64,000 bases of DNA from Neorhizobium huautlense. Lineage in GTDB: Bacteria; Pseudomonadota; Alphaproteobacteria; Rhizobiales; Rhizobiaceae. The position numbers were made by a program, and so were the translations under genes. The DNA lies in the NCBI RefSeq assembly GCF_002968575.1, contig NZ_PVBM01000005.1, forward strand, positions 62,001-126,000. The letters run 5' to 3'. The notes under the pieces were generated by a model that saw nothing but the letters and a program-made list of their open reading frames with translations, was not told the DNA's origin and did not search any database. Below, one piece after another: positions 1 to 64,000 of the stretch. Position 1 is the first letter of the stretch; every line of letters begins with the position of its first letter.

Positions 1-1
1 G

Positions 2-571
2 CGCCCTTCGGTCGACGTCATTACCGGCACCATCAAGGCGAACTTCCCGACCCGCATCTCCTTCCAGGTGACCTCGAAGATCGACAGCCGCACGATCCTA
101 GGCGAGCAGGGCGCCGAGCACCTGCTCGGCCAGGGCGACATGCTGCACATGGCAGGCGGCGGTCGGATTTCCCGCGTCCACGGACCTTTCGTGTCGGATG
201 CCGAAGTGGAATCCGTCGTGCGTCATCTCAAGACCCAGGGCCGGCCGGATTATCTCGGCACGGTCACCGAGGATGAGGACGAGGCGGAAGAAGAGGACGT
301 TTCGCAGGAAGCCGTCTTCGATAAGAGCGCCATGGGCGGTGACGACAGCGACGAGCTTTACGAAAAAGCGGTCAAGGTGGTCATGAAGGACAAGAAGTGC
401 TCGACCTCCTATATCCAGCGGCGCCTGTCGATCGGCTATAACCGCGCCGCCTCCCTGGTCGAACGCATGGAGCAGGAAGGTTTGGTCGGGCCTGCGAACC
501 ATGTCGGCAAGCGCGAGATCATCGCCGGCGGTCGCCCGAATGTGGCCGTGGCCGAGGATTTCGGCGATTGA
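2..571 (+). CDS. ftsK: DNA translocase FtsK, C-terminal part (cut by window edge)
   Basis: This is the last 189 codons of an FtsK/SpoIIIE-type ATPase that pumps DNA at the division septum and activates XerCD at dif. The first ~55 residues are the end of the RecA-like motor ([20 protein letters not shown] is typical). A short acidic linker rich in E and D follows. The last ~65 residues form the gamma winged-helix domain that reads KOPS sites ([19 protein letters not shown], then GREI-like end). The reading frame is open to base 2, so the gene starts upstream of the window. The gene is convergent with the aminotransferase that follows. Family assignment is secure. Confidence 0.95.
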
Positions 572-632
572 CGACCCATTTCCCTTCGTGGGGAGGTGGG
601 ATTGGTGCAGCTCATTTGGTGGAGAGTGCGAC

Positions 633-1802
633 TTATCGGCTACGGATATAGTCGCTCAGCCGGTTCGCCGCATCCTCGATCTGCAGCGGATCGCGCAGAT
701 AGCATGCGCGCATGAAACCCTGGCCGCCCGGCCCAAAGGCGGTTCCCGGCGCCATGCCGACGCCCGTCTTGTCGACGATCCTGAACGCCTCTTCGCGGCT
801 GTCGGTGACGCCATCGATCTTCAGGAAGGCGTAGAGAGCGCCATCCGGCTTACGGGTTTCGACGCGGTTGGTGGCGATCAGCGCGTCGCAGAGGATATCG
901 CGGGATATGCGTGCCCGTTCGATATTGGTGCGGACGAAATCGTCCCCTTCGTCGAGTGCAGCAATCGCGCCCTTTTGCATGAACTGAGCAACGCCTGAGG
1001 TCGAATACTGGATGAGATTGGTCAGTGTCTGGCCGATCTCGGCAGGTGCTACCATCCAACCGACGCGCCAGCCGGTCATGCACCAGTTCTTCGAGAAGGA
1101 ATTGGCGAAGATGATCCGGTCTTCCGGCTCGATGACGTCCATGAAGGACGGCGCGCGGGCGCCATTGAAATAATAGAGACCGTAGATTTCGTCGGCGATG
1201 ATCCAGAGGCCGTGCTGGCGGGCGAGTTCGAGGACCGCCTTTAAATCCTCGCGGGTTGCCGTCCAGCCGGTCGGATTGGATGGCGAGTTGATAAAGAGCG
1301 CGCTGGTCTTCGGCGTGATTGCCGCTTTCAGCCGTTCCATGTCGAGCACCCAGCGTCCGTCCTCAAAGCCCAGTTCCACGGCAACCGGCTTCGCTTCCGA
1401 AACGCCGATCGCATTCACCACATTCGGCCATGCCGGCGAGAGGTGGATGATCTCGTCGCCGGCAGATGCAACCGTCTGGATCGCAAGCACGATCGACTGC
1501 ATGCCCGAGCCGGTGACATAGATGTTGTCAAGCGCAAGGGTTACTCCGTAGTGCCGCTGGTAATAGCGGACGATCGCTTCGCGAAGCGCCGGAATGCCTT
1601 GGGTCCAGGTATAGAAGGTTTCTCCGGCGAGAAGCGCTTCGCTGGCTGCGCGGGTGATGAAATCGGGCGTTGGAAGGTCGCCTTCGCCGATCCAGAGCGG
1701 CATCAGGTTTTCGCGGCCTCGGGCGTAGGTCACGATTTCGCCGATGCCGCTGCGGGGCGCTGCCGCGGCGCGGGCGCTGATGTCCGGTCTGATGATTGTC
1801 AT
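633..1802 (-). CDS. Class I/II pyridoxal-phosphate aminotransferase
   Basis: A 389-residue fold-type I PLP aminotransferase, full length for the family. The sequence shows the N-P-T-G loop near residue 176, D204 and Y207 that contact the cofactor, and the Schiff-base lysine K238 in SFSKNW, followed by the phosphate-binding GWRVGW stretch. The gene lies 70 bp downstream of smoA on the same strand and could be read through from that operon, but nothing in it points to sulfosugar metabolism. The substrate amino acid cannot be told; aspartate- or aromatic-type 2-oxo acid transamination is most common in this subgroup. Confidence 0.85.
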   Translation of the reverse strand: MTIIRPDISARAAAAPRSGIGEIVTYARGRENLMPLWIGEGDLPTPDFITRAASEALLAGETFYTWTQGIPALREAIVRYYQRHYGVTLALDNIYVTGSGMQSIVLAIQTVASAGDEIIHLSPAWPNVVNAIGVSEAKPVAVELGFEDGRWVLDMERLKAAITPKTSALFINSPSNPTGWTATREDLKAVLELARQHGLWIIADEIYGLYYFNGARAPSFMDVIEPEDRIIFANSFSKNWCMTGWRVGWMVAPAEIGQTLTNLIQYSTSGVAQFMQKGAIAALDEGDDFVRTNIERARISRDILCDALIATNRVETRKPDGALYAFLKIDGVTDSREEAFRIVDKTGVGMAPGTAFGPGGQGFMRACYLRDPLQIEDAANRLSDYIRSR

Positions 1803-1872
1803 GATTGGCCTGTCGGAATTGCGTCTTCCCTGCCTAGGCTCAACTCCGCAGAGAGGTCAACATTTTTCCCGG

Positions 1873-2409
1873 CTACTGGCTGCCCGCGCTCTCAAAACGT
1901 CCGAACATGCCGCGCGAGAAACACAGCGGATCGCCTTCGCGATGGGCGGCACGCAGGACGAGGCCGATGAGCAGCGTGTGGTCTCCGGCGTCGTGCATAG
2001 AGGTGAGCCGGCATTCGAACCGGGCGAGTGTGCCGGGAATGACCGGTACACCCTCGCTGTTTTCGCTCCACTCCAGCTCGTCAAACCCAAGTCCGCCGCG
2101 CGTGAAGCGGGCGCTTAGGCGATCCTGCTCCGCACTCAGCACATGGATCGCGAAATGATCCGCAGCGGTGAAGGCCGGATGCCGGCTCGAGCTCTTGGCC
2201 GGTGACCAGAGGACGAGCGGCGGGTCGAGCGACACGGAGGTGAAGCTGTTCACCGTCATGCCGATCGGCCCTTTCGGCGTCTTTGCCGTCACCACCGTCA
2301 CTCCCGTCGTGAACGTGCCGAGCGCATTGCGATAATGCCTTGCAGTCGATGCATTGGGGATGAAGAGCTGTTCTTTCAGGCTCTGGATGGTGTCGGCTGA
2401 AGGCATCAT
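1873..2409 (-). CDS. smoA: NAD(P)H:FMN reductase, SmoA-like flavin supplier
   Basis: A 178-residue flavin reductase-like (split barrel) protein. Recognisable features are the N-terminal FTTGVTVVTA segment, MTVNSFTSVSLDPPLVL and a C-terminal region of the HpaC/ActVB type. It would reduce FMN for the monooxygenase encoded two genes upstream (SmoC). The start codon at 2409 overlaps the stop of the aldo/keto reductase gene as ATGA, so translation is coupled. The smoA name rests on the whole neighbourhood (sulfoquinovosidase, LLM monooxygenase, aldo/keto reductase), which matches the sulfo-SMO pathway of Agrobacterium tumefaciens. A stand-alone flavin reductase could not be named this precisely. 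Confidence 0.8.
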   Translation of the reverse strand: MMPSADTIQSLKEQLFIPNASTARHYRNALGTFTTGVTVVTAKTPKGPIGMTVNSFTSVSLDPPLVLWSPAKSSSRHPAFTAADHFAIHVLSAEQDRLSARFTRGGLGFDELEWSENSEGVPVIPGTLARFECRLTSMHDAGDHTLLIGLVLRAAHREGDPLCFSRGMFGRFESAGSQ

Positions 2410-3299
2410 GGCACCTGCTTTCCAAGGGCTGCGGTGTAGAGTTCGAACCAGGTCTGGCGGTCGATCTTGACCTTCATGGCATCTACGCTCGCCGCGATGC
2501 GGGCGATATTGTTGGTGCCGAGAACCGGCAGGATATTGGCCGGATGCGCGAGCAGCCAGGCGAGCGCCACTGCGGTTGCATCGACATCGTGTTCGCCGGC
2601 GACCCGCTCCAGAAGCTTCATCAAAGCGGCATTTTCCGGCTTGAAGAGTGAGCCTCCCCCAAGCGGTGACCAGGCCATGGGCGCAATCATCCGCTCCTGA
2701 AGGTATGCGAGGTCGCCGTTGGTAAAGGCTTCGGCAGCGAGAAGGCTCATCTCGATCTGGTTGGTGACCAGCGTGTTTTCCATGGACGACTGAAGCAGCG
2801 AATAGTCCCACGGCCGGAAATTCGAAACGCCGACGGCGCGAACCTTTCCGGAGGCGACGAGCGCGTCGAGCGCCGGTCCCGTTTCGTCCGGATCCATGAA
2901 AGGGTCGGGACGGTGGATCAGCAGCAGGTCGATGTGTTCGGTTGCGAGGTCGCGCAGCGACGCCTCGACCGAAGCATTGATGTGTGCGGCACTGGTATCG
3001 TAATGCTTGCCGCGGACTGAGGAATGCCGGCCCGCAGGCGCAACGATGCCGCATTTGGTGACGATTTCGATCTTGTCGCGCAGGGAAGGCGAGGCCTTCA
3101 GCGCCGCGCCGAAGATCGCCTCGGCCGTATAGCCTCCGTAGATATCGGCGTGGTCCATGGTGGTGATGCCCTTAGCGAGGCAGGCCTCGATCTTCGCCTG
3201 GACATGCTTGGGTGAGGTGTCCGGATCGTCACAGATGCGCCAGGTGCCATAGACGAGGCGGCTCAGTTTCAGTTCGGGCGAAAGTTGAATGCGGTCCAT
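2406..3299 (-). CDS. smoB: Aldo/keto reductase, SmoB-like 6-oxo-glucose reductase
   Basis: A 297-residue TIM-barrel aldo/keto reductase. The catalytic tetrad is visible as D49, Y54 (DHADIYGGY), K82 (VTKCGI) and H129 (LLIHRPD), with the C-terminal NADPH-binding LPVLGTNN stretch. In the sulfo-SMO route this enzyme reduces 6-dehydroglucose, made by SmoC from sulfoquinovose, to glucose. It is embedded in the operon with one-base overlaps on both sides (TGATG with smoC upstream, ATGA with smoA downstream). Its specific role is inferred from context; the fold and catalytic residues are read directly. Confidence 0.82.
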   Translation of the reverse strand: MDRIQLSPELKLSRLVYGTWRICDDPDTSPKHVQAKIEACLAKGITTMDHADIYGGYTAEAIFGAALKASPSLRDKIEIVTKCGIVAPAGRHSSVRGKHYDTSAAHINASVEASLRDLATEHIDLLLIHRPDPFMDPDETGPALDALVASGKVRAVGVSNFRPWDYSLLQSSMENTLVTNQIEMSLLAAEAFTNGDLAYLQERMIAPMAWSPLGGGSLFKPENAALMKLLERVAGEHDVDATAVALAWLLAHPANILPVLGTNNIARIAASVDAMKVKIDRQTWFELYTAALGKQVP

Positions 3300-4456
3300 C
3301 AGTGGCGTCTTCCTGTACCGAGGGACGTTGCGGGGGTCTCTGCCGGCACGCGACCATAGGCATGCGGCAGGGAGCAGGTCTTTAGCTGCGGCAGCACCTT
3401 CTGGCCGAAATGTTCCGCCTCGTCGAGATGAGGGTAACCGGAAAAGATGAAGGCGCGGATACCCATTTTCTGGTAAGCCTCAATCTCCGAAAGTACTTGG
3501 TCGACGGATCCTACAAGTGCCGCGCCGCAGCCGGAACGTGCCCGGCCGATGCCGGTCCACAGATGCGGCTCCACATAGCCGAATTTATCCGCGAGTTCGC
3601 GGGTGCGGGCCTGATGTGAAACACCGAGGGAAATGCTGTCATGAGCGCGGCTGCGGATCAGCCGGCCGTATTCGTCATCCAGCTTCGAGACCAGATGTTC
3701 GGCGTATTCCCGTGCTTCCTGTTCGGTATCGCGAACGATCATATGGACCCGCAGGCCATAATCCAGCGTGCGGCCGTGCGCCTGTGCCCGTTCATTGACA
3801 GCCTTCATGCGCTCGGCGATCTGATCCTTGGGTTCCGGCCACATCAGATAGACGTCGCACTGCGCGCCGCAAAGCTCCAGCGCATCCGGCGAATAGCCTC
3901 CGAAATAGAGAAGGGGGCCGCCATTCTGTTGGTAAGGTCGCGCGGGTTCGGTCGAAACGCCCTTGAATTGATACACCTCGCCTTCGTGATCGATTGTCTC
4001 GCGCGTCCAGGCCTGCCGGAGGATCTGCACCACCTCATGGCTGCGCCGGTAGCGGAAGGCGCTGTCAGCGATCTCGCCCGGAAAATCGGAACTGATGACG
4101 TTGAGGGTCAGCCGGCCCTTCAGCATGTGATCGAGGGTGGCCACGGTGCGGGCAAGCATGATCGGCTGCATCTCCCCGCAACGGATCGCGGCCAGAAGAT
4201 TGATCTTCTCGGTGATCTGCGAACAGGCCGCGACGAAGCTCAGCGTATCCTGGCCGACCTGGTAGGAGGAGGGGCAGAGGATATTGCGGAAGCCTAGTTT
4301 TTCCGCTCGTTTGACGATATCCGAGCAATGCTCCCAGCTCGATTTCAGACTGTCCTCGGGTACGCCGAGATAGGCATAGTCGTCCGAACACAGCGCCGAA
4401 AACCAGGAGACCTCCGCCGCATCGAGCTCCGGCGATGTAATCGGCACAACACTCAT
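3299..4456 (-). CDS. smoC: FMNH2-dependent sulfoquinovose monooxygenase, SmoC-like
   Basis: A luciferase-like (LLM, bacterial luciferase fold) monooxygenase of 385 residues, close in length to alkanesulfonate monooxygenase SsuD. Typical segments are NILCPSSYQVGQDTL, ATLDHMLKGRLTLNVISSDFPGE and the C-terminal IRAFIFSGYPHLDEAE. In the SMO pathway it oxygenates sulfoquinovose at C6 and releases sulfite and 6-dehydroglucose, using FMNH2 from SmoA. I place the start at 4456 (MSVVPIT) because ACGGAGGAG lies just upstream; a longer frame to 4516 would run into the divergent regulator. First gene of the leftward operon smoC-smoB-smoA. Confidence 0.83.
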   Translation of the reverse strand: MSVVPITSPELDAAEVSWFSALCSDDYAYLGVPEDSLKSSWEHCSDIVKRAEKLGFRNILCPSSYQVGQDTLSFVAACSQITEKINLLAAIRCGEMQPIMLARTVATLDHMLKGRLTLNVISSDFPGEIADSAFRYRRSHEVVQILRQAWTRETIDHEGEVYQFKGVSTEPARPYQQNGGPLLYFGGYSPDALELCGAQCDVYLMWPEPKDQIAERMKAVNERAQAHGRTLDYGLRVHMIVRDTEQEAREYAEHLVSKLDDEYGRLIRSRAHDSISLGVSHQARTRELADKFGYVEPHLWTGIGRARSGCGAALVGSVDQVLSEIEAYQKMGIRAFIFSGYPHLDEAEHFGQKVLPQLKTCSLPHAYGRVPAETPATSLGTGRRH

Positions 4457-4502
4457 AAACGCTCCTCCGTCCTTGACGATTGTCACTTGCATAACATCCG
4501 AT

Positions 4503-4526
4503 TTGATGTAGATCAATGATGTATCA
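4503..4526. promoter_or_regulatory. Putative operator of the GntR/HutC regulator between divergent smo genes
   Basis: Two adjacent inverted repeats fill the 98-bp gap between smoC and the GntR gene: TTGAT-gtag-ATCAA (4503-4516) and TGAT-gt-ATCA (4517-4526). GntR/HutC-family proteins bind short A/T-rich palindromes near divergent promoters, so this is the natural site for autoregulation and control of smoCBA. The repeats are seen; the binding is inferred. Confidence 0.5.
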
Positions 4527-4554
4527 ATTTTTCTCGGGGAGGAGAAAAGAGTTC

Positions 4555-5259
4555 ATGGAGAGCCATCCCGGCAGTCTGCCTATCTATCTGCAGATCACCG
4601 AGCTGCTCGTGCGCGACATCGCTGCCGGCCGGCTAATCGACGGCGAGAAGCTTGCGCCGGAGCGGGATATGGCCACGCAGCTCGGCATTGCGGTCGGGAC
4701 GCTGCGCAAGGCGCTGGCGGAGCTTCAGGCGCGGGGGCTCCTCGAGCGGGTGCAGGGATCCGGCAACTACGTCCGGGCGGTGAGCGATCCGAGAAGTGTC
4801 TATGCGATGTTCCGGCTGGAGCTCATCCAGGGCGGCGGATTGCCGACGGCGGAAGTGCTGGATGTGACTCGGCTCGACAAACCGGGGATATTGCCGAAAT
4901 TCGGCTTTTCGCCGGAAGGACATCGCATTCGCCGCATTCGTCGGCTGTCCGGGCAGATGGCGGCCCTGGAAGAGATCTGGCTCGACGGGTCCTATACGCC
5001 CTCGATCACGGCCGCAGATCTCTCGGAATCCCTCTACCTCTATTATCGGACCCGGCTCGGTCTTTGGATCTCGAAGGCCGAGGACAGGATCGATCTCGAC
5101 ACGGTGCCCGAATGGGCTCCGCCGACATTCGGGCAAAGACCCGGCGCCCCGATTCCCCACGTATTGCGGCTCAGTCAGGCGCAGGACGGTGCGGTGGCCG
5201 AGGTCTCCCGCACCTGGTTCGATCATTCGGTGGCACGTTACGTGTCGCGACTCCGGTAG
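4555..5259 (+). CDS. smoD: GntR-family (HutC subfamily) transcriptional regulator of the SQ cluster
   Basis: A 234-residue regulator with an N-terminal GntR winged helix (about residues 5-75: PIYLQITELLVRDIAAGRL, LAPERDMATQLGI, LRKALAELQARGLLERVQGSGNYV) and a C-terminal UTRA ligand-binding domain (about 85-230). The start at 4555 is chosen because GGGGAGGAG lies 11 bases upstream; an upstream in-frame ATG at 4516 lies inside the presumed operator. It is divergent from smoCBA and 24 bp upstream of the sulfoquinovosidase, so it probably senses SQ or a downstream sugar. A position between monooxygenase and SQase genes is consistent with SmoD, but ligand identity is inference. Confidence 0.8.
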   Translation: MESHPGSLPIYLQITELLVRDIAAGRLIDGEKLAPERDMATQLGIAVGTLRKALAELQARGLLERVQGSGNYVRAVSDPRSVYAMFRLELIQGGGLPTAEVLDVTRLDKPGILPKFGFSPEGHRIRRIRRLSGQMAALEEIWLDGSYTPSITAADLSESLYLYYRTRLGLWISKAEDRIDLDTVPEWAPPTFGQRPGAPIPHVLRLSQAQDGAVAEVSRTWFDHSVARYVSRLR

Positions 5260-5283
5260 GGATCTCAATTGATTAGCAGAATG

Positions 5284-7275
5284 ATGAAATTCCACGCGAC
5301 ATCTGAAGGTTTCTCCATCTCTTTGAGCGGCCGCACGGTCCTGCAGCATACGGCCTCGTCCCCGTCCGTCTTCGTCGGGCATGGCCAGGAACGGATGGAT
5401 ATGTATCGCGGCAATTTCGAGGTCGAGGATTATATCGTCGAACGCAGCCCGCTACGGCATGCAGAGGTGGATGGTTCAAAGATTAGCCTGTCGGAGGCTG
5501 AGGGCCTGCCGCCGCGTCTGGAGCTGACGATCGAGGGATCCACGATCTTTTTCCGATCGCTGGACGACAGCATCAATCGTTTCTGGATCCGCATCCACGC
5601 CGAACATGACGAGCATGTCTGGGGCGGCGGCGAGCAAATGTCCTATTTCGACATGCGTGGGCGCCGTTTTCCGCTCTGGACCTCCGAACCTGGCGTCGGC
5701 CGCGACAAGACGAGCGAGATCACGTTCAAATCCGATCTCAAGGACAAGGCCGGGGGAGATTACTACAACACCAACTATCCCCAGCCGACCTATCTCTCCT
5801 CTGCCCGATATGCGCTGCATGTCGAGACGACTGCCTATTCCATCTTCGATTTTCGCCGCCGGTCATTTCACGAGCTTGAGGTGTGGGCCGTGCCGGAGCG
5901 GATCGAATTTTACTGCGCTCCGACCTTTGCCGAGCTTGTGACCATGCTGTCACTGCGTTTTGGCCGGCAGCCGGAGTTGCCGGACTGGGTCTACAAGGGA
6001 GCAATCATCGGTCTCAAGGATGGCTCCAATTCCTTCGAGCGACTGGAGAAGATGCGAAAAGCCGGGGTGCAGGTTTCCGGCCTCTGGTGCGAAGATTGGG
6101 TCGGCATCCGCCAGACCTCGTTCGGCTCACGCCTTTTCTGGGACTGGCAGGCCAACGAGGAACGTTATCCCGATCTGCGGCAACGCATTGCTGCCCTGAA
6201 TGACGAAGGCATCCGGTTCCTGGGTTATGTGAACCCCTATCTCGCTGTCGACGGATCTCTTTTCCCGGAGGCCGAAGCCGCCGGTTATTTCGCCAAGGAC
6301 CAGCTCGGCCGTACGGCGATCGTCGATTTCGGCGAGTTCGACTGTGGCGTCGTCGACTTCACCAACCCGGAAGCCGCCGACTGGTTTGCCGAGGAAATCA
6401 TCGGTCGGCGTATGCTGGACTATGGACTGTCCGGATGGATGGCCGACTTCGGCGAATATCTTCCGATCGACGTCGAGCTTGCGAACGGCATAGATGCCAA
6501 GCTGATGCATAATGCCTGGCCGACGCTGTGGGCCGAGGTCAATGCCATGGCGGTCGAAAGCCGCGGCAGGGCGGGGGACGCGCTGTTCTTCATGCGGGCC
6601 GGCTTCACGGGCGTGCAGAGGCACTGTCCGCTGCTTTGGGGCGGGGATCAGTCCGTGGATTTTTCCCGGCATGATGGACTGGTGACCGTCATTTGTGCGG
6701 CGCTGTCGTCGGGGCTGCTGGGGAACGCCTATCATCATTCCGACATAGGCGGTTACACCAGCCTCTTCGGCAATGTCCGCACACCCGAATTGATCATGCG
6801 CTGGGCGGAAATGGCCGCGTTCACGCCGGTCATGCGAACGCATGAGGGGAACCGGCCGCGCGACAATGTGCAGGTCGATCAGGACCCTGACGTCCTTGCT
6901 CACTTCGCGCGGATGACGCGGATCTATGTTCATCTCGGGAAATATCTGAAGAGCTTGTCGCGGGAGGCGTCCACCTGCGGCCTGCCTGTGCAGCGGCCTC
7001 TCTTCCTGCATTTCGAGCACGATCCGAAGACCTATGCGATTCAGGATGCCTACCTCTACGGCTCCGAACTGCTGGTGGCGCCGGTGTGGCACGCTGCGCA
7101 GGAAGAGCGCCTGGTTTATCTGCCGGAAGGGGCAGATTGGGTGCATGTGTGGAGTGGCGAGGAGTTTGCCGGTGGGGAAGAAGTGACGGTTGCTTCGCCG
7201 ATCGGCCATCCACCGGTCTTCTACCGGGCGGATGCCTTGTTCAAGGAAACCTTTGCCGCCTTAAGAGGGATATAG
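5284..7275 (+). CDS. smoI: Sulfoquinovosidase (glycoside hydrolase family 31)
   Basis: A 663-residue GH31 enzyme that cleaves sulfoquinovosides such as SQ-glycerol to free sulfoquinovose with retention. The hallmark residues are all present: R283 and W286 (RLFWDW) and Y491 (DIGGY) bind the sulfonate, D388 (WMADFGEYLP) is the nucleophile and D455 (WGGDQ) the acid/base. These positions equal the numbering I recall for the A. tumefaciens SQase, which supports the start at 5284; a TTG at 5269 preceded by AGGGA and an ATG at 5281 are alternatives. No signal peptide, so it acts in the cytoplasm. Probably co-transcribed with smoD. An ordinary alpha-glucosidase is unlikely given the R..W/Y signature. 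Confidence 0.92.
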   Translation: MKFHATSEGFSISLSGRTVLQHTASSPSVFVGHGQERMDMYRGNFEVEDYIVERSPLRHAEVDGSKISLSEAEGLPPRLELTIEGSTIFFRSLDDSINRFWIRIHAEHDEHVWGGGEQMSYFDMRGRRFPLWTSEPGVGRDKTSEITFKSDLKDKAGGDYYNTNYPQPTYLSSARYALHVETTAYSIFDFRRRSFHELEVWAVPERIEFYCAPTFAELVTMLSLRFGRQPELPDWVYKGAIIGLKDGSNSFERLEKMRKAGVQVSGLWCEDWVGIRQTSFGSRLFWDWQANEERYPDLRQRIAALNDEGIRFLGYVNPYLAVDGSLFPEAEAAGYFAKDQLGRTAIVDFGEFDCGVVDFTNPEAADWFAEEIIGRRMLDYGLSGWMADFGEYLPIDVELANGIDAKLMHNAWPTLWAEVNAMAVESRGRAGDALFFMRAGFTGVQRHCPLLWGGDQSVDFSRHDGLVTVICAALSSGLLGNAYHHSDIGGYTSLFGNVRTPELIMRWAEMAAFTPVMRTHEGNRPRDNVQVDQDPDVLAHFARMTRIYVHLGKYLKSLSREASTCGLPVQRPLFLHFEHDPKTYAIQDAYLYGSELLVAPVWHAAQEERLVYLPEGADWVHVWSGEEFAGGEEVTVASPIGHPPVFYRADALFKETFAALRGI

Positions 7276-7301
7276 GGGCGACTCCGTCGCCCGTACCTAT
7301 A

Positions 7302-7943
7302 TCAACGCGCAGCCCAATTCGCACCGCGGCGGAAGATGGTCTTCATCTGCGGCACGTCGAATTCCTTCGCCTGATGGCCGAGCGAGGAATAAAAGACGCG
7401 GCCCTTGCCGTATTTACGCTTCCAGACGACCGGCATGACGACGCCGTCGATCCAGTAGGCATGGTCGCCTGTGAAGGTGGTGGTCGCGAGCACCTCATTC
7501 GAAGGGTCGATGTGCATGTAATATTGCTCGGATGTGTAGGGGAAATCGGTGATCCCTTCCACCAGCGGATCGTCCGGCTTGGTGATGTTGACCGTGTAGT
7601 CGATGATGTTGCCGGGATGGGCGACCCATTGGCCGCCGATAATGAACTGATAGTCGACGGATTCGCGAAAAGCGTCGCCTGCGCCGCCGTGATAGCCGGC
7701 GATGCCGACGCCGCTTTCGACTGCGGCCGCAAGGTTCTTGACCTCTTCCTTCTCGATCTTCGACATGGTCATGATCGGGACGATCAGGCTCAGGTCATGG
7801 ATCGAGGGATCGGCGAAGGCTTCGGTCGAATGTTCGAGATAGACCTTGAACCCGTCCTCTTCGAGCATGTCCTTGATGATGGCTGCGCATTCCTGCGGCT
7901 CATGTCCGCTCCATCCGCCCCAGACGATCAATGCTTCTTTCAT
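7302..7943 (-). CDS. ThuA-domain protein (trehalose-utilisation type)
   Basis: A 213-residue ThuA-like, glutamine-amidotransferase-fold protein. It starts at 7943 behind AGGAGGA. Typical segments are LIVWGGWSGHEP near the N-terminus, GVGIAGYHGGAGDAFRES, FIIGGQWVAHPG and the final GRVFYSSLGHQAKEFD. ThuA proteins act with Gfo/Idh dehydrogenases (ThuB) on 3-keto derivatives of disaccharides in rhizobia. Here the ThuB-like partner lies 16 bp upstream on the same strand. The sugar processed is unknown. The gene ends 26 bp from the SQase stop, convergent with it. Confidence 0.8.
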   Translation of the reverse strand: MKEALIVWGGWSGHEPQECAAIIKDMLEEDGFKVYLEHSTEAFADPSIHDLSLIVPIMTMSKIEKEEVKNLAAAVESGVGIAGYHGGAGDAFRESVDYQFIIGGQWVAHPGNIIDYTVNITKPDDPLVEGITDFPYTSEQYYMHIDPSNEVLATTTFTGDHAYWIDGVVMPVVWKRKYGKGRVFYSSLGHQAKEFDVPQMKTIFRRGANWAAR

Positions 7944-7959
7944 GTCTTCCTCCTGGAAT

Positions 7960-9063
7960 TTACTTGGCGAGCCGGCCGTCGACGAGGGAGTCGGAGAGCG
8001 GCGCCGGGCGCACCACGGCGGTGGTGATTTCGATCGTTCGGGCGGTTTCGGCGGCGGTATGGAACGCTTCCATGACCTCCAGCACATGCAGCGCCAGATC
8101 GCCGTTGGCGCGATGTGCCCGGTTGGAGCGGATCGCGTGGGCCATGTCCGCCACCCCGATCGACCGATAGTTGCCGTCCGCATAGGGCATGGTCACGGGT
8201 TGATCTTCGAACTGGCCACCCTTCTTGAGGTACTCGACCGGGCCGCCGAAACGGTTCGGGTCCGGAACGATCAACGTACCTTCCGTGCCGTAGACCTCGA
8301 GCGGCACATGCTTGTGGCCCGCAACATCGAAGCTCATGCCGATCTGCACGACCGCGCCGTTGGCAAATGCCATGACGCCGGCGACATGCGTGGGCACATG
8401 GACGGGAATGCGCTCGCCGTTGCGGGGTTCGCTGGTTACGATGCGCTCCTTGCGGGGCGTGATTGCGAAGCCTGCGACCTGCGCGACCGGGCCTAGAAGG
8501 TTGACGAGATCGGTGATGTAATAAGGCCCCATATCGAGCATAGGCCCGCCGCCCACTTCGTAATAAAAGGCAGGGTTCGGGTGCCAGCGCTCGTGGCCGG
8601 GGCACATGAAGGTGGCGGTGCCGCCGACTGCGATGCCGATAACACCTTGATCGATCAATGCGCGGGCGGTCTGGTGACCACCGCCCAGGAAGGTATCGGG
8701 AGCGGCGCCGATGCGCAGGCATTTCGCCTTCGCCACCTCCGCCAGTTTTTTCCCCTCGGCGAAATTAATCCCGAGCGGCTTTTCCGAATAGGTGTGCTTT
8801 CCCGCGTCGAGCGCCTGCAGACCGACCGCCACATGCGCTTTCGGAACAGTCAGATTGACGATGATCTCCACCGTCGGATCGCCAAGCAATTCGTCTACCG
8901 TTCTCGCCGGCAGACCGAACTCGGAGGCCTTGGCCTCGGCCAGCTCGCGGTTGAGGTCGGCCAAGCCGCGAATGTCGAGAATGGGAAAGTCAGCGGTCAT
9001 CGCCTTCAGATAGGCGCCTGAAATATTGCCGCATCCGATGATGCCGATGCCGACCTTGTTCAT
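7960..9063 (-). CDS. Gfo/Idh/MocA-family sugar oxidoreductase
   Basis: A 367-residue NAD(P)-dependent dehydrogenase with an N-terminal Rossmann domain (GIIGCGNISGAYLKA, residues ~6-20) and the family EKPLGINFAEG motif with the catalytic lysine near residue 95. The C-terminal alpha/beta domain carries GGGPMLDMGPYYITDL. The start at 9063 has GGGAGGAGGA immediately upstream. It pairs with the ThuA-like gene and would oxidise a sugar or glycoside hydroxyl (often C3) to a keto group. Regulated presumably by the ROK protein encoded next to it. Confidence 0.82.
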   Translation of the reverse strand: MNKVGIGIIGCGNISGAYLKAMTADFPILDIRGLADLNRELAEAKASEFGLPARTVDELLGDPTVEIIVNLTVPKAHVAVGLQALDAGKHTYSEKPLGINFAEGKKLAEVAKAKCLRIGAAPDTFLGGGHQTARALIDQGVIGIAVGGTATFMCPGHERWHPNPAFYYEVGGGPMLDMGPYYITDLVNLLGPVAQVAGFAITPRKERIVTSEPRNGERIPVHVPTHVAGVMAFANGAVVQIGMSFDVAGHKHVPLEVYGTEGTLIVPDPNRFGGPVEYLKKGGQFEDQPVTMPYADGNYRSIGVADMAHAIRSNRAHRANGDLALHVLEVMEAFHTAAETARTIEITTAVVRPAPLSDSLVDGRLAK

Positions 9064-9094
9064 TATTCCTCCTCCCGATAATTGCATTTTCCGC

Positions 9095-10294
9095 TCAGAG
9101 CGCGGGCCCGGTGGTGCTCCAGGGCGATTCATAAAGTTCGTAAAGGGCAACCGCAGCAGCTCCCTGCGCCCAGAAATCGTCAGTGGAATCGTCGAAAACG
9201 AGTTCACTGACACCCTTGAGCGAGGGTGGCACCGCAAGCGCATAGGCGTCGCGAAGGCTGTTCAGGAACGGCTCCCCCAGAGCCAGCGACGAGCCGACCA
9301 GAATGACCCGGGGCGGGGCGAACAGGGTGACGATATTGGCTATCGTAATGCCGACGGCTTCGCCGGCACGCACCGCTGCGGCGATCAGCCTGTCATCATC
9401 GGCCTGGATCAGCGCCTGGACATGGGTCATGCCTCTTCCAAGCCGCACTGCTTCGGCAAAACGCCCGTCGGCCTGCTTCTCCCCCAGGATCGCGCTTTCC
9501 CCGGCCTGGCTGGAAAGCCGGACAATTCCTTGCGCTCCCATGCCAAGCACGAGATCCCCAAGGTTGTGGCTGAGGCCGCCGGCGCCTCGGAAGAGGCGAT
9601 TGCGGTGCAATACGCCAAGCCCCAGCGTCTGCTCGAGCGAGATCAGCACCATATCCTCCAACTCACGGGCCTTACCGAACCAGTGGTGGGCGAGGGTGAT
9701 GGCATGCGCGTCGCTTTCGATGATCGTCGGCGTCGAAAGGCGCGCCGTCATTTCTGCGGCAAAATCGATATTGGTTTCGCGAAAGATGGGGCTCGAGCGG
9801 ATATGGCCGGTGCGATGTTCTATGACGCCCGGCAGCCCGAGGCAGACGCTGTCGACATCCTCCAGCGACAGCCCCGCATCAACGACGCAGCGGCGGACGC
9901 CATCTTCGACCAGGTCGGCAATGACGGCGATCGGCTGCCGGTCGATGCGAATCGGGAGTGTCAGCGTCGAGAGCACGTCGCCCCTGAAATTGGCGACGAC
10001 AAAAACCATGCGGCTCGCCGCGATCTTCGCCCCCACGACGCGGGCAGCATCCGGATTGACCTCCAGCATGACCCGCGGCCTGCCGCGCACGGCTTCATTG
10101 CGTATATCGCCTTCGTGGCGGGTGAGGATCAGCCCATCATCGAGAAGCGAGGCCGTGATTGCCGAAACGGTGGTCGTGGAAAGCTCGGTGCGCTCGCTTA
10201 TTTCCACGCGGGAAATGGCGCCATGGCGGCGGATCGTATCCAGCACGCTCAGGCGATTGATGGCACGCATCAGCTCGGGATCGGCGGTCTTCAT
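9095..10294 (-). CDS. ROK-family transcriptional repressor
   Basis: A 399-residue ROK regulator. A winged helix occupies about residues 10-65 (DTIRRHGAISRVEISERTELSTTTVSAI read in two parts), followed by the ROK sugar-binding fold (CLGLPG, TPTIIESDAHA, GAGGLSHNLGDL). The usual ROK zinc motif CxCGxxGCxE is missing after the conserved histidine; the sequence there is LGMGAQGIVRLSSQAG. It is therefore probably a pure sugar sensor without kinase activity. Divergent from the ABC importer, whose promoter carries a perfect inverted repeat. ATG at 10294 is preferred to the TTG at 10306. Confidence 0.85.
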   Translation of the reverse strand: MKTADPELMRAINRLSVLDTIRRHGAISRVEISERTELSTTTVSAITASLLDDGLILTRHEGDIRNEAVRGRPRVMLEVNPDAARVVGAKIAASRMVFVVANFRGDVLSTLTLPIRIDRQPIAVIADLVEDGVRRCVVDAGLSLEDVDSVCLGLPGVIEHRTGHIRSSPIFRETNIDFAAEMTARLSTPTIIESDAHAITLAHHWFGKARELEDMVLISLEQTLGLGVLHRNRLFRGAGGLSHNLGDLVLGMGAQGIVRLSSQAGESAILGEKQADGRFAEAVRLGRGMTHVQALIQADDDRLIAAAVRAGEAVGITIANIVTLFAPPRVILVGSSLALGEPFLNSLRDAYALAVPPSLKGVSELVFDDSTDDFWAQGAAAVALYELYESPWSTTGPAL

Positions 10295-10453
10295 CGGCAC
10301 TCTCAAGGCCTGACGAGTGAATCGCGCCGCGATTTATTTCGTGAGGCAAATTAAATCAGTCATCTTCTAGTACCGATTTTCTGGAAGACGCAACAAAAAT
10401 TTGCATCTTCCTCGGAGGTTGGCGCGACAATAGGCGTTTTCCCATTCTTCCTA

Positions 10454-10484
10454 TTGACAGTCGACAAGCCTGCGCGCTTTATTT
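10454..10484 (+). promoter_or_regulatory. Sigma-70-type promoter of the sugar ABC operon
   Basis: TTGACA at 10454-10459 is followed after 18 bases by TTTATT (10478-10483). The -10 box lies inside the left arm of the inverted repeat at 10474-10508, so a bound repressor would block RNA polymerase. The substrate-binding protein gene starts 42 bases further on. Confidence 0.55.
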
Positions 10485-10508
10485 AATCCGGGATCGGAAA
10501 TAAAGCGC
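10474..10508. promoter_or_regulatory. Perfect 11-bp inverted repeat, probable ROK operator
   Basis: Arms GCGCTTTATTT (10474-10484) and AAATAAAGCGC (10498-10508) are exact reverse complements separated by 13 bases. The repeat covers the -10 box and start region of the ABC operon promoter. A looser related repeat (GATTTATTT ... AAATTAAAT, 10331-10356) lies nearer the ROK gene and may mediate autoregulation. Confidence 0.65.
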
Positions 10509-10525
10509 TACGGGAGGAGTGCAAA

Positions 10526-11824
10526 ATGCTGACCATCGGAAAATTCGGAATTCGCTTCGCGTCTGCCACTGCCATCGGCATGCTGGCTTTGTGCACGACG
10601 GCTGCCACAGCCTCGGCTGATGCAGTCGTGAAATGGCTGCATCTGGAACTCAATCCGGAATATGTGAAGATCTGGCGCGGTATCGCCGACAAATATCAGG
10701 CCGAGCATCCCGGCGTGAAGGTCGAGATGCAGTTTCTTGAGAACGAGGCCTTCAAGGCAAAGCTACCCACGCTTCTGCAATCTGCTGACGCGCCGTCGTT
10801 TTTCTACAGCTGGGGCGGAGGCGTGCTGAAGCAGCAACAGGCGACCGGCGCGCTGAAGGACATCAGTGACAAGATGAAGGCGGATGGCGGCGCCTGGGGC
10901 AAGAGCTACAATCCTGCTGCCCTCAAGGCGGTCACCTTCGACGGCAAGGTCAGTGCCGTGCCCTACAAGATGGGAACGGTCAGCTTCTTCTATAACAAGG
11001 CGTATTTCACGAAAGCCGGGGTTGATGCCGCAAGCATCAAGACCTGGGACGACTTCCTGGGAGCGGTCAAAAAGCTGAAGGATGCCGGGATTGTGCCGAT
11101 TGCGGGAGGCGGCGGGGAGAAGTGGCCGATCCACTTCTACTGGAGCTATCTCGTCATGCGCAATGCCGGACAGCAGGGCTTCGACGCGATGAAGACCGGC
11201 GCGGGCGACGGTTTTGTGGCGCCGGAAGCGGTGAAAGCCGGCGAGCAACTTGCTCAACTCGGCAAGCTCGAGCCGTTCCAGCCAGGTTATCTCGCCACGA
11301 CCTGGCCGCAGGCGCTTGGGGTCTTCGGCGACGGCAAGGCTGCGATGATCCTCGGCTTCGAGACGACGGAAGCATTCCAACGCAGGAATGCCGGCGACGG
11401 CAAGGGGCTTGCGAGCGACAATATCGGCCGGTTTGCCTTCCCGGTCGTAGCCGGGGGAGCCGGCAAGGCCACCGATACGCTGGGCGGCATCAACGCATGG
11501 GCCGTGACGGCGAAGGCGCCGCCGGAAACTCTCGATTTCCTGGCCTACCTAACGAATGCTGAGAATGAGCGCATGATGGCGAAAGCCGGGATGATCCTGC
11601 CGGCGGCGGTCGGAGCCGAAGATGGCGTCACCAATCCCCTCCTTCGGGAGTCGGCCAAACAGCTGGAAACTTCCACCTGGCACCAGAACTTCTTCGATCA
11701 GGAACTCGGTCCTTCCGTCGGCCGGGTCGTGAACGACGCGTCGGTCGCCATCGTGTCGGGTCAGATGTCGCCGGAAGAGGGCGCGCAGGCGATCCAGGAC
11801 GCGGTGGAGATGGACAAGATGTGA
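10526..11824 (+). CDS. Carbohydrate ABC transporter substrate-binding protein (family 1)
   Basis: A 432-residue periplasmic sugar-binding protein with a Sec signal peptide (about residues 1-32, ending TASA-DA). The mature start VVKWLHLELNPEYVKIW and the segments FFYSWGGGVLKQQQ, VPYKMGTVSFFYNK and GGINAWAV are typical of CUT1-family binding proteins. GGGAGGAG precedes the ATG. First gene of an SBP-permease-permease-ATPase operon. Its position beside the SQ genes raises the possibility of a sulfoquinovoside or disaccharide ligand, but it sits with ROK, ThuA and Gfo/Idh genes and I cannot assign a sugar. Confidence 0.88.
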   Translation: MLTIGKFGIRFASATAIGMLALCTTAATASADAVVKWLHLELNPEYVKIWRGIADKYQAEHPGVKVEMQFLENEAFKAKLPTLLQSADAPSFFYSWGGGVLKQQQATGALKDISDKMKADGGAWGKSYNPAALKAVTFDGKVSAVPYKMGTVSFFYNKAYFTKAGVDAASIKTWDDFLGAVKKLKDAGIVPIAGGGGEKWPIHFYWSYLVMRNAGQQGFDAMKTGAGDGFVAPEAVKAGEQLAQLGKLEPFQPGYLATTWPQALGVFGDGKAAMILGFETTEAFQRRNAGDGKGLASDNIGRFAFPVVAGGAGKATDTLGGINAWAVTAKAPPETLDFLAYLTNAENERMMAKAGMILPAAVGAEDGVTNPLLRESAKQLETSTWHQNFFDQELGPSVGRVVNDASVAIVSGQMSPEEGAQAIQDAVEMDKM

Positions 11825-11873
11825 TGCGAGGCACCGGCGGGGCCGACGCTCCGCCGGTGCACTCCATGCGACC

Positions 11874-12830
11874 ATGACAGTCGGAACGAAAATGACCAAT
11901 ATTTCTGCAACGACCGCCATAGATCACGCGGCTGGCGCCCCGCGCGTTGCCAGGCGCAAGAGCCCTACGGCGCGCGGCCGGCTTCCGGTTCTGATCCTGT
12001 TTCTGCCGCCCGCGCTACTTCTCTTTACGATCTTCGTGATCATGCCGATGGGGGAGGCCGCCTGGTACAGCCTCTATCGGTGGGACGGCTACGGCCTGCC
12101 CGAGCAGTTCGTCGGTTTGCGGAATTTCGAGGTGCTTTTCAAGAACAGCGCCTTCCTGACTGCGCTCAAGAACAATTTCCTGATCATAGTCGTTTCACTG
12201 TTGCTGCAGATACCGCTGGCGATCTGGCTTGCCACGATGCTGGCGAACCGGATTACTGGGGTGGTCGTCTTCCGGCTGATCTTCTTCCTGCCCTATGTGC
12301 TCGCTGACGTGGCGGCGGGGCTCATATGGCGTTTTGTCTATGACGGCGACTACGGGCTTTTCGCGGCCGTTGCCGGGTTCCTCGGGGTCGAGACGCCGTA
12401 CGTTCTCGCCGACAAGGACCTCGCCATCTACGCGGTTCTGGCCGTGGTGGTCTGGAAATATTTCGGCTTCCACATGATGCTCTTCATCGCCGGGCTTCAG
12501 TCGCTCGATAAGAGCGTGCTCGAAGCCGCCGAGATCGACGGGGCGACCGGCTGGCAGAAATTCCGCTTCGTCACGCTGCCGCTGCTCGGTTCGACGCTGC
12601 GCCTCTCGGTGTTCTTTGCGGTGGTCGGTTCGCTGCAGCTCTTCGACATGATCATGCCTCTGACCGGCGGCGGACCATTCAATTCCACCCAGACCATGGT
12701 GACCTTCCTCTACAATTTCGGGGTGACCCGGATGCAGGTCGGTCTTGGAAGTGCTGTCGGCGTCGTCCTGTTCGTGATCTGCGTCACGCTCGCCTTCAGC
12801 TACAAACGGATATTCATGCGCCATGACTGA
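11874..12830 (+). CDS. Sugar ABC transporter permease (MalF/UgpA type)
   Basis: A 318-residue inner-membrane permease with about six membrane segments. The first begins near residue 38 (LPVLILFLPPALLLFTIFVI). The EAA loop that docks on the ATPase is seen as EAAEIDGATGWQKFRFVTLP near residue 220. Start is 11874 or the in-frame ATG at 11892; neither has a strong ribosome site. It overlaps the next permease by eight bases, so the two subunits are translationally coupled. Confidence 0.88.
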   Translation: MTVGTKMTNISATTAIDHAAGAPRVARRKSPTARGRLPVLILFLPPALLLFTIFVIMPMGEAAWYSLYRWDGYGLPEQFVGLRNFEVLFKNSAFLTALKNNFLIIVVSLLLQIPLAIWLATMLANRITGVVVFRLIFFLPYVLADVAAGLIWRFVYDGDYGLFAAVAGFLGVETPYVLADKDLAIYAVLAVVVWKYFGFHMMLFIAGLQSLDKSVLEAAEIDGATGWQKFRFVTLPLLGSTLRLSVFFAVVGSLQLFDMIMPLTGGGPFNSTQTMVTFLYNFGVTRMQVGLGSAVGVVLFVICVTLAFSYKRIFMRHD

Positions 12831-13671
12831 GACGAGAACCGCCATCCGGATGAGCGCCGGCACGAAAATCTACCTCTACGTCTCGCTCACCATCATCGCG
12901 GCCGTGGTCGTCATCCCGCTGCTGACGACAGCTCTCGGAGGTTTCAAGACGCTTGGCGATCTGCGTGTCAATCCGTTCGGCCTGCCAGTGGAATGGCAAT
13001 GGTCCAATTATACCGACATCCTGTTCGGGGAGCGGTACTGGCGGCAGATGATGAATTCGCTGATCATCGCGACGCTCACCGTGTTCCTCACCGTATCCGT
13101 CGCCGCCATGGCCGCTTTTACCTTTGCGCATGTCAAATTCTTCGGCGCGACCTTTCTGCTCAACTATTTTCTGATCGGGCTGATGTTTCCCGCCGCCACG
13201 GCGATCCTGCCGCTCTTTATCCGGATCCGCGATCTCGGCCTCCTCAATTCCTATTGGGGGGTGGTGCTGCCACAGGTCGCCTTCGGCCTCGGGATGAGTA
13301 TCCTTTTGTTCCGAAATTATTTCCGCAACCTTCCGGAGGAATTGTTCCAGGCGGCCTTCGTGGATGGCTGCGGCTATATGCGTTTTTTCTGGCACGTCAC
13401 CCTGCCGCTCTCCCGCCCGATCATTGCGACCGTCGCGATCGTTTCCTTCGTGGCGAGCTGGAACAGCTATATCCTGCCGCTCATCATGCTCAACTCCGAA
13501 TCCATCTATCCATGGCCGCTCGGGATCATGGTCTATCGCGGAGAATTCGGGACGGAGTGGCAACTGGTGCTCGCATTCATCACGCTCACCATCCTGCCCA
13601 CCATCATCGTCTTCTTCCTTGCCCAGAAGCACATCATTGCCGGACTGACCGCCGGCGCCGTCAAGTCCTGA
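12823..13671 (+). CDS. Sugar ABC transporter permease (MalG/UgpE type)
   Basis: A 282-residue second permease with six predicted membrane helices. The EAA-type loop is LFQAAFVDGCGYMRFFWHVTLP around residue 185, in which the canonical EAA is replaced by QAA. The C-terminus QKHIIAGLTAGAVKS is characteristic of MalG-like subunits. It pairs with the upstream permease and the ATPase 15 bp downstream. Confidence 0.88.
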   Translation: MTETRTAIRMSAGTKIYLYVSLTIIAAVVVIPLLTTALGGFKTLGDLRVNPFGLPVEWQWSNYTDILFGERYWRQMMNSLIIATLTVFLTVSVAAMAAFTFAHVKFFGATFLLNYFLIGLMFPAATAILPLFIRIRDLGLLNSYWGVVLPQVAFGLGMSILLFRNYFRNLPEELFQAAFVDGCGYMRFFWHVTLPLSRPIIATVAIVSFVASWNSYILPLIMLNSESIYPWPLGIMVYRGEFGTEWQLVLAFITLTILPTIIVFFLAQKHIIAGLTAGAVKS

Positions 13672-13686
13672 CCGGAGATAGCACCC

Positions 13687-14757
13687 ATGGCATCCGTCAC
13701 ACTGTCCAACGTCAAAAAATCCTACGGCTCGCTGGAGATCATCCATGGGGTGCGCCTTTCGATAGAGGACGGCGAGTTCATCGCCCTTGTCGGTCCGTCT
13801 GGATGCGGGAAATCCACGCTTCTGAGGATGATCGCCGGCCTTGAGGAGATCACCGATGGCGATGTCCTCATCGGTGGCAAGGTCGTCAACGAATTGACGC
13901 CCCGCGAGCGGAACATCGCCATGGTCTTTCAATCCTATGCGCTTTATCCGCATATGACCGTTGCCGAGAACATGGGTTTCAACCTCCGTCTCTCGGGTGC
14001 CACGAAGCAGGTGATCGCGGAACGGGTGGGCGAGGCGGCCCGTATGCTTGACCTCGTGCCGCTTCTCGACCGCAAGCCGGCGCAGCTTTCGGGTGGTCAG
14101 CGGCAGCGTGTCGCCATGGGGCGGGCGGTCGTCCGCAACCCTGCCGTCTTCCTGTTCGACGAACCGCTCTCCAACCTCGATGCCAAATTACGCGTGCAGA
14201 TGCGCTCCGAGATCAAGACGCTCCACCAGAAGGTGGGCACGACGTCGATCTACGTCACGCATGACCAGATCGAGGCAATGACCCTGGCTGATCGGATCGT
14301 TGTCCTCAATCAGGGGCGGGTCGAGCAGGAGGGCACGCCGCTGGAGCTCTACAAGACACCTGCCAACCTCTTCGTCGCGGCCTTCATCGGCTCGCCCGCG
14401 ATGAATATCCTCGACGGCACGGTGGAGGGGGAGGGCGGTGAGCCTGCCGCGCGCCTTGGAGACGGGACAGCGATCCGCATCGCGCCGGACCGCAAGGTAA
14501 AACGCGGCCAGGCGATCAAGGTGGGCCTTCGACCCGAGCATCTGAGCCCCGGAACCGGCGGAACAGCGCTGGCGGGCCAGACGCTTCTGGTCGAGCCGAC
14601 CGGCGCCCAGACCCATGTGGTCTTCGATCTCGCGGGCCAACCGGTGACGGCGATTGTCGACGGCGAATATCCGGCCCGCTACGGCGCCCGGTTCGAGGCG
14701 AATATCAGCGCCGACCAGGTGCATGTCTTCGATCGCGAAAGCGGCATTGCGCTGTGA
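13687..14757 (+). CDS. Sugar ABC transporter ATPase (MsmK/UgpC type)
   Basis: A 356-residue ATPase of the CUT1 class. Walker [10 protein letters not shown] is at residues 36-44, the signature [14 protein letters not shown] near 137, and Walker [17 protein letters not shown] near 160. A C-terminal regulatory MOP/TOBE-like region follows from about residue 240 ([10 protein letters not shown]). Last gene of the importer operon and convergent, eight bases apart, with the FrcK-like kinase gene. Confidence 0.9.
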
Positions 14758-14764
14758 TTGGAGC

Positions 14765-15385
14765 TTAGAAGGTGTCCAGCTGGATATCGGCAGGCCGTGA
14801 ATGCTGCAGGATGTAGCGGCCGTTCGGCAGGTCGTTGCCGTCCAGCTTCCAGTCGATCGCGGCCTCGTCGAGCCCGTAATGGACCCACCGCTGCCTCAAG
14901 CGCTCGCGCAGAACATTTTCGCTCGGGCCGACGAAGACGGTAAGGTCGAACAGGTCCGCAAGCCTCGACCAGGGCGCTTCGTCGATCAGCAGATAATTGC
15001 CTTCCGCAAGCACGATATGGGTCTGAGGATCGATCGGCCGCGCCGAGGGGATGGCAAGCTCGCGGGATCGGTCGAAGACCGGCACAAGCACCTCCTCTTC
15101 GGCGCTGCGGACGGCCCGCAGGACGTCCGAAAAGCCACGCACGTCGAAGGTTTCCGGTGCACCTTTACGGAGCAGCAAGCCGCGCGCCTCCAAAATGGCG
15201 TTGTCCATGTGAAAGCCATCCATCGGCAGGATCTCCACGGTTTCGCCTTTGGCCAGCAAGGCTTCGTGCAAGCGCTCGGCAAGCGTCGATTTTCCCGAAC
15301 CCGGCGGGCCGGCAATCGCCACGATAAAGCGCCTGCTGCCCTTGGCGCGGTCGATCACGGTGCTTGAGATATCGTCCAGTGTCAT
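14765..15385 (-). CDS. P-loop nucleoside/sugar kinase-like protein (FrcK-like)
   Basis: A 206-residue P-loop protein of the uridine kinase/pantothenate kinase-like family. Walker A is GPPGSGKST at residues 26-34, followed by MDGFHMDNAIL near 56 and VLAEGNYLLI near 130, both typical of the family. The homologue FrcK is encoded with the fructose importer in Sinorhizobium meliloti. Here it is next to, but opposite in direction from, a sugar importer. The substrate is unknown. Confidence 0.75.
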   Translation of the reverse strand: MTLDDISSTVIDRAKGSRRFIVAIAGPPGSGKSTLAERLHEALLAKGETVEILPMDGFHMDNAILEARGLLLRKGAPETFDVRGFSDVLRAVRSAEEEVLVPVFDRSRELAIPSARPIDPQTHIVLAEGNYLLIDEAPWSRLADLFDLTVFVGPSENVLRERLRQRWVHYGLDEAAIDWKLDGNDLPNGRYILQHSRPADIQLDTF

Positions 15386-15512
15386 GGTTCCAGAACCCTG
15401 CGGTTAGATCACACCCCGCGGCTTCTATCCTGTTTGCCCGTTCCTGGCACCAGCAGATTCAACGCCTGCCGAATTCCCAGGACCGGTGCCGAACCTGCTG
15501 GAGGTCCTCGCT

Positions 15513-16508
15513 CTACTTTGTCACATCGATGACCACGCGCCCGCGGATCTTGCCGGCGACGATATCTTCTGCGAGCTGAGGAAGGTTGGACATGGGTTCG
15601 ACGGCCGTCATGCTGTCGAGCTTGCCCTTGTCCAGGTCACGCGCCAGCCGGGCCCAGGCTGCCAGCCGCTGCTCGCGGCTCGCGAAAACGGAGTCCACTC
15701 CGATCAACGTTACCGCCCGCAGAATATGCGGCAGCACCGTGCCCGGCAGATCCGCGCCGCCTGCAAGGCCGCAGGCGGCAATTGCACAGCCGCGCACCGT
15801 CTGGGAAAGCGCGTTGGCGAGCGTAGTCGAGCCGACAGCGTCGACGCCGCCGGTCCAGCGTTCCTTCTGCAGCGGCCCGCCTTTTTCCTGAAGCACGGCC
15901 CGGTCGATGAACTCCGTGGCACCGAGGGAGGCAAGGTAGCCGTGCGTTTCCCGTCGACCTGTGGAGGCCGTGACGCTGTAGCCTCGCGCCGCTAGGAGCG
16001 CGATTGCCACCGAACCGACGCCGCCGGCAGCTCCGGTGACCAACACCTCGCCTTCACCAGGTTTGATGGAACCCCATTTTTCAAGCGCGTCGACGCAGAG
16101 CGCAGCCGTGTAACCTGCGGTGCCGATTGCCATCGCCTGTTCCATCGAAAAAGCGTCGGGCAGGCGGATCAGCCATTCCGGCCTGACCCGCTGATAGCGG
16201 CCGAAGGCGCCCCATTCTGTTTCGGAAAGCCCCCAGCCGTTCAGAACCACCTTATCGCCGGGTTTCCATTCCGGCGACCGAGACTCCACGACGGTTCCGG
16301 AGAGATCGATGCCGCCAATCATGGGCATCCGACGGGCGATGCGGCCCTTGCCGGTGATGGCCAGCCCGTCCTTATAGTTCAGCGTCGAATAGGCAATCTC
16401 GACCAACACGTCGTGGTCGGGAAGATCGGCAATCGAGATTTGCCTGAAACTGCCTTTTGGCTTGCCGTCCACGGCATCGATCACCATGGCGGTAAAGGTC
16501 TCGGTCAT
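15513..16508 (-). CDS. acuI: Quinone-oxidoreductase-like MDR protein, AcuI/YhdH family
   Basis: A 331-residue zinc-independent medium-chain dehydrogenase. Key segments are STLNYKDGLAITGKG, PMIGGIDLSGTV, the NADPH-binding VTGAAGGVGSVAIALLAARGYSVTA split by a GxGxxG-type loop near residue 155, and VTLIGVDSVFA. AcuI enzymes reduce acrylyl-CoA to propionyl-CoA with NADPH and detoxify acrylyl-CoA. Length and motifs fit the YhdH/AcuI subfamily well; the physiological substrate in this locus is not shown. The GntR gene lies 30 bp upstream on the same strand. Confidence 0.82.
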   Translation of the reverse strand: MTETFTAMVIDAVDGKPKGSFRQISIADLPDHDVLVEIAYSTLNYKDGLAITGKGRIARRMPMIGGIDLSGTVVESRSPEWKPGDKVVLNGWGLSETEWGAFGRYQRVRPEWLIRLPDAFSMEQAMAIGTAGYTAALCVDALEKWGSIKPGEGEVLVTGAAGGVGSVAIALLAARGYSVTASTGRRETHGYLASLGATEFIDRAVLQEKGGPLQKERWTGGVDAVGSTTLANALSQTVRGCAIAACGLAGGADLPGTVLPHILRAVTLIGVDSVFASREQRLAAWARLARDLDKGKLDSMTAVEPMSNLPQLAEDIVAGKIRGRVVIDVTK

Positions 16509-16538
16509 GGCGTCTCTCCACTTTTTTTGGGCAATTGA

Positions 16539-17294
16539 TCAGGCGGATGCCTCGGCGGTGTCACGTTTTGCCCGCGCATCGAGGACGGCGGCATAGCTTT
16601 CGCGCACATAAGCCAGCAGCCGGGCCAGCGCATCGGTCGCCTTATCATCCTGTCGCTCGCGCACCGCATCCAGGATTTCCTGATGCAGCGATGCGACGTG
16701 CCGGCGTTCGCGCACTCGAAAGACGATCATGTTGGTGATCGGAATGAAGGCTTCGATCACCGTGTACATCATCAGCTTCAGCGGCCCATTACCGGTCGCC
16801 TCCACCAGTGCCCGATGGAAGCGCACATCGGAAGCACAGAAATCCTCGTCGCTGATTTTCTCGTCGGACTGGACGGCGATCTCCGCCTCCATGGCGGCGA
16901 GGTCCATTTCGCTGCGGTTTTCGGCAGCCAGCCGGCAGCAGACAGCCTCCGTTTCCAGCCGGGCGGTGATGATCTCCTCGATGTCGAAAGCGCCCACGCC
17001 GACGAGGAGGGTCGCAGCACCGGTAATCGCCTTGGACAACCCCTCCGGATCCGGACGCTTGACAAAGTTGCCGCCAGTCGGCCCCCGCTTGGAATGGATG
17101 AGATTCTGAGCGGCGAGGCGCTTCAAAGCCTCGCGCACGGTAGGGCGCGAGATGCCGAAGCTGCGGGCAAGTTCTTCTTCCGTCGGCAAGCGTTCATCGA
17201 CCTTCAGTCTGCCGTCCATGATCGCGGACCGGATATTTTCGGCCACCTGCTTGGCGATGCCGGTGCGAACCACCTCGTCATATTTGAGGATCAT
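16539..17294 (-). CDS. FadR-type GntR transcriptional regulator (FCD domain)
   Basis: A 251-residue GntR regulator: winged helix in residues ~8-75 (QVAENIRSAIMDGRL, LPTEEELARSFGISRPTVREALKRL) and an FCD ligand domain from ~95. The metal-binding FCD residues appear as D..H (CASDVRFHRALVEATGN) and H in HVASLHQEILDAV. FCD regulators sense carboxylic acids such as lactate, glycolate or pyruvate. It is divergent from the FAD-linked 2-hydroxyacid oxidase gene, which fits control by a hydroxy- or keto-acid. Confidence 0.85.
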   Translation of the reverse strand: MILKYDEVVRTGIAKQVAENIRSAIMDGRLKVDERLPTEEELARSFGISRPTVREALKRLAAQNLIHSKRGPTGGNFVKRPDPEGLSKAITGAATLLVGVGAFDIEEIITARLETEAVCCRLAAENRSEMDLAAMEAEIAVQSDEKISDEDFCASDVRFHRALVEATGNGPLKLMMYTVIEAFIPITNMIVFRVRERRHVASLHQEILDAVRERQDDKATDALARLLAYVRESYAAVLDARAKRDTAEASA

Positions 17295-17519
17295 GCCACT
17301 CTTCCCCCGACATATTTCTTGCCATGTCTCATGACGCTAGTGATGCCATGACAAAGATGAAAAGGCTACTCCTTTTTAAATATAGGTTTGACAAATAGAG
17401 GAATGGGAATAACCTCGCTTCCAAAGCCGAACAGGCAAGGGGAACCGGCATGGGCGAGATCGGATTCAGCCGAGTGCTGAACTGTGGCCGTAAGGCGCGA
17501 TATCCGGCGGAGGACGCAA

Positions 17520-18929
17520 TTGTCTGACCGTCTGAACCGCCTTCTCGCATGTCTTGAAAACATGCTGGATGCTTCCGGCATCCTCATTGGCGACGGGATT
17601 TCAGCGGGCTATGCGGCAGATGCGACCGCTGCCGGCCATCATCCTCTCGCCGTGCTTCGCCCCCGCGATACCGCCCAGGTCTCCGCAATCCTTGCCGCCG
17701 CCAATGAACTCGGCCAGCCGGTCGTCGTGCAGGGCGGCCGGACCGGGCTTTCGGGCGCCTCGCGGCCTCTTGCCGGAGAGGTGTCAATCTCTCTCGAACG
17801 CATGAATGGTGTGGACGGCATCGACGTTGCCGCCCAAACCCTCATCGCCGGCGCCGGCACGCCTTTGCAGGCGGTCCAGCAGGCGGCGAGCGACAACGAA
17901 CTCTTCTTCGGCGTGGATATCGGTTCACGCGGCACGGCGACGGTCGGCGGCAACATCGCCACCAATGCCGGCGGCATCCGCGTCCTGCGTTATGGCATGT
18001 ACCGGGCGCAGGTGATGGGGCTTGAAGCGGTGCTGGCCGACGGCACCATCCTTTCATCGCTCAAGGGCTTGCCGAAGGACAATTCGGGTTATGATCTCAA
18101 CCCGTTGTTCATAGGGACCGAAGGGACGCTCGGCATCGTCACGCGCGCCTGCCTCAAATTGCACCCCAAGCCGAAGATCGAGCGCAATGCGTTTCTGGCG
18201 CTGCCGTCCCTGAAAGCGGCGCAGGGGCTGCTGGCGAAGCTGCGGGTCGAACTTTCCGGGCTGTTATCGGCGTTCGAGGTGATTTTCCCGAATGTCTACG
18301 ATGAGACCATCGCTCATATGGGGATCCGCCCGCCTGTCGAAACGGGGGCCGGCATGTATGCGATGGTCGAAATCCAGGGGCAGGCACCGGAATACGACAA
18401 CGAACGTTTCCAAGCTGCGCTGGCCACGGCGCTGGAGGAGGGGTTTGCGAGCGACATCGTGCTCTCCAACTCACTCCGTGAGTTCAATGCCTTATGGGCA
18501 ATCCGGGACGGCATCAACGATTATCTCTTCAGCCTGGGCAAAATGGCCGGTTACGACATTTCCGTACCGCTCTCTCGCATGCAGGAGTTCCTTGATACCG
18601 CTGCGCACGCCATAGCGGGGATTGACCCCGATGCGGTGTCCTTCATCTTCGGCCATCTCGGCGACGGCAACCTGCACTACTGCGTGCTGACACGACACGA
18701 GAAGAGGATCGCCGAAGCGGTATTTTCAGGCATTGCTGCAGTTGGCGGCGGCGTTTCCGCCGAGCATGGCATCGGTACGGATAAGCTCAAATATCTCCGG
18801 TTCGCACGAAGTGAAGCCGAGATAGCCACCATGCGGCGGCTGAAAGCTGCATTCGATCCGAACTACATCCTCAACCGCGGTCGGGTCTTTGAAGCCCCGG
18901 TTTCGGTGCTGCAGGCGGAGCGGGCTTAG
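17520..18929 (+). CDS. FAD-linked 2-hydroxyacid oxidase/dehydrogenase (GlcD-like)
   Basis: A 469-residue flavoprotein of the VAO/PCMH family with an N-terminal FAD-binding_4 domain (VVVQGGRTGLSGAS and GTATVGGNIATNAGG) and a C-terminal FAD-oxidase domain (FGHLGDGNLHYCV, SAEHGIGTDKLKYL). Such enzymes oxidise D-lactate, D-2-hydroxyglutarate or glycolate to the 2-oxo acid. I use the TTG at 17520 because GGAGG sits about eight bases upstream; a GTG at 17484 is in frame but lacks a site. It is immediately followed by the oxidoreductase gene, which could use the 2-oxo acid formed. Confidence 0.82.
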   Translation: MSDRLNRLLACLENMLDASGILIGDGISAGYAADATAAGHHPLAVLRPRDTAQVSAILAAANELGQPVVVQGGRTGLSGASRPLAGEVSISLERMNGVDGIDVAAQTLIAGAGTPLQAVQQAASDNELFFGVDIGSRGTATVGGNIATNAGGIRVLRYGMYRAQVMGLEAVLADGTILSSLKGLPKDNSGYDLNPLFIGTEGTLGIVTRACLKLHPKPKIERNAFLALPSLKAAQGLLAKLRVELSGLLSAFEVIFPNVYDETIAHMGIRPPVETGAGMYAMVEIQGQAPEYDNERFQAALATALEEGFASDIVLSNSLREFNALWAIRDGINDYLFSLGKMAGYDISVPLSRMQEFLDTAAHAIAGIDPDAVSFIFGHLGDGNLHYCVLTRHEKRIAEAVFSGIAAVGGGVSAEHGIGTDKLKYLRFARSEAEIATMRRLKAAFDPNYILNRGRVFEAPVSVLQAERA

Positions 18930-21900
18930 ATGTCGATCCACGCGGCGCCGGACACGAACCCGATGGATCGCCAGGTCAGCCTCGACGATCGCTATACGCT
19001 GGAAAAGGGCCGGATCCTGGTATCAGGCACCCAGGCGCTGGTGCGCCTGCCGATGATCCAGCGGCAACGGGATATCGCGCAGGGGCTCAACACGGCCGGT
19101 TATGTTTCCGGCTATCGTGGCTCTCCGCTTGCCGGTTTCGATCGCGAAATGGCGCGGGCCCGGAAATATCTGGAGGCGGCGCATGTCAAATTCCAGCCGG
19201 GCCTGAACGAGGATATGGCAGCAACCGCGGTCTGGGGCACCCAGCAGACCGGCATGTTCGAAGGCTCACGTTATGACGGCGTCTTTGCCATGTGGTATGG
19301 CAAGGGTCCGGGCGTCGATCGCAGTATGGACGTGATCCGCCATGCCAATGCCGTCGGTACTAATCCGAACGGCGGCGTGCTGCTGTTGGTCGGCGACGAC
19401 CATGGCGCGGTCTCCTCCACCCTGCCGCATCAGAGCGAGCATAATCTCATCTCCGCCATGGTGCCGATGCTCTCGCCCGCGGGGGTCGGCGAATATATCG
19501 AATATGGCCTTCTTGGTTTTGCCATGAGCCGCTATTGCGGTGCCTGGATCGGCTTCAAGTGCCAGACTGAGGTCGTGGAATGTTCGGCGACGGTCGATCT
19601 CGATCCGGACAGGCCGGTGATCGTCATCCCCAACGAGATTTTCGCCCCGGATGGCCTGTCCTTGCGCTGGCCGGACGGGCCGCATGCGATGGAACTCCGG
19701 CTGGAGCGCAAGATGCTCGCCGCTCAGGCCTTTGCCCGAGCCAACAGGATCGACCGCACGGTATGGGGCGGCGCCGAACGAGCAAGACTCGGCATCGTCT
19801 CGACCGGCAAATCCTGGCTTAACCTTTTGGGTGCCCTGGCGCTTCTCGGTATCGACGAGGCCCGCGCCGCCGAACTGGGTATCCGGCTTTACAAGGTTGG
19901 CTTGGTCTGGCCGCTGGAGCCGCAAGGCATCGCAGGCTTTGCCTCGGGCGTCGACGACCTGCTGGTAGTCGAGGAAAAGCGCTCGATCCTCGAAGACCAG
20001 ATCAAGGCGCTGCTCTTCAACCTGCCTGACGGCCAGCGACCGCGGGTGTTTGGCAAAGTGGGTGCGAGCGGCGGCACGCTTCTTCAGGCAATCGGTGAGA
20101 TCGGCACCTTGTCGGTGGCGAAGGCAATTCTTTCCCGTCTCGGCGTGCTGGACGAAGCTTTGCGGGCCAAGACGCGGTTTGTGGACGAGATGACGGCTGC
20201 GCTCGGTATCGAAGCGACGGCGCTGAAACGCGAAGCCTATTTCTGTTCCGGCTGCCCGCACAGCGTCTCGACCCGTCTCCCGGAGGGAAGCCGTGCCTCG
20301 ACGGGCATCGGTTGCCACATGATGATCATCGGCAATGAGGACCGGAATACCTCGACCTTTACCCAGATGGGGGGAGAGGGCGGTTCGTGGATCGGTCTTT
20401 CGCCTTTTACCGACGAGAAGCATATCTTCGTCAACATGGGCGACGGCACCTATTTTCACTCAGGTGTGCTCGCCATCCGGGCCGCGATTGCGGCGCGAGT
20501 CAACGCCACGTACAAGATCCTCTATAACGACGCCGTCGCCATGACCGGCGGCCAGAAACATGACGGTGACGTCACGGTGCCTGGCATTGTCGCGCAGATG
20601 CAGGCCGAAGGCGCTGCGCGCGTCGTCGTGGTCGCCGAGAGGCCGGAGGTCTGGCAGGGCAATCTGCCACGCGAGGTCTCCGTCCATCACCGCGACGAGC
20701 TCGATGCGGTACAGCGGGAGCTGCGGGATATCCCCGGCGTCACGGTTCTCGTCTATGATCAAGTCTGCGCGGCGGAAAAGCGCCGCCGGCGCAAGCGCGG
20801 CGCCTATCCTGTTTCGACCAAGCGCGCCTTCATCAACGAACTAGTCTGCGAGGGCTGCGGCGACTGTTCCGCCGTCTCCAACTGCATCTCGATCGAACCG
20901 CAAGAGACGGAATTCGGCCGCAAGCGACGCATCAACCAGTCGAGCTGCAATACCGACCTTTCCTGCATCAAGGGCTTCTGTCCCAGCTTCGTAACCGTGG
21001 AGGGCGGCAGCCTCCGCAAGCCTAGGGTTAAGTCGAAATCGATCAGGACCGACGATCTGCCGCTGCCGGTCTTTACCGCGACCTTCGAGACAACCTACAG
21101 CATGCTGCTCGCCGGCATCGGCGGAACCGGCGTCATAACCGTGAGCGCCATTCTTGCCCAGGCGGCACTTGTCGATGGGTTGGCTTTGGTGACGCTCGAC
21201 CAGACCGGTCTTGCCCAGAAGAACGGCTCGGTCATCTCGCATATTCGGCTGGCGAAGGATCCAAGCCAGATTAACGCGGTGCGGATCGGGCCTGGCGAAA
21301 GTGACCTCGTGCTCGGTTTCGATGTCGTCGTGGCGGCGCAGAAGAATTCGCTCGCCTCGTTTGCGAAGAACAAGACGCGGGCGATCATCGACGACCATTT
21401 CGCGCCGACTGCTTCTTTCGTGAAAGATACCACGATCGATTTCAGGCAAGAGGCGACGCTGAAATCACTGCGCCGGGCGGCCGGGGACCAAGCCGTCGAG
21501 ACGGTGGCCGCGACCGATCTTGCGGTCGCACTCCTGGGCGATGCCATCGCCTCCAATATGTTCCTGCTCGGCTACGCATGGCAACGGGGCCTCGTGCCGA
21601 TCAGCCTTACTGCCATCGACAAAGCTATCGAGCTCAACGGCACCGGGGTTGTCATGAACCGTGCCGCCTTCGGCTGGGGACGCCGTGCCGCAGTCGATCT
21701 GGAGGCTGTCGCCCGCGAGGCCGGATCGGCGAAGACGGAACTGAAGGCAGAGACGTTGGAGGAGATCGTCGCCCGTCGCGTGGCCTTCCTTACCGATTAT
21801 CAGAATTCCGCTTATGCGGCGCGTTATGCCGGTGTCGTTGATATCGCGAAATCGGCCGAAGCACGGGTGCGGGGCGTAGGCGGTTTTGCCGAGGCGGTGG

Positions 21901-22406
21901 CGAAAAACGCCTTCAAGCTGATGGCCTACAAGGACGAATACGAGGTCGCGCGCCTGCATCGAGACCGTAGCTTTGAAAAGAGGCTTGCCGAGCAGTTCGA
22001 AGGCGATTTCAAGATCAGGCATCACCTCGCACCGCCGATGATCACGAAGATCGACCAGCGTACCGGTCATCCCGCCAAGATCGCCTTCGGCGGATGGATT
22101 CGCCCCCTATTCGCGGTGCTCGAAAAACTGAAATTCCTCCGCGGTACGGTCCTTGATCCCTTCGGCCGCACCGAGGAGCGCCGCCTGGAGCGGCAGCTCG
22201 TGGAAGATTATTTTTCCCTCGTGCGAGAAATCGCCGCCGGCATGGATGCCGACAACCATGCCTTGGCGGTGGAGCTTGCCGGCCTGCCGGACATGGTGCG
22301 GGGTTTCGGCCACATCAAGCGGGCTTCCATCGAACGTTTCGAAAAGCGCAAGGCCGATCTCATGGCGATGTGGCGGGCGAGGGAGCCGCTCACCCATGTC
22401 GCGTAA
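18930..22406 (+). CDS. Fused indolepyruvate:ferredoxin oxidoreductase family protein
   Basis: A 1158-residue fusion of IorA- and IorB-type domains. The order is an N-terminal pyrimidine-like domain, a TPP-binding domain around residues 490-560 (NMGDGTYFHSG, NDAVAMTGGQ), a cysteine-rich Fe-S segment near 640-690 (CEGCGDC, CNTDLSCIKGFC), then the gamma domain from ~710 (LLAGIGGTGVITVSAIL). The family decarboxylates arylpyruvates or other 2-oxo acids to acyl-CoA and passes electrons to ferredoxin. The start codon directly abuts the stop of the upstream oxidase, so the two are co-expressed. Substrate not determinable from sequence. Confidence 0.88.
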   Translation: MSIHAAPDTNPMDRQVSLDDRYTLEKGRILVSGTQALVRLPMIQRQRDIAQGLNTAGYVSGYRGSPLAGFDREMARARKYLEAAHVKFQPGLNEDMAATAVWGTQQTGMFEGSRYDGVFAMWYGKGPGVDRSMDVIRHANAVGTNPNGGVLLLVGDDHGAVSSTLPHQSEHNLISAMVPMLSPAGVGEYIEYGLLGFAMSRYCGAWIGFKCQTEVVECSATVDLDPDRPVIVIPNEIFAPDGLSLRWPDGPHAMELRLERKMLAAQAFARANRIDRTVWGGAERARLGIVSTGKSWLNLLGALALLGIDEARAAELGIRLYKVGLVWPLEPQGIAGFASGVDDLLVVEEKRSILEDQIKALLFNLPDGQRPRVFGKVGASGGTLLQAIGEIGTLSVAKAILSRLGVLDEALRAKTRFVDEMTAALGIEATALKREAYFCSGCPHSVSTRLPEGSRASTGIGCHMMIIGNEDRNTSTFTQMGGEGGSWIGLSPFTDEKHIFVNMGDGTYFHSGVLAIRAAIAARVNATYKILYNDAVAMTGGQKHDGDVTVPGIVAQMQAEGAARVVVVAERPEVWQGNLPREVSVHHRDELDAVQRELRDIPGVTVLVYDQVCAAEKRRRRKRGAYPVSTKRAFINELVCEGCGDCSAVSNCISIEPQETEFGRKRRINQSSCNTDLSCIKGFCPSFVTVEGGSLRKPRVKSKSIRTDDLPLPVFTATFETTYSMLLAGIGGTGVITVSAILAQAALVDGLALVTLDQTGLAQKNGSVISHIRLAKDPSQINAVRIGPGESDLVLGFDVVVAAQKNSLASFAKNKTRAIIDDHFAPTASFVKDTTIDFRQEATLKSLRRAAGDQAVETVAATDLAVALLGDAIASNMFLLGYAWQRGLVPISLTAIDKAIELNGTGVVMNRAAFGWGRRAAVDLEAVAREAGSAKTELKAETLEEIVARRVAFLTDYQNSAYAARYAGVVDIAKSAEARVRGVGGFAEAVAKNAFKLMAYKDEYEVARLHRDRSFEKRLAEQFEGDFKIRHHLAPPMITKIDQRTGHPAKIAFGGWIRPLFAVLEKLKFLRGTVLDPFGRTEERRLERQLVEDYFSLVREIAAGMDADNHALAVELAGLPDMVRGFGHIKRASIERFEKRKADLMAMWRAREPLTHVA

Positions 22407-22433
22407 CCGTCATCGTATCCGAGAGTGACCAGA

Positions 22434-23411
22434 ATGGCAGAAAAGATCATCATAGACTCAGATCCCGGTCAGGACGATGCACTCGCCATTCTGCTTGCGC
22501 TGGCGAGTCCTGAAATCGAGGTTCTCGGCATCGTCGCTGCGGCCGGCAACGTGCCGTTGTCGTTGACCGAAAGGAATATCCGCAAGATTTGCGAACTGGC
22601 CGGCCGTTCCGACATCAAGGTTTTTGCCGGCTGCAATCAGCCGATGACCGGGCCGCTGGTGACGGCCGAGCACGTGCATGGCGCAACCGGACTCGACGGT
22701 GCGGAGCTGCCCGAGCCGACCATGCCGCTTCAGGAAATGCATGGAGTGGATTTCATCGTCGAGACGTTGATGGACGAGCCCGCAGGCTCGGTGACACTCT
22801 GCATGCTCGGACCGCTCACCAACCTCGGCAAGGCGCTGACCAAGGCGCCGGAGATAGCGGGGCGCATCAAGAAGATAGTGCTGATGGGCGGGGGCTGTTT
22901 CGAGGGCGGCAATATCACGCCTGCCGCCGAGTTCAATATCTATGTCGATCCGCCGGCGGCGGCCGTCGTGTTCGGCTCCGGCGTTCCGATCGTGATGATG
23001 CCGCTCGACGTCACGCACAAGACATTGACGACCAGAGCCCGCGTGAATGCGATCCGCGATATCGGAACGCCGCTTGCCTATGCCGTGGTCGGCTGGCTCG
23101 ACTATTTCGAGCGCTTCGACGTCGCAAAATATGGAAGCGAAGGTGGGCCGCTGCACGATCCGAACGTCATTGCCTACCTGTTGAAACCGGAGCTTTATTG
23201 CGGCCGCCAGTGCAATGTGGAAATCGAGACGGAATCCGAGCTGACCAAGGGCATGACGGTGGCCGACTGGTGGGGTGTTTCCGGTCGCCCGAAGAACGCA
23301 CTGTTCATAGGGGACGTGGATGCAGACGGTTTTTATGCTCTGCTGACGGAGCGGCTTTCCTGGCTTGGCCGCGAGGAACTGGCGCGGCAGCCGATGCTTC
23401 GGCTCGTCTGA
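22434..23411 (+). CDS. Inosine/uridine-preferring nucleoside hydrolase (IunH family)
   Basis: A 325-residue nucleoside N-ribohydrolase. The calcium-binding DxDxxxDD motif is at residues 8-15 (DSDPGQDD). The mid-protein VLMGGGCFEGGNITPAAEFNIYVDP motif and the C-terminal VDADGFYALL are typical. It would hydrolyse ribonucleosides to ribose and base in the cytoplasm. Start at 22434, behind GAGAG; a GTG nine bases upstream is possible. It is 28 bp after the oxidoreductase gene and convergent with the acyl-CoA synthetase. It may be functionally linked to the pseudouridine genes three kb away, but they are not in one operon. Confidence 0.88.
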   Translation: MAEKIIIDSDPGQDDALAILLALASPEIEVLGIVAAAGNVPLSLTERNIRKICELAGRSDIKVFAGCNQPMTGPLVTAEHVHGATGLDGAELPEPTMPLQEMHGVDFIVETLMDEPAGSVTLCMLGPLTNLGKALTKAPEIAGRIKKIVLMGGGCFEGGNITPAAEFNIYVDPPAAAVVFGSGVPIVMMPLDVTHKTLTTRARVNAIRDIGTPLAYAVVGWLDYFERFDVAKYGSEGGPLHDPNVIAYLLKPELYCGRQCNVEIETESELTKGMTVADWWGVSGRPKNALFIGDVDADGFYALLTERLSWLGREELARQPMLRLV

Positions 23412-25517
23412 TCATTTGCCTCTGCGCGGGATGATCAGCGCGTCGAGGATGCGCACTCCCCGTCCTTCCGGCAGGACCGCGACCGGGTTGAGATCAATCG
23501 CCTCGATATCGTCGCCGTAAACAGCCGCGAATTCGGAGAGTTTGACGAGCAGTTCGGCGAGCGCCTTGCGGTCTGCTTTCGGCGCGCCCCGATAACCGTC
23601 GAGGAGAGTGGCAAGCTTCGTCTCACCGATCAATGTTTCCGCCCGAGCCTGATCGATCGGCAGCAGGTCGAAACTGCTGTCCTTTACCAGCTCAACCAAA
23701 ACACCGCCGCAGCCGACCACGAGACCGAAGCCGAACGGTTCGTGGCGGACGAGGCCGACCAATGCTTCGACGCCGCCCGTCACCATTTCCTGTACCGAGA
23801 CGCCGCGCAGCTCCGCCTCCGGAGCATAAGCACGGGCGTTTGCCATGATTGCCGCAAATGCGGTTCTGGCCTCCGCTTCGGAGGCGATGCCGAGTTTTAC
23901 GCCGCCGGCCTCGGTCTTGTGGAGGATGTCGGGCGATTCGATTTTCATGACGACGGGGAAGCCTTGTGCGCTGGCTGCTTCGGCCGCGGCATCGGCGCTG
24001 GTGACAAGCCTTTCCCTCGGGACCGGCAGGCCTTCGGCGGCAAACAGAGCCTTGGCTTGGCTTTCGGTAAGTACCTTGGCAGGAAGCGGCTTTTTCCCGG
24101 CAGATATGTTGCCCGGCCAAGAGACGGCGTCGGTCTGAGCCATCAGGCTGGCGATCGCCGTCAGCGCGCTTCTTGTGCCGCGTAAAACCGGCACCTCCGG
24201 CAGTCTTGCCTCCACGGCCGGGTGGTGCCCGGAGGAGAGATTGCTCATGAAGACGACGGGTGCTTGGCCGGTTTCGGCATAGTCAGATACGGCCTCTGCA
24301 ATGCCAAGATATTCGGAAGCGCCGAAGTCGTCGAGACCCTGAGGGGCGTCCTGCGCTGCGACGATCATACCGATCGATGGATCTGCGGCGAGGCTGTGCA
24401 GCACATCGCGGTAAATATCGCCGTTGGCAAAAACCATGCCGGTTGTGTCGAGCGGGTTCTGGGGCGTCGCGAAGGGCGGCAGCAGGGTTCTGATTCTTGC
24501 GATGGTTTTCGGCTGCAGTTCTGGCAGCGAAAGGCCAACTTCGTCGGCGATATCGGACACATGCGCCACACCGCCTCCGGAGACGCCGATGATCGCGACA
24601 CCCGGCTTGGTCGGCCTCTGCTTTAATGTCAGGCAAAGCGTCGCCGTTTCCATGAAGCTGTCCATATCCGGCACTTCGATGATGCCGACGCGGCGGAAGA
24701 AGGCGTGATAGGCTTCGTTGCTGCCGGCGAGCGAGCCCGTATGGGCGGCCGTGGCCTGGGCGCCGCGTTCGGAGCGGCCGACCCGAAGCGCTATGACGGG
24801 TTTTCCAGCGACATGCATCTTCTCCATCGCGGCAGCCAGCTTTTCCGGCTCGCGGATCGCCTCGATGACGATGCCGACGGCGCGGGTGTCGTAATCCGTG
24901 GCGAGGAAATCGAGGTAATCGGGAATGTCGGTCGCCGCACTGTTGCCGGAGGATACGATGTGGCTGAGGCCAAATCTGCCGGTATTGCTGAGCGCGATGG
25001 CGCTGGCGCCGGAATGGGAGAGGATCGCGAAGCGGCCCTTTTTCAAATTGGTGGAAAGGCTGGAGGAATAAAGGGCCGCGCCGGTGTTGAGATTGAAGAG
25101 GCCGAGGCAGTTCGGCCCGCACATCGCCATGCCGTAACGCTCGGCGATCTCGACCAACTGCCGCTGCCGCTCGCGGCCGGTTTCGTCCAGTTCCGCGAAA
25201 CCGGAGGCCAGAACGACCGCCGCCTTGATCCCCGCCTCACCCGCTTCCTCCAGCGCGCCGATCACCTTTTCGGCCGCAATGCCGATGACGGCGACGTCTG
25301 CCGCGGCGTTGAGCGCAGAAAGGGAAGGGGACACGCGGTAACCAAAGACCCACTCCGCCGTCGGGTGCACCGGGATGATCTGCCCCTGATAACCGAAGCG
25401 CATCAGGTTCTTCATCACGAAGCTGGACGAGGCGTCGGCGCGTTCGGTCGCGCCAACGACCGCGACACATCGCGGCGCCATCAAGGCCCGCATTGCTTCA
25501 GGCGTGTTCGCCGCCAT
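23412..25517 (-). CDS. ADP-forming acyl-CoA synthetase (acetate-CoA ligase family)
   Basis: A 701-residue NDP-forming acyl-CoA synthetase with fused alpha and beta parts. The CoA-binding domain is at the N-terminus (VVGATERADASSSFVMKNL), the succinyl-CoA ligase-like domains follow (MCGPNCLGLFN), and the phosphorylated histidine is H259 in AHTGSLAG. The C-terminal ATP-grasp domain begins around residue 480 (GFPVVMKIESPDILHKTEAGGV). It interconverts acyl-CoA + ADP + Pi with acid + CoA + ATP. It lies 10 bp downstream of the enoyl-CoA hydratase gene. Feruloyl-CoA synthetases of this fold exist, so an aromatic substrate is possible. Confidence 0.85.
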   Translation of the reverse strand: MAANTPEAMRALMAPRCVAVVGATERADASSSFVMKNLMRFGYQGQIIPVHPTAEWVFGYRVSPSLSALNAAADVAVIGIAAEKVIGALEEAGEAGIKAAVVLASGFAELDETGRERQRQLVEIAERYGMAMCGPNCLGLFNLNTGAALYSSSLSTNLKKGRFAILSHSGASAIALSNTGRFGLSHIVSSGNSAATDIPDYLDFLATDYDTRAVGIVIEAIREPEKLAAAMEKMHVAGKPVIALRVGRSERGAQATAAHTGSLAGSNEAYHAFFRRVGIIEVPDMDSFMETATLCLTLKQRPTKPGVAIIGVSGGGVAHVSDIADEVGLSLPELQPKTIARIRTLLPPFATPQNPLDTTGMVFANGDIYRDVLHSLAADPSIGMIVAAQDAPQGLDDFGASEYLGIAEAVSDYAETGQAPVVFMSNLSSGHHPAVEARLPEVPVLRGTRSALTAIASLMAQTDAVSWPGNISAGKKPLPAKVLTESQAKALFAAEGLPVPRERLVTSADAAAEAASAQGFPVVMKIESPDILHKTEAGGVKLGIASEAEARTAFAAIMANARAYAPEAELRGVSVQEMVTGGVEALVGLVRHEPFGFGLVVGCGGVLVELVKDSSFDLLPIDQARAETLIGETKLATLLDGYRGAPKADRKALAELLVKLSEFAAVYGDDIEAIDLNPVAVLPEGRGVRILDALIIPRRGK

Positions 25518-25527
25518 GACCAAAGCC

Positions 25528-26337
25528 TCAGTCGAGGCCCTTGAACGGATTGTCGCGGAAAGCGAGGTATTCCTTAAGCGACATCTTGGCGAGGTTGGCC
25601 ATCCACTCGCGGCCCTGCTTCGTCACGTGGAGTGCGGCGATGGCCTCGATATTGTACTGGAAGGAGGGCAGCAGGCCGGCAACCATCTGCTGGTTGTTGA
25701 TCGAAGCCTTCGTGTATTTCAGCGCCGGAACCGGCATGCGTGCGAGCTTGCGGGCGAGGTTTTCGGTCTTTTCCTTCAGCTGATCGGCCGGCACCACCTT
25801 GTTGATCAGGTGCATGCGCAGCGCCTCTTCCGCATCCACCATGTCGCCGGTGAACATCAGCCACCTTACGTCGCGGGTTGCGAGCAGCCACGGCATCATC
25901 AGTGCGGGAGGACCGGAATTGTGTCGCACTTCCGGCTCGCCGAACTTGGCGGTGTCGGCGGCGATCGCCAGATCGCAGCACATCATCAGTTCCAGCGCAC
26001 CGGCAAGCGCATAACCGTTGACCGAAGCAATGACCGGGATCGGCGCCCGCCATATATTAAGGAGCGCCTCGGCGTTCTCGGTCATGTCGGCACGCCAGAA
26101 GTCGACATCCACATCGAAATCGTCGCCCTTCAGGTCGTAGCCGGCCGAAAAGGCTCGACCGGCGCCGGTGATGACGAGCGCGTTGACGTCCGGATCTTCG
26201 ATCGCGGCCTTCAGGGCCGCATTGATTTCGCGGATCACCGTCTTGTCCATCGCGTTCATCTTCTCGGGGCGATTGATGGTGATCGTCGCGAACTTGTCGG
26301 TCTTGTCCTTTTCATAAAGGATGGTCTCATAGCTCAT
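25528..26337 (-). CDS. Enoyl-CoA hydratase/isomerase family protein
   Basis: A 269-residue crotonase-fold protein. Family motifs are TITINRPEKMNAMD, the oxyanion-hole GRAFSAGYDLKG near residue 60, and VNGYALAGALELMMCCDLAIAAD near 110. The usual catalytic glutamate region reads GEPEVRHNSGPP, which differs from canonical hydratases, so the reaction may be hydration, isomerisation or a lyase step. Translated just before the ADP-forming acyl-CoA synthetase gene, with which it probably forms an operon acting on one acyl-CoA. Confidence 0.82.
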   Translation of the reverse strand: MSYETILYEKDKTDKFATITINRPEKMNAMDKTVIREINAALKAAIEDPDVNALVITGAGRAFSAGYDLKGDDFDVDVDFWRADMTENAEALLNIWRAPIPVIASVNGYALAGALELMMCCDLAIAADTAKFGEPEVRHNSGPPALMMPWLLATRDVRWLMFTGDMVDAEEALRMHLINKVVPADQLKEKTENLARKLARMPVPALKYTKASINNQQMVAGLLPSFQYNIEAIAALHVTKQGREWMANLAKMSLKEYLAFRDNPFKGLD

Positions 26338-26393
26338 GGCAGTTCCCCTTGTTATGACTCACTTGCCGTGATTGACCGTATTCTTGAGCCGAT

Positions 26394-27323
26394 CTATCGG
26401 CCGCTCTTCTTGAGCGCCGCGTAGGCGACGGCCATCTTCGAAGCCAGGCGGGCATTGTTCTTCACCAGTTCGATATTGGCTTTCAGGCTTTCGCCCCTGG
26501 AGAGCTCGTTGATCCGCGCCAACAGAAAGGGGGTCAATTCCTTACGGCCGATGCCGCGTTCGTCCGCTTCGCGTACGGCATCGGCAATCGTCCCGTCGAT
26601 GAATTCCGGTGTGAGCGCCGCGTCTTCCGGGATTGGATTGGCGATCATGAGGCCGGTGCCGGTACCGAGCTTATGGTGTAGCCACATGGCTTCGGCAATT
26701 TCTTCAGGGGTATCGAGCCGATGGTCGGCTCTGAAGCCGCTTTTGCGGGTAAAGAAGGCGGGAAAATCCTCGGTGCCGTAGGCGATCACCGGTACGCGCT
26801 GGGTTTCGAGATATTCGAGCGTCTTGGCTATGTCGAGGATCGACTTGACACCGGCGCAGACGACGGCCGTCTTGGTCCGGCCGAGCTCCGTCAAATCCGC
26901 AGAAATATCAAACGTCTGCTCGGCGCCGCGATGCACGCCGCCGACGCCGCCGGTGGCGAAGATGTCGATGCCGGCGAGATCCGCCAGCAGCATCGTGGCG
27001 GATACCGTGGTGCCGGCCGATTGCTTGTGCACCATGGCGACCGCAAGGTCCCGGCCGGAGGCCTTCACGACGCTCTTTGCCTGGGCGAGAGCTTCCAGTT
27101 CGTCTCTTTCGAGGCCGGCGCGAAGCACTCCGTCGATGACGGCGACGGTTGCTGGCACGGCGCCGTTCGCACGTACGACATCTTCTACGGCGAGTGCCGT
27201 TTCAAGATTGGCAGGGTAGGGCATGCCGTGGGTGATGATGGTCGATTCCAGCGCCACCACCGGACCGCCTTCGGCGATGGTTTCAGCCACTTCGCGGCTC
27301 AGCTTCGGTTTCAGAAGGGTCAT
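26394..27323 (-). CDS. psuG: Pseudouridine-5'-phosphate glycosidase
   Basis: A 309-residue PsuG that reversibly splits pseudouridine 5'-phosphate into uracil and ribose 5-phosphate. The active-site residues known from E. coli PsuG (E31, K93, K166) correspond here to E26 (VALESTIITHGMPYP), K87 (VVKASGRDLAVA) and K160 (VVCAGVKSILD), and the family segment ATGGVGGVHRGAE is present. Start at 27323 with AGGAA upstream; a much longer open frame is a shadow of the kinase gene. It lies 35 bp downstream of psuK, forming the two-gene pseudouridine pathway. Confidence 0.93.
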   Translation of the reverse strand: MTLLKPKLSREVAETIAEGGPVVALESTIITHGMPYPANLETALAVEDVVRANGAVPATVAVIDGVLRAGLERDELEALAQAKSVVKASGRDLAVAMVHKQSAGTTVSATMLLADLAGIDIFATGGVGGVHRGAEQTFDISADLTELGRTKTAVVCAGVKSILDIAKTLEYLETQRVPVIAYGTEDFPAFFTRKSGFRADHRLDTPEEIAEAMWLHHKLGTGTGLMIANPIPEDAALTPEFIDGTIADAVREADERGIGRKELTPFLLARINELSRGESLKANIELVKNNARLASKMAVAYAALKKSGR

Positions 27324-27358
27324 TTCGGGTATTCCTCGGATGTTTTTCGGCCGCGGAT

Positions 27359-28468
27359 CTATCCGGCAAGCCGGTGCATGTTGGCTTCCAGGAAGCGTTC
27401 GGAGAGTTCGGTATGGACGCTGGCGGGGCTTTCCGTCGTCAGCGTGCCGAGAAGGGCGCCGGTGCGCGCTGCGGTATAGGTGTCCTCGCCGTGAAGGATC
27501 CGGTGCAACGTGCCGGCGATCATTGCGTCGCCGGCGCCGGTGATGTCGATAGGAGTGGCGCGCACGGCGGGGAAGGTGCGGGCGCCCTCGACGCCGGCCA
27601 CGGCGATACCGCGGGACCCCATGGTGACGATCGCCTCGCGGGCGCCCGCTGCCTGCAGGGCAACGGCTGCCTCCTTTGCGTCGCCGATCGTTTCGTGCGC
27701 CTTGCGGTGCAGGACGGCGTTTGCCTCGTCGATGTTCATGAACAGAAGGTCGATGCCCGAAAGATCTTTCGGCAGACGTGCGGCCTTGGGTGTCGAGACC
27801 GCATCGACCGCCAGTTTGAAGCGCGCTCCCTGTCTCTTCGCGATCAGCGCGGCGAGCGTCTCGGCCGGCAGGTTGCAATCGCAGAAGACCCAGCTGGCGG
27901 CGGCCAGATGCGGCCAGATGCGTTCAAAATGGGCGGGTAGAAGCAGATCAAAAATGCCCATGTCGGCAATGCCGAGCACGAGATCGCCCTTGGTATCGAG
28001 GATCGCAGCGTATTCCGCCGTCGGCCGTTCCGCTGTGGTAACCATCTGGCTTACGTCGATGCCACGGTCGCGCATATGCTTCAGCAGCGCCCGGCCACCT
28101 TCGTCGTCGCCAACGATCGATACGAAGCTTGTCGTCGTGCCGAGAAGCGCCAGATTTTCCGCGACGTTGCGGGCGACGCCGCCCATGGAGCGGATGCCGT
28201 CGACCGGATTGGAGGTCTCGAACACGAGATCATGTTTGGCGCGGTATTTCCGGTCCAGCACCGCGCCGCCGATGCAGACAGCGCGGGTTTCCGCCGGCAT
28301 GACATAACCGCGGCCGAGGATATAGCCCTTCTGCATGAGCTGAACGATGTGCGCGGCAACCGTGGAGCGGGCCAAGCCCAACTGGGTGGCGATCTCCTGC
28401 TGTCCCGCAAAGGGGTTGTCCTTGATGATCGCCAGAACTGCCGCTTCCTGCGGAGCGAGGTCATCCAT
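27359..28468 (-). CDS. psuK: Pseudouridine kinase with N-terminal winged helix (HTH-PfkB fusion)
   Basis: A 369-residue protein with an N-terminal winged-helix DNA-binding domain (residues ~5-60: QEAAVLAIIKDNPFAGQQEI, LGLARSTVAAHIVQLMQKGY) fused to a PfkB sugar kinase. The kinase shows GGVARNVAENLALLG and the C-terminal DITGAGDAMIAG motif with the catalytic aspartate. It phosphorylates pseudouridine for PsuG. Start at 28468 with AAGGACG upstream. The fused DNA-binding domain suggests it also regulates its own promoter, where a perfect 10-bp inverted repeat lies. Confidence 0.88.
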   Translation of the reverse strand: MDDLAPQEAAVLAIIKDNPFAGQQEIATQLGLARSTVAAHIVQLMQKGYILGRGYVMPAETRAVCIGGAVLDRKYRAKHDLVFETSNPVDGIRSMGGVARNVAENLALLGTTTSFVSIVGDDEGGRALLKHMRDRGIDVSQMVTTAERPTAEYAAILDTKGDLVLGIADMGIFDLLLPAHFERIWPHLAAASWVFCDCNLPAETLAALIAKRQGARFKLAVDAVSTPKAARLPKDLSGIDLLFMNIDEANAVLHRKAHETIGDAKEAAVALQAAGAREAIVTMGSRGIAVAGVEGARTFPAVRATPIDITGAGDAMIAGTLHRILHGEDTYTAARTGALLGTLTTESPASVHTELSERFLEANMHRLAG

Positions 28469-28528
28469 CTGATGCACGTCCTTGCGGCGAGAGCCGCGCT
28501 CAATTTCGTTAATTTGGATATGGACAAC

Positions 28529-28554
28529 AACAGATGTTTTTGTCAACATCTGTT
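28529..28554. promoter_or_regulatory. Perfect 10-bp inverted repeat in the psuK/dioxygenase divergent promoter
   Basis: Arms AACAGATGTT (28529-28538) and AACATCTGTT (28545-28554) are exact reverse complements, six bases apart. On the minus strand TTGACA (28546-28541) plus CATATC about 18 bases on give a good psuK promoter, so the repeat overlaps its -35 region. A likely binding site for the winged helix of PsuK or another regulator of both transcription units. Confidence 0.6.
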
Positions 28555-28580
28555 TGTCAAATGCAGATGGAGGTTAGGCC

Positions 28581-29555
28581 ATGCCCGTTTCGAGCGCCAA
28601 TCCCGTGTCATCCGGCCAGGCCGTTCCCGGCATACCGGTCATTGATGTCGGACCCTTCGTTCGAAAGGAGGCAGGCGCCGCTGCAGTGGTCAAAGCGATC
28701 GAAACAGCATGTCGCGATACCGGCTTCTTCCTCGTTACCGGCCACGGCGTTTCGCCGGACATCACATTGAGGCTCTACAATCTGGCCCGCGCCTTTTTCG
28801 ACTATCCGCAGGACTGGAAAAAGACGATAGGGCGCGGCGCTGGCGTGATGGGCGGCGTATCGTTCTCGCCGATCGCGGAGGAAGCGCTTGCCGCCACGCT
28901 CGGCATAAAGACCCCCGGCGATTACAAGGAGAGTCTGAATTTCGGCAAGAATCTGCCGGGCGATACATGGCCCGAGAGGCCGGAAGGCCTCGAGCAGGCT
29001 TTCCGCGACTACTTCGGGGAGATGGAAGTGCTCGCAAAGCATATGCGCCGAATATTCTGCCAGGCCATCGGACTTGATCAGGACTATTTCGAGCCGTCTT
29101 TCGAGAACCATCTCTCGGCGCTGCGGGTCATCAACTACCCCGAACAGGCGGAATCGCCGCTGCCGGGCCAGTTGCGCGCCGGCGTCCACACCGACTACGG
29201 TTTCATGACGATCCTCCGTTCGGAGGCTTCTCCGGGCGGGCTGCAGGTCCGCAATCGCAACGGGGAGTGGCTGGATGCGCCCTCCATCGAAAGGGCCTAT
29301 GTGATCAACATTGCCGACGCTTTCATGCGCTGGACCAATGACGAATGGGTTTCGACGCCCCACCGTGTCGCCAATCCGCCGAGCGGCTTCAAGGGCACGG
29401 CGCGCCGCCAGTCGATCCCGTTCTTCCTCAATCCTTCCAAGGATACCGTGATCGAGTGCTTGCCGCCCTTCATCAAGGGTGGCGCGAAATATGAGCCGAT
29501 CACCTACGGCGAATACATAGATCTGAAGACGAAACAGGCTTTCTCGAAAGGCTGA
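28581..29555 (+). CDS. Isopenicillin N synthase-like 2-oxoglutarate/Fe(II) dioxygenase
   Basis: A 324-residue non-haem iron oxygenase. The facial triad is H203 and D205 (VHTDYGFMT) and H261 (STPHRV), and the 2-oxoglutarate-binding R276-x-S278 (RRQSIPFF) is present. The N-terminal DIOX_N domain begins IPVIDVGPF. The IPNS-like group includes fungal thymine 7-hydroxylase and plant hydroxylases, so oxidation of a small nitrogen heterocycle is possible, but the substrate is unknown. ATG preceded by GGAGG. First gene of a rightward unit that continues with an ABC importer and divergent from psuKG. Confidence 0.85.
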   Translation: MPVSSANPVSSGQAVPGIPVIDVGPFVRKEAGAAAVVKAIETACRDTGFFLVTGHGVSPDITLRLYNLARAFFDYPQDWKKTIGRGAGVMGGVSFSPIAEEALAATLGIKTPGDYKESLNFGKNLPGDTWPERPEGLEQAFRDYFGEMEVLAKHMRRIFCQAIGLDQDYFEPSFENHLSALRVINYPEQAESPLPGQLRAGVHTDYGFMTILRSEASPGGLQVRNRNGEWLDAPSIERAYVINIADAFMRWTNDEWVSTPHRVANPPSGFKGTARRQSIPFFLNPSKDTVIECLPPFIKGGAKYEPITYGEYIDLKTKQAFSKG

Positions 29556-29637
29556 CGGACGACTGAACCTGTGCGCAGAAGCGAAAATACGCCGGCACAC
29601 GAATGATCTCGATAGATCGCAACAAGGGGAACTGCAC

Positions 29638-30675
29638 ATGACGAGTTTGACAAGACGGCAGGCGCTTGCCGGAATGAGTGCTCTAGCTGCCGCAGGCCTG
29701 ACCGGGCTACCCGCGCGGGCACAGCAGAAAACACTGATCGTACCCACGCTCGGGGGCGTCTGGGAGCAATACTGGCGTTCGGCGGTGGCGCCGGAATTCG
29801 CCAAACAGAGCGGTGCGACGGTGACCCTCGATGTCGGCAACGGTCGCGTCTGGGGCGCGAACCTGCGTGCGGCGGGCGTTGCAAAGCCGCCCTATTCGAT
29901 CGTTATGACCAACGAGGTTTTCGCCTCCGGCCTGCGCAAGGAAGGCTTTTTCGAAAAGCTCGACCTGACGAAGCTGCCGAACTACGGCGATCTTTATCCG
30001 CTCGCCAAGAAGACCGACGGCTGGGGCGCCATCGGGGCTGTCTCCCCGATCGGTCTCGGCTACCGGACCGATCTCGTGAAAACGCCGCCGAAGAGCTGGA
30101 AGGACCTCTGGAACAATCCGGAATTCAAGGGCCGGATCGGTCTCTACAACTTCGCCAACAGCGCTGGCAAGATGGAGCTGCTGCTGTTCTCCAAGATCTT
30201 CGGCAAGGACCAGTATGACGTCGATGCGGGATTCGCCGCGCTCGAAAAGCTGGGTTCCGTCATCCAGGTGGACTTCAACATGTCGACCGGCCTTGCGTCC
30301 GGCGAGATCGTCGTGGCGCCCTTCGATTTCGGCGAAATCGCGCGGCTGCGCCGCCAGGGCCTCCCCGTCGATTGCATCATCCCGGAAGAGGGTATGATCA
30401 TGTTCGACCAGACCATCAATATCCTCGCGAACGCCCCGGAAAAGGAATTGGCATACCAATATGCAAACTTCCTGCTCTCGCCGGAAGTTCAGTCGATGAT
30501 GATGAAGCAGTTCTTCATCTCGCCGACCAATGCCAAGGTCAAGGTTCCAGACGATCTCAAGGCGGATGTACCGGTCTCCGGTCCCGATATGGACAAGATC
30601 CTCACCTGGGACTGGAATTTCGTCAACGAGAAGCAGGGCGAACTCGCCGAGCGCTGGGCGAAAACCGTCAGGTGA
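29638..30675 (+). CDS. ABC transporter substrate-binding protein, PotD-like, Tat-exported
   Basis: A 345-residue periplasmic binding protein of the polyamine/opine/iron-type family. Its signal peptide contains a twin-arginine motif (SLTRRQALAG) followed by a hydrophobic stretch to about residue 29 (ARAQQ), so export by Tat is likely. The mature protein has TLGGVWEQYWRSAV and a closing WDWNFVNEKQGELAERW region. The gene follows the dioxygenase by 82 bp and precedes a matching ATPase and two permeases. The ligand is unknown; linkage suggests the substrate or product of the dioxygenase. Confidence 0.85.
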   Translation: MTSLTRRQALAGMSALAAAGLTGLPARAQQKTLIVPTLGGVWEQYWRSAVAPEFAKQSGATVTLDVGNGRVWGANLRAAGVAKPPYSIVMTNEVFASGLRKEGFFEKLDLTKLPNYGDLYPLAKKTDGWGAIGAVSPIGLGYRTDLVKTPPKSWKDLWNNPEFKGRIGLYNFANSAGKMELLLFSKIFGKDQYDVDAGFAALEKLGSVIQVDFNMSTGLASGEIVVAPFDFGEIARLRRQGLPVDCIIPEEGMIMFDQTINILANAPEKELAYQYANFLLSPEVQSMMMKQFFISPTNAKVKVPDDLKADVPVSGPDMDKILTWDWNFVNEKQGELAERWAKTVR

Positions 30676-30756
30676 TTTTCCCCGCTGCGATCATGGTCTG
30701 CCTGGGGCAGACCATGATCGCCTTTTTTGAGCATTCAATTCCGAAAGTGAAATTTC

Positions 30757-31800
30757 ATGACAGAGGTTAGCATCGAACAGCTGACCAAGGACTATGGGCA
30801 AGGGCCTGCAGTCGACGGTATCTCGGTCAGGATCGCCGAAGGGGAATTTATTTCCCTGCTTGGTCCTTCCGGATGCGGCAAGACGACGACGCTCAAGATG
30901 ATCGCCGGCTTCGAGGACGCAACGCGAGGCGCGATCCGCTTCGATGGCCGGGACGTCGTGCATGTGCCGGTCGAAAAACGCGATATCGGAATGGTCTTTC
31001 AGAACTACGCACTGTTTCCGCACATGACCGTCGAACGAAACCTCGCCTTCGGTCTGGAAATGCGGAAAATCCCGAAGACGGAGATCCGCGACCGCATCGC
31101 CAAGGTCCTGGATATGGTGCAGCTTACGGGTTATGCGGAGCGTTATCCGCGGCAGCTCTCCGGCGGCCAGCAGCAGCGCGTGGCGCTCGCCCGTGCTCTC
31201 GTTATCGAACCGAAGATATTGCTGCTCGATGAGCCGCTCGCCAATCTCGATGCGAAGCTGCGCGAGGAAATGCGGGTCTTCATTCGGGACCTGCAGCGGC
31301 GCGTCGGCATCACCACCGTTTACGTGACCCATGACCAGGCGGAAGCCATGACCATGTCCGACCGGGTGGTCGTGATGTTCGGCGGCCGCATCGCCCAGAT
31401 CGGCGCTCCCTCCGATATCTACGAGCGGCCCGCCAATCTCGAGGTGGCGGAATTTGTCGGACAGGTCAACATCGTGCGCGGCAAGGTGGTCAACAGTATC
31501 GTCTCCACCCCGCTCGGGGATGTGCCGGTGGTCGGCCACTATGCTGACGGCGCCGATATAACGCTGGCGCTGAGGCCGGAAGCGGTGGAGCTTTTGCCCG
31601 TCACGGCGGGTGTTGCCGGCGTTCCTGCAAAAGTGCTTTCCAGCTATTATTCCGGCAGTCTCGTGGATTATCGTCTGGAGCTTGCCAACGGTACCATTGT
31701 CAACGTTCAGACCTTTCCGCGAACCCGGTTCCGCGATGGCGAGACCGTGCTGGTTCATGCGCCGGCAGACCGTTTCTGGCCGCTTGGGAGCGTCGCATGA
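30757..31800 (+). CDS. PotA-like ABC transporter ATPase
   Basis: A 347-residue ATPase of the spermidine/putrescine-type class. Walker A GPSGCGKTT is near residue 37, the LSGGQQQRVALARAL signature near 135, Walker B ILLLDEPLANLDAKLRE near 158, and a C-terminal TOBE domain from about 270. The start lies 82 bp after the binding-protein gene. Its stop overlaps the start of the next permease as ATGA. Confidence 0.9.
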   Translation: MTEVSIEQLTKDYGQGPAVDGISVRIAEGEFISLLGPSGCGKTTTLKMIAGFEDATRGAIRFDGRDVVHVPVEKRDIGMVFQNYALFPHMTVERNLAFGLEMRKIPKTEIRDRIAKVLDMVQLTGYAERYPRQLSGGQQQRVALARALVIEPKILLLDEPLANLDAKLREEMRVFIRDLQRRVGITTVYVTHDQAEAMTMSDRVVVMFGGRIAQIGAPSDIYERPANLEVAEFVGQVNIVRGKVVNSIVSTPLGDVPVVGHYADGADITLALRPEAVELLPVTAGVAGVPAKVLSSYYSGSLVDYRLELANGTIVNVQTFPRTRFRDGETVLVHAPADRFWPLGSVA

Positions 31801-32654
31801 GCGCTGTTGCCGGAAAACGCCTCGGGCCGCTGCTTTTGATCGCGCCGGCTGCGATCCTGCTCACGGCTTTCCTCGTGCTGCCCTATCTCAACATCGTGCT
31901 GATGAGTTTCCGCATGCCGGGGCAGGGAACGCCTTATGGGCCGGGATTGACGCTTGCGAATTACGGCAAGTTCTTCTCTGATATCTTCTACATCCAACAA
32001 GTGGTGAACACTCTTTGGATCGGTTTCGTGACCACTTTTGCCTGTCTTGTGCTCGGTTACCCCGTCGCCTGGCAGCTTGCCCGCGGAACCTCCTCCCTCC
32101 GGGCGCTCGGTTACGGCCTCGTGCTCTCCCCGCTTCTCGTCGGCATCGTCATCCGCAGCTATGGCTGGACAATCCTGCTCGGCAACAACGGCCTGATCAA
32201 CCGGACGCTGATGGGCTGGGGTCTCATCGATGGCCCCTTGCCGCTGATGTACAATGCGCTCGGCATCATCATCGCGCTCGTGCATGTCTTCCTGCCCTTC
32301 ATGATCCTGCCGATCATGAGCGCCATCCAGGGCATCGATCCGTCCCTTGAAGCCGCCGCCCGTTCCCTCGGCGCCTCAAAACTAACCGCCTTCCGTCGCA
32401 TTACCCTGCCGCTGTCGCTGCCCGGCATCCAGGCCGGATGCATTCTCGTTTTCGTATTGTCGCTGAGTGCATATGTAACGCCCTCGTTGATCGGTGGTCT
32501 GAGGGTCAAGACCATGGCTGTAACGGTCGTCGACGCCTTGATCGACACGTTCCAATGGCCTTTCGGTTCCGCCATGGCGCTGGTGCTATCGGTCACGGGG
32601 GCGATTTTCGTCGTGCTTTTCGGAAGGCTCACCGTCATGAAATGGAAGGCATGA
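31797..32654 (+). CDS. PotB-like ABC transporter permease
   Basis: A 285-residue inner-membrane permease with about six hydrophobic helices starting at residue 10 (PLLLIAPAAILLTAFLVLPY). The cytoplasmic EAA loop is LEAAARSLGASKLTAFRRITLPLS near 180. It is translationally coupled to both neighbours by ATGA overlaps. Confidence 0.88.
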   Translation: MSAVAGKRLGPLLLIAPAAILLTAFLVLPYLNIVLMSFRMPGQGTPYGPGLTLANYGKFFSDIFYIQQVVNTLWIGFVTTFACLVLGYPVAWQLARGTSSLRALGYGLVLSPLLVGIVIRSYGWTILLGNNGLINRTLMGWGLIDGPLPLMYNALGIIIALVHVFLPFMILPIMSAIQGIDPSLEAAARSLGASKLTAFRRITLPLSLPGIQAGCILVFVLSLSAYVTPSLIGGLRVKTMAVTVVDALIDTFQWPFGSAMALVLSVTGAIFVVLFGRLTVMKWKA

Positions 32655-33445
32655 GCATTACGATGTCGAAACCGTTCTTCACCGTCTACTGCCTTGTCAT
32701 CTACGCCTTTCTGCTGGCGCCGATCCTCGTTGTCGTTGGTGCCTCCTTCAATGCCGGCGCTTTCCTGACCTTTCCGCCGCAAGGCCTGTCCTTCCGCTGG
32801 TACGGAGTCTTCTTCAACAACGAAGTCTTCATGCGAGCAATCCGGACGTCGCTGTGGATTGCGGCCGTCACCACCGTGATCTCCGGCATCATCGGCACCA
32901 TGGCGGCGATTTTCTACGTGCAGCATTCTGGCAAGCTGAAGGAGACAGTGCGGATCGCCATGCTGGCGCCGCTGCTGCTGCCGGAAGTTCTGACGGCCAT
33001 TTCTTTGCTTTTTTTCGTCTATTCGATCGGTGTCGGTACCCAAACCATGGTCGGCATGATCGTCGGTCACGTGCTAATCACGCTGCCTTTCGTCTTCATA
33101 AACGTATCGGCTTCGATGGAAAGCTACGATCCCGCCTGGAGCATGGCCGCCCAGAGCCTTGGCGCCGGACGCTTCACGCGCTTCCGTCGCATCATGCTGC
33201 CGCTCATCAAGCCGGGCGTGATCGGAGGCTGCCTTTTTGCGTTCATCATCTCCTTCGACATCTTCACGATCTCCTTCATGCTGAAGAATGTCGGGACGTC
33301 CACCTTGCCGATCCAGTTGTTCGACTACCTGCGGACCAATTTCACGCCTGAGGCCGCCGCTGTCTCGACCTGCTCGATCGTGCTGACGCTTGTCGTGGTG
33401 GTCGTCTCGGAAAAGGTGCTCGGTCTGCGTATCCACCGCTTCTGA
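32651..33445 (+). CDS. PotC-like ABC transporter permease
   Basis: A 264-residue permease with N-terminal helix FFTVYCLVIYAFLLAPILVV and an altered EAA loop (SMAAQSLGAGRFTRFRRIMLP) near residue 160. Start at 32651 overlaps the stop of the PotB-like gene; a longer frame back to 32438 only reflects that overlap. It completes the importer that begins with the Tat-exported binding protein. Confidence 0.88.
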   Translation: MSITMSKPFFTVYCLVIYAFLLAPILVVVGASFNAGAFLTFPPQGLSFRWYGVFFNNEVFMRAIRTSLWIAAVTTVISGIIGTMAAIFYVQHSGKLKETVRIAMLAPLLLPEVLTAISLLFFVYSIGVGTQTMVGMIVGHVLITLPFVFINVSASMESYDPAWSMAAQSLGAGRFTRFRRIMLPLIKPGVIGGCLFAFIISFDIFTISFMLKNVGTSTLPIQLFDYLRTNFTPEAAAVSTCSIVLTLVVVVVSEKVLGLRIHRF

Positions 33446-33535
33446 TCGGGGCCGGGAGCTGCCGCCTGCAATTTCATTCAAGATCGGTTTCGATCCGGTC
33501 GTTAGCCTCAGGCGAAACCTTGAAAGGATCGCCTG

Positions 33536-34147
33536 ATGACACCTGAATTCCTCCTCACCTCTTTCATCGTCGTCGCATCGCCGGGTACGGGCGTGCTGAT
33601 CACCCTCGCTGCGGGTCTTTCGCGTGGGACAAAGGCGAGCATTGTCGCGGCATTCGGCTGCACGCTCGGCATAGTCCCGCATATGGCGGCGGCCGTTTCA
33701 GGTCTGGCGGCGCTCTTGCATGCCAGTGCGCTGGCCTTCGAGACGGTCAAATATCTTGGGGTGGCCTATCTCCTTTTCATGGCCTGGCAGGTGCTGAAGG
33801 AGAAGGGCGCGCTGACTGTAGAGCCCGAAACCACGTCCCGCTCGGCCCGCCAAGTCATCGTTTCGGCCATCCTTGCCAATGCGCTCAATCCGAAGCTTTC
33901 CATCTTCTTTTTCGCCTTCCTGCCGCAGTTCGTGAGGCCTGATGACGCCTCTCCCGTCCTGCGCATGACGGAACTCGGCCTCGTCTTCATGCTGATGACT
34001 TTCGCGATTTTCGCGATCTACGGGGTATTTGCCGCTTCGGTCCGCAACCACGTCATCTCTCGGCCGTCTATTTTGGGCTGGATGCGCCGCACATTTGCAG
34101 GCGCGTTCGTCCTACTCGGCGCCAGGCTTGCGCTTTCGGAGCGATAG
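33536..34147 (+). CDS. LysE/RhtB-family exporter
   Basis: A 203-residue membrane protein of the LysE translocator family. The N-terminus TPEFLLTSFIVVASPGTGVLITLAAGLSRG carries the family PGP-like loop (PGTG here) and the protein has about six hydrophobic segments, ending FAGAFVLLGARLALSER. Such proteins export amino acids or related metabolites. AAGGATC precedes the ATG. It is 90 bp downstream of the importer operon and may protect against accumulation of the imported compound. Confidence 0.85.
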   Translation: MTPEFLLTSFIVVASPGTGVLITLAAGLSRGTKASIVAAFGCTLGIVPHMAAAVSGLAALLHASALAFETVKYLGVAYLLFMAWQVLKEKGALTVEPETTSRSARQVIVSAILANALNPKLSIFFFAFLPQFVRPDDASPVLRMTELGLVFMLMTFAIFAIYGVFAASVRNHVISRPSILGWMRRTFAGAFVLLGARLALSER

Positions 34148-34236
34148 TTATTACCTGCCGCGTAATTGAGACGATGCCGGTGCTCCCGCATGATCGCCCT
34201 GCCTGGAACGAGCCGGGCGATAAAAAGGAGAAGAAA

Positions 34237-34602
34237 ATGACTGATGCAGCCACACATGCCGAACGTTACCTCGCTATCTGGAACGAGACGAACGCCGCTC
34301 GCCGTCGCGCTATGATCGCCGAAGCCTGGGCAACCGACGCTCTTTATGTCGACCCGCTGATGCGCGGAGAAGGGCATGAGGACATCAACGGATTGGTCGA
34401 GGCGGTCCAGGCCCGGTTCCCCGGCTTCCGTTTCGAACTGCTCGGCACGGCTGATGGTCACGCGGACAACCTTCGCTTCTCGTGGGGACTTGGGCCGCAG
34501 GGCGGCGAGCCGATCATCAAGGGAACGGATTTCGCCCTGCTTGAAAATGGCCGTCTGAAGGCCGTTTATGGTTTTCTCGATCAGGTTCCGGCTGCCGCAT
34601 GA
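34237..34602 (+). CDS. SnoaL-like/NTF2-fold small protein
   Basis: A 121-residue protein of the NTF2-like alpha+beta fold (HAERYLAIWNETNAARRRAMI, YVDPLMRGEGHEDINGLV, LRFSWGLGPQGG). Members can be isomerases, hydrolases or purely binding proteins. Start at 34237 is set by AAGGAGAAG eight bases upstream. It overlaps the following XRE regulator gene by ATGA, so the two are expressed together. Confidence 0.8.
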   Translation: MTDAATHAERYLAIWNETNAARRRAMIAEAWATDALYVDPLMRGEGHEDINGLVEAVQARFPGFRFELLGTADGHADNLRFSWGLGPQGGEPIIKGTDFALLENGRLKAVYGFLDQVPAAA

Positions 34603-35402
34603 ATACGATCGCGACCGCCCGTCCTCTCGGCGATTTCCTGCGCGACTGGCGCCGCCGCCGGCGCATGAGCCAGCTCGATCTGGCGCTGGAGGCTGAGATT
34701 TCGCAACGCCATCTCAGTTTCATCGAGAGCGGGCGGTCACTTCCAAGCCGCGACATGCTCCTGCATCTCGCCGAACGGCTGGAGGTGCCGCTCCGCGAGC
34801 GGAACCCCATGCTGCTCGCTGCGGGTTTCGCGCCGGTCTATGCCGAACGCACGCTGGACGATCCCGCTTTGGCCGCGGCGCGCAAGGCGATCGACATGGT
34901 ACTCAAGGGACACGAGCCTTTTCCAGCGCTTGCCATCGATCGGCACTGGACCCTTATGGCGGCAAATGCCGCCGTGGCACCGCTGCTTGCCGACGTGGCC
35001 GACCGGTCGCTTCTGGAGGGACCGGTCAATGTCCTGCGGCTGAGCCTTCATCCGCAGGGGCTTGCGCCTCAGATCGCCAATCTTGCGGTGTGGCGGAATC
35101 ACCTGCTGGAACGGCTGCACCAGCAGGTCGCCGCCACAGGCGACCGCATTCTCCAAGGGCTGCTGGAGGAGTTGTCGGGCTATCCGGCACCTGAAAGCTC
35201 TTCAAAGCAACCAGGCGACTACGCCGGGATCGTTGTGCCCCTGGAGCTGCGGACGGCGGCTGGATTGCTTTCATTTATCTCGACAACGACGGTGTTCGGT
35301 ACCCCGGTGGATGTCACCTTGTCGGAGCTTGCCATCGAATCCTTCTTCCCCGCTAATGACGAGACGGCGGAGCTTCTGCGGCGGATGGCAGAAGGCGTCT
35401 GA
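34599..35402 (+). CDS. XRE-family regulator with MmyB-like ligand domain
   Basis: A 267-residue regulator with an N-terminal helix-turn-helix (residues ~10-70: GDFLRDWRRRRRMSQLDLAL, ISQRHLSFIESGRSLPSRDMLLHLAERL) and a C-terminal MmyB-like, PAS-related ligand domain (PFPALAIDRHWTLMAANAAV). These proteins often control adjacent short-chain dehydrogenases or small metabolic enzymes. Coupled to the SnoaL-like gene by a four-base overlap. Confidence 0.85.
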   Translation: MNTIATARPLGDFLRDWRRRRRMSQLDLALEAEISQRHLSFIESGRSLPSRDMLLHLAERLEVPLRERNPMLLAAGFAPVYAERTLDDPALAAARKAIDMVLKGHEPFPALAIDRHWTLMAANAAVAPLLADVADRSLLEGPVNVLRLSLHPQGLAPQIANLAVWRNHLLERLHQQVAATGDRILQGLLEELSGYPAPESSSKQPGDYAGIVVPLELRTAAGLLSFISTTTVFGTPVDVTLSELAIESFFPANDETAELLRRMAEGV

Positions 35403-35407
35403 CGGAT

Positions 35408-36001
35408 TTATTTGCGCGCCTTCAGACCGTCCATGAGAAGCCCGATCAGGCGGTGCGATCGCTCGCGCCAGTCGGGAGAATCCGTCATTGAGTAGATGCT
35501 GGAAAGTGCCTGCAACAGGTCCGCCGTGTCGATGTCGGTCCGGATCAGGCCATTCTCTCCAGCCGCGCGGACGAGGCGCTCGAAGGCGCTTCGTATATTG
35601 CTAAAACCTTCCGCAAACAGCGTGGAGTTGGAATTCATCAAGGTCTTCAGGCTGTTGGACATGCCGCGCTTGGTCGCGATATAACTCACAAAGCGCCGCA
35701 TCCATTCCTCCAGCGCCACGTCCGGCGGGTATTTTTCTGCAAGTTCCGTCGCCGCGTCTGCAAGGCTTTCCAGTTCCCGGCGGTAGACCACCTCCACGAG
35801 ATGTTCCCGGGTGGGAAAATGGCGGTAGAGTGTGCCGATGCCGACGCCAGCCTGTCGCGCTATATCTTCGAGCGACGTCTCGACGCCCTTTTCCGCAAAC
35901 GCTACGGCGGCCACTTCCACCAGTCTATCGCGGTTGCGGCGAGCGTCGGCGCGAAGCTTCGTCGATTCCGGCGATGGTGTATTTGGTTCGGCCGGGGCCA
36001 A
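35408..36001 (-). CDS. TetR-family repressor, probably of the paoABC genes
   Basis: A 197-residue TetR regulator; the DNA-binding domain is in residues ~18-65 (LVEVAAVAFAEKGVETSLEDIA, VGIGTLYRHFPTREHLVEVVY). The start is a TTG at 36001 with GGGAG eight bases upstream. The gene is divergent from the molybdenum aldehyde oxidoreductase genes, with a 20-bp perfect palindrome in between, which is the expected arrangement for a TetR repressor and its target. Helix-turn-helix is read directly; the target is inferred. Confidence 0.83.
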   Translation of the reverse strand: MAPAEPNTPSPESTKLRADARRNRDRLVEVAAVAFAEKGVETSLEDIARQAGVGIGTLYRHFPTREHLVEVVYRRELESLADAATELAEKYPPDVALEEWMRRFVSYIATKRGMSNSLKTLMNSNSTLFAEGFSNIRSAFERLVRAAGENGLIRTDIDTADLLQALSSIYSMTDSPDWRERSHRLIGLLMDGLKARK

Positions 36002-36026
36002 AATGCATGCTCCCAGACAATGAGGA

Positions 36027-36056
36027 CTTGACGAAAGTCAGGATGCCAACTAGTTA
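36027..36056 (+). promoter_or_regulatory. Promoter of the paoABC operon
   Basis: CTTGAC at 36027-36032 and TAGTTA at 36051-36056, 18 bases apart, form a sigma-70 promoter of the alphaproteobacterial type. The palindrome begins in its -10 box. A leader of about 170 bases would precede the first gene. Confidence 0.5.
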
Positions 36057-36075
36057 AACGGAGGCGCCTCCGTTT
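36056..36075. promoter_or_regulatory. 20-bp perfect palindrome, probable TetR operator
   Basis: The half-site AAACGGAGGC is followed directly by its exact reverse complement. It begins in the -10 box of the paoABC promoter and lies 55 bp from the TetR start, so it can repress both directions. TetR-family dimers commonly bind gapless palindromes of this length. Confidence 0.7.
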
Positions 36076-36233
36076 GTGCGGAGTGTCATCTACCTCATAA
36101 TCCAGGAAGGGGTCGGGTGTCATGCGCAAAGATGCGCCCAAGCGCCCCCGCGATTTTATTTAGCGCGAGCCGGTCGTCCGGCTAGCGGCTTCGATCCAAA
36201 AAATTCAATTCGTGACGATAGCAGGAGCTTATC

Positions 36234-36746
36234 ATGACACGAACCATACATCTTTCACTCGACATCAACGCGAGCCGGTACGAGCTTGACGTTGAGACAC
36301 GCGTCACGCTGCTTGATGCCTTGCGCGAAAATCTTGGTCTTACAGGCACCAAGAAGGGCTGCGATCAAGGCCAGTGCGGCGCCTGCACCTGCCATGTCGA
36401 CGGAAAGCGCGTGCTCTCCTGCCTGACGCTCGCTGCTCAGGTGGAAGGAAAGCAGGTCATCACGATCGAGGGGATCGCGGCCGAGAACGGCGACCTGCAT
36501 CCCGTGCAGGCGGCGTTCATCGAGAACGATGCCTTCCAGTGCGGCTATTGCACGCCCGGCCAGATCATGTCGGCGGTGGCGTGTATCCGGGAAGGGCATG
36601 CCGGTTCGGAAGAAGAAATCCGCGAATACATGTCCGGCAATCTCTGTCGGTGCGGAGCCTATAACAGCATCGTCGCGGCCGTCCGCGAAGCGGCGAGCGC
36701 GGTTACGACTGGTGTAGCGGCCAAGGACAAGGCGGAGGTGGCCTGA
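36234..36746 (+). CDS. paoA: Aldehyde oxidoreductase [2Fe-2S] subunit (PaoA-like)
   Basis: A 170-residue small subunit of the xanthine oxidase family. It carries two [2Fe-2S] clusters: plant-type C43, C48, C51, C63 and the second cluster C103, C106, C138, C140 (CGYCTPGQ, NLCRCGAY). It transfers electrons from the molybdenum to the FAD subunit. E. coli PaoA has a Tat signal; no such leader is visible here, so the complex is probably cytoplasmic. Its stop overlaps the next start by one base. Confidence 0.9.
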   Translation: MTRTIHLSLDINASRYELDVETRVTLLDALRENLGLTGTKKGCDQGQCGACTCHVDGKRVLSCLTLAAQVEGKQVITIEGIAAENGDLHPVQAAFIENDAFQCGYCTPGQIMSAVACIREGHAGSEEEIREYMSGNLCRCGAYNSIVAAVREAASAVTTGVAAKDKAEVA

Positions 36747-37729
36747 TGCGCGATTTCTCCTATTTCCGCGCCGCTTCCACCGAAGAGGCCAGTCGTGCGA
36801 CCCTTGACGCCGGCACTATGCTGCTGGCCGGCGGTACGACCTTGCTCGATCTCGCCAAATGTGGCGTGTTCGAACCGGATACCCTCGTCGATATCACTCA
36901 TCTTGCCGGCCTCGGCGATATTACCGTCGATGCAAACGGAGCGACGATCGGTGCTCTCGCCAAGATGGAAGAGGTAGCCGATCATCCGGGAGTGAAGGCA
37001 GCATTTCCAGCCGTTGCCCAATCCCTGTCGCTCGCGGCCTCCCCTCAGCTACGCAACATGGCGACCGTCGGTGGCAATCTTCTGCAGCGGACCCGCTGTC
37101 CTTATTTCCGCGACCCCGGCGCCTTTCCTGCCTGCAACAAGCGTAATCCCGGTTCCGGCTGTTCGGCGATCGGCGGCGTAACCCGCAACCACGCGGTTCT
37201 CGGCACGAGCAGAGCCTGCATCGCGGTCAATCCGGGCGATCTTGCGGTGGCGCTGGTCGCCTTCGATGCATACGTGGAAATGGGCCGCCGCAGGGTTGCG
37301 ATCGAAGACTTCTATATGCTGCCGGGGGAAACACCCGACTGGGAGACCGTGCTGAAGAAGGGTGAGATCATCACCGGCATCAGCATTCCCGCCTCCATGG
37401 CAGCGAAGAACTCGACCTATCTGAAGGTCCGCGACCGGCAGTCCTACGAGTTTGCCGCGGCGAGCGCTGCGGTCGGAATCGAGTTCGAGGCCGACGGGCA
37501 GACCGTGCGGGACATCCGCGTCGCGCTCGGCGGTGTGGCGACCAAACCATGGAGAGCCCGGACCGTCGAGCAGGCGCTGGTCGGTACCGTGCTGAACGTC
37601 GACGCCGTGGAAAAGGCGAGCCGCCTTTCCATGGAGGATGCCGTTTCACATGGCGGCAACCGCTACAAGATCGAACTTGCGCCGCGCGTCGTCGCACGCG
37701 CCATCCTGACAATGGGAGGTCTGGCATGA
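36746..37729 (+). CDS. paoB: Aldehyde oxidoreductase FAD/[4Fe-4S] subunit (PaoB-like)
   Basis: A 327-residue FAD-binding subunit (LAGGTTLLDLAKCGVFEP at the N-terminus, MATVGGNLLQRTRC around residue 110). Four cysteines, C118, C130, C139 and C158, match the extra [4Fe-4S] cluster of PaoB that ordinary xanthine dehydrogenase FAD subunits lack. Start and stop overlap both neighbours, giving strict translational coupling with paoA and paoC. Confidence 0.88.
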   Translation: MRDFSYFRAASTEEASRATLDAGTMLLAGGTTLLDLAKCGVFEPDTLVDITHLAGLGDITVDANGATIGALAKMEEVADHPGVKAAFPAVAQSLSLAASPQLRNMATVGGNLLQRTRCPYFRDPGAFPACNKRNPGSGCSAIGGVTRNHAVLGTSRACIAVNPGDLAVALVAFDAYVEMGRRRVAIEDFYMLPGETPDWETVLKKGEIITGISIPASMAAKNSTYLKVRDRQSYEFAAASAAVGIEFEADGQTVRDIRVALGGVATKPWRARTVEQALVGTVLNVDAVEKASRLSMEDAVSHGGNRYKIELAPRVVARAILTMGGLA

Positions 37730-40017
37730 CCATTATGGAAACCCGCAAACACGGCGATGCCGCCGACGGCATGGTGGGCGGCCGCTTTTCACGGCTCGAC
37801 GGCAGATTGAAGACCACCGGCGGCGCGACCTATGCCCTCGAGCAGCCCGTGAAGAACGTCGTTCACGCGGTGCTGGTGCAGAGCACCATTGCCGCCGGCC
37901 GTGTGGTTGCGGTCGATACCGAAGCTGCAAAGGCTGCGCCCGGCATACTCTCGATCTTCACGCCGGAAGACGATCTCGGCCTCCTGGTGGCGTCCGACTG
38001 GCACGGCAATCGCCCTGAGAACGAACCTTTCCGCCCGTTGCCGCGTCAGATCAGCTTCAACGGTCAGGCGATCACCGCCGTCGTGGCGGAGACGCTGGAG
38101 CAGGCGACGGAGGCGGCCAAGCTGGTGAAGGTCTCCTACGAGGAGGCGCAGCCCGTGACGAGCCTTGACGATCCAAACGCCGGCGAGGGCAGGCTGGTGG
38201 ATATGCTCACCGTTGGCTGGGGTGATGCCGAGGCGGCCTATGCCGCCGCGGATGTCAGGATCGAGGCGGAATACCGGACGCCGCGGGAATATCATGTGCC
38301 GATCGAACCTCACGGGCTGACGGCAAAATGGGAGGGCGAGTTCCTGACGGTCTGGGAGCCGAGCCAATGGACGCATGGCATGGCACGCACCTATGCGGAA
38401 TGGTTCGGCATTCCCTATGAGAATGTGAGGATCGTATCACCCTTCATCGGCGGCGGCTTCGGCTCGAAGGCCATGGGATATACCTATGGTGCGGTGGCTG
38501 CCGCAGCCGCCCGCAAGCTCGGTCGGCCTGTCAAGCTGGCGGTTACCCGTCCTCAGACCTTCACCGCCTATGGCGGCCGGGCGGCGACCAAGCAGACCAT
38601 CAGGATCGGCGCTACGAAGGATGGTGTTCTCCAGGCGATCGTTCATCGCGGTGCAAGCGAAACCTCCGTCTTTGCCGACTTTCCGGAGCAGACGGGCGCT
38701 GCGACGCCCTTGCTTTATGCCGTGCCCAATCTGAGCACGCAACACCGTCTGGTTCCGGTCAATACCGTGACGCCGGGAGCCTTGCGCGCTCCGGGCAAGA
38801 ACCCGAGCGCCTTCGGTATCGAGAGTGCAATCGAGGAACTCGCTTATGCGGTTGGAATAGACCCACTGGAACTGCGGCTGCGGAATTATGCCGATCACGA
38901 CTACCAGTCCGGCAAGCCATGGTCGACGCGCCAACTTCGCGAGGCGCTGACGGTTGGAGCCGACGTCTTCGGCTGGTCCGGGCGCAGCCATGAGCCGCGT
39001 TCGATGCGGGATGGCCGGCAACTGGTCGGCTGGGGTATCGGTTGCGGCACCTTTCCGGTGCTCAAGGCCGCGAGCGAGGCGCTCATCCGCATTCTCGGCG
39101 ACGGCAGCGTCGAGGTCGTCAGCGGCGCGATCGACATGGGGCAAGGCACCTACACCATCCTCGCACAGACGGCGGCGGAGGTGCTCGGCGTTCCGGCGGA
39201 ACGGGTGGACGTCAAGCTCGGCGATTCATCGCTGCCCGGTGCGACGGTGGCTGGCGGGTCGATGCTTGCCGGAGCTCTTACCGGCGCCGTCCACAAGGCC
39301 GCCACGGCAGCGCGCGACGAGCTGATCGGTCTGGCTCTCAACGACAGCAACTCGCCGTTCCGGGATACCGGCGCCAATACCCTTGTCATCTCCGGGGGCC
39401 GGATTTCCGTGCCCCGTGGCGAAGGTCCTTCCTTGACCCTCGCCGAACTGATGTCGGCAATCGGTCGGGACCGTATCGAAACGCAGCGCAATACCTTGCC
39501 GGAAGGTGCCAACGGACCGGAGGACCACAAACGGTCGTGGACGACCATGGCCAATATCCAAGGGCCGACCGCCGGTGATCTTTCCATGCACAGCTGGTGC
39601 GCCCATTTCGTCGAGGTGAAGGTGGACGAGGATTTCGGAACCGTGCGGGTGTCGCACGTCGTCTCGGCCTTCGACTGCGGCCGGATCTATAATCCGAAGC
39701 TCGCCGAAAGCCAGTGGCGTGGCGGTATCATCATGGGCATTGGTCAGGCGCTGCTCGAGGAAGGGTTGGTCGACGAGCGCTTCGGCCGTGTCATCAACAA
39801 CAATATGGGTGATTATCTGGTGCCGACCAATGCGGACATACCGCATATCCAGGTGATCTCGGTCGGCGTGCCGGATTACGACGCTTCGGTGCTGGGCGGC
39901 AAGGGCGTGGGCGAGGTCGGCATCGTGGGGGTCGCCCCTGCGATTGCCAACGCCGTCTTCCATGCCACCGGCAAACGCGTGCGCGATCTTCCGATCACGC
40001 TGGAAAAGCTGATCTAG
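37726..40017 (+). CDS. paoC: Aldehyde oxidoreductase molybdopterin-binding subunit (PaoC-like)
   Basis: A 763-residue catalytic subunit with the molybdenum cofactor. Family motifs include GGGFGSKAMGYTYGAVAAA near residue 244, the substrate-pocket GALRAPGKNPSAFGIESAIEELA near 350, and the C-terminal GKGVGEVGIVGVAPAIANA, which holds the catalytic glutamate. Start at 37726 overlaps paoB (ATGA); the frame extends further upstream inside paoB. Likely oxidises aldehydes to acids with detoxifying role. No XdhC/PaoD cofactor-insertion gene is adjacent. Confidence 0.88.
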   Translation: MTIMETRKHGDAADGMVGGRFSRLDGRLKTTGGATYALEQPVKNVVHAVLVQSTIAAGRVVAVDTEAAKAAPGILSIFTPEDDLGLLVASDWHGNRPENEPFRPLPRQISFNGQAITAVVAETLEQATEAAKLVKVSYEEAQPVTSLDDPNAGEGRLVDMLTVGWGDAEAAYAAADVRIEAEYRTPREYHVPIEPHGLTAKWEGEFLTVWEPSQWTHGMARTYAEWFGIPYENVRIVSPFIGGGFGSKAMGYTYGAVAAAAARKLGRPVKLAVTRPQTFTAYGGRAATKQTIRIGATKDGVLQAIVHRGASETSVFADFPEQTGAATPLLYAVPNLSTQHRLVPVNTVTPGALRAPGKNPSAFGIESAIEELAYAVGIDPLELRLRNYADHDYQSGKPWSTRQLREALTVGADVFGWSGRSHEPRSMRDGRQLVGWGIGCGTFPVLKAASEALIRILGDGSVEVVSGAIDMGQGTYTILAQTAAEVLGVPAERVDVKLGDSSLPGATVAGGSMLAGALTGAVHKAATAARDELIGLALNDSNSPFRDTGANTLVISGGRISVPRGEGPSLTLAELMSAIGRDRIETQRNTLPEGANGPEDHKRSWTTMANIQGPTAGDLSMHSWCAHFVEVKVDEDFGTVRVSHVVSAFDCGRIYNPKLAESQWRGGIIMGIGQALLEEGLVDERFGRVINNNMGDYLVPTNADIPHIQVISVGVPDYDASVLGGKGVGEVGIVGVAPAIANAVFHATGKRVRDLPITLEKLI

Positions 40018-40068
40018 CTGCCTCCCCTCATCCGCCTGCCGGTGGGTGAGGGGCTTCCCATCCAGGTC

Positions 40069-40731
40069 TCAATCCTCCGAATACCGCTCTTCCGCCCAAG
40101 GGTCGCCCCGCATGTGGTAACCGTTCTTTTCCCAGAAGCCTGCCTGGTCCCGGGCAAGGAACTCGATCCGGTTCAGCCACTTGGCGCTTTTCCAGAAATA
40201 GAGATGCGGCACCACGAGCCGAACCGGCCCCCCGTGCTCTTCCGTCAGCGGTCGCCCTTCCCATTCGGTCACGATGATCGCATCCGGGGAGGCGAAGTCG
40301 GAGAGAAGCAGGTTGGTGGTATAGCCATCGTAGCTCGTCAGCATCACCGCCACGGCCTCGTCCTTCGGATCGACGGCATCGAGGAAGTCGTGGGTGGAGA
40401 CGCCCTTCCAGTTGTTGTCGTAGCGCGACCAGGTCGTCACGCAATGGATGTCGGAGCGCATTTCGCTCTGCGGCAGGGCCTGAAATGCGGCCCAGTCGAA
40501 GGTCCTCCGGTTGTTGATGAGGCCGCGAACGTCGAGCTTCCATTGGGATGCGGCAACCCGCGGCTGCTGTCCGAGATCGAGCACCGGCCAGTTCTTGACG
40601 AGGTGCTGGCCGGGCGGCAGGCGATCGGTTTCCGGACGGGTGATACGCCCGGTGAGGAACTTGCCCTGTTCGGCCCATTTCCGTTTGGTGACGGTGAGCT
40701 TCGAATCCTCGGGCTGAATGTCGTCGGGCAT
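40069..40731 (-). CDS. Sulfite-oxidase-fold molybdopterin oxidoreductase (YuiH-like)
   Basis: A 220-residue SUOX-fold molybdoenzyme. The molybdenum-ligating cysteine is C97 in DIHCVTTWSRYDNNWKG, and TSYDGYTTNLLLSD plus EEHGGPVRLVVPHLYFWKSAKW are family segments. No signal peptide or haem domain. Start at 40731 is supported by AAGGAGAAC; the frame extends further upstream. Substrate unknown; a role in sulfite oxidation is not implied by the fold alone, and the gene is far from the SQ cluster. Confidence 0.85.
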   Translation of the reverse strand: MPDDIQPEDSKLTVTKRKWAEQGKFLTGRITRPETDRLPPGQHLVKNWPVLDLGQQPRVAASQWKLDVRGLINNRRTFDWAAFQALPQSEMRSDIHCVTTWSRYDNNWKGVSTHDFLDAVDPKDEAVAVMLTSYDGYTTNLLLSDFASPDAIIVTEWEGRPLTEEHGGPVRLVVPHLYFWKSAKWLNRIEFLARDQAGFWEKNGYHMRGDPWAEERYSED

Positions 40732-40804
40732 GACCGGTTCTCCTTGCGTCCCTCGATAATCTGATAAACAAGGGGACCAAATCAATTGCCCGTTCTGGAA
40801 AATC

Positions 40805-41977
40805 ATGCCTGCCTTCAATCCGCTCGTCGAAAAGCTCTCACCGCCGCCCGTGCCCTCCGTTTTTGCCTGGGGACGCGCTTACGACGGCTCCAAGGGGCCA
40901 TTGATTGACCTGTCGCAGGCCGTGCCCGGCTATCCCGCTCATCCCGAAATGCTGAAGCTTCTCGGTGAAACGGCATCCTCCACCGCGTTTACCGGTTACG
41001 GACCGATCGAGGGCGAAGCGGAGCTTCGTCGCGTTTATGCCGAGCATGCATCGGAGGTCTATGGCGCGTCTCTTGGCACTGACAACATCCACGTCACTTC
41101 CGGCTGCAACCAGGCTTTCGTCTGTGCCGCGATGACCGTCGCGGGGCCCGGCAACACGGTCCTGATGACCGAGCCGTTTTATTTCAACCACGAGACGACG
41201 CTCGCGATGATGGGCGTGAAGACGGCGTTCGTGGCCTGCGCGGCGGAAAACGGCTTTCTTCCCGATCTGGTCAGCCTCGAGCGCGCGATCACGCCGGACG
41301 TCCGCGCACTGGCGCTGGTCTCGCCTAACAATCCGACAGGGGCGATTTATCCGCCGTCGTTGCTCGAAGCGATCTTCCGGCTCTGCCGTGAAAAGGGCAT
41401 CTGGCTGATCCTCGACGAGACCTATCGCGACTTCATGCCGGTGGCGGGCCAGGCGCCGCATAACCTTTTCAGCCTGGCAGGCTGGGAGGAAACGCTGATC
41501 AGCCTCTACAGCTTCTCCAAGTCCTTCTGCATCCCCGGCCATCGGCTTGGCGCCATCACGGCCGGTTCACGGGCGGTGGAGCAGATCGCCAAGATCATGG
41601 ACAACCTGCAGATCTGCGCGCCTCGCGCCGCTCAGGCGGCTGTTGCTAAAGCGCTACCGCTGCTTGCAGATTGGCGGGAGGAAAACCGGCAGGAAATCGG
41701 CCGTCGCGCCGATGCCTTGCGATCCGTGATGCGGGGCTTGACCGGTTGGAAACTCGACGCGATCGGGGCCTACTTCGCCTTTGTGCGCCATCCTTTTGCT
41801 GGTGTCGGCTCGGCGCAGGTTGCGGAGCAACTGGCGAGGCGAGCCGGGGTCATCTGCATTCCCGGCGCGTATTTCGGGGATGGTCAGCAGAATTATCTGC
41901 GCTTTGCCTTCGCCAATGCGGACGTGGCGACAATCGGCCGCCTGAAGGAACGTTTGCAGAACTTTTCTCTGTCTTGA
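40805..41977 (+). CDS. Class I/II PLP-dependent aminotransferase
   Basis: A 390-residue fold-type I aminotransferase. It shows SPNNPTGAIYP near residue 173, D204-E-T-Y207 for cofactor contacts, and the Schiff-base K239 in YSFSKSFCIPGHRLG. It is divergent from the SUOX-fold gene with 73 bp between starts and has its own transcription. Substrate unknown. Confidence 0.85.
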   Translation: MPAFNPLVEKLSPPPVPSVFAWGRAYDGSKGPLIDLSQAVPGYPAHPEMLKLLGETASSTAFTGYGPIEGEAELRRVYAEHASEVYGASLGTDNIHVTSGCNQAFVCAAMTVAGPGNTVLMTEPFYFNHETTLAMMGVKTAFVACAAENGFLPDLVSLERAITPDVRALALVSPNNPTGAIYPPSLLEAIFRLCREKGIWLILDETYRDFMPVAGQAPHNLFSLAGWEETLISLYSFSKSFCIPGHRLGAITAGSRAVEQIAKIMDNLQICAPRAAQAAVAKALPLLADWREENRQEIGRRADALRSVMRGLTGWKLDAIGAYFAFVRHPFAGVGSAQVAEQLARRAGVICIPGAYFGDGQQNYLRFAFANADVATIGRLKERLQNFSLS

Positions 41978-42004
41978 TGCCGCCTGTCCGTATATAAGCG
42001 GATC

Positions 42005-43276
42005 ATGGTTCAAAGAGCAGGAAGTGCCGATCTCCCGCTTCACGGCGGCCGTGTTCCCCCCTGGCTGGGCGAGCGGATGACGAAACTCGGGGCGGTCATC
42101 GCGCAGGCGATCGTCATCCATTATGGGCGCGACGAGTTCATGCGGCGGCTGGCGCATCCCTTCTGGTTCCAGTCCTTCGGCTCGGTCATGGGCATGGACT
42201 GGCACTCTTCGGGCATCACCACCAGCGTCATCGGCGCCTTGAAGCGCGGCCTGACGCCGCTTTCCGGCGAGCTTGGCATCCATGTCTGCGGCGGGCGCGG
42301 CCAGAATTCCCGCAAGACGCCGGACGAACTGATCGCCGTCGGCAACCGGGTCGGCATCGACGGCTGCGGGCTTGCGACGACCAGCCGGCTGGTCGCCAAG
42401 GTGGATAGCGCCGCCGTGCAGGATGGTTTCGACCTCTACCTGCACGGCTTCATCGTTACCGACGACGGCAAATGGGTTGTGGTGCAGCAAGGCATGAACG
42501 GCGACAGACGCCAGGCGCGGCGCTACCACTGGCTGTCAGAAGGCATTACGAGTTTCGTGGATTCACCGCACGCGGCGATCGAAGGCCGCAGGCAGGGCGA
42601 GATCGTCAACCTCGCCGACCACCGGGCCGATGCTTCGCGAAAGGGCCAGTTGGATCTTCTTTCCTCATTGGGGCCGGACCGCATCGTTCGCGAGGTGATT
42701 GCGCTCGATCCGGCGCGCAAAGCAAAAGATCTGGCGCAGCCGATGCTGCCGCATCTCGTCATGCCGGCGCATCACGACGTCCGGGAGGACGACGTCAACA
42801 TGAAGCGGCTGCATGGCACGCTCGCCGCCGCAGCCGACCGAGGACCGGAAGATTTCGAGCAGCTGCTTCTGACGCCCGGTGTCGGCGCGCGTACGGTTCA
42901 GGCGCTTGCCATGGTGGCAGAGGTCGTGCACGGCGCGCCTTGCCGATTTTCCGATCCGGCCCGTTTTTCGCTCGCTCATGGCGGCAAGGACCGGCATCCT
43001 TTTCCTGTGCCGATCAAGGTCTATGACGAGACCATCAAGGTGATGAAATCGGCCGTCGGCCAGGCGAAGCTTGGCCGGGAGGAGGAACTGCAGGCTCTGA
43101 AGCGGCTCGACGATCAAGCCCGGCAGCTCGAGCGCTATGTCACAGGTCCAGACTTGAAGGAGATCGTCGCCGGCGAATTTCGAAAATCCCATGAATGGGG
43201 AGGCCGCAGCGTCTTCGGTTTCGAACCGGCGCCCGAAGAATCGGCCGAAAAGCGCGGCGCTAAGGGGGAACGATGA
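42005..43276 (+). CDS. DUF763 family protein, function unknown
   Basis: A 423-residue protein of the conserved but uncharacterised DUF763 family. The N-terminal half carries the recognisable segments LPLHGGRVPPWLGERM, MGMDWHSSGITTSVIGALK and GIHVCGGRGQNSRKTPDE. The mid-region LTPGVGARTVQALAMVAEVVHG looks like a helix-hairpin-helix, which may bind DNA. The C-terminus is charged and ends KRGAKGER. The promoter of the next gene overlaps its last codons. Confidence 0.8.
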   Translation: MVQRAGSADLPLHGGRVPPWLGERMTKLGAVIAQAIVIHYGRDEFMRRLAHPFWFQSFGSVMGMDWHSSGITTSVIGALKRGLTPLSGELGIHVCGGRGQNSRKTPDELIAVGNRVGIDGCGLATTSRLVAKVDSAAVQDGFDLYLHGFIVTDDGKWVVVQQGMNGDRRQARRYHWLSEGITSFVDSPHAAIEGRRQGEIVNLADHRADASRKGQLDLLSSLGPDRIVREVIALDPARKAKDLAQPMLPHLVMPAHHDVREDDVNMKRLHGTLAAAADRGPEDFEQLLLTPGVGARTVQALAMVAEVVHGAPCRFSDPARFSLAHGGKDRHPFPVPIKVYDETIKVMKSAVGQAKLGREEELQALKRLDDQARQLERYVTGPDLKEIVAGEFRKSHEWGGRSVFGFEPAPEESAEKRGAKGER

Positions 43277-43291
43277 TGTCTCCCGATGGTT
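43267..43291 (+). promoter_or_regulatory. GSR (EcfG/RpoE2-type) promoter before the 92-residue gene
   Basis: GGAAC (43267-43271), 17 bases, GTT (43289-43291) fits the alphaproteobacterial general-stress consensus. The predicted transcript start, about 43302, leaves a 17-base leader that contains AAGGAGG before the ATG at 43319. The -35 box overlaps the end of the DUF763 gene. Confidence 0.7.
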
Positions 43292-43318
43292 CTCGATAGA
43301 ACCAAAAGGAGGATCATC

Positions 43319-43597
43319 ATGGAACGCAATGATGCCAACCGGGAAGCCGCCCGTTTCGGCAATAGCCGTCCGAACATCGCCAAAAGCTCCGGTACCGGCG
43401 AGGAAACTTCGAAGAAGTACCCCGATCCATCGACCGCTGATCTCAACAAGGCCCGAAAGGTCTGGGATGCGGAAGGTCCCGGCAATCCGGCGGGCCGTGT
43501 TGCTGACGCGGGCGACGCCGGTCAGACAGTGCCTTACGATATCGAGACGCAGGCAGATGCGGTCGCCGAGCAGAGCGGACGCAAGGACAAGCACTGA
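43319..43597 (+). CDS. Small hydrophilic stress-regulated protein
   Basis: A 92-residue, highly charged, glycine- and alanine-rich protein without cysteine, tryptophan-poor and with no membrane segment; probably disordered. It contains NREAARFGNSRPNIAKS and DLNKARKVWDAEGPGNPAG. Start at 43319 has a strong AAGGAGG site; an upstream frame to 43286 would place the start before the predicted transcript. The GSR promoter links it to the stress island ten kb downstream. No known function. Confidence 0.78.
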   Translation: MERNDANREAARFGNSRPNIAKSSGTGEETSKKYPDPSTADLNKARKVWDAEGPGNPAGRVADAGDAGQTVPYDIETQADAVAEQSGRKDKH

Positions 43598-43601
43598 CAG
43601 T

Positions 43602-45218
43602 TCAGGCAGTCGCGCCGACCGTTTTCGTCTGATGGATTTCGATCAGCGACGGGCCTTCAAGCCGGCGGAAATTCTCAAGAGCCGCCGGCAATTCTTTGAT
43701 GTCCCCAAGGCGCACCGAGGGCAGACCGTAAGCCTCGGCGATCTTCAGGAAATCGGGCGGAGAAGGTTTTACGCCTTCCGGCTCGATGCCGTTTTCGACC
43801 ATGTAGGTCTCGATCTCCTGATAACCGTCGTTGTTCCAGACGAGGAAGATGACGTTTGACCCGGCATCCTTCGCCGAGCCCATCTCCGCCAGGGTAAACT
43901 GAAACCCACCATCGCCCGTCACGCAGACGACCGGCGTTTCCGGTTCGGCAATCGCTGCGCCCACGGCGGCCGGAGGACCGTAGCCAAGCGCGCCGTAACC
44001 GGTCGCGGCATTAAACCAGCCATGCGGCCGGCCCGCTTCATAATAGAGGTTCCCCGCATAAACAGCCTGCGTACTGTCGCCGACGATGATCGCGCCGGGC
44101 AGGGTATCGCGGACGATGTTCAGGATGCTGATCTCGACGCGCATCTTCGGTGTCAGTTCTGCCCGTGCGGCCAGCCGGGTCTCGTTTGCCCGCCCCGCTC
44201 CGTCAGACTGCCGGCGGTTGCCGGATCCGATTGCAGCCAGGAGGTCGGATGCGGCGTTTTCCGCGGAAGAGAGGATCGAAAGCGCCGCCTGCGGGCCGCG
44301 AGCCAGCTGGGCGGCGTCGATATCCACGCGGATCAGGTTCTTCAGCTCCGGAAAACCGCCGTTCCCATACATATCGTAGTCTGTCTGTCCCATCTGAGTG
44401 CCGAAGGCGAGAACCAGATCGGCATCCGCAATCAATTTCCGCACGGATTTCACGCTGGGGCTCGCCGGTACGGACAGCGGGTGATGCGCGAAAGCGCCGC
44501 GGGCATTGGTGGTTGTCACCAGCGGTGCGTCCAGCCGTTCGGCGAGCGTCAGAATGTCCTTCGCCGCCGGTACAGCGCCGCCGCCCACCAGGATCACAGG
44601 CCGGTGGGCTGCAAGGCAACGGCGAGCGGCTTCATCGATCGTCACGGCCTCGGCGCGTGGGCGGCTCGCCGCAACGTTACGCAGGCGTGGCGCCTTGATG
44701 CGCGCCGCCATCACATCGGTCGGGATTTCGATATGCACCGGCCCCGGCCTTCCCGAACGGAGGATCGCGAAAGCCCGTTCCATTACGTCGCCCAGGTCTT
44801 CAGGGTTGTGCAGCGTATGCGACATCAGCGCCAGCGTCGCCATCATGCCGCGCTGGTCCGGCAGTTCGTGAAGCCGGCCGCGGCCATGACCGAGCGTGGC
44901 GCGCGCGTTGACGCCCGAGATCACCAGCATGGGCACGGAATCCTGATAGGCCTGCGCCATGGGCGTGATGATGTTGGTCAGCCCCGGCCCGGTGATGACG
45001 AGGCACACGCCCGGCTTGCCGCTGACGCGGGCATAACCGTCCGCCATGAAGCCCGCGCCCTGTTCGTGGCGCGGCGTCACGTGACGGATTTTCGAGGCGG
45101 CGAGCCCGCGATAGAGTTCGACGGTGTGGACGCCGGGAATACCGAAGACGACATCCACGCCATTGGCTTCCAGAAGATCGATCAGCGTCTCGCCGACGGT
45201 CTTCAGGTTGCCGCTCAT
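43602..45218 (-). CDS. aruI: Thiamine-diphosphate 2-oxo acid decarboxylase, AruI-like
   Basis: A 538-residue TPP enzyme of the acetolactate synthase superfamily, with the catalytic glutamate E52 (PRHEQGAGFMADGYAR) and the cofactor motif GDGGFQF...NNDGYQEIE around residue 430-460. In Pseudomonas aeruginosa, AruI decarboxylates 5-guanidino-2-oxopentanoate, made from arginine by AruH. The upstream gene here is an AruH-like aminotransferase that overlaps by four bases, and an amino-acid importer is divergent. A true acetolactate synthase is unlikely because no small subunit gene is near. Confidence 0.8.
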   Translation of the reverse strand: MSGNLKTVGETLIDLLEANGVDVVFGIPGVHTVELYRGLAASKIRHVTPRHEQGAGFMADGYARVSGKPGVCLVITGPGLTNIITPMAQAYQDSVPMLVISGVNARATLGHGRGRLHELPDQRGMMATLALMSHTLHNPEDLGDVMERAFAILRSGRPGPVHIEIPTDVMAARIKAPRLRNVAASRPRAEAVTIDEAARRCLAAHRPVILVGGGAVPAAKDILTLAERLDAPLVTTTNARGAFAHHPLSVPASPSVKSVRKLIADADLVLAFGTQMGQTDYDMYGNGGFPELKNLIRVDIDAAQLARGPQAALSILSSAENAASDLLAAIGSGNRRQSDGAGRANETRLAARAELTPKMRVEISILNIVRDTLPGAIIVGDSTQAVYAGNLYYEAGRPHGWFNAATGYGALGYGPPAAVGAAIAEPETPVVCVTGDGGFQFTLAEMGSAKDAGSNVIFLVWNNDGYQEIETYMVENGIEPEGVKPSPPDFLKIAEAYGLPSVRLGDIKELPAALENFRRLEGPSLIEIHQTKTVGATA

Positions 45219-46408
45219 GCGCGCTTTTCCTTGCGTGACACCAGGCGGCTTGCGAGGTCGCCGATGCGCCCCATCGCCGTTTCGAGCACGTCATCGGGCA
45301 TGGTCAGCGAAATGCGCAGGAAGCCGGCGGCCTGATCTCCGAACGAGGAACCGGGCATGACCGCGACCTTTTCTTGATGCAGCAGTTCCCAGGCAAATTC
45401 CTCGCCGCCGAGGCCGGTCGACGTCACGTCGAGAAGGATGAACATGCCGCCTTCCGGAGGCATCGGCTTGACCAGATTGCTGCCGGCAAACATCTTCGCG
45501 ACGATCTCGGCACGTCGACGATAGTTTTCGCGCATGATGTCGGCGGTGTCGAAGTGCTGCGAGAGAGCCATGGCCGTCATGTCGGAGATGAAAGGTTGCA
45601 CACCGAACAGCATGGTCTCCGAAACAGGCAGAAGCTTTTCGCAAAATTCCTCCGGACCCGCCGCCCAGCCGCTGCGGAAGCCCGGGGCGGCATGAGATTT
45701 GGAGATCGAGGAAACCACAATCGTCCGCTCCGCAAGCTCCGGCAGGTCGAACGGAGAGGCGAAGGGCGTGCCTTCGAAAATCAGTTGCTCGTAGACCTCG
45801 TCGCAGACGATCCAGAGATCGTGGCGCCGGCAGACTTCGCCGATCTTTACGATTTCCGCAGCCGTCAGAACTGCGCCGGTCGGATTGTGCGGCGTATTGA
45901 GCAGCAGTACGCGGGCTTCCGGAGTCACTGCCCGTTCGAGATCTTCTGCCTGCAGGTGGAACTTCTTCTCCGGCCGAAGCGGCACGGGGATCATATGCGC
46001 GCCGGTGGAGGCAATGACGCCTTCATAGGTCGCGTAAAGCGGGTCGCCGACCAGCACGCCGTCGCCGGCTTCGACAAGACCGGTCATGACGCCGTAAAGC
46101 GCCGTCTGGGTGCCGGGGAAGCAGAGAAAATTGCGTTCTGTGACGCCGGGCCGGCGCTTCGCGTATTTCTCGACCAGCGCTTCGAGCACCGGAGGTTCGC
46201 CGCGGCCGTTGGAATAACGGGTCCGGCCTGCATACATGGCGCGGGCAGCCTCGTCTAGCAGCGCCTTGTCGGGCGCGAGGTCCGGTTCGCCGATCGTGAG
46301 CTCGATAATCTCCTCGCCGGAGGCCTTCATGCGCCGGGCAGCGAGATGGAGCGCCCAACGGCCGGAACCGAGATGGGCGAGACGGTCGGTGATCGAGGCA
46401 TAGCGCAT
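45215..46408 (-). CDS. aruH: Arginine:pyruvate transaminase-like aminotransferase (AruH-like)
   Basis: A 397-residue class I aminotransferase. It has the NTPHNPTGAVL loop near residue 171, D203 and Y206, and the Schiff-base K237 in SSISKSHAAPGFRSGW. The overall layout, including LFPGTQ-like FPGTQTALYGVMTGL and DPLYATYEGVIASTGA, resembles AruH. Arginine would give 5-guanidino-2-oxopentanoate, the substrate of the AruI-like enzyme encoded next. First gene of the aruHI pair, located between it and a TetR regulator gene on the same strand. Confidence 0.78.
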   Translation of the reverse strand: MRYASITDRLAHLGSGRWALHLAARRMKASGEEIIELTIGEPDLAPDKALLDEAARAMYAGRTRYSNGRGEPPVLEALVEKYAKRRPGVTERNFLCFPGTQTALYGVMTGLVEAGDGVLVGDPLYATYEGVIASTGAHMIPVPLRPEKKFHLQAEDLERAVTPEARVLLLNTPHNPTGAVLTAAEIVKIGEVCRRHDLWIVCDEVYEQLIFEGTPFASPFDLPELAERTIVVSSISKSHAAPGFRSGWAAGPEEFCEKLLPVSETMLFGVQPFISDMTAMALSQHFDTADIMRENYRRRAEIVAKMFAGSNLVKPMPPEGGMFILLDVTSTGLGGEEFAWELLHQEKVAVMPGSSFGDQAAGFLRISLTMPDDVLETAMGRIGDLASRLVSRKEKRA

Positions 46409-46423
46409 CGGTTTTTCCTTTTG

Positions 46424-47071
46424 TTATCGTTCGTCCGCAGAAAGTTCGCCGGGTTCGAGACGCAGCAGCGCTTCCACGGATATCAGGGCATTCCCAGCCA
46501 GTTCCTTCTCGGCGAACATGTCGGCAGCCAGCGTTCCTTCAAGCCAGAGGCCGTCCACCAGCGCGTTGAGTGCAATGGCATGCGCGCGGCATTCCTTCGA
46601 GCTGACCTCCCGGTTCTGCTCCGCAAAGAAGGCGGTCAGTAGGGTCTCCAGCGCTTCCAGAAAGGCGAAGTAGTTTTCGCGGTGAATGGCGGCAAAACTC
46701 GGATCGATCTGGATATGGCTGATGAAGGCCGCCCAGAGCGAGAGGGTGCGCGGGTCCGTGACCGGTGGCGTGACGTTGGCGACGATGAAGCGGCGCAGTC
46801 GAGCCTTGGCGGTCTCGCCTTCGATCGCTGCAGTGATCGCGGTTTCCGTCATGCCCGTCATCACCTTGCGGTAGGCGGCCTGCAGCATCTGGTCCTTGCC
46901 GGCGAAATAATGCCGGATCAGCCCCCCGGTAACGCCGGCGCGCGTGGCGATCTGGCGCACCGTCGCGCCCTGGATGCCGAACTCGGCTATGCAGTCGAGC
47001 GTGGCAAGGATCAGGTCCTCACGTCGCTCGGCCTCGCTCGCCCGGTGGTAGCTGCGTCTGCTCGACGTCAT
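46424..47071 (-). CDS. TetR-family regulator (BetI-like) of the arginine module
   Basis: A 215-residue regulator with a helix-turn-helix in residues ~18-65 (LILATLDCIAEFGIQGATV, GVTGGLIRHYFAGKDQMLQAAY) and a BetI-like ligand domain. It is 15 bp upstream of aruH on the same strand and divergent from the amino-acid importer, so it could control both units. The 283-bp gap to the importer holds TTATT-N9-AATAA (47206-47224), a possible weak site. Confidence 0.82.
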   Translation of the reverse strand: MTSSRRSYHRASEAERREDLILATLDCIAEFGIQGATVRQIATRAGVTGGLIRHYFAGKDQMLQAAYRKVMTGMTETAITAAIEGETAKARLRRFIVANVTPPVTDPRTLSLWAAFISHIQIDPSFAAIHRENYFAFLEALETLLTAFFAEQNREVSSKECRAHAIALNALVDGLWLEGTLAADMFAEKELAGNALISVEALLRLEPGELSADER

Positions 47072-47354
47072 TTCTGGACCTCAAGCGGCCATCCGTTTCT
47101 ATCACGCATCAAAGACGTGGAGATTGCTCGAGAGCCGTAAGCGGTCATGGTGTCCATTACCTGGGAAGTCGAGTCGGACGGTGCCGCTCTTTTTCGATTT
47201 CGGTGTTATTATACAGTTGAATAATTTCCGCACAAGTGCCAGACTTCTTTCCACAAGGCCGCGTTACCAGCGCCGCGAGCCCAAAATCATAAGCTGGGGG
47301 AACAGTGCGAAATCGTGTGACCGGCCGGTTCTTGGCCGGCGGTTAAGGCTATCC
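47072..47354. promoter_or_regulatory. Divergent intergenic region of the arginine module
   Basis: This 283-bp gap separates the TetR gene from the importer operon. It contains an A/T-rich imperfect repeat (47206-47224) and, near the importer start, a G/C-rich hairpin (CCGGCC ... GGCCGG, about 47322-47341) that could influence ribosome access. No clear small gene or promoter box was identified with confidence. Confidence 0.35.
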
Positions 47355-48128
47355 ATGACGGATTCGGCGCAGGCCATAGAAGTCGCGAACCTGCATAAAC
47401 GTTTCGGTCCGTTGGAAGTGCTGAAGGGCGTCTCGCTGACTGCCCGTCAGGGAGACGTGATCGCCATCATCGGCGGCAGCGGTTCAGGAAAGTCCACCTT
47501 TCTGCGCTGCATCAACATGCTGGAGCTGCCGAGCGCGGGGACGATCACAATTCATGGTGAAACCATCGCGATGAAGAAGGATGGCCATGGCGGGCTGGCG
47601 CCGTCCGACCGTCGGCAGGTGCAGCGGATCCGCTCCCGGCTCGGTATGGTCTTCCAGAGCTTCAATCTGTGGCAGCACATGACGGTGCTGCAGAATGTCA
47701 TCGAAGTGCCGGTACATGTGCTGGGGCAGCCGAAGGACAAGGCAATCGAGATCGCCGAGACGTTGCTGCGCCGGGTCGGGCTTTACGAGAAGCGTGACGC
47801 CTATCCCGCCTTCCTCTCCGGTGGCCAGCAGCAGCGGGCCGCGATTGCCCGGGCGCTCGCCATCCAGCCGCTGGTTATGCTGTTCGACGAGCCGACCTCG
47901 GCACTCGATCCGGAACTGGTCGGCGAAGTGCTGTCGGTCATCGGCGATCTGGCCCGCGAGAAACGGACGATGATCCTCGTCACCCATGAGATGAAATTCG
48001 CCCGCGAGGTCTCGAACCACGTCGTTTTCCTAGACAACGGCCTCATCGAGGAACAGGGGCCGCCCGAGGTCATGTTCGGTGCTCCCAAGTCGGAGCGGCT
48101 CAAGAAATTCATCAGCTCCATTCATTGA
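47355..48128 (+). CDS. Polar amino-acid ABC transporter ATPase (HisP/AotP-like)
   Basis: A 257-residue ATPase of the polar-amino-acid class. Walker A GGSGSGKST is near residue 38, the signature LSGGQQQRAAIARAL near 150, and Walker B VMLFDEPTSALDPELVGEVL near 170, the last typical of HisP/GlnQ. Start at 47355 is chosen for family fit; the frame is open further upstream. It leads an ATPase-SBP-permease-permease operon. Confidence 0.88.
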   Translation: MTDSAQAIEVANLHKRFGPLEVLKGVSLTARQGDVIAIIGGSGSGKSTFLRCINMLELPSAGTITIHGETIAMKKDGHGGLAPSDRRQVQRIRSRLGMVFQSFNLWQHMTVLQNVIEVPVHVLGQPKDKAIEIAETLLRRVGLYEKRDAYPAFLSGGQQQRAAIARALAIQPLVMLFDEPTSALDPELVGEVLSVIGDLAREKRTMILVTHEMKFAREVSNHVVFLDNGLIEEQGPPEVMFGAPKSERLKKFISSIH

Positions 48129-48152
48129 CCAAAACAAGAAAAGGGGAAAATC

Positions 48153-48932
48153 ATGAAGAAGATCATTAAGATGGTTGCCTTGGCGATTGCTGTCGGTGCC
48201 GCGGCCCTGGGCGCTGCCCAGGCGCAGGAAGTCAAGGTGGGCTTTGCGGCTGAGCCTTATCCGCCGTTCACCTCGCCGGATGCGAGCGGCAAATGGGTCG
48301 GGTGGGAAATCGATTTCATGGAGGCGATGTGCGCCGAGGCAAAACTTAAATGCATTCCGACGCCGATCGCCTGGGACGGCATCATCCCGGCGCTTACCAC
48401 CAAGAAGATCGACATGATCGTCGGCTCCATGTCGATCACGGAGGAGCGCCAGAAGACGATCGATTTCTCCGACAAATACTATAACACGCCGACTGGTATC
48501 GTTGGGCCCAAGACCGAAAAGTTCGACGCCACGCCGGACGGTCTCAAAGGCAAGATCATCGGCGTTCAGGTTTCGACCGTCCATCAGGAATATGCGAACA
48601 AATATTTCGCCGCAGGGGCCACCGAGATCAAGGAATACCAGACGCAGGATGAGGCGAACCAGGATCTCGCGGCCGGACGGCTGGATGCGGTTCAGGCCGA
48701 TGCCATTGCGCTCGACGCCTTCCTTGCCTCCGATGCCGGCAAGTGCTGCGACCTCAAGGGCAATGTAAAGGACGATCCGGCTATCCTCGGTGCCGGCGTC
48801 GGTGTCGGTCTGCGTAAGGGCGAGACGGAACTCAAGACGAAGATCAATGCGGCGATCAAGGCGATCCGCGCCAACGGCACCTACGACAAGTTCTCGAAGA
48901 AGTACTTCGATTTCGACATTTATGGCGGCTGA
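48153..48932 (+). CDS. Amino-acid ABC transporter substrate-binding protein
   Basis: A 259-residue periplasmic SBP_bac_3 protein with a Sec signal peptide (residues 1-25, ending AQAQE). The mature start VKVGFAAEPYPPFTSPDASGKWVG and IVGSMSITEERQKTIDFS are characteristic of the arginine/lysine/ornithine/histidine-binding group. With the AruH/AruI genes alongside, arginine is the most plausible ligand. AAAAGGGGAAA precedes the ATG. Confidence 0.88.
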   Translation: MKKIIKMVALAIAVGAAALGAAQAQEVKVGFAAEPYPPFTSPDASGKWVGWEIDFMEAMCAEAKLKCIPTPIAWDGIIPALTTKKIDMIVGSMSITEERQKTIDFSDKYYNTPTGIVGPKTEKFDATPDGLKGKIIGVQVSTVHQEYANKYFAAGATEIKEYQTQDEANQDLAAGRLDAVQADAIALDAFLASDAGKCCDLKGNVKDDPAILGAGVGVGLRKGETELKTKINAAIKAIRANGTYDKFSKKYFDFDIYGG

Positions 48933-48948
48933 GCGGTAGCGACGGCCC

Positions 48949-49662
48949 ATGCCGTTCAACCTCGACATCCTCGCTCTCTCGCCGCCCGGCTGGGGCGGCG
49001 TCCTTCTCGGCGGGCTGCTGGCCTCTCTTGAACTTGCCGCAGGCGGCTATCTGCTCGGCCTCGTCATCGGGGTCGGCGGCGCTTTCGGCAAGCTTTATGG
49101 CGGGCCGATCCTGCGTGATCTGCTCGAAATCTACACGACCCTCACCCGCGCCGTGCCGGAACTGGTGCTGATCCTGCTGCTCTATTATGCGGGGACGGAT
49201 GCCGTGAACCAGCTCTTTCTGTTGATCGGCCTGCCGGCGGTGGATATCAGCGGGCTTGCGGCCGGCATCTTCGTCATCGGCGTCGTGCAGGGCGCCTATT
49301 CGACCGAGGTGCTGCGTGGCGCGATCAAGGCTGTGCCGTCAGGCCAGATCGAGGCGGCGTGCGCCTATGGCATGTCGCCGTTCCAGGCGCTCCGGCGCGT
49401 CACGCTGCCCGCCATGCTGCCTTACGCCATTCCAGGCCTTTCCAATCTCTGGATGATCGCTACCAAGGATACTGCGCTGCTGGCGGTCGTCGGCTTCAGC
49501 GAACTGACGCTGGTTACCCGGCAGGCCGCCGGTTCTACCAAAGCCTATATGACCTTCTACCTTGCGGCTGGCGTCCTCTATCTCCTGGTGACGCTCTTTT
49601 CGAACATCATCATCGGCTTCATCGAAAGGCATGCGCGGCGCGGCATGCCACGCACGGTCTGA
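48949..49662 (+). CDS. Amino-acid ABC transporter permease (HisQ-like)
   Basis: A 237-residue inner-membrane permease with about five helices. The EAA-type loop reads IEAACAYGMSPFQALRRVTLPAMLPYAIPG around residue 140. It pairs with the second permease five bases downstream and the HisP-like ATPase. Confidence 0.88.
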   Translation: MPFNLDILALSPPGWGGVLLGGLLASLELAAGGYLLGLVIGVGGAFGKLYGGPILRDLLEIYTTLTRAVPELVLILLLYYAGTDAVNQLFLLIGLPAVDISGLAAGIFVIGVVQGAYSTEVLRGAIKAVPSGQIEAACAYGMSPFQALRRVTLPAMLPYAIPGLSNLWMIATKDTALLAVVGFSELTLVTRQAAGSTKAYMTFYLAAGVLYLLVTLFSNIIIGFIERHARRGMPRTV

Positions 49663-49666
49663 CGGC

Positions 49667-50482
49667 ATGAGTGAAGAAACGTCTATTCTGCCGATTTACA
49701 TTCCGCCAAAGGCGCGCAGCCTGCTCGAGCCGCACCGGCTGTTCCTGGCGGCGGTATTCCTGATGATCGTCCTCTGCGCCGCCTGGCTTCTGCGCTGGGA
49801 CTGGCTGCCGAAATACGGGCCACGGCTGGTGTACGGCGTCTGGCAGACGTTGGTCATGCTGTTCTGGACCTCCGTCATCGGTTTCCTGCTGGCGCTGCCG
49901 ATCGGACTGGTGCAGGTGACGGGACCGCGTCCGCTTGCCTGGCTTGCCAAAGGCTTTTGTACGATCATCCGCGGCACGCCGCTGCTGCTGCAGCTCTGGC
50001 TCCTCTATTACGGCCTCGGTTCGCTCTTTGCGCAATATCCGGAAATCCGCTCGTCTTTCCTTTGGCCTTATCTGCGACAGGCCTGGCCTTACGGCTTCAC
50101 CGCGCTGATGCTGTCGTTCGCGGCCTATGAGGGCGAAGTGATGCGGGGTGCCTTTGCCGGTGTGCCGCGCGGAGAACTGGAGGCCGCGCGGGCCTTCGGC
50201 ATGAGCCGGTGGACGGTGTTTCGTCGCATCTGGCTGCCGCGTGCGATCCACCGGGCGCTGCCGACGCTTGCGGGGGAAACGGTCCTGCAACTCAAGTCGA
50301 CGCCACTCGTTGCAACCATCACCGTGGTCGACGTTTATGCGGTGATATCGAAAGTTCGGCAGGATACCTTTCTCACCTATGAGCCGTTGCTTTTGCTTGC
50401 GCTGATTTATCTTTGTCTGACGGGCGCTCTCGTTGGAGGGTTTCATCTTCTAGAGCGTCGCATACCGACCCGCGGCGCCTGA
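49667..50482 (+). CDS. Amino-acid ABC transporter permease (HisM-like)
   Basis: A 271-residue permease; the first helix is near residue 27 (HRLFLAAVFLMIVLCAAWLLRW) and the EAA loop is LEAARAFGMSRWTVFRRIWLPRAIHRALP near 182. The start at 49667 follows the HisQ-like stop by four bases. Its C-terminus is convergent and immediately adjacent to the MFS gene. Confidence 0.88.
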   Translation: MSEETSILPIYIPPKARSLLEPHRLFLAAVFLMIVLCAAWLLRWDWLPKYGPRLVYGVWQTLVMLFWTSVIGFLLALPIGLVQVTGPRPLAWLAKGFCTIIRGTPLLLQLWLLYYGLGSLFAQYPEIRSSFLWPYLRQAWPYGFTALMLSFAAYEGEVMRGAFAGVPRGELEAARAFGMSRWTVFRRIWLPRAIHRALPTLAGETVLQLKSTPLVATITVVDVYAVISKVRQDTFLTYEPLLLLALIYLCLTGALVGGFHLLERRIPTRGA

Positions 50483-51718
50483 TCAGCGCCTTCCGCCGGC
50501 GAGCCGCAGGGAGTCGGGTCTGCGCCGCAAGACCAGCATCGAGACCGTGCCGAATATCGGTCCGACCGCAAGGACGACAAAGGCCCACCGCCAGCCGCCA
50601 AAAAAGTCCGCCACATGCGGCATCAGCCAGATCATGAAGATCGTAAGTGCAAAACCCATACCCATCTGCAGCGACAGCGCGGTACCAATGTAGCTGCGGT
50701 CGGCAAGCTCGGTGACCGCGGTCGAAAACTGCGCGGAATCTCCGATGATCGAGATGCCCCAGATGACAACCACCAGCGTCAGCAGCCAGAAGGGGCCGTC
50801 GAAGACGAGGCCGATCAGGAGCGCGCAGGAGCCGGAGACGATCATCATTCCCGCCGTCGTTGCGGTGCGGCCGAAACGGTCGGAAAGCGCTCCTCCGGCG
50901 AAGCAGCCTACGACGCCTGAGGCTACGGCTGCAAAAGTCAGTAGTGAGGCTTCGCTGTTGATCCCGCTGCCGCCGTTGCCGAATGCTGCTGTCAGATAGG
51001 CGAGAAGCCAGGCCCACATCGCATAAAGTTCCCACATATGCCCAAGATAGCCGCCGTTCACCAGAAGCAGGTTGCGGTCCTTCAACACCCGGCCGATCTG
51101 GCGCGGATCGAACAGCGCCTTGCCGAAGGGATAGGGGCCTTCTCGGGTGAAGAAGAGAAAAACGGCTGCACCGACCAGCGTGGCGCTGCTCGAAAGAACT
51201 ACGACATTCTGCCAATCGACGGCCGAAGACACACCGCGGAAGAGATGCGGCAGGGAAGATCCAGCGGTGATCGCTCCGATGACACCGGCAAGCGCCAGGC
51301 CGCGGCCCGAGACGAACCAGGTCGCCACCAGCTTCAGCGCTGGCGGATAGACGCCGGCGAGCGCAAAGCCGGTCACTATCCTGCAGAAGACTGCGCCTGC
51401 AGGGCCTGGTTCCAGAAGCACGGCAGCGTTGGAGAGCGCCGCGAGAAGGGCGGATGCGGCCATCAGCCGGTTCATGCGGATGAGGTCCGGCAGGTTGAAG
51501 AAACTCGCCGAGAGGGCGCCGATGACGAACCCGATCTGGACGCCGTTTGTAAGCCATGCGGCAGCACCTTCCGACAGCGACCAGGCGCGTCTCAGTTCCG
51601 GTGCGATGGCGTTTGCCGAAAACCAGGTGGAGAAGGAGAGCACCACGGCAAGGCAGAGAACTGCCAGCATGCCCCAGCGGCCTTGTAGCTGCGGTTCAGG
51701 AGACGTGGCCGTACTCAT
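50483..51718 (-). CDS. Major facilitator superfamily transporter
   Basis: A 411-residue MFS protein with about twelve membrane helices. Segments such as GRWGMLAVLCLAVVLSFSTWFSANAIAP and ATWFVSGRGLALAGVIGAITAGSSLPHLFRG are typical. The start is set at 51718 (MSTATSPE), which leaves one base to the stop of the upstream monooxygenase gene, so they are co-transcribed. It may import the substrate of that monooxygenase. Confidence 0.84.
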   Translation of the reverse strand: MSTATSPEPQLQGRWGMLAVLCLAVVLSFSTWFSANAIAPELRRAWSLSEGAAAWLTNGVQIGFVIGALSASFFNLPDLIRMNRLMAASALLAALSNAAVLLEPGPAGAVFCRIVTGFALAGVYPPALKLVATWFVSGRGLALAGVIGAITAGSSLPHLFRGVSSAVDWQNVVVLSSSATLVGAAVFLFFTREGPYPFGKALFDPRQIGRVLKDRNLLLVNGGYLGHMWELYAMWAWLLAYLTAAFGNGGSGINSEASLLTFAAVASGVVGCFAGGALSDRFGRTATTAGMMIVSGSCALLIGLVFDGPFWLLTLVVVIWGISIIGDSAQFSTAVTELADRSYIGTALSLQMGMGFALTIFMIWLMPHVADFFGGWRWAFVVLAVGPIFGTVSMLVLRRRPDSLRLAGGRR

Positions 51719-51719
51719 C

Positions 51720-53081
51720 TCATCCAGTCGTTCGATATCTAGCGGCGACGTGCCTGTCGGGCAGCCGTGGCGATCCGAATAGCTTTTCACGAAATGTGCC
51801 TTCGCGATAGCTGGTCTTGTAGAGTCCGCGTTCCTGCAGGATCGGGATCACCAGTTCGATGATATCGTCAAAGCACTCCGGGACGACGGTGCGCGACAGA
51901 TTGAAGCCGTCGACGCCGGACTGGCTCATCCAGTCGGCGAGATTGTCGGCGATCTGTTCGGCCGAACCGATCATCGGGGTCTGCCGGCTGCCGAGCACCA
52001 TCTGTTCCAGCAGCTTGCGCTTGGTCCATTGCGGCCCGGCAGTCCGGGTCATCGCTTCCACATTGGAGACGATCGCGGAACTCTTGCCCGTCTCGATCGG
52101 CTCATCAAGGTCGTATTTCGAAAAGTCGATGCCGAGCGAGCCCGCGGCATGGACGAGTGCGCCCTCCGAGCTGACATAAGCCCGATAATCCTCGAATTTT
52201 TCGCGGGCTTCCTTTTCCGTCCTGCCGGTGACGATTGTCGCGCCCATGAAAACCTTCACGTCCTCGGCCTTGCGTCCGTATTCCATGGCGCGGGCACGGA
52301 TGTCGTCGACGATGCCTTTAATCCCCTCGATCTTCTGGCCGTTGACGAAGACGCATTCGGCATGGGTGGCTGCAAATTGCCGGCCGCGGATCGAGGAACC
52401 GGCCTGATAGAGAACGGGCGTGCGTTGCGGCGAAGGCTCGCAAAGGTGCAGCGCGTCGATACGGTACTGCTTGCCATGGTGGTGAACCTTGTGGACCTTG
52501 GCCGGGTCGGCATAGACGTGGTCCAGCGGATCGAACACTACCGCATCATCCTCCCAACTGCCCTCCAGCAGCTTGTACATCACCTCCATATATTCATCCG
52601 CGAGGTCATAGCGATCGTCATGTGCGGCCTGCGTGTCGAGGCCGATCGCGCGTGCTGCGCTGTCGAGATAGCCGGTGACGATGTTCCAGCCGATGCGGCC
52701 GCCGGTCAGATGATCCAGCGTCGACATGCGCCTTGCGAAAAGGAAAGGCGGTTCGTAGGTCAGATTGGCGGTAATGCCGAAGCAAAGATGATCGGTGACT
52801 GCCGCCATCGCCGGCACCAGCAGCATCGGATCGTTGACCGGCACCTGAACGGCGCCTTTGAGAGCGGCCGCGCCGCTGCCGCCGTAGACGTCGTTGACCC
52901 CAACGACATCCGCGAGGAAGATGCCTTCGAACAAGCCGGCCTCGAGCCTCTTTGCATAATCCGTCCAGTAGCGAAGCTGCGTATATCGATGCGACTGATC
53001 GCCAGGATGCGCCCAAAGCCCTTGCTGGATATGCCCGACGCAATTCATATCGAAAGCATTGAACCGAATTTCGCGCGCCAC
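51720..53081 (-). CDS. FMNH2-dependent monooxygenase of the NtaA/SnaA/DszA family
   Basis: A 453-residue LLM-fold monooxygenase with the extended NtaA/SnaA/DszA architecture (REIRFNAFDMNCVGHIQQGLW, LDHLTGGRIGWNIVTGYLDSAARAIG, LYQAGSSIRGRQFAATHAE). Such enzymes attack organosulfur compounds, aminopolycarboxylates or similar xenobiotics and need a separate flavin reductase, which is not encoded beside it. A gene for an MFS transporter follows and a divergent XRE-cupin regulator precedes it. Substrate unknown. Confidence 0.84.
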   Translation of the reverse strand: MAREIRFNAFDMNCVGHIQQGLWAHPGDQSHRYTQLRYWTDYAKRLEAGLFEGIFLADVVGVNDVYGGSGAAALKGAVQVPVNDPMLLVPAMAAVTDHLCFGITANLTYEPPFLFARRMSTLDHLTGGRIGWNIVTGYLDSAARAIGLDTQAAHDDRYDLADEYMEVMYKLLEGSWEDDAVVFDPLDHVYADPAKVHKVHHHGKQYRIDALHLCEPSPQRTPVLYQAGSSIRGRQFAATHAECVFVNGQKIEGIKGIVDDIRARAMEYGRKAEDVKVFMGATIVTGRTEKEAREKFEDYRAYVSSEGALVHAAGSLGIDFSKYDLDEPIETGKSSAIVSNVEAMTRTAGPQWTKRKLLEQMVLGSRQTPMIGSAEQIADNLADWMSQSGVDGFNLSRTVVPECFDDIIELVIPILQERGLYKTSYREGTFREKLFGSPRLPDRHVAARYRTTG

Positions 53082-53131
53082 GAAGTTCCCCTTATGTCGT
53101 TGCAGTCCCTGTGCGTCTCTTATAGGATTAT

Positions 53132-53153
53132 CTCGTCTACTATAGAAGACGAG
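53132..53153. promoter_or_regulatory. Inverted repeat in the monooxygenase/XRE divergent promoter
   Basis: CTCGTCT (53132-53138) and AGACGAG (53147-53153) are exact reverse complements, eight bases apart, in the 97-bp gap. This is a likely operator for the XRE-cupin regulator. The spacer contains CTATAG and resembles a -10 box. Confidence 0.5.
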
Positions 53154-53178
53154 CCTGAGAAGGCAAGCGGAACGGAAG

Positions 53179-53733
53179 ATGGAACAGGATCCGGTTCAAG
53201 CGATCGCGAAAAGATTGAAAATGGAGCGGGAGGCCCGCGCCTGGTCATTGGCCGAGCTGGCGGAGCGTTCCGGGGTCTCCAAAGCGATGATCAGCAAGAT
53301 CGAACGCAGTGAGGCAAGTCCGACCGCCACGGTGCTTGGCCGGCTTTCCGGCGCCTTCGGCTTGCCGCTTTCGGTGTTGCTGGCGCTCGCGGAAAGGGAA
53401 CGGGAGCGGATGGCTCCGCATCGCGAGCAGCCGGTCTGGACCGATCCCGAGACGGGTTATACGCGCCGGGCAGTTTCGCCGCCGAACTCGATGCTTGAGC
53501 TGATCGAAGTGTTCTTGCCTCCCCATGTACGAGTGCCTTACCCGGCATCGGCCTTCGCCTTCCAGCATCAGCAGATCTGGGTTCTTTCCGGAAAGCTCGA
53601 TTTCCAGGAAGGGGCAGTGCTGCATCATCTCTCGGAGGGTGATTGCCTGCTTCTCGGATCGCCGGCCGATTGCTCCTTCTTTAACCCCGGAACCGAACCC
53701 ACCCGCTATGTCGTGGCGCTGACGCGCCGTTAG
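53179..53733 (+). CDS. XRE-family regulator with C-terminal cupin domain
   Basis: A 184-residue regulator: helix-turn-helix in residues ~8-62 (LAELAERSGVSKAMISKIERSEASPTATVLGRL read in two parts) and a cupin fold in ~95-184 (WVLSGKLDFQEGAVLHHLSEGDCLLLG). XRE-cupin proteins usually sense a small molecule and repress a neighbouring transport or catabolic operon. Here that is the divergent monooxygenase-MFS pair. Confidence 0.86.
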   Translation: MEQDPVQAIAKRLKMEREARAWSLAELAERSGVSKAMISKIERSEASPTATVLGRLSGAFGLPLSVLLALAERERERMAPHREQPVWTDPETGYTRRAVSPPNSMLELIEVFLPPHVRVPYPASAFAFQHQQIWVLSGKLDFQEGAVLHHLSEGDCLLLGSPADCSFFNPGTEPTRYVVALTRR

Positions 53734-53784
53734 CGCGCCACGCTCGATGGGCGTTGATCGCCCGAACCCTGAAAGCCGAACCCC

Positions 53785-53819
53785 CGAAAGAAAGAGGCGC
53801 CTCCCGCGGGGGAGGCGCC
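53785..53819 (-). terminator. Intrinsic terminator of the candidate small RNA
   Basis: A perfect 10-bp stem (GGCGCCTCCC with GGGAGGCGCC, loop 53806-53809) is followed on the minus strand by TCTTTCTTTC. On the plus strand no T-run follows, so it does not serve the XRE gene well. Confidence 0.7.
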
Positions 53820-53873
53820 AAGTGGGGAGGGTACTTATGACGCTGTCGGCCGCGTGGAGGTTCGGCGCCCGAC
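53785..53873 (-). ncRNA. Candidate stress-induced small RNA, GsrN-like architecture
   Basis: About 90 nt on the minus strand with three hairpins. Hairpin 1 pairs CUGUCGG (53875-53869) with CCGACAG (53849-53843) and has the loop CGAACCUCCAC (53864-53854). Hairpin 2 pairs AAGU (53836-53833) with ACUU (53823-53820) and exposes ACCCUCCCC. Hairpin 3 is the intrinsic terminator (53819-53796) followed by UCUUUCUUUC. A GGAAC-N17-GTT promoter (53906-53882) predicts a start at about 53870-53876, right at hairpin 1. C-rich loops that pair with Shine-Dalgarno sites, a GSR promoter and a terminator are what is described for GsrN. No protein is likely in this strand. Confidence 0.6.
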
Positions 53874-53881
53874 AGGCCATG

Positions 53882-53906
53882 AACACGTAATCGTGAGTTT
53901 TGTTCC
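53882..53906 (-). promoter_or_regulatory. GSR-type promoter of the candidate small RNA
   Basis: On the minus strand GGAAC (53906-53902), 17 bases, GTT (53884-53882). It points away from the small stress genes into a gene-free stretch that holds the three-hairpin RNA. Confidence 0.65.
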
Positions 53907-53937
53907 GCCGATTTTTCAATCGCCCTTTGCGCGGAAC
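53902..53937. repeat. Inverted repeat joining two divergent GSR -35 boxes
   Basis: GTTCCGC (53902-53908) and GCGGAAC (53931-53937) are exact reverse complements; inside them CGATT (53909-53913) pairs with AATCG (53918-53922). The outer arms are themselves the -35 elements of the leftward and rightward GSR promoters, so the symmetry arises at least partly from the paired promoter layout. Confidence 0.6.
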
Positions 53938-53957
53938 AATCCTCAAGGGCATCGGTT
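53933..53957 (+). promoter_or_regulatory. GSR-type promoter of the small stress gene series
   Basis: GGAAC (53933-53937), 17 bases, GTT (53955-53957) followed by TTG. Predicted start about 53968, leaving a 20-base leader with CAGGGAGAAG before the ATG at 53988. Confidence 0.75.
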
Positions 53958-53987
53958 TTGCACTGAGAAGACAGGGAGAAGAACACT

Positions 53988-54257
53988 ATGAGCAAAGCCG
54001 TAGAAACCACCAGCCACAAGGAAATCCGGCAGTGGATCGAGGAACGCGGCGGTCACCCGGCCCGCGTGAAAGGCGCCGAGGAGGGCGGTATCCTGCGTGT
54101 CGATTTCGGTAAGCCGGAAGAGTCCCTGGAGGAAATCGCATGGGAGGATTTCTTCTCGATCTTCGACGAGAACAAGCTCGCCTTCCTCTACCAGGAAGAA
54201 ACGGAAGCGGGCAAAACCAGCCGTTTCAACAAGTTTGTCTCTCGCACGAAGCACTGA
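53988..54257 (+). CDS. Small hypothetical stress-regulated protein (89 residues)
   Basis: An 89-residue acidic protein, probably compactly folded: EIRQWIEERGGHPARVKGAE, GGILRVDFGKPEESLEEIAW and FFSIFDENKLAFLYQEET. The pattern (helix, then a strand-rich core) is found in many rhizobial hypothetical proteins that are sometimes labelled as glucan-branching-enzyme-like, without evidence of such activity. It is the first of three small genes behind a GSR promoter, with GGGAGAAG as ribosome site. Confidence 0.82.
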   Translation: MSKAVETTSHKEIRQWIEERGGHPARVKGAEEGGILRVDFGKPEESLEEIAWEDFFSIFDENKLAFLYQEETEAGKTSRFNKFVSRTKH

Positions 54258-54305
54258 CGGTCTGCAGCTCAAATGCTGCGGCTGATTGCCCGAAAGGAGC
54301 ACGAT

Positions 54306-54506
54306 ATGTCCAAGCACTTCAAGACCGTTCGGCCAAGTGACGCCGATCTCAAAGCCGACCCCGGTATCGGCCAGTCGAAAGGGCTGAACCGTTTCGACGG
54401 CAATGACGAAATCATCGGGGAAAACACCGACGAGGGCGATGTCGGCAACGACACCAACCGTTTCGGCGGCGTCGACCCCAATCAGCGCGGTCGCGCCAAC
54501 AAATAG
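54306..54506 (+). CDS. Small hydrophilic hypothetical protein (66 residues)
   Basis: A 66-residue protein rich in D, N and G, with no cysteine or tryptophan (DADLKADPGIGQSKGLNRF, NDTNRFGGVDPNQRGRANK). It is probably disordered, resembling hydrophilin-type stress proteins. The start at 54306 is supported by AAGGAGC; a longer frame from 54273 lacks a site. It is 48 bp after the 89-residue gene and likely on the same transcript. Confidence 0.72.
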   Translation: MSKHFKTVRPSDADLKADPGIGQSKGLNRFDGNDEIIGENTDEGDVGNDTNRFGGVDPNQRGRANK

Positions 54507-54527
54507 CGAGGTCAGGAGGAACCGACC

Positions 54528-54770
54528 ATGCAAGGCAACAAGACCCACCAGCAGCAGCGGGATATCCTTCAAAAGGGCGTCAATACCGCGAATGCGGGCA
54601 AGGATTTCGATCCCAAGGCAGACCTGAATCGCAGTGACGCAGCCCGCGAGGCCTTTCGAAAAGGTGACAATCTGGACATGCGGGCGGCGGATGTTTCGAT
54701 GAAGGATGATCCTGCCATTATCCGCGGCCGCAACCAGGAAAGCGAACACCACAAGGGTAGCGGCTCCTGA
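54528..54770 (+). CDS. Small hydrophilic hypothetical protein (80 residues)
   Basis: An 80-residue charged protein (KTHQQQRDILQKGVNTANAG, ADLNRSDAAREAFRKGDN, ending EHHKGSGS) without hydrophobic core or cysteine. AGGAGGAACC precedes the ATG. Third gene of the likely stress operon 53988-54770. Function unknown. Confidence 0.75.
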   Translation: MQGNKTHQQQRDILQKGVNTANAGKDFDPKADLNRSDAAREAFRKGDNLDMRAADVSMKDDPAIIRGRNQESEHHKGSGS

Positions 54771-54782
54771 CTTTCAGTGAAT

Positions 54783-54807
54783 GGAACCGAACGACAATCC
54801 CGGTGTT
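54783..54807 (+). promoter_or_regulatory. GSR-type promoter before the phosphoribosyltransferase gene
   Basis: GGAAC (54783-54787), 17 bases, GTT (54805-54807). It lies just after the stop of the 80-residue gene and about 90 bases before the next start, so the leader would be near 80 bases. Confidence 0.6.
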
Positions 54808-54896
54808 GTCCGACGCCGCCCGGTGTTATGATGACATAGGGTTGGAGGAAGCGACGGCGCGGCTGGTGGCCGCGCCACATGTGGTGGGAGGATAAC

Positions 54897-55577
54897 ATGT
54901 TCGGTTCAGGCGCAACTTTTTCCGATCGCGAGGATGCCGGCAGGCAGCTAGCGGAAGCGATGAAGGGGATGCCGCTACGCGCTCCCGTCGTCATGGCACT
55001 GCCCCGCGGCGGCGTGCCCGTGGCCTTCGAGATCGCTCAAAGGCTCGGAGCACCCCTCGATCTCCTGATCGTCCGCAGGATCGCAGCTCCCGGTCATCCC
55101 GAATACGGCATAGGCGCCGTGGTGGACGGCAAGGAACCTTATGTCGTGGTCAACGAGGAGGCAGCCCGGCATTTCCAGATCCCACCGGGTTATCTGGTGA
55201 GCGAAAAAGACCATCAGCTCGCCGAAATCGAGCGTCGTCATCGGATCTATTTCGGCGAAGACGAACCGGAGGATCACGACCATGCGGGTCAAGACGTCAT
55301 TCTGGTCGATGACGGCATTGCCAACGGAGGCTCCATCCGAGCCGGCATCCATGCGCTGAAAGAGATGGGCGTGCGTTCCATCCGGGTCGCCGTGCCGGTT
55401 GCCCCGCGGGCTTTTCTGGAAATCTTGCGCGATGAGGTCGACGAGATCATCTGCCTGTCGACCCCGGAACATCTCGATGCGGTCAGGCGCTATTACCAGG
55501 ATTTCACCGAAACCACCGATCAGGACGTCGTGCGCCTCTTGAAGGATGCCCGGCGGCTGACGCGGATGATCCATTGA
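54897..55577 (+). CDS. Phosphoribosyltransferase-domain protein
   Basis: A 226-residue protein with a type I phosphoribosyltransferase fold. The N-terminal MALPRGGVPVAFEIAQRLGAPLDLLIVRRI and PEYGIGAVVDG are typical, and the PRPP loop reads ILVDDGIANGGSIRAG around residue 140. In this subfamily the true substrate is unknown. ATG at 54897 follows GGGAGGA; an earlier frame at 54879 lacks a site. Preceded by a GSR-type promoter. Confidence 0.82.
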   Translation: MFGSGATFSDREDAGRQLAEAMKGMPLRAPVVMALPRGGVPVAFEIAQRLGAPLDLLIVRRIAAPGHPEYGIGAVVDGKEPYVVVNEEAARHFQIPPGYLVSEKDHQLAEIERRHRIYFGEDEPEDHDHAGQDVILVDDGIANGGSIRAGIHALKEMGVRSIRVAVPVAPRAFLEILRDEVDEIICLSTPEHLDAVRRYYQDFTETTDQDVVRLLKDARRLTRMIH

Positions 55578-55580
55578 GGG

Positions 55581-56333
55581 TCATATCTCGACCGTCGTCA
55601 GCAGAGGCAGGTGATCGGAGGCGCGGCGGGCAAGCGGCGCCGAGATAACCTGCGTCTCCACGGGCTTGACCTCCTGGGAGACGAATATGTGATCGATCCT
55701 CAACAGCGGATAGCGCGACGGGAATGTAGCCTTAGGTTTCGCCCCGGATCCAACCTGCACATCCGCCAGGCGGCGCGCTGCAGCCTTATAGGTGGCGGTG
55801 GACGGTATTGCATTGAAATCTCCCATCAGGATCACCGGCCTGTTATGGCAGGCCGAGTTGCCGAGCCATGAGGGCCCCAAAAGGGTGTTGATCTGCCGGA
55901 TGCGTTCGCGTCCGCGCAGGCCGAGATGGGTGTTGAAGACCTGCAGGCGGTGATCGCCCAGCGCAATTTCGACCCAGACTGCGCCGCGTTGCTCGCCGAT
56001 CGATGGAAGGCCGGCGCCCTTTATCGTTGTTGCCGGCAGGGCTGTCAGGATGGCGTCGCCATACCGCTCTTCCGCGACGCTGAGGGCGGCATGGAAGTGG
56101 TACTCCATCTGCAGCAGGGAAGCGATCGCGTGGGCCTGGTCGACACCGCCGGTGCGAACGCGGCCGACATCCAGCTCCTGCAGTCCGATGATATCCGGCT
56201 CTGCCGCAGCAATGACCTCCGCGATCCGCGCCGGATCAAGCCTGCGGTCGGTGCCGATGCAGCTGTGAACGTTGTAACTGAGGATTTTTAGGCGACGCCT
56301 GCGGGAAGGTGAAGGAGTTGTTCGATCGTTCAT
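55581..56333 (-). CDS. Endonuclease/exonuclease/phosphatase-family protein
   Basis: A 250-residue DNase I-like fold protein. Motifs: LKILSYNVHSCIG at the N-terminus, DIIGLQELDVGRVR with the metal-binding E, VFNTHLGLRG, ILMGDFNAIP and the final LARRASDHLPLLTTVEI with the catalytic histidine. Members cleave DNA or phosphodiesters of lipids. Start at 56333 coincides with the transcript start predicted from the minus-strand GSR promoter, so the mRNA may be leaderless. The gene shares an overlapping promoter with the UPF0104 gene and is near a phospholipase D gene. Confidence 0.85.
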   Translation of the reverse strand: MNDRTTPSPSRRRRLKILSYNVHSCIGTDRRLDPARIAEVIAAAEPDIIGLQELDVGRVRTGGVDQAHAIASLLQMEYHFHAALSVAEERYGDAILTALPATTIKGAGLPSIGEQRGAVWVEIALGDHRLQVFNTHLGLRGRERIRQINTLLGPSWLGNSACHNRPVILMGDFNAIPSTATYKAAARRLADVQVGSGAKPKATFPSRYPLLRIDHIFVSQEVKPVETQVISAPLARRASDHLPLLTTVEI

Positions 56334-56340
56334 AGCGCTG

Positions 56341-56366
56341 GGAACACCTTTACCTAAGTTTTCGTT
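56341..56366 (+). promoter_or_regulatory. GSR-type promoter of the UPF0104 gene
   Basis: GGAAC (56341-56345), 18 bases, GTT (56364-56366). Predicted start about 56376, leaving a 23-base leader with GGGAGG before the ATG at 56399. Confidence 0.7.
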
Positions 56367-56368
56367 CC
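56343..56368 (-). promoter_or_regulatory. GSR-type promoter of the EEP gene, overlapping the opposite one
   Basis: On the minus strand GGAAC (56368-56364), 18 bases, GTT (56345-56343). It reuses the other promoter's -10 region as its -35. Predicted start falls at about 56333, the A of the start codon. Confidence 0.65.
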
Positions 56369-56398
56369 CGATGTCGGAGAACCGCAACGGGAGGATTT

Positions 56399-57337
56399 AT
56401 GCCTGCGAAACGCCATCTGCTGAAGCTCTTAATCGGTGCAGCAATCTGCGTGGCGGTCTTCCTGCTTTACCGAAGCCTTGGTCGCTACACTCTCGACGAG
56501 ATCGAGGAGTCGCTTCAGGCGATTATCGGCATCCGACTGATGAGCGCCTTTTTCTTCGTCATCCTCTCCTATTTGTGCCTTACCGGCTTCGATACGCTCG
56601 CTGTCGCCTACACGGGCCGCAGGCTTTTATATCGGCAGACTGCGCTCGCCTCCTTCACTGCTCTGTCCATCGGGCACAATGTCGGGCTGGCGGCCCTGAG
56701 CAGCGGCGCGGTGCGCTATCGGTTCTATTCGCGCTGGGGGTTGACCGCCGAAGATGTGGCGAAGGTCATCATCTTCTGCGGTATCACCGTGGGGCTCGGG
56801 CTCGCCACCCTTGCCGGCCTGGCACTTCTGCTGCAGCCCCCGGAAACGGACCTGTTCCGGCTGGATGGATGGGTGAAAGGAGCCGTCGGGATGTTGTGTC
56901 TGGCGCTTCCGTCCGCCTATCTGCTGGTATGTGCCTTCGTGCACCGGCCCCTCCATCTGAAAACATGGAGATTCCAACCGCCGCCGCTGAAGCTGGCGCT
57001 GGGCCAGATTCTCATCGGCACCCTCAACTTCGCCTCCGTCGCGGCAGCTATTCATCAGCTTCTCGCGAGCTTCACCGATACCGGCTATCTTGCCGTGGCG
57101 ACGACCTATGTCACAGCCAACATCGCCGCTCTGATCAGCCATGTGCCCGGCGGACTCGGCGTACTGGAAGCCACCATGCTGAGCATTCTGCCTTCGACGG
57201 CCTCCATCGGGGCTCTCATCGCCTTCCGGGTGCTTTACTTTTTCGTGCCGCTGGGGATCGGGATCCCGACCTTGCTAGTGACCGAAGCCTATTATCGGCA
57301 TCGCGCTGGAAGGCTGTCAGAGCAGACGGTGGTGTGA
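56399..57337 (+). CDS. UPF0104 / lysylphosphatidylglycerol synthase-type membrane protein
   Basis: A 312-residue integral membrane protein of the flippase-like UPF0104/LPG_synthase_TM family with about eight membrane helices. N-terminal LIGAAICVAVFLLYRSLGR and ALSIGHNVGLAALSSGAVRYRFYSRWGL are characteristic, as is HVPGGLGVLEATMLSILP. It may move or modify phospholipids. GGGAGG precedes the start. Its 3' end overlaps the convergent phospholipase D gene by 21 bp. Confidence 0.85.
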   Translation: MPAKRHLLKLLIGAAICVAVFLLYRSLGRYTLDEIEESLQAIIGIRLMSAFFFVILSYLCLTGFDTLAVAYTGRRLLYRQTALASFTALSIGHNVGLAALSSGAVRYRFYSRWGLTAEDVAKVIIFCGITVGLGLATLAGLALLLQPPETDLFRLDGWVKGAVGMLCLALPSAYLLVCAFVHRPLHLKTWRFQPPPLKLALGQILIGTLNFASVAAAIHQLLASFTDTGYLAVATTYVTANIAALISHVPGGLGVLEATMLSILPSTASIGALIAFRVLYFFVPLGIGIPTLLVTEAYYRHRAGRLSEQTVV

Positions 57338-58822
57338 GAGGCGGAGGAAAAGGCGGCGCAGAGCATTTTTGATTTCCGGAATCGGCCAGAAGGGCTGTTT
57401 GGGATCGATGATTCCGGTGCCAACCAGAGACTGCGTTTCACCCTTTTCAGGATTGACGTCGAACGGCCTGAGGCCGCGCGGCTTGACGTTGAGCCGGTCG
57501 ACAGAACGCACCATCGACCCAGTTTCCTCGATGAGGCGCGCCACTTCTGCCGGCTCCGCATCCAGATGTTCGGCAAGAAGGTCGTTGCGCAGCGCGTTGA
57601 CGGCCGTCTGGCCCGCCGGGTCATAGGTCTCTATGGCCAGGTCACACTCGGTATCGAGGCCCTCCGAACGGTTGTTCAGATTGGAGGAGCCCACACGAAC
57701 GAAGCAATTATCGACAATGATGACCTTGGAGTGGACGATCACCTCCAGATCGCCCCCCTTGCCGTTGGGCACCACGGCATAAAAGACCCGCAGGCGGCCA
57801 TAACGGTCCGCACGCTTGAGGCGGCGGATCAGTCGGTTGCGGTTGTGCCCCATCATCAGCTTTTCCAGGAAGCCATGGGATTCTCGGGTCACGACGACGA
57901 TAATCTCGGGGCCGTCGGCTCTGCGAAGCTGCTTGGCGAGCGTTCGCGCCAAGCCAAAGGAGGCGAGGTACTGCGTCTCGATGTACAGATGGTGCCTGGC
58001 GGCTTTTAGCGCGTCGTGCGTCAACCGGATCGCCTCGCGATGGCCGCGGCGGCCTTTCCATTTCCAGGGTTCGGTGAGTGCAAGGCCGGTATTGCAATGG
58101 GTAAGCGCCGGCTCAAGGTCCGCCGGCCAGGGCTCCTCTCCGGTAATATCCAGGGGCTCCAGAACTTCTCGTGTAGTCTTCCTCCACCGGCGGCGAGCCA
58201 CATCGCCGATCAGCCTGGCAGTGTCGCCGCTGACGATCGTCTGCATGTCGTGGACCGGTCCATAGGGCGTGCCGTCGGCCGATTGCCGCAGTGGATGGTC
58301 TGCCGCATGGCTGCGATCGTCCCAGCGCCGGGCGGTAAGATCGATGCCCCCCAGGAAGGCGGTCTTGTCGTCGATGACGACGATCTTCTGGTGGTGGCTT
58401 GCCCGCAAGGGATGCTCGAAATCGAGATGAACGCGAATGCGCGGATGATCGCTCCAGGTCATCCTGCCAAACATCTTGAGGCTCTTGCTGGAATAGACCG
58501 GGCCCATTCCCCAGACGAGGATACGGACCTGCAGCGCCGGCTTTTCCTCGACAAGTCTGCGAAGCAGTTCCCCCAGCGTCTCTTCATCTCCTTCTCGGAC
58601 TTTCAGACGAATGTCCGGGTTGAAGTCCCAGCCGACGATGGAGATTGAGCGTTCCGCCTGCCGAAGCACTTGGTCGAGCCGGAGAAAATACTCCTCTCCG
58701 TCGACGAGGAAAGCGAGTTTCTTCGCTCGCGCGCTGCCCCATGCATTGCGGCCCGGGCGAATGATCGGCTCCGCCTTGGGAACGGTTCGCGTCGTTTGAT
58801 CGGATTGTATTTTCACGTCCAC
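57317..58822 (-). CDS. Phospholipase D-family enzyme (cardiolipin synthase-like)
   Basis: About 501 residues with two HKD motifs: HHQKIVVIDDKTAFLGGID and HSKVIIVDNCFVRVGSSNLNNRS, as in phosphatidyltransferases and phospholipases D. It acts on phosphodiesters at the membrane. I set the start at GTG 58822 (VDVKIQSDQ) because the GSR promoter upstream predicts a transcript start near 58841, which excludes an ATG at 58882; AGGTGG lies five bases before the GTG. A GTG at 58816 is also possible. Confidence 0.82.
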   Translation of the reverse strand: MDVKIQSDQTTRTVPKAEPIIRPGRNAWGSARAKKLAFLVDGEEYFLRLDQVLRQAERSISIVGWDFNPDIRLKVREGDEETLGELLRRLVEEKPALQVRILVWGMGPVYSSKSLKMFGRMTWSDHPRIRVHLDFEHPLRASHHQKIVVIDDKTAFLGGIDLTARRWDDRSHAADHPLRQSADGTPYGPVHDMQTIVSGDTARLIGDVARRRWRKTTREVLEPLDITGEEPWPADLEPALTHCNTGLALTEPWKWKGRRGHREAIRLTHDALKAARHHLYIETQYLASFGLARTLAKQLRRADGPEIIVVVTRESHGFLEKLMMGHNRNRLIRRLKRADRYGRLRVFYAVVPNGKGGDLEVIVHSKVIIVDNCFVRVGSSNLNNRSEGLDTECDLAIETYDPAGQTAVNALRNDLLAEHLDAEPAEVARLIEETGSMVRSVDRLNVKPRGLRPFDVNPEKGETQSLVGTGIIDPKQPFWPIPEIKNALRRLFLRLSHHRLL

Positions 58823-58851
58823 CTGCGCCACCTGATGATTTGGTGACAAGA

Positions 58852-58877
58852 AACGCCGGATTTTTGGCCTTTGTTCC
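58852..58877 (-). promoter_or_regulatory. GSR-type promoter of the phospholipase D-family gene
   Basis: On the minus strand GGAAC (58877-58873), 18 bases, GTT (58854-58852) followed by TC. Predicted start about 58841, with a leader of about 19 bases to GTG 58822. Confidence 0.68.
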
Positions 58878-58910
58878 AACAATCCGGTGGCTGTCGCAGT
58901 CTTGTACCAT

Positions 58911-59075
58911 TTATTTGGTGGTTACAACTCCCGGCGGACGGGGCGCGACAAGTTCGGCGCCTGCATCGCCAAATATTTCGATGGCGGCGATCAGGCCCAG
59001 GAGGATGAGAGCGGCAGCGACCAGTAGCTTCCATAAGCCGGCCTTTACCGGTGTCTGGTGGTGCGTCTGTTTCAT
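58911..59075 (-). CDS. Small single-span membrane protein (54 residues)
   Basis: A 54-residue peptide with one strong hydrophobic helix (GLWKLLVAAALILLGLIAAI) after a short basic, histidine-containing N-terminus (KQTHHQTPVK) and a proline-rich tail. The start at 59075 follows ATCGGGAC; an upstream frame to 59114 has no site. It lies between the phospholipase D and proline-rich genes. Function unknown. Confidence 0.6.
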   Translation of the reverse strand: MKQTHHQTPVKAGLWKLLVAAALILLGLIAAIEIFGDAGAELVAPRPPGVVTTK

Positions 59076-59154
59076 GTCCCGATGGTTCAGGTTGCTATGG
59101 CTTCGAATGTCCATGAGTATCCTTGCGGCGCTCCAGCCGCGCCATTCCCTCGAT

Positions 59155-59331
59155 TCAGGCCAGTCTGCCGGGCGGCATATAAACTGGCGGGTTGGGATTT
59201 TCGTCCGGATTTGGCAGTGGAGATTCGTCCGGCAGGCGATCGGGTTCTGGTTCGTCGATGGGTGGTTCCGGATTCCAAATCGGCGCCGGCATTGGCGGAC
59301 GGTCGCCCGGTTCGCGAGGGTCAGGTGTCAT
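59155..59331 (-). CDS. Small proline-rich stress-regulated protein (58 residues)
   Basis: A 58-residue open frame of which about one third is proline, with repeated PEP, PDE and NP units (MTPDPREPGDRPPMPAPIWN at the start, ending VYMPPGRLA). GGGAG lies eight bases before the ATG and a GGAAC-N17-GTT promoter lies about 17 bases further back, so I accept it as a real gene even though it is very short. Possibly extracytoplasmic or disordered; function unknown. Confidence 0.7.
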   Translation of the reverse strand: MTPDPREPGDRPPMPAPIWNPEPPIDEPEPDRLPDESPLPNPDENPNPPVYMPPGRLA

Positions 59332-59671
59332 TACTACACTCCCTGTTACTCACTGAACAACCGTTCCGCATGAAGATTGTTCCTCGCAAACGACGGCATG
59401 AAAAAACTGCGAGCCATTGGGGGGCAGCCGATCAGAAGCAGCGGGCTGGCGACGAAGATTGCTGCAGCAACACGTCCGGCGTGGCATTTTTAGGTCATGG
59501 TCTTGCCCCTATGCTGTGGAATTATGCCCTTGGACAATTCGCGAACCTGCGCCATGTTTCCTTCGTGCAGGATGGATCCGCGAAGTCCTTTCGGGGATCG
59601 CTGCCCGAGCCCTGATTGTTCAGAGACCCAAAACGTCACTTTCTGGGGGCAATCTTTTGGAGGAGAGGCGA
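59332..59671. other. 340-bp gap between the proline-rich and DUF892 genes
   Basis: The left end holds the leftward GSR promoter (59383-59359). A degenerate rightward version (GGATC, 18 bases, GTT, 59595-59620) lies about 50 bases before the DUF892 start. Elsewhere I see only short open frames without ribosome sites and no convincing RNA structure. Confidence 0.5.
59359..59383 (-). promoter_or_regulatory. GSR-type promoter of the proline-rich gene
   Basis: On the minus strand GGAAC (59383-59379), 17 bases, GTT (59361-59359). Predicted start about 59348 leaves a 17-base leader containing AGGGAG. Confidence 0.68.
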
Positions 59672-60184
59672 ATGACACATGCCCGAGACAATTTTCTCGT
59701 GTGGCTTCGTTCCGCGCACGCGATGGAGGAGCAGGCAATCACCATGCTGACCGACCAATCGCGGCGGATAGAAAGCTATCCGGACCTCAAGGCACAGATC
59801 ATCCGTCACCTCCACGAGACCGAGGGCCACGCACAGGCGCTGAAGAGCCTGCTCGACCAGTTTTCCAGTTCAGGCGGGGTGCTGACGCTCAAGGATGTGG
59901 CGGCCAAGCTGGCAGCCAAGGCCCAAGGGGTCGGCGGCATGTTGGTCAGCGACGAAATCGTCAAGGGAGCGATGGGAAGCTATGCCTTCGAGCATCTGGA
60001 AATCGCCAGCTATCGCGTGCTGATCGCTGCGGCCGACGAACTGGAGGAGAGGGAGGCCAAAGCCGTATTTGAGCGGATACTGGAGGAGGAAATAGTAATG
60101 GCGGATTGGCTGGGGGCTAATCTCGATCCGCTGACGCGCATCTTCCTGATGCGCGACGAGCGGGATTTGATGGCCAAAAGATAA
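59672..60184 (+). CDS. DUF892 ferritin-like stress protein (YciF/YciE-like)
   Basis: A 170-residue four-helix-bundle protein of the DUF892 family (FLVWLRSAHAMEEQAITMLTDQSRRIESYP, HLHETEGHAQALKSLLDQF, EHLEIASYRVLIAAADELEE). Several E/H residues in helices (E20, E51, H54 region, E111) could bind a di-metal site as in YciF. E. coli homologues are induced by osmotic and general stress. GGAGGAGAGG precedes the ATG at 59672; earlier in-frame starts have no site. A one-mismatch GSR promoter lies upstream. Confidence 0.84.
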   Translation: MTHARDNFLVWLRSAHAMEEQAITMLTDQSRRIESYPDLKAQIIRHLHETEGHAQALKSLLDQFSSSGGVLTLKDVAAKLAAKAQGVGGMLVSDEIVKGAMGSYAFEHLEIASYRVLIAAADELEEREAKAVFERILEEEIVMADWLGANLDPLTRIFLMRDERDLMAKR

Positions 60185-60213
60185 CGGGCCGTCGCCAGGA
60201 CGGCTGCATCCGG

Positions 60214-60429
60214 TCAGAATTTCGAGATCTCGCCGCCATCGAGCTGAATCTCGAGTTCCTTCTCGTTCCTGATACCCTGCTGATAAAGTTGAATAATCTG
60301 CGCAGCGAGATCGTTGGCGGCCAGGCTTTCGCCGGTCAAGCCGCGCTCGGCACAAATACCGTCGAAGACGCGCTTGAGGAAAGCCAACTCACGTGGTTCG
60401 AACGTATTGGTGAGGACTGCCGAATTCAT
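60214..60429 (-). CDS. Small hypothetical protein (71 residues)
   Basis: A 71-residue, mostly helical hydrophilic protein (EPRELAFLKRVFDGICAERG, LAAQIIQLYQQGIRNEKELE). The start at 60429 is set by GGAGGC; the frame continues upstream but without homology signs. It is convergent with the DUF892 gene. No domain recognised; the helix pattern recalls small adaptor proteins of rhizobia. Confidence 0.7.
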   Translation of the reverse strand: MNSAVLTNTFEPRELAFLKRVFDGICAERGLTGESLAANDLAAQIIQLYQQGIRNEKELEIQLDGGEISKF

Positions 60430-60615
60430 CTTTTCAGCCTCCACTGCGGGGGGCGAAAGCGCTTTCTGTCTTCCAGTCGCCAGCGCCCGTATCAATGGCT
60501 GGCAATGGCTCAAGACTACTCTTTTTGCCGTCCTTTTCAAGGCAGGAACGGTCAATGTTTCGACAGAGGCCACGTTTTGGGCCCCTCTCAACCAGACGTG
60601 ATTAGGCAGCGTTTT

Positions 60616-60831
60616 CTAGTCATCCAGATGGTTGGCCTCATGGTCGTGAAATTGCTCGGTCTGGACTGTTTTGCTGTCCAGTCCGCGCTCCCGCGAGTGC
60701 TGTGCCTTGTCTCTGTTGGAAAGAACCATGTTCTCCGGAAGGATGTCCTTGTCGATATCCGTCATGGCGCCATTTCCGCTGCCTTTGCCAGTCGCGCCTG
60801 ATCCCATGTGTTTCGAATTGGCATTGGCCAT
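60616..60831 (-). CDS. Small hydrophilic hypothetical protein (71 residues)
   Basis: A 71-residue protein rich in G, N, D and H with no hydrophobic core (SKHMGSGATGKGSGNGAMTD, EQFHDHEANHLDD at the end), probably disordered. AGGAGGAAG precedes the ATG at 60831. It resembles the hydrophilic proteins at 43.3 and 54.3-54.8 kb in composition, but I see no GGAAC-type promoter before it. Confidence 0.72.
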   Translation of the reverse strand: MANANSKHMGSGATGKGSGNGAMTDIDKDILPENMVLSNRDKAQHSRERGLDSKTVQTEQFHDHEANHLDD

Positions 60832-60919
60832 GAGTTCTTCCTCCTGATGTTTTTTCCGATCGGAGACAGAACCTCCAAAGTGCGTTTTTGATCCTGAAAA
60901 GGTGTGGGAAGCGGCAAGA

Positions 60920-63088
60920 TCAGTCCGTCTCAAGCAGGAAGAATGTCGTCGGGCCTGCCGGCGCGTCGTTCGTAAGATCGAAACGCAGCGGTCCGTTTCC
61001 GCTGTGAAGCGGCGGATGCACCACGCCATCCAAGCCTATAGGGGAAAGCCGCCAGCGGCCCGCGCGGTTCTTGAACTCGATCGATAGCGCACCTTTGCGG
61101 ATCAATACCGGCAAAGTCCCGAAGTCCTCGATCACCTTCTCCTGCGGATCTCGAAAGCGCATGCTGCTGTTGCGGGCGTCGGTGGCGAAGATCAGCAGCA
61201 TGCGTCTGCTTGCCGCGAGCGAGGCGGCTCCATCGATGGCGGAAGCTGCGAAGAGCGCATCTTGGTCTCCGCCTTCGAGCCGGACGGTTCCGAGATCGAC
61301 AGCGGTTTCCAAGGTAGTGAAAGCGGCGGCTTCCGTGCGGGGTGTAGACAATGTCAGGCGGAGTTTTTTGCTGTCGAGCAGCAGTTCCCCGGTATCGCTC
61401 TGGAAAATTCCGGCGGACGGATCGGTCCGACTGTTTTTGGGCAGCAGGCCGGCGCCTTTCAACGCAGCCAGCAGCTTGCCTGCATCCGCCTCGCTGCGCG
61501 GCTGGTTGATTGCAAGGGGCTCACGCAGCCCATCGGATTGTCTGAGGCCGATGCGGGAGACGAGCGACAATTTGGTCAGCGCATCTGGTTCCGCGGCCTG
61601 CATGTCGCCGCTCAGATCCTCCTCGCCCCGGACCAGGAAAGGAATGCTGTTCTGCGAGGTCTTGACGTCGCCCCGCCGGAAAAGAAGGGCTGCAAGCGTT
61701 TCGCCGGCGCGGGCTACCGGATCGAGCGCGATCGCATAAGGCAACATTGCCCGCTTGTGGGGAAAGGGTTCGCCATATTGCAGGGCGATCGGCCCATGGC
61801 CGTGGCGGCAGAGCATATCCCAGCCCTGCAGCGCTGCGTAGGCAGGCATCACAAGCCCGGCTTCATAGCGATATCTGCTCCAGAACAGGTGGTCGTATTC
61901 GGTGATGCCGAAAGGCTTGCCGAGCCAGCGGCTTGCAGCCGCGACGCGCATATATGCGCCGGCATCGGCAAGCGAGCTTTTGTTCTCGATCTTCGCGCCG
62001 GGTTCGTAGCTGTTTACGCTATCATGATAGGTGTTCATGGTGACGGCTTGAAGGTTCTGGCGGGTCAGGCCCGTCTGCACCGTCGGCCAGTTATTGTAGT
62101 CGCTGATGAGACCGCGATAGCCGAGGCCTCGCAGGACTTCCGTCATGCGGGCCGCGGTTCCGCGCTCGGTTTCGACGAAGAAGGCCTGCAGGTCGCGCAG
62201 GCGGGGGCTGTCGACATAACGATCGGTGGGCAGGCGTACGGAGGCATTTTCCAGCCGTTCGTTCGCCCGAAGGTCGGGCCATGCGGTCCGAAGCGCCTGG
62301 GTCGATCCGTAGCGCTCGCGCAGCCAGGTGTTGAACGGCTGGCGCAGGCTGTCCGGGTAGGGCCGGCCGATCCTGTCATGGACAACCGTCTCGAATTCTA
62401 TGCTGTTTTCGTTGGCCAGGATCACGAGGCCGAGGGCCTCGTCACGGATCGGCGCAATGCCGGTATAGGGATTGACCCGGGTGAGGAAATCGGTGGCCAG
62501 CCTCTTCCAATGGGCAAAGGCCTTTTCCTCGTAACTCACCTCCAGCTTGAGTCCTTCGGACGGATCCCAGCGATCGTCGTAACCGCCGGAACCACCGCGC
62601 CATGAGGTCAACCCGTCGACCATCCAGTAGATGCCGTTCTTCTTCAGCGCGGCCATCAGATAATGGATACGGTCGAGGACCTCTGGATCGAAATCGAAAT
62701 CCTTCTGCCGGCCGAACATCAGTGCCGCATCGGTGAAATGGAGGCGGGCGATATTGTAGCCACGCATGGCGAGCTGCCTTGCATAGACATCCGCGTCCTG
62801 ATGGTTCGGAAAACCGCCGGATGCCGGGCTCCAGGCAAGGGAGGCGCAGAACATGGGGGCCGGTACGTCGGGCTTGGCGGCTTTCGCCAGATGGCCGTCC
62901 GTGCCGACGACGAGATGGTCGTTTTGGTCGATGGAGCCGTTGGGGAGCAGGTCCGAAAAATCGAGCGGACTACCGGGCTCGACGGCCAGCGATATCTCGC
63001 GGACCGGAAGCCAGTCAGCCGGCCAGGCTGCGGACGCCGAAGCCGTGAGCGCGAGTGTCGTTGCCAGAGCGCGGATCAGTCTCTTCAT
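60920..63088 (-). CDS. Secreted clan GH-A glycoside hydrolase-like protein
   Basis: A 722-residue protein with a Sec signal peptide (residues 1-25, KRLIRALATTLALTASASA). The catalytic TIM barrel follows: the acid/base is probably E227 in LANENS and the nucleophile E397 in GITEYDH, as in clan GH-A (GH5-like) retaining enzymes. C-terminal beta-rich domains occupy about residues 560-722. GGAGAC precedes the start at 63088. The gene start overlaps the end of the glycosyltransferase gene by 74 bp, which suggests a joint role in making or trimming an extracellular polysaccharide. Substrate unknown. Confidence 0.78.
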   Translation of the reverse strand: MKRLIRALATTLALTASASAAWPADWLPVREISLAVEPGSPLDFSDLLPNGSIDQNDHLVVGTDGHLAKAAKPDVPAPMFCASLAWSPASGGFPNHQDADVYARQLAMRGYNIARLHFTDAALMFGRQKDFDFDPEVLDRIHYLMAALKKNGIYWMVDGLTSWRGGSGGYDDRWDPSEGLKLEVSYEEKAFAHWKRLATDFLTRVNPYTGIAPIRDEALGLVILANENSIEFETVVHDRIGRPYPDSLRQPFNTWLRERYGSTQALRTAWPDLRANERLENASVRLPTDRYVDSPRLRDLQAFFVETERGTAARMTEVLRGLGYRGLISDYNNWPTVQTGLTRQNLQAVTMNTYHDSVNSYEPGAKIENKSSLADAGAYMRVAAASRWLGKPFGITEYDHLFWSRYRYEAGLVMPAYAALQGWDMLCRHGHGPIALQYGEPFPHKRAMLPYAIALDPVARAGETLAALLFRRGDVKTSQNSIPFLVRGEEDLSGDMQAAEPDALTKLSLVSRIGLRQSDGLREPLAINQPRSEADAGKLLAALKGAGLLPKNSRTDPSAGIFQSDTGELLLDSKKLRLTLSTPRTEAAAFTTLETAVDLGTVRLEGGDQDALFAASAIDGAASLAASRRMLLIFATDARNSSMRFRDPQEKVIEDFGTLPVLIRKGALSIEFKNRAGRWRLSPIGLDGVVHPPLHSGNGPLRFDLTNDAPAGPTTFFLLETD

Positions 63089-64000
63089 CAATGTCTCCGA
63101 TCTCACGGCTCTCCACCCATCCACGAGGATCTCGACGCGGGGCGAAAAAGCCGAAAGGCAGCGCTGCCGTATGGAACAGCCAGGCGACGACCGTGTAAAG
63201 TCCGAGCGACACCCCGCCCTTTCGCCAGGACATCAGCGCGACGACGCCTGCGAAGAGGCCCAGCACCGTCGCCAGCGCGGCAGGCTTGTCGGGGACGGCA
63301 ACCATCAACCCGAGCGAGAATAGAAGCCAACCCGCGACCAGCGCCCAAAGCTTCAGTTCCGGCAGTTCCCGCAGCATCTGCCGGAAATAGGGTTTTCCGG
63401 CAGATGCTCGCAACAGTTCTCCGACCCCGAAGAGATATTTCGTCTGCCAGCGCCGGACGAGAAGGCGGTAGGAATTGACGCTGTGGCCATAATGGCGGAC
63501 GAAACGGCGATCGAGCCGATACAGGTCCCAGCCGGCGCTGCGCAGCCGGATGCCGAGGTCGAACTCCTCGTAGCCGTGCAGGTTGCGGTCCGTCAGATAG
63601 CCGATGCTCTCGATCGCGCTGCGACGATAAAGGCCGCCCCCGTTCATCCTGTCGATGGCGCCCACGCGGTTTTCCGGGGCGTTACGCTGGACCCGGCGGG
63701 TATATTCCAGATTGTCGAGCATCATTTCCTCGACATGGCCGGTCACGCCGCCCGTTTTGAGATGGTTGCTCAGATACGCCGTAGCGGCCGGCAAAAACGC
63801 GGGATCGAGGTCCATGTCGCCGTCGAGCAAGCAGATGAACTCGTGCCGCGCATACTGGAAGCCCAGTTGCGGGCCGATGCCGCAACTCGGGCGGGCAGGG
63901 TTCTGGATCTGGACGATCCGGACCGGATAGCGGGATGCGATCTCTATCGTTGAATCCGCCGAGCCGCTATCTGCAACGATCACCTCGCCTTGTCCGCCGG
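63015..64000 (-). CDS. Family 2 glycosyltransferase with C-terminal membrane part (5' end outside window)
   Basis: The visible 327 codons lack the N-terminus. The GT2 fold is shown by VIVADSGSADSTIEIASRYP, the DxD-type LLDGDMDLDPAFL, and GGLYRRSAIESIGYLTDRNLHGYEEFDLG. The C-terminal 120 residues contain about three or four membrane helices. It would transfer a sugar during exopolysaccharide or glycan assembly. The reading frame is open to base 64000. Confidence 0.85.
   Translation of the reverse strand, partial: GGQGEVIVADSGSADSTIEIASRYPVRIVQIQNPARPSCGIGPQLGFQYARHEFICLLDGDMDLDPAFLPAATAYLSNHLKTGGVTGHVEEMMLDNLEYTRRVQRNAPENRVGAIDRMNGGGLYRRSAIESIGYLTDRNLHGYEEFDLGIRLRSAGWDLYRLDRRFVRHYGHSVNSYRLLVRRWQTKYLFGVGELLRASAGKPYFRQMLRELPELKLWALVAGWLLFSLGLMVAVPDKPAALATVLGLFAGVVALMSWRKGGVSLGLYTVVAWLFHTAALPFGFFAPRRDPRGWVESREIGDIDEETDPRSGNDTRAHGFGVRSLAG

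Follow-up and report, generated by a model that had tools for sequence, protein, structure and literature searches.

Does the minus strand downstream of a general-stress promoter motif at one site in the genome of Neorhizobium huautlense encode a small RNA, and if so, how might such an RNA act? In the 64,000-nucleotide stretch of DNA analyzed here (the window), the motif GGAAC-N17-GTT lies on the minus strand at 53882..53906, where the earlier note had read a general stress response (GSR) promoter. It is followed by a small RNA gene at 53786..53876 (minus strand), delimited by its fold, a covariance model and covariation. The predicted start at about 53873-53876 and the T-rich tail at the end give an RNA of roughly 85-91 nt. 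Its fold energy is -38.2 kcal/mol compared with -27.6 (sd 2.9) for shuffled sequences (z -3.7), and none of 200 shuffles folded as well. Promoter, fold, homologues and stem covariation all back the original proposal of an unannotated small RNA, and neither the window nor 19 homologue stretches gave a hit at threshold to any Rfam 15 family. The small RNA looks like a real gene that is novel as a family and of a functional kind already known.

The predicted structure is simpler than first proposed. As anticipated, a 5' hairpin with loop CGAACCUCCAC, which contains ACCUCCAC, forms at 53845..53873 (minus strand) in the minimum-energy and consensus folds and is supported by covariation, and a perfect intrinsic terminator of 10 pairs with tail TCTTTCTTTC forms at 53796..53819 (minus strand), both in the fold and in an alignment of 30 sequences, in which 96.3% of cells are paired. 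Positions 53844-53820 between them are unpaired and include the linker GUCAUAAGUACCCUCCCC (53824..53841, minus strand), the proposed seed, recognized from folds and conservation. A second hairpin, part of the original description, is missing from the minimum-energy fold, the centroid fold and both consensus folds; its 3 pairs show 0 compensatory changes, with 90.5% of cells paired in 14 sequences. Of the two C-rich loops described, the folds bear out just the 5' one; the element common to nearly all homologues is the unpaired linker. The statement that no protein gene occupies the strand also needs correction, as minus-strand ORFs of 235 and 112 aa span the small RNA stretch; both were taken for chance.

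To follow the RNA through the genus, we used a covariance model (R1) made from 19 sequences, with the promoter excluded and a cut-off of E <= 0.001. It matched 25 of 40 genus genomes and left 15 without a match, and a model from 30 sequences (R2) matched the same 25; 12 of the 25 homologues were absent from the alignment used to build the model. In the stems, 96.4% of cells were paired and both sides had changed in 7 of 17 pairs (36 cells), a level reached by 0 of 500 shuffles; the alignment was fitted to the model and so is biased towards structure, and the shuffles leave relatedness in. Free divergence of stem and loop bases had been named beforehand as evidence against the gene: the stems covary, but the loop motif ACCUCC is kept in only 10 of 25 homologues and the second hairpin is unconserved. 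BLAST of the region gave matches in 15 of 60 genomes; 13 were kept as real, L014 and L015 were dropped as short fragments, and no match was found among plasmid records. The core pattern GTCATAARTACCCTCCC occurred in 37 named stretches, 15 of which also carry promoter and terminator (the terminator judged by eye). These comprise Neorhizobium galegae (two), N. alkalisoli, N. petrolearium, N. vignae, N. tomejilense, two other Neorhizobium strains, Rhizobium populisoli, three Rhizobium sp., Pseudorhizobium endolithicum and two 'Rhizobiales bacterium' isolates. The remaining 22, one from Hoeflea included, lacked this combination and were dropped as chance.

The promoter keeps its place across these relatives. 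Every one of the 25 homologues has GGAAC at 25-27 nt upstream of the model start, a position independent of model building because the promoter was left out of the covariance model. GTT follows at N15-19 in 24 of 25, with ATT instead in L154 (23 were counted by script, L154 was read by eye, and L153 and L255 were checked separately). A promoter match alone is not rare, the window holding 12 EcfG-type matches against 5.0 expected in shuffles, so the case for its being real is the fixed position in relatives. Seven of the 12 sites crowd into 53882-59383, where 0.43 would be expected (Poisson P 4e-7); this interval was picked after the sites had been seen, and 2 of the 7 overlap on opposite strands. 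This clustering places the small RNA within an apparent stress-gene island, and with EcfG-type sites before several of its genes the interval is likely to be a general-stress gene island. Two protein genes are frequent neighbors: a divergent gene (53988..54257, plus strand), its 89-aa product lacking a Pfam match, with an EcfG-type motif match in front of it at 53933..53957 (plus strand), and a convergent gene for an HTH-cupin regulator (53179..53733, plus strand). One or the other is present in 21 of 31 fetched homologue stretches, which differ in length. The two overlapping sites, at 56341-56368, form a near-palindromic shared promoter between divergent genes at 55581-56387 (minus strand) and 56399 (plus strand).

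The earlier note had called the RNA GsrN-like. GsrN of Caulobacter crescentus has a general-stress sigma promoter, a length of about 100 nt, a C-rich pairing element and an intrinsic terminator (PMC5869019), and for the RNA described here both the motif and its conservation point to a general stress sigma promoter. As described in the same source, GsrN acts through its 5' C-rich loop and can activate (katG), whereas the conserved element here is the unpaired linker between hairpin and terminator and the RNA would be expected to repress. The extension of GsrN to rhizobia has relied mostly on proximity to ecfG-nepR-phyR, along with an EcfG site and expression data, and the copies predicted in rhizobia are found at the GSR locus (PMC5869019), whereas the present RNA lies elsewhere. 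In this genome ecfG, nepR and phyR occur together, and nepR is 116 kb from the small RNA. Because predictions outside the Caulobacteraceae rest on that closeness, what survives of the GsrN comparison is a loose functional analogy; the published locus context and the conservation of an exposed C-rich 5' loop are both missing.

The RNA might nevertheless be this organism's GsrN, moved off the GSR locus and acting through its 5' C-rich loop, possibly by activating katG-like mRNAs. Its EcfG-type promoter, size and 5' C-rich loop agree with this, and C. crescentus gsrN is itself away from the GSR locus (PMC5869019). We consider it improbable, given that the loop, present in the window, is not the conserved part of the RNA and that the ecfG-nepR-phyR locus, 119 kb from the small RNA, already holds a different RNA that likewise follows an EcfG-type promoter and has two C-rich loops. 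That other RNA lies at 8700-8839 (minus strand) of L054 (G000:C102:226000-240000), downstream of phyR and an HWE kinase gene; its promoter, at 8839-8815 (minus strand), is followed by two C-rich hairpin loops, with a fold z of -4.2. Since it occupies the place described for ReC64 and rhizobial GsrN, it is the positional GsrN candidate of the genome. ReC64 of Rhizobium etli, 88 nt and EcfG-controlled, resembles the window RNA as an EcfG-type small RNA of Rhizobiaceae, but it is located downstream of phyR-tcrY, the spot held here by the other RNA, and is set apart by position (PMC3892343). Matches of our covariance model inside the GSR locus rested on terminators and were set aside. The Rfam model CC1840 scored 16.8 bits; judged by coordinates, CC1840 seems to be another RNA than GsrN.

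The linker is the best-conserved block across 30 aligned sequences and is unpaired in the minimum-energy, centroid and both consensus folds. Its commonest form is GUCAU-AAGUA-CCCUCCCC, and others are GUCAU-AGAA-CCUCCCC, GUCAU-GGAUA-CCUCCCC and GACAU-AAGAA-CCUUCCCC. The spacer varies in letters and length while CAU and C[CU]UCCC stay: C[CU]UCCC is retained in 24 of 25 homologues (the exception is L147), and CAU with the start layout in 22 of 25 (CAU is absent in L144, L147 and L149). The reverse complement of the linker reads as a translation start, GGGGAGGG-UACUU-AUG-AC, that is, a Shine-Dalgarno sequence, 4-5 nt and AUG. Because the linker mirrors a translation start, the small RNA probably blocks protein production from certain mRNAs under stress. 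By sequence and fold, it carries what marks anti-Shine-Dalgarno trans-acting small RNAs, a conserved element that is left unpaired and can pair with ribosome-binding sites by its complementarity. The reading that we favor, with a probability of roughly 0.65, is a trans-acting general-stress small RNA that masks the start regions of certain mRNAs.

A conserved block that mirrors a translation start is, on the plus strand, a good Shine-Dalgarno sequence with an ATG, and here it opens an ORF of 17 codons (53837..53890, plus strand). On this alternative the small ORF would be the functional unit and the minus-strand RNA its antisense regulator, which we regard as very improbable; codon statistics and frame comparison led us to reject the ORF as a gene. 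In the 13 sequences with an intact frame, variable columns number 6/8/6 by codon position, and pairwise codon differences are 419 non-synonymous versus 84 synonymous. Furthermore, the frame is shifted in L005, the ATG is absent in the same three homologues that lack CAU, and the ORF varies in length, with 7 codons at the shortest and at least 70 at the longest.

Masking of start regions has precedents, and anti-Shine-Dalgarno RNAs are well known in rhizobia, including NfeR1, the SmelA075 family and MmgR (PMC10746234, PMC3927594, PMC7143759). Like NfeR1/alpha-r14 and the SmelA075-SmelA099 'cuckoo' RNAs, which carry anti-Shine-Dalgarno motifs blocking translation starts, the RNA described here would act on start regions; those RNAs are described as repeating CCUCCUCCC across three or four hairpins, whereas here there is a single unpaired linker with CAU, and another promoter (PMC10746234, PMC3927594). 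The motif CCUCCUCCC is absent from the window RNA, which has one loop and one linker. NfeR1 targets include transporter mRNAs (PMC10746234). AbcR1 and AbcR2 are likewise rhizobial RNAs that silence transport mRNAs through anti-Shine-Dalgarno pairing; they differ in their promoter, and the present RNA has no Rfam match (PMC8844928, PMC10746234). MmgR/alpha-r8 (suhB, RF00519) shares CCUCCC before the terminator and a 77-nt size class and gives a weak end-to-end model match, but is reported under NtrC control, compared with the EcfG-type promoter here (PMC7143759). That the small RNA is a divergent member of this family earns almost no credence from us: RF00519 does align over its whole model and both have CCUCCC ahead of the terminator, but the score, 19.1 bits (E 0.09), is less than half the gathering score of 41, the first helix is unmatched and the 19 homologue stretches gave nothing at any Rfam threshold. 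In S. meliloti, EcfG-type motifs precede 23 small RNAs, with microarray support in eight (PMC3616915). A literature search, with supplementary tables and most subscription journals outside its scope, yielded no description that we recognized as this RNA.

We searched 20 genomes for the 17-nt complement of the linker with up to 3 mismatches. Near-complementary sites were not enriched (82 versus 90 for the control). Some 12 of the 82 correspond to the RNA gene, and inspection by eye suggests that two groups recurring among the 82 sites fall within coding sequence. Across 48 start regions of the window, with first-ATG guesses as gene starts, the linker bound no better than to coding interiors (p 0.36), and 0 of 200 shuffled linkers showed as strong a preference for starts over interiors as the real one. 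The pattern GGGAGGGTN{2,7}ATG occurred at 12, 10 and 12 sites versus 3, 4 and 1 for the control in three genomes, counts that include the RNA gene itself each time and an excess that natural Shine-Dalgarno sites yield anyway. With specific mRNA target enrichment not found, and with the C-rich motif retained across large divergence, the linker could instead be bait for an RNA-binding protein or another small RNA, or a decoy offering general ribosomal Shine-Dalgarno pairing. We give this some weight and still hold it unlikely, as it leaves unexplained a CAU placed at the 4-5 nt Shine-Dalgarno-to-start distance in 22 of 25 homologues.

For masking of start regions by the linker, several candidate mRNAs can be named. 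Candidate start regions gave duplex energies of -19 to -30 kcal/mol, with shuffle means of -10 to -17; because the candidates were picked by complementarity, these energies are no independent test. One encodes a solute-binding protein (PF01547) at G000:C33:80152, with a counterpart in G015 that is 92% identical; among the listed matches, identity above 38% is found only in G000 and G015 (2 of 20 genomes). In both (L083, G000:C33:80140-80156, and L080 in G015), only two positions of the start region GGGAGGTTACCTATGACG fail to pair with the linker. Other candidates are a second PF01547 protein, its start region being present in G000 and G022; a 70-aa protein, found in 3 of 3 genomes, that matches no Pfam family; and a 208-aa protein in G000, G022 and G027, which of ten tested gives the most stable duplex (-30.4 kcal/mol) and, among the matches listed, has close orthologues in 3 of 40 genomes. 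We take the 208-aa candidate to be an isochorismatase-like hydrolase, whereas the G022 candidate is presumably a transporter-binding-like protein and one G000 candidate presumably an SDR-like protein. No candidate target conserved in all carriers of the small RNA was found. By complementarity, mRNAs of transporter solute-binding proteins are candidate targets.

From the computed gene, promoter motif, structure, conservation and seed layout, we infer EcfG dependence, pairing, silencing and target identity as follows. Stress would free the EcfG sigma factor, which would then transcribe the gene as far as the terminator that it carries, giving an RNA of ~85-91 nt. Between this terminator and the 5' hairpin the linker would stay single-stranded, and it would pair with the start regions of certain mRNAs so that Shine-Dalgarno sequence and start codon are covered together. 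A start region covered in this way would keep the ribosome off, and translation would be silenced. Targets likely include mRNAs of solute-binding proteins of nutrient transporters, and in Neorhizobium-type copies the loop ACCUCC may serve as a second anti-Shine-Dalgarno site. A broader version of this mechanism, which we put forward tentatively and consider doubtful as it stands, is that the seed mirrors an entire translation start, with anti-Shine-Dalgarno and anti-start-codon parts set at the spacing of the ribosome, reads the layout of start regions more than the sequence of any single gene and so silences many mRNAs during the EcfG response. The two-part anti-start seed is the interesting, testable point of this small RNA family. 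In the literature found, no small RNA of the alphaproteobacterial general stress response other than GsrN has had its function worked out; the present family, from soil bacteria that can be cultured, provides a clear hypothesis of a two-part seed.

Scans beyond the genus-level group covered 297 genomes of the family, 397 of the order and stretches around the neighbor gene, and gave no convincing copy; the large scans used stricter filters and genome samples and may miss weak or unsampled copies. The promoter-plus-seed pattern matched 11 of the 397 genomes, two of them real (the organism's own and G027), and the 9 others were dropped; a backward control pattern also matched several genomes. The gene for the 89-aa neighbor occurs in other genera without the small RNA (28 stretches outside the genus), and the covariance model gave 0 matches in the 21 of these that were scanned. 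L209 and L211 had a loose promoter-plus-CCTCC match far from the neighbor gene, judged to be chance. The family is well delimited, with one genus-level group, a fixed promoter place and often the same neighbors. In the family-wide scan R1 matched 6 of 297 genomes, two of which (G181 and G272) lie outside the genus and were dropped, having no promoter. These two weak model matches, L091 (G181) 1501-1605 and L093 (G272) 1501-1585, carry UAAGUAUCCUCCCC or AUAAAGAUCCUCCC ahead of a terminator, have no EcfG promoter and apparently lie downstream of a coding gene; they are perhaps 3'-end-derived RNAs with a similar seed.
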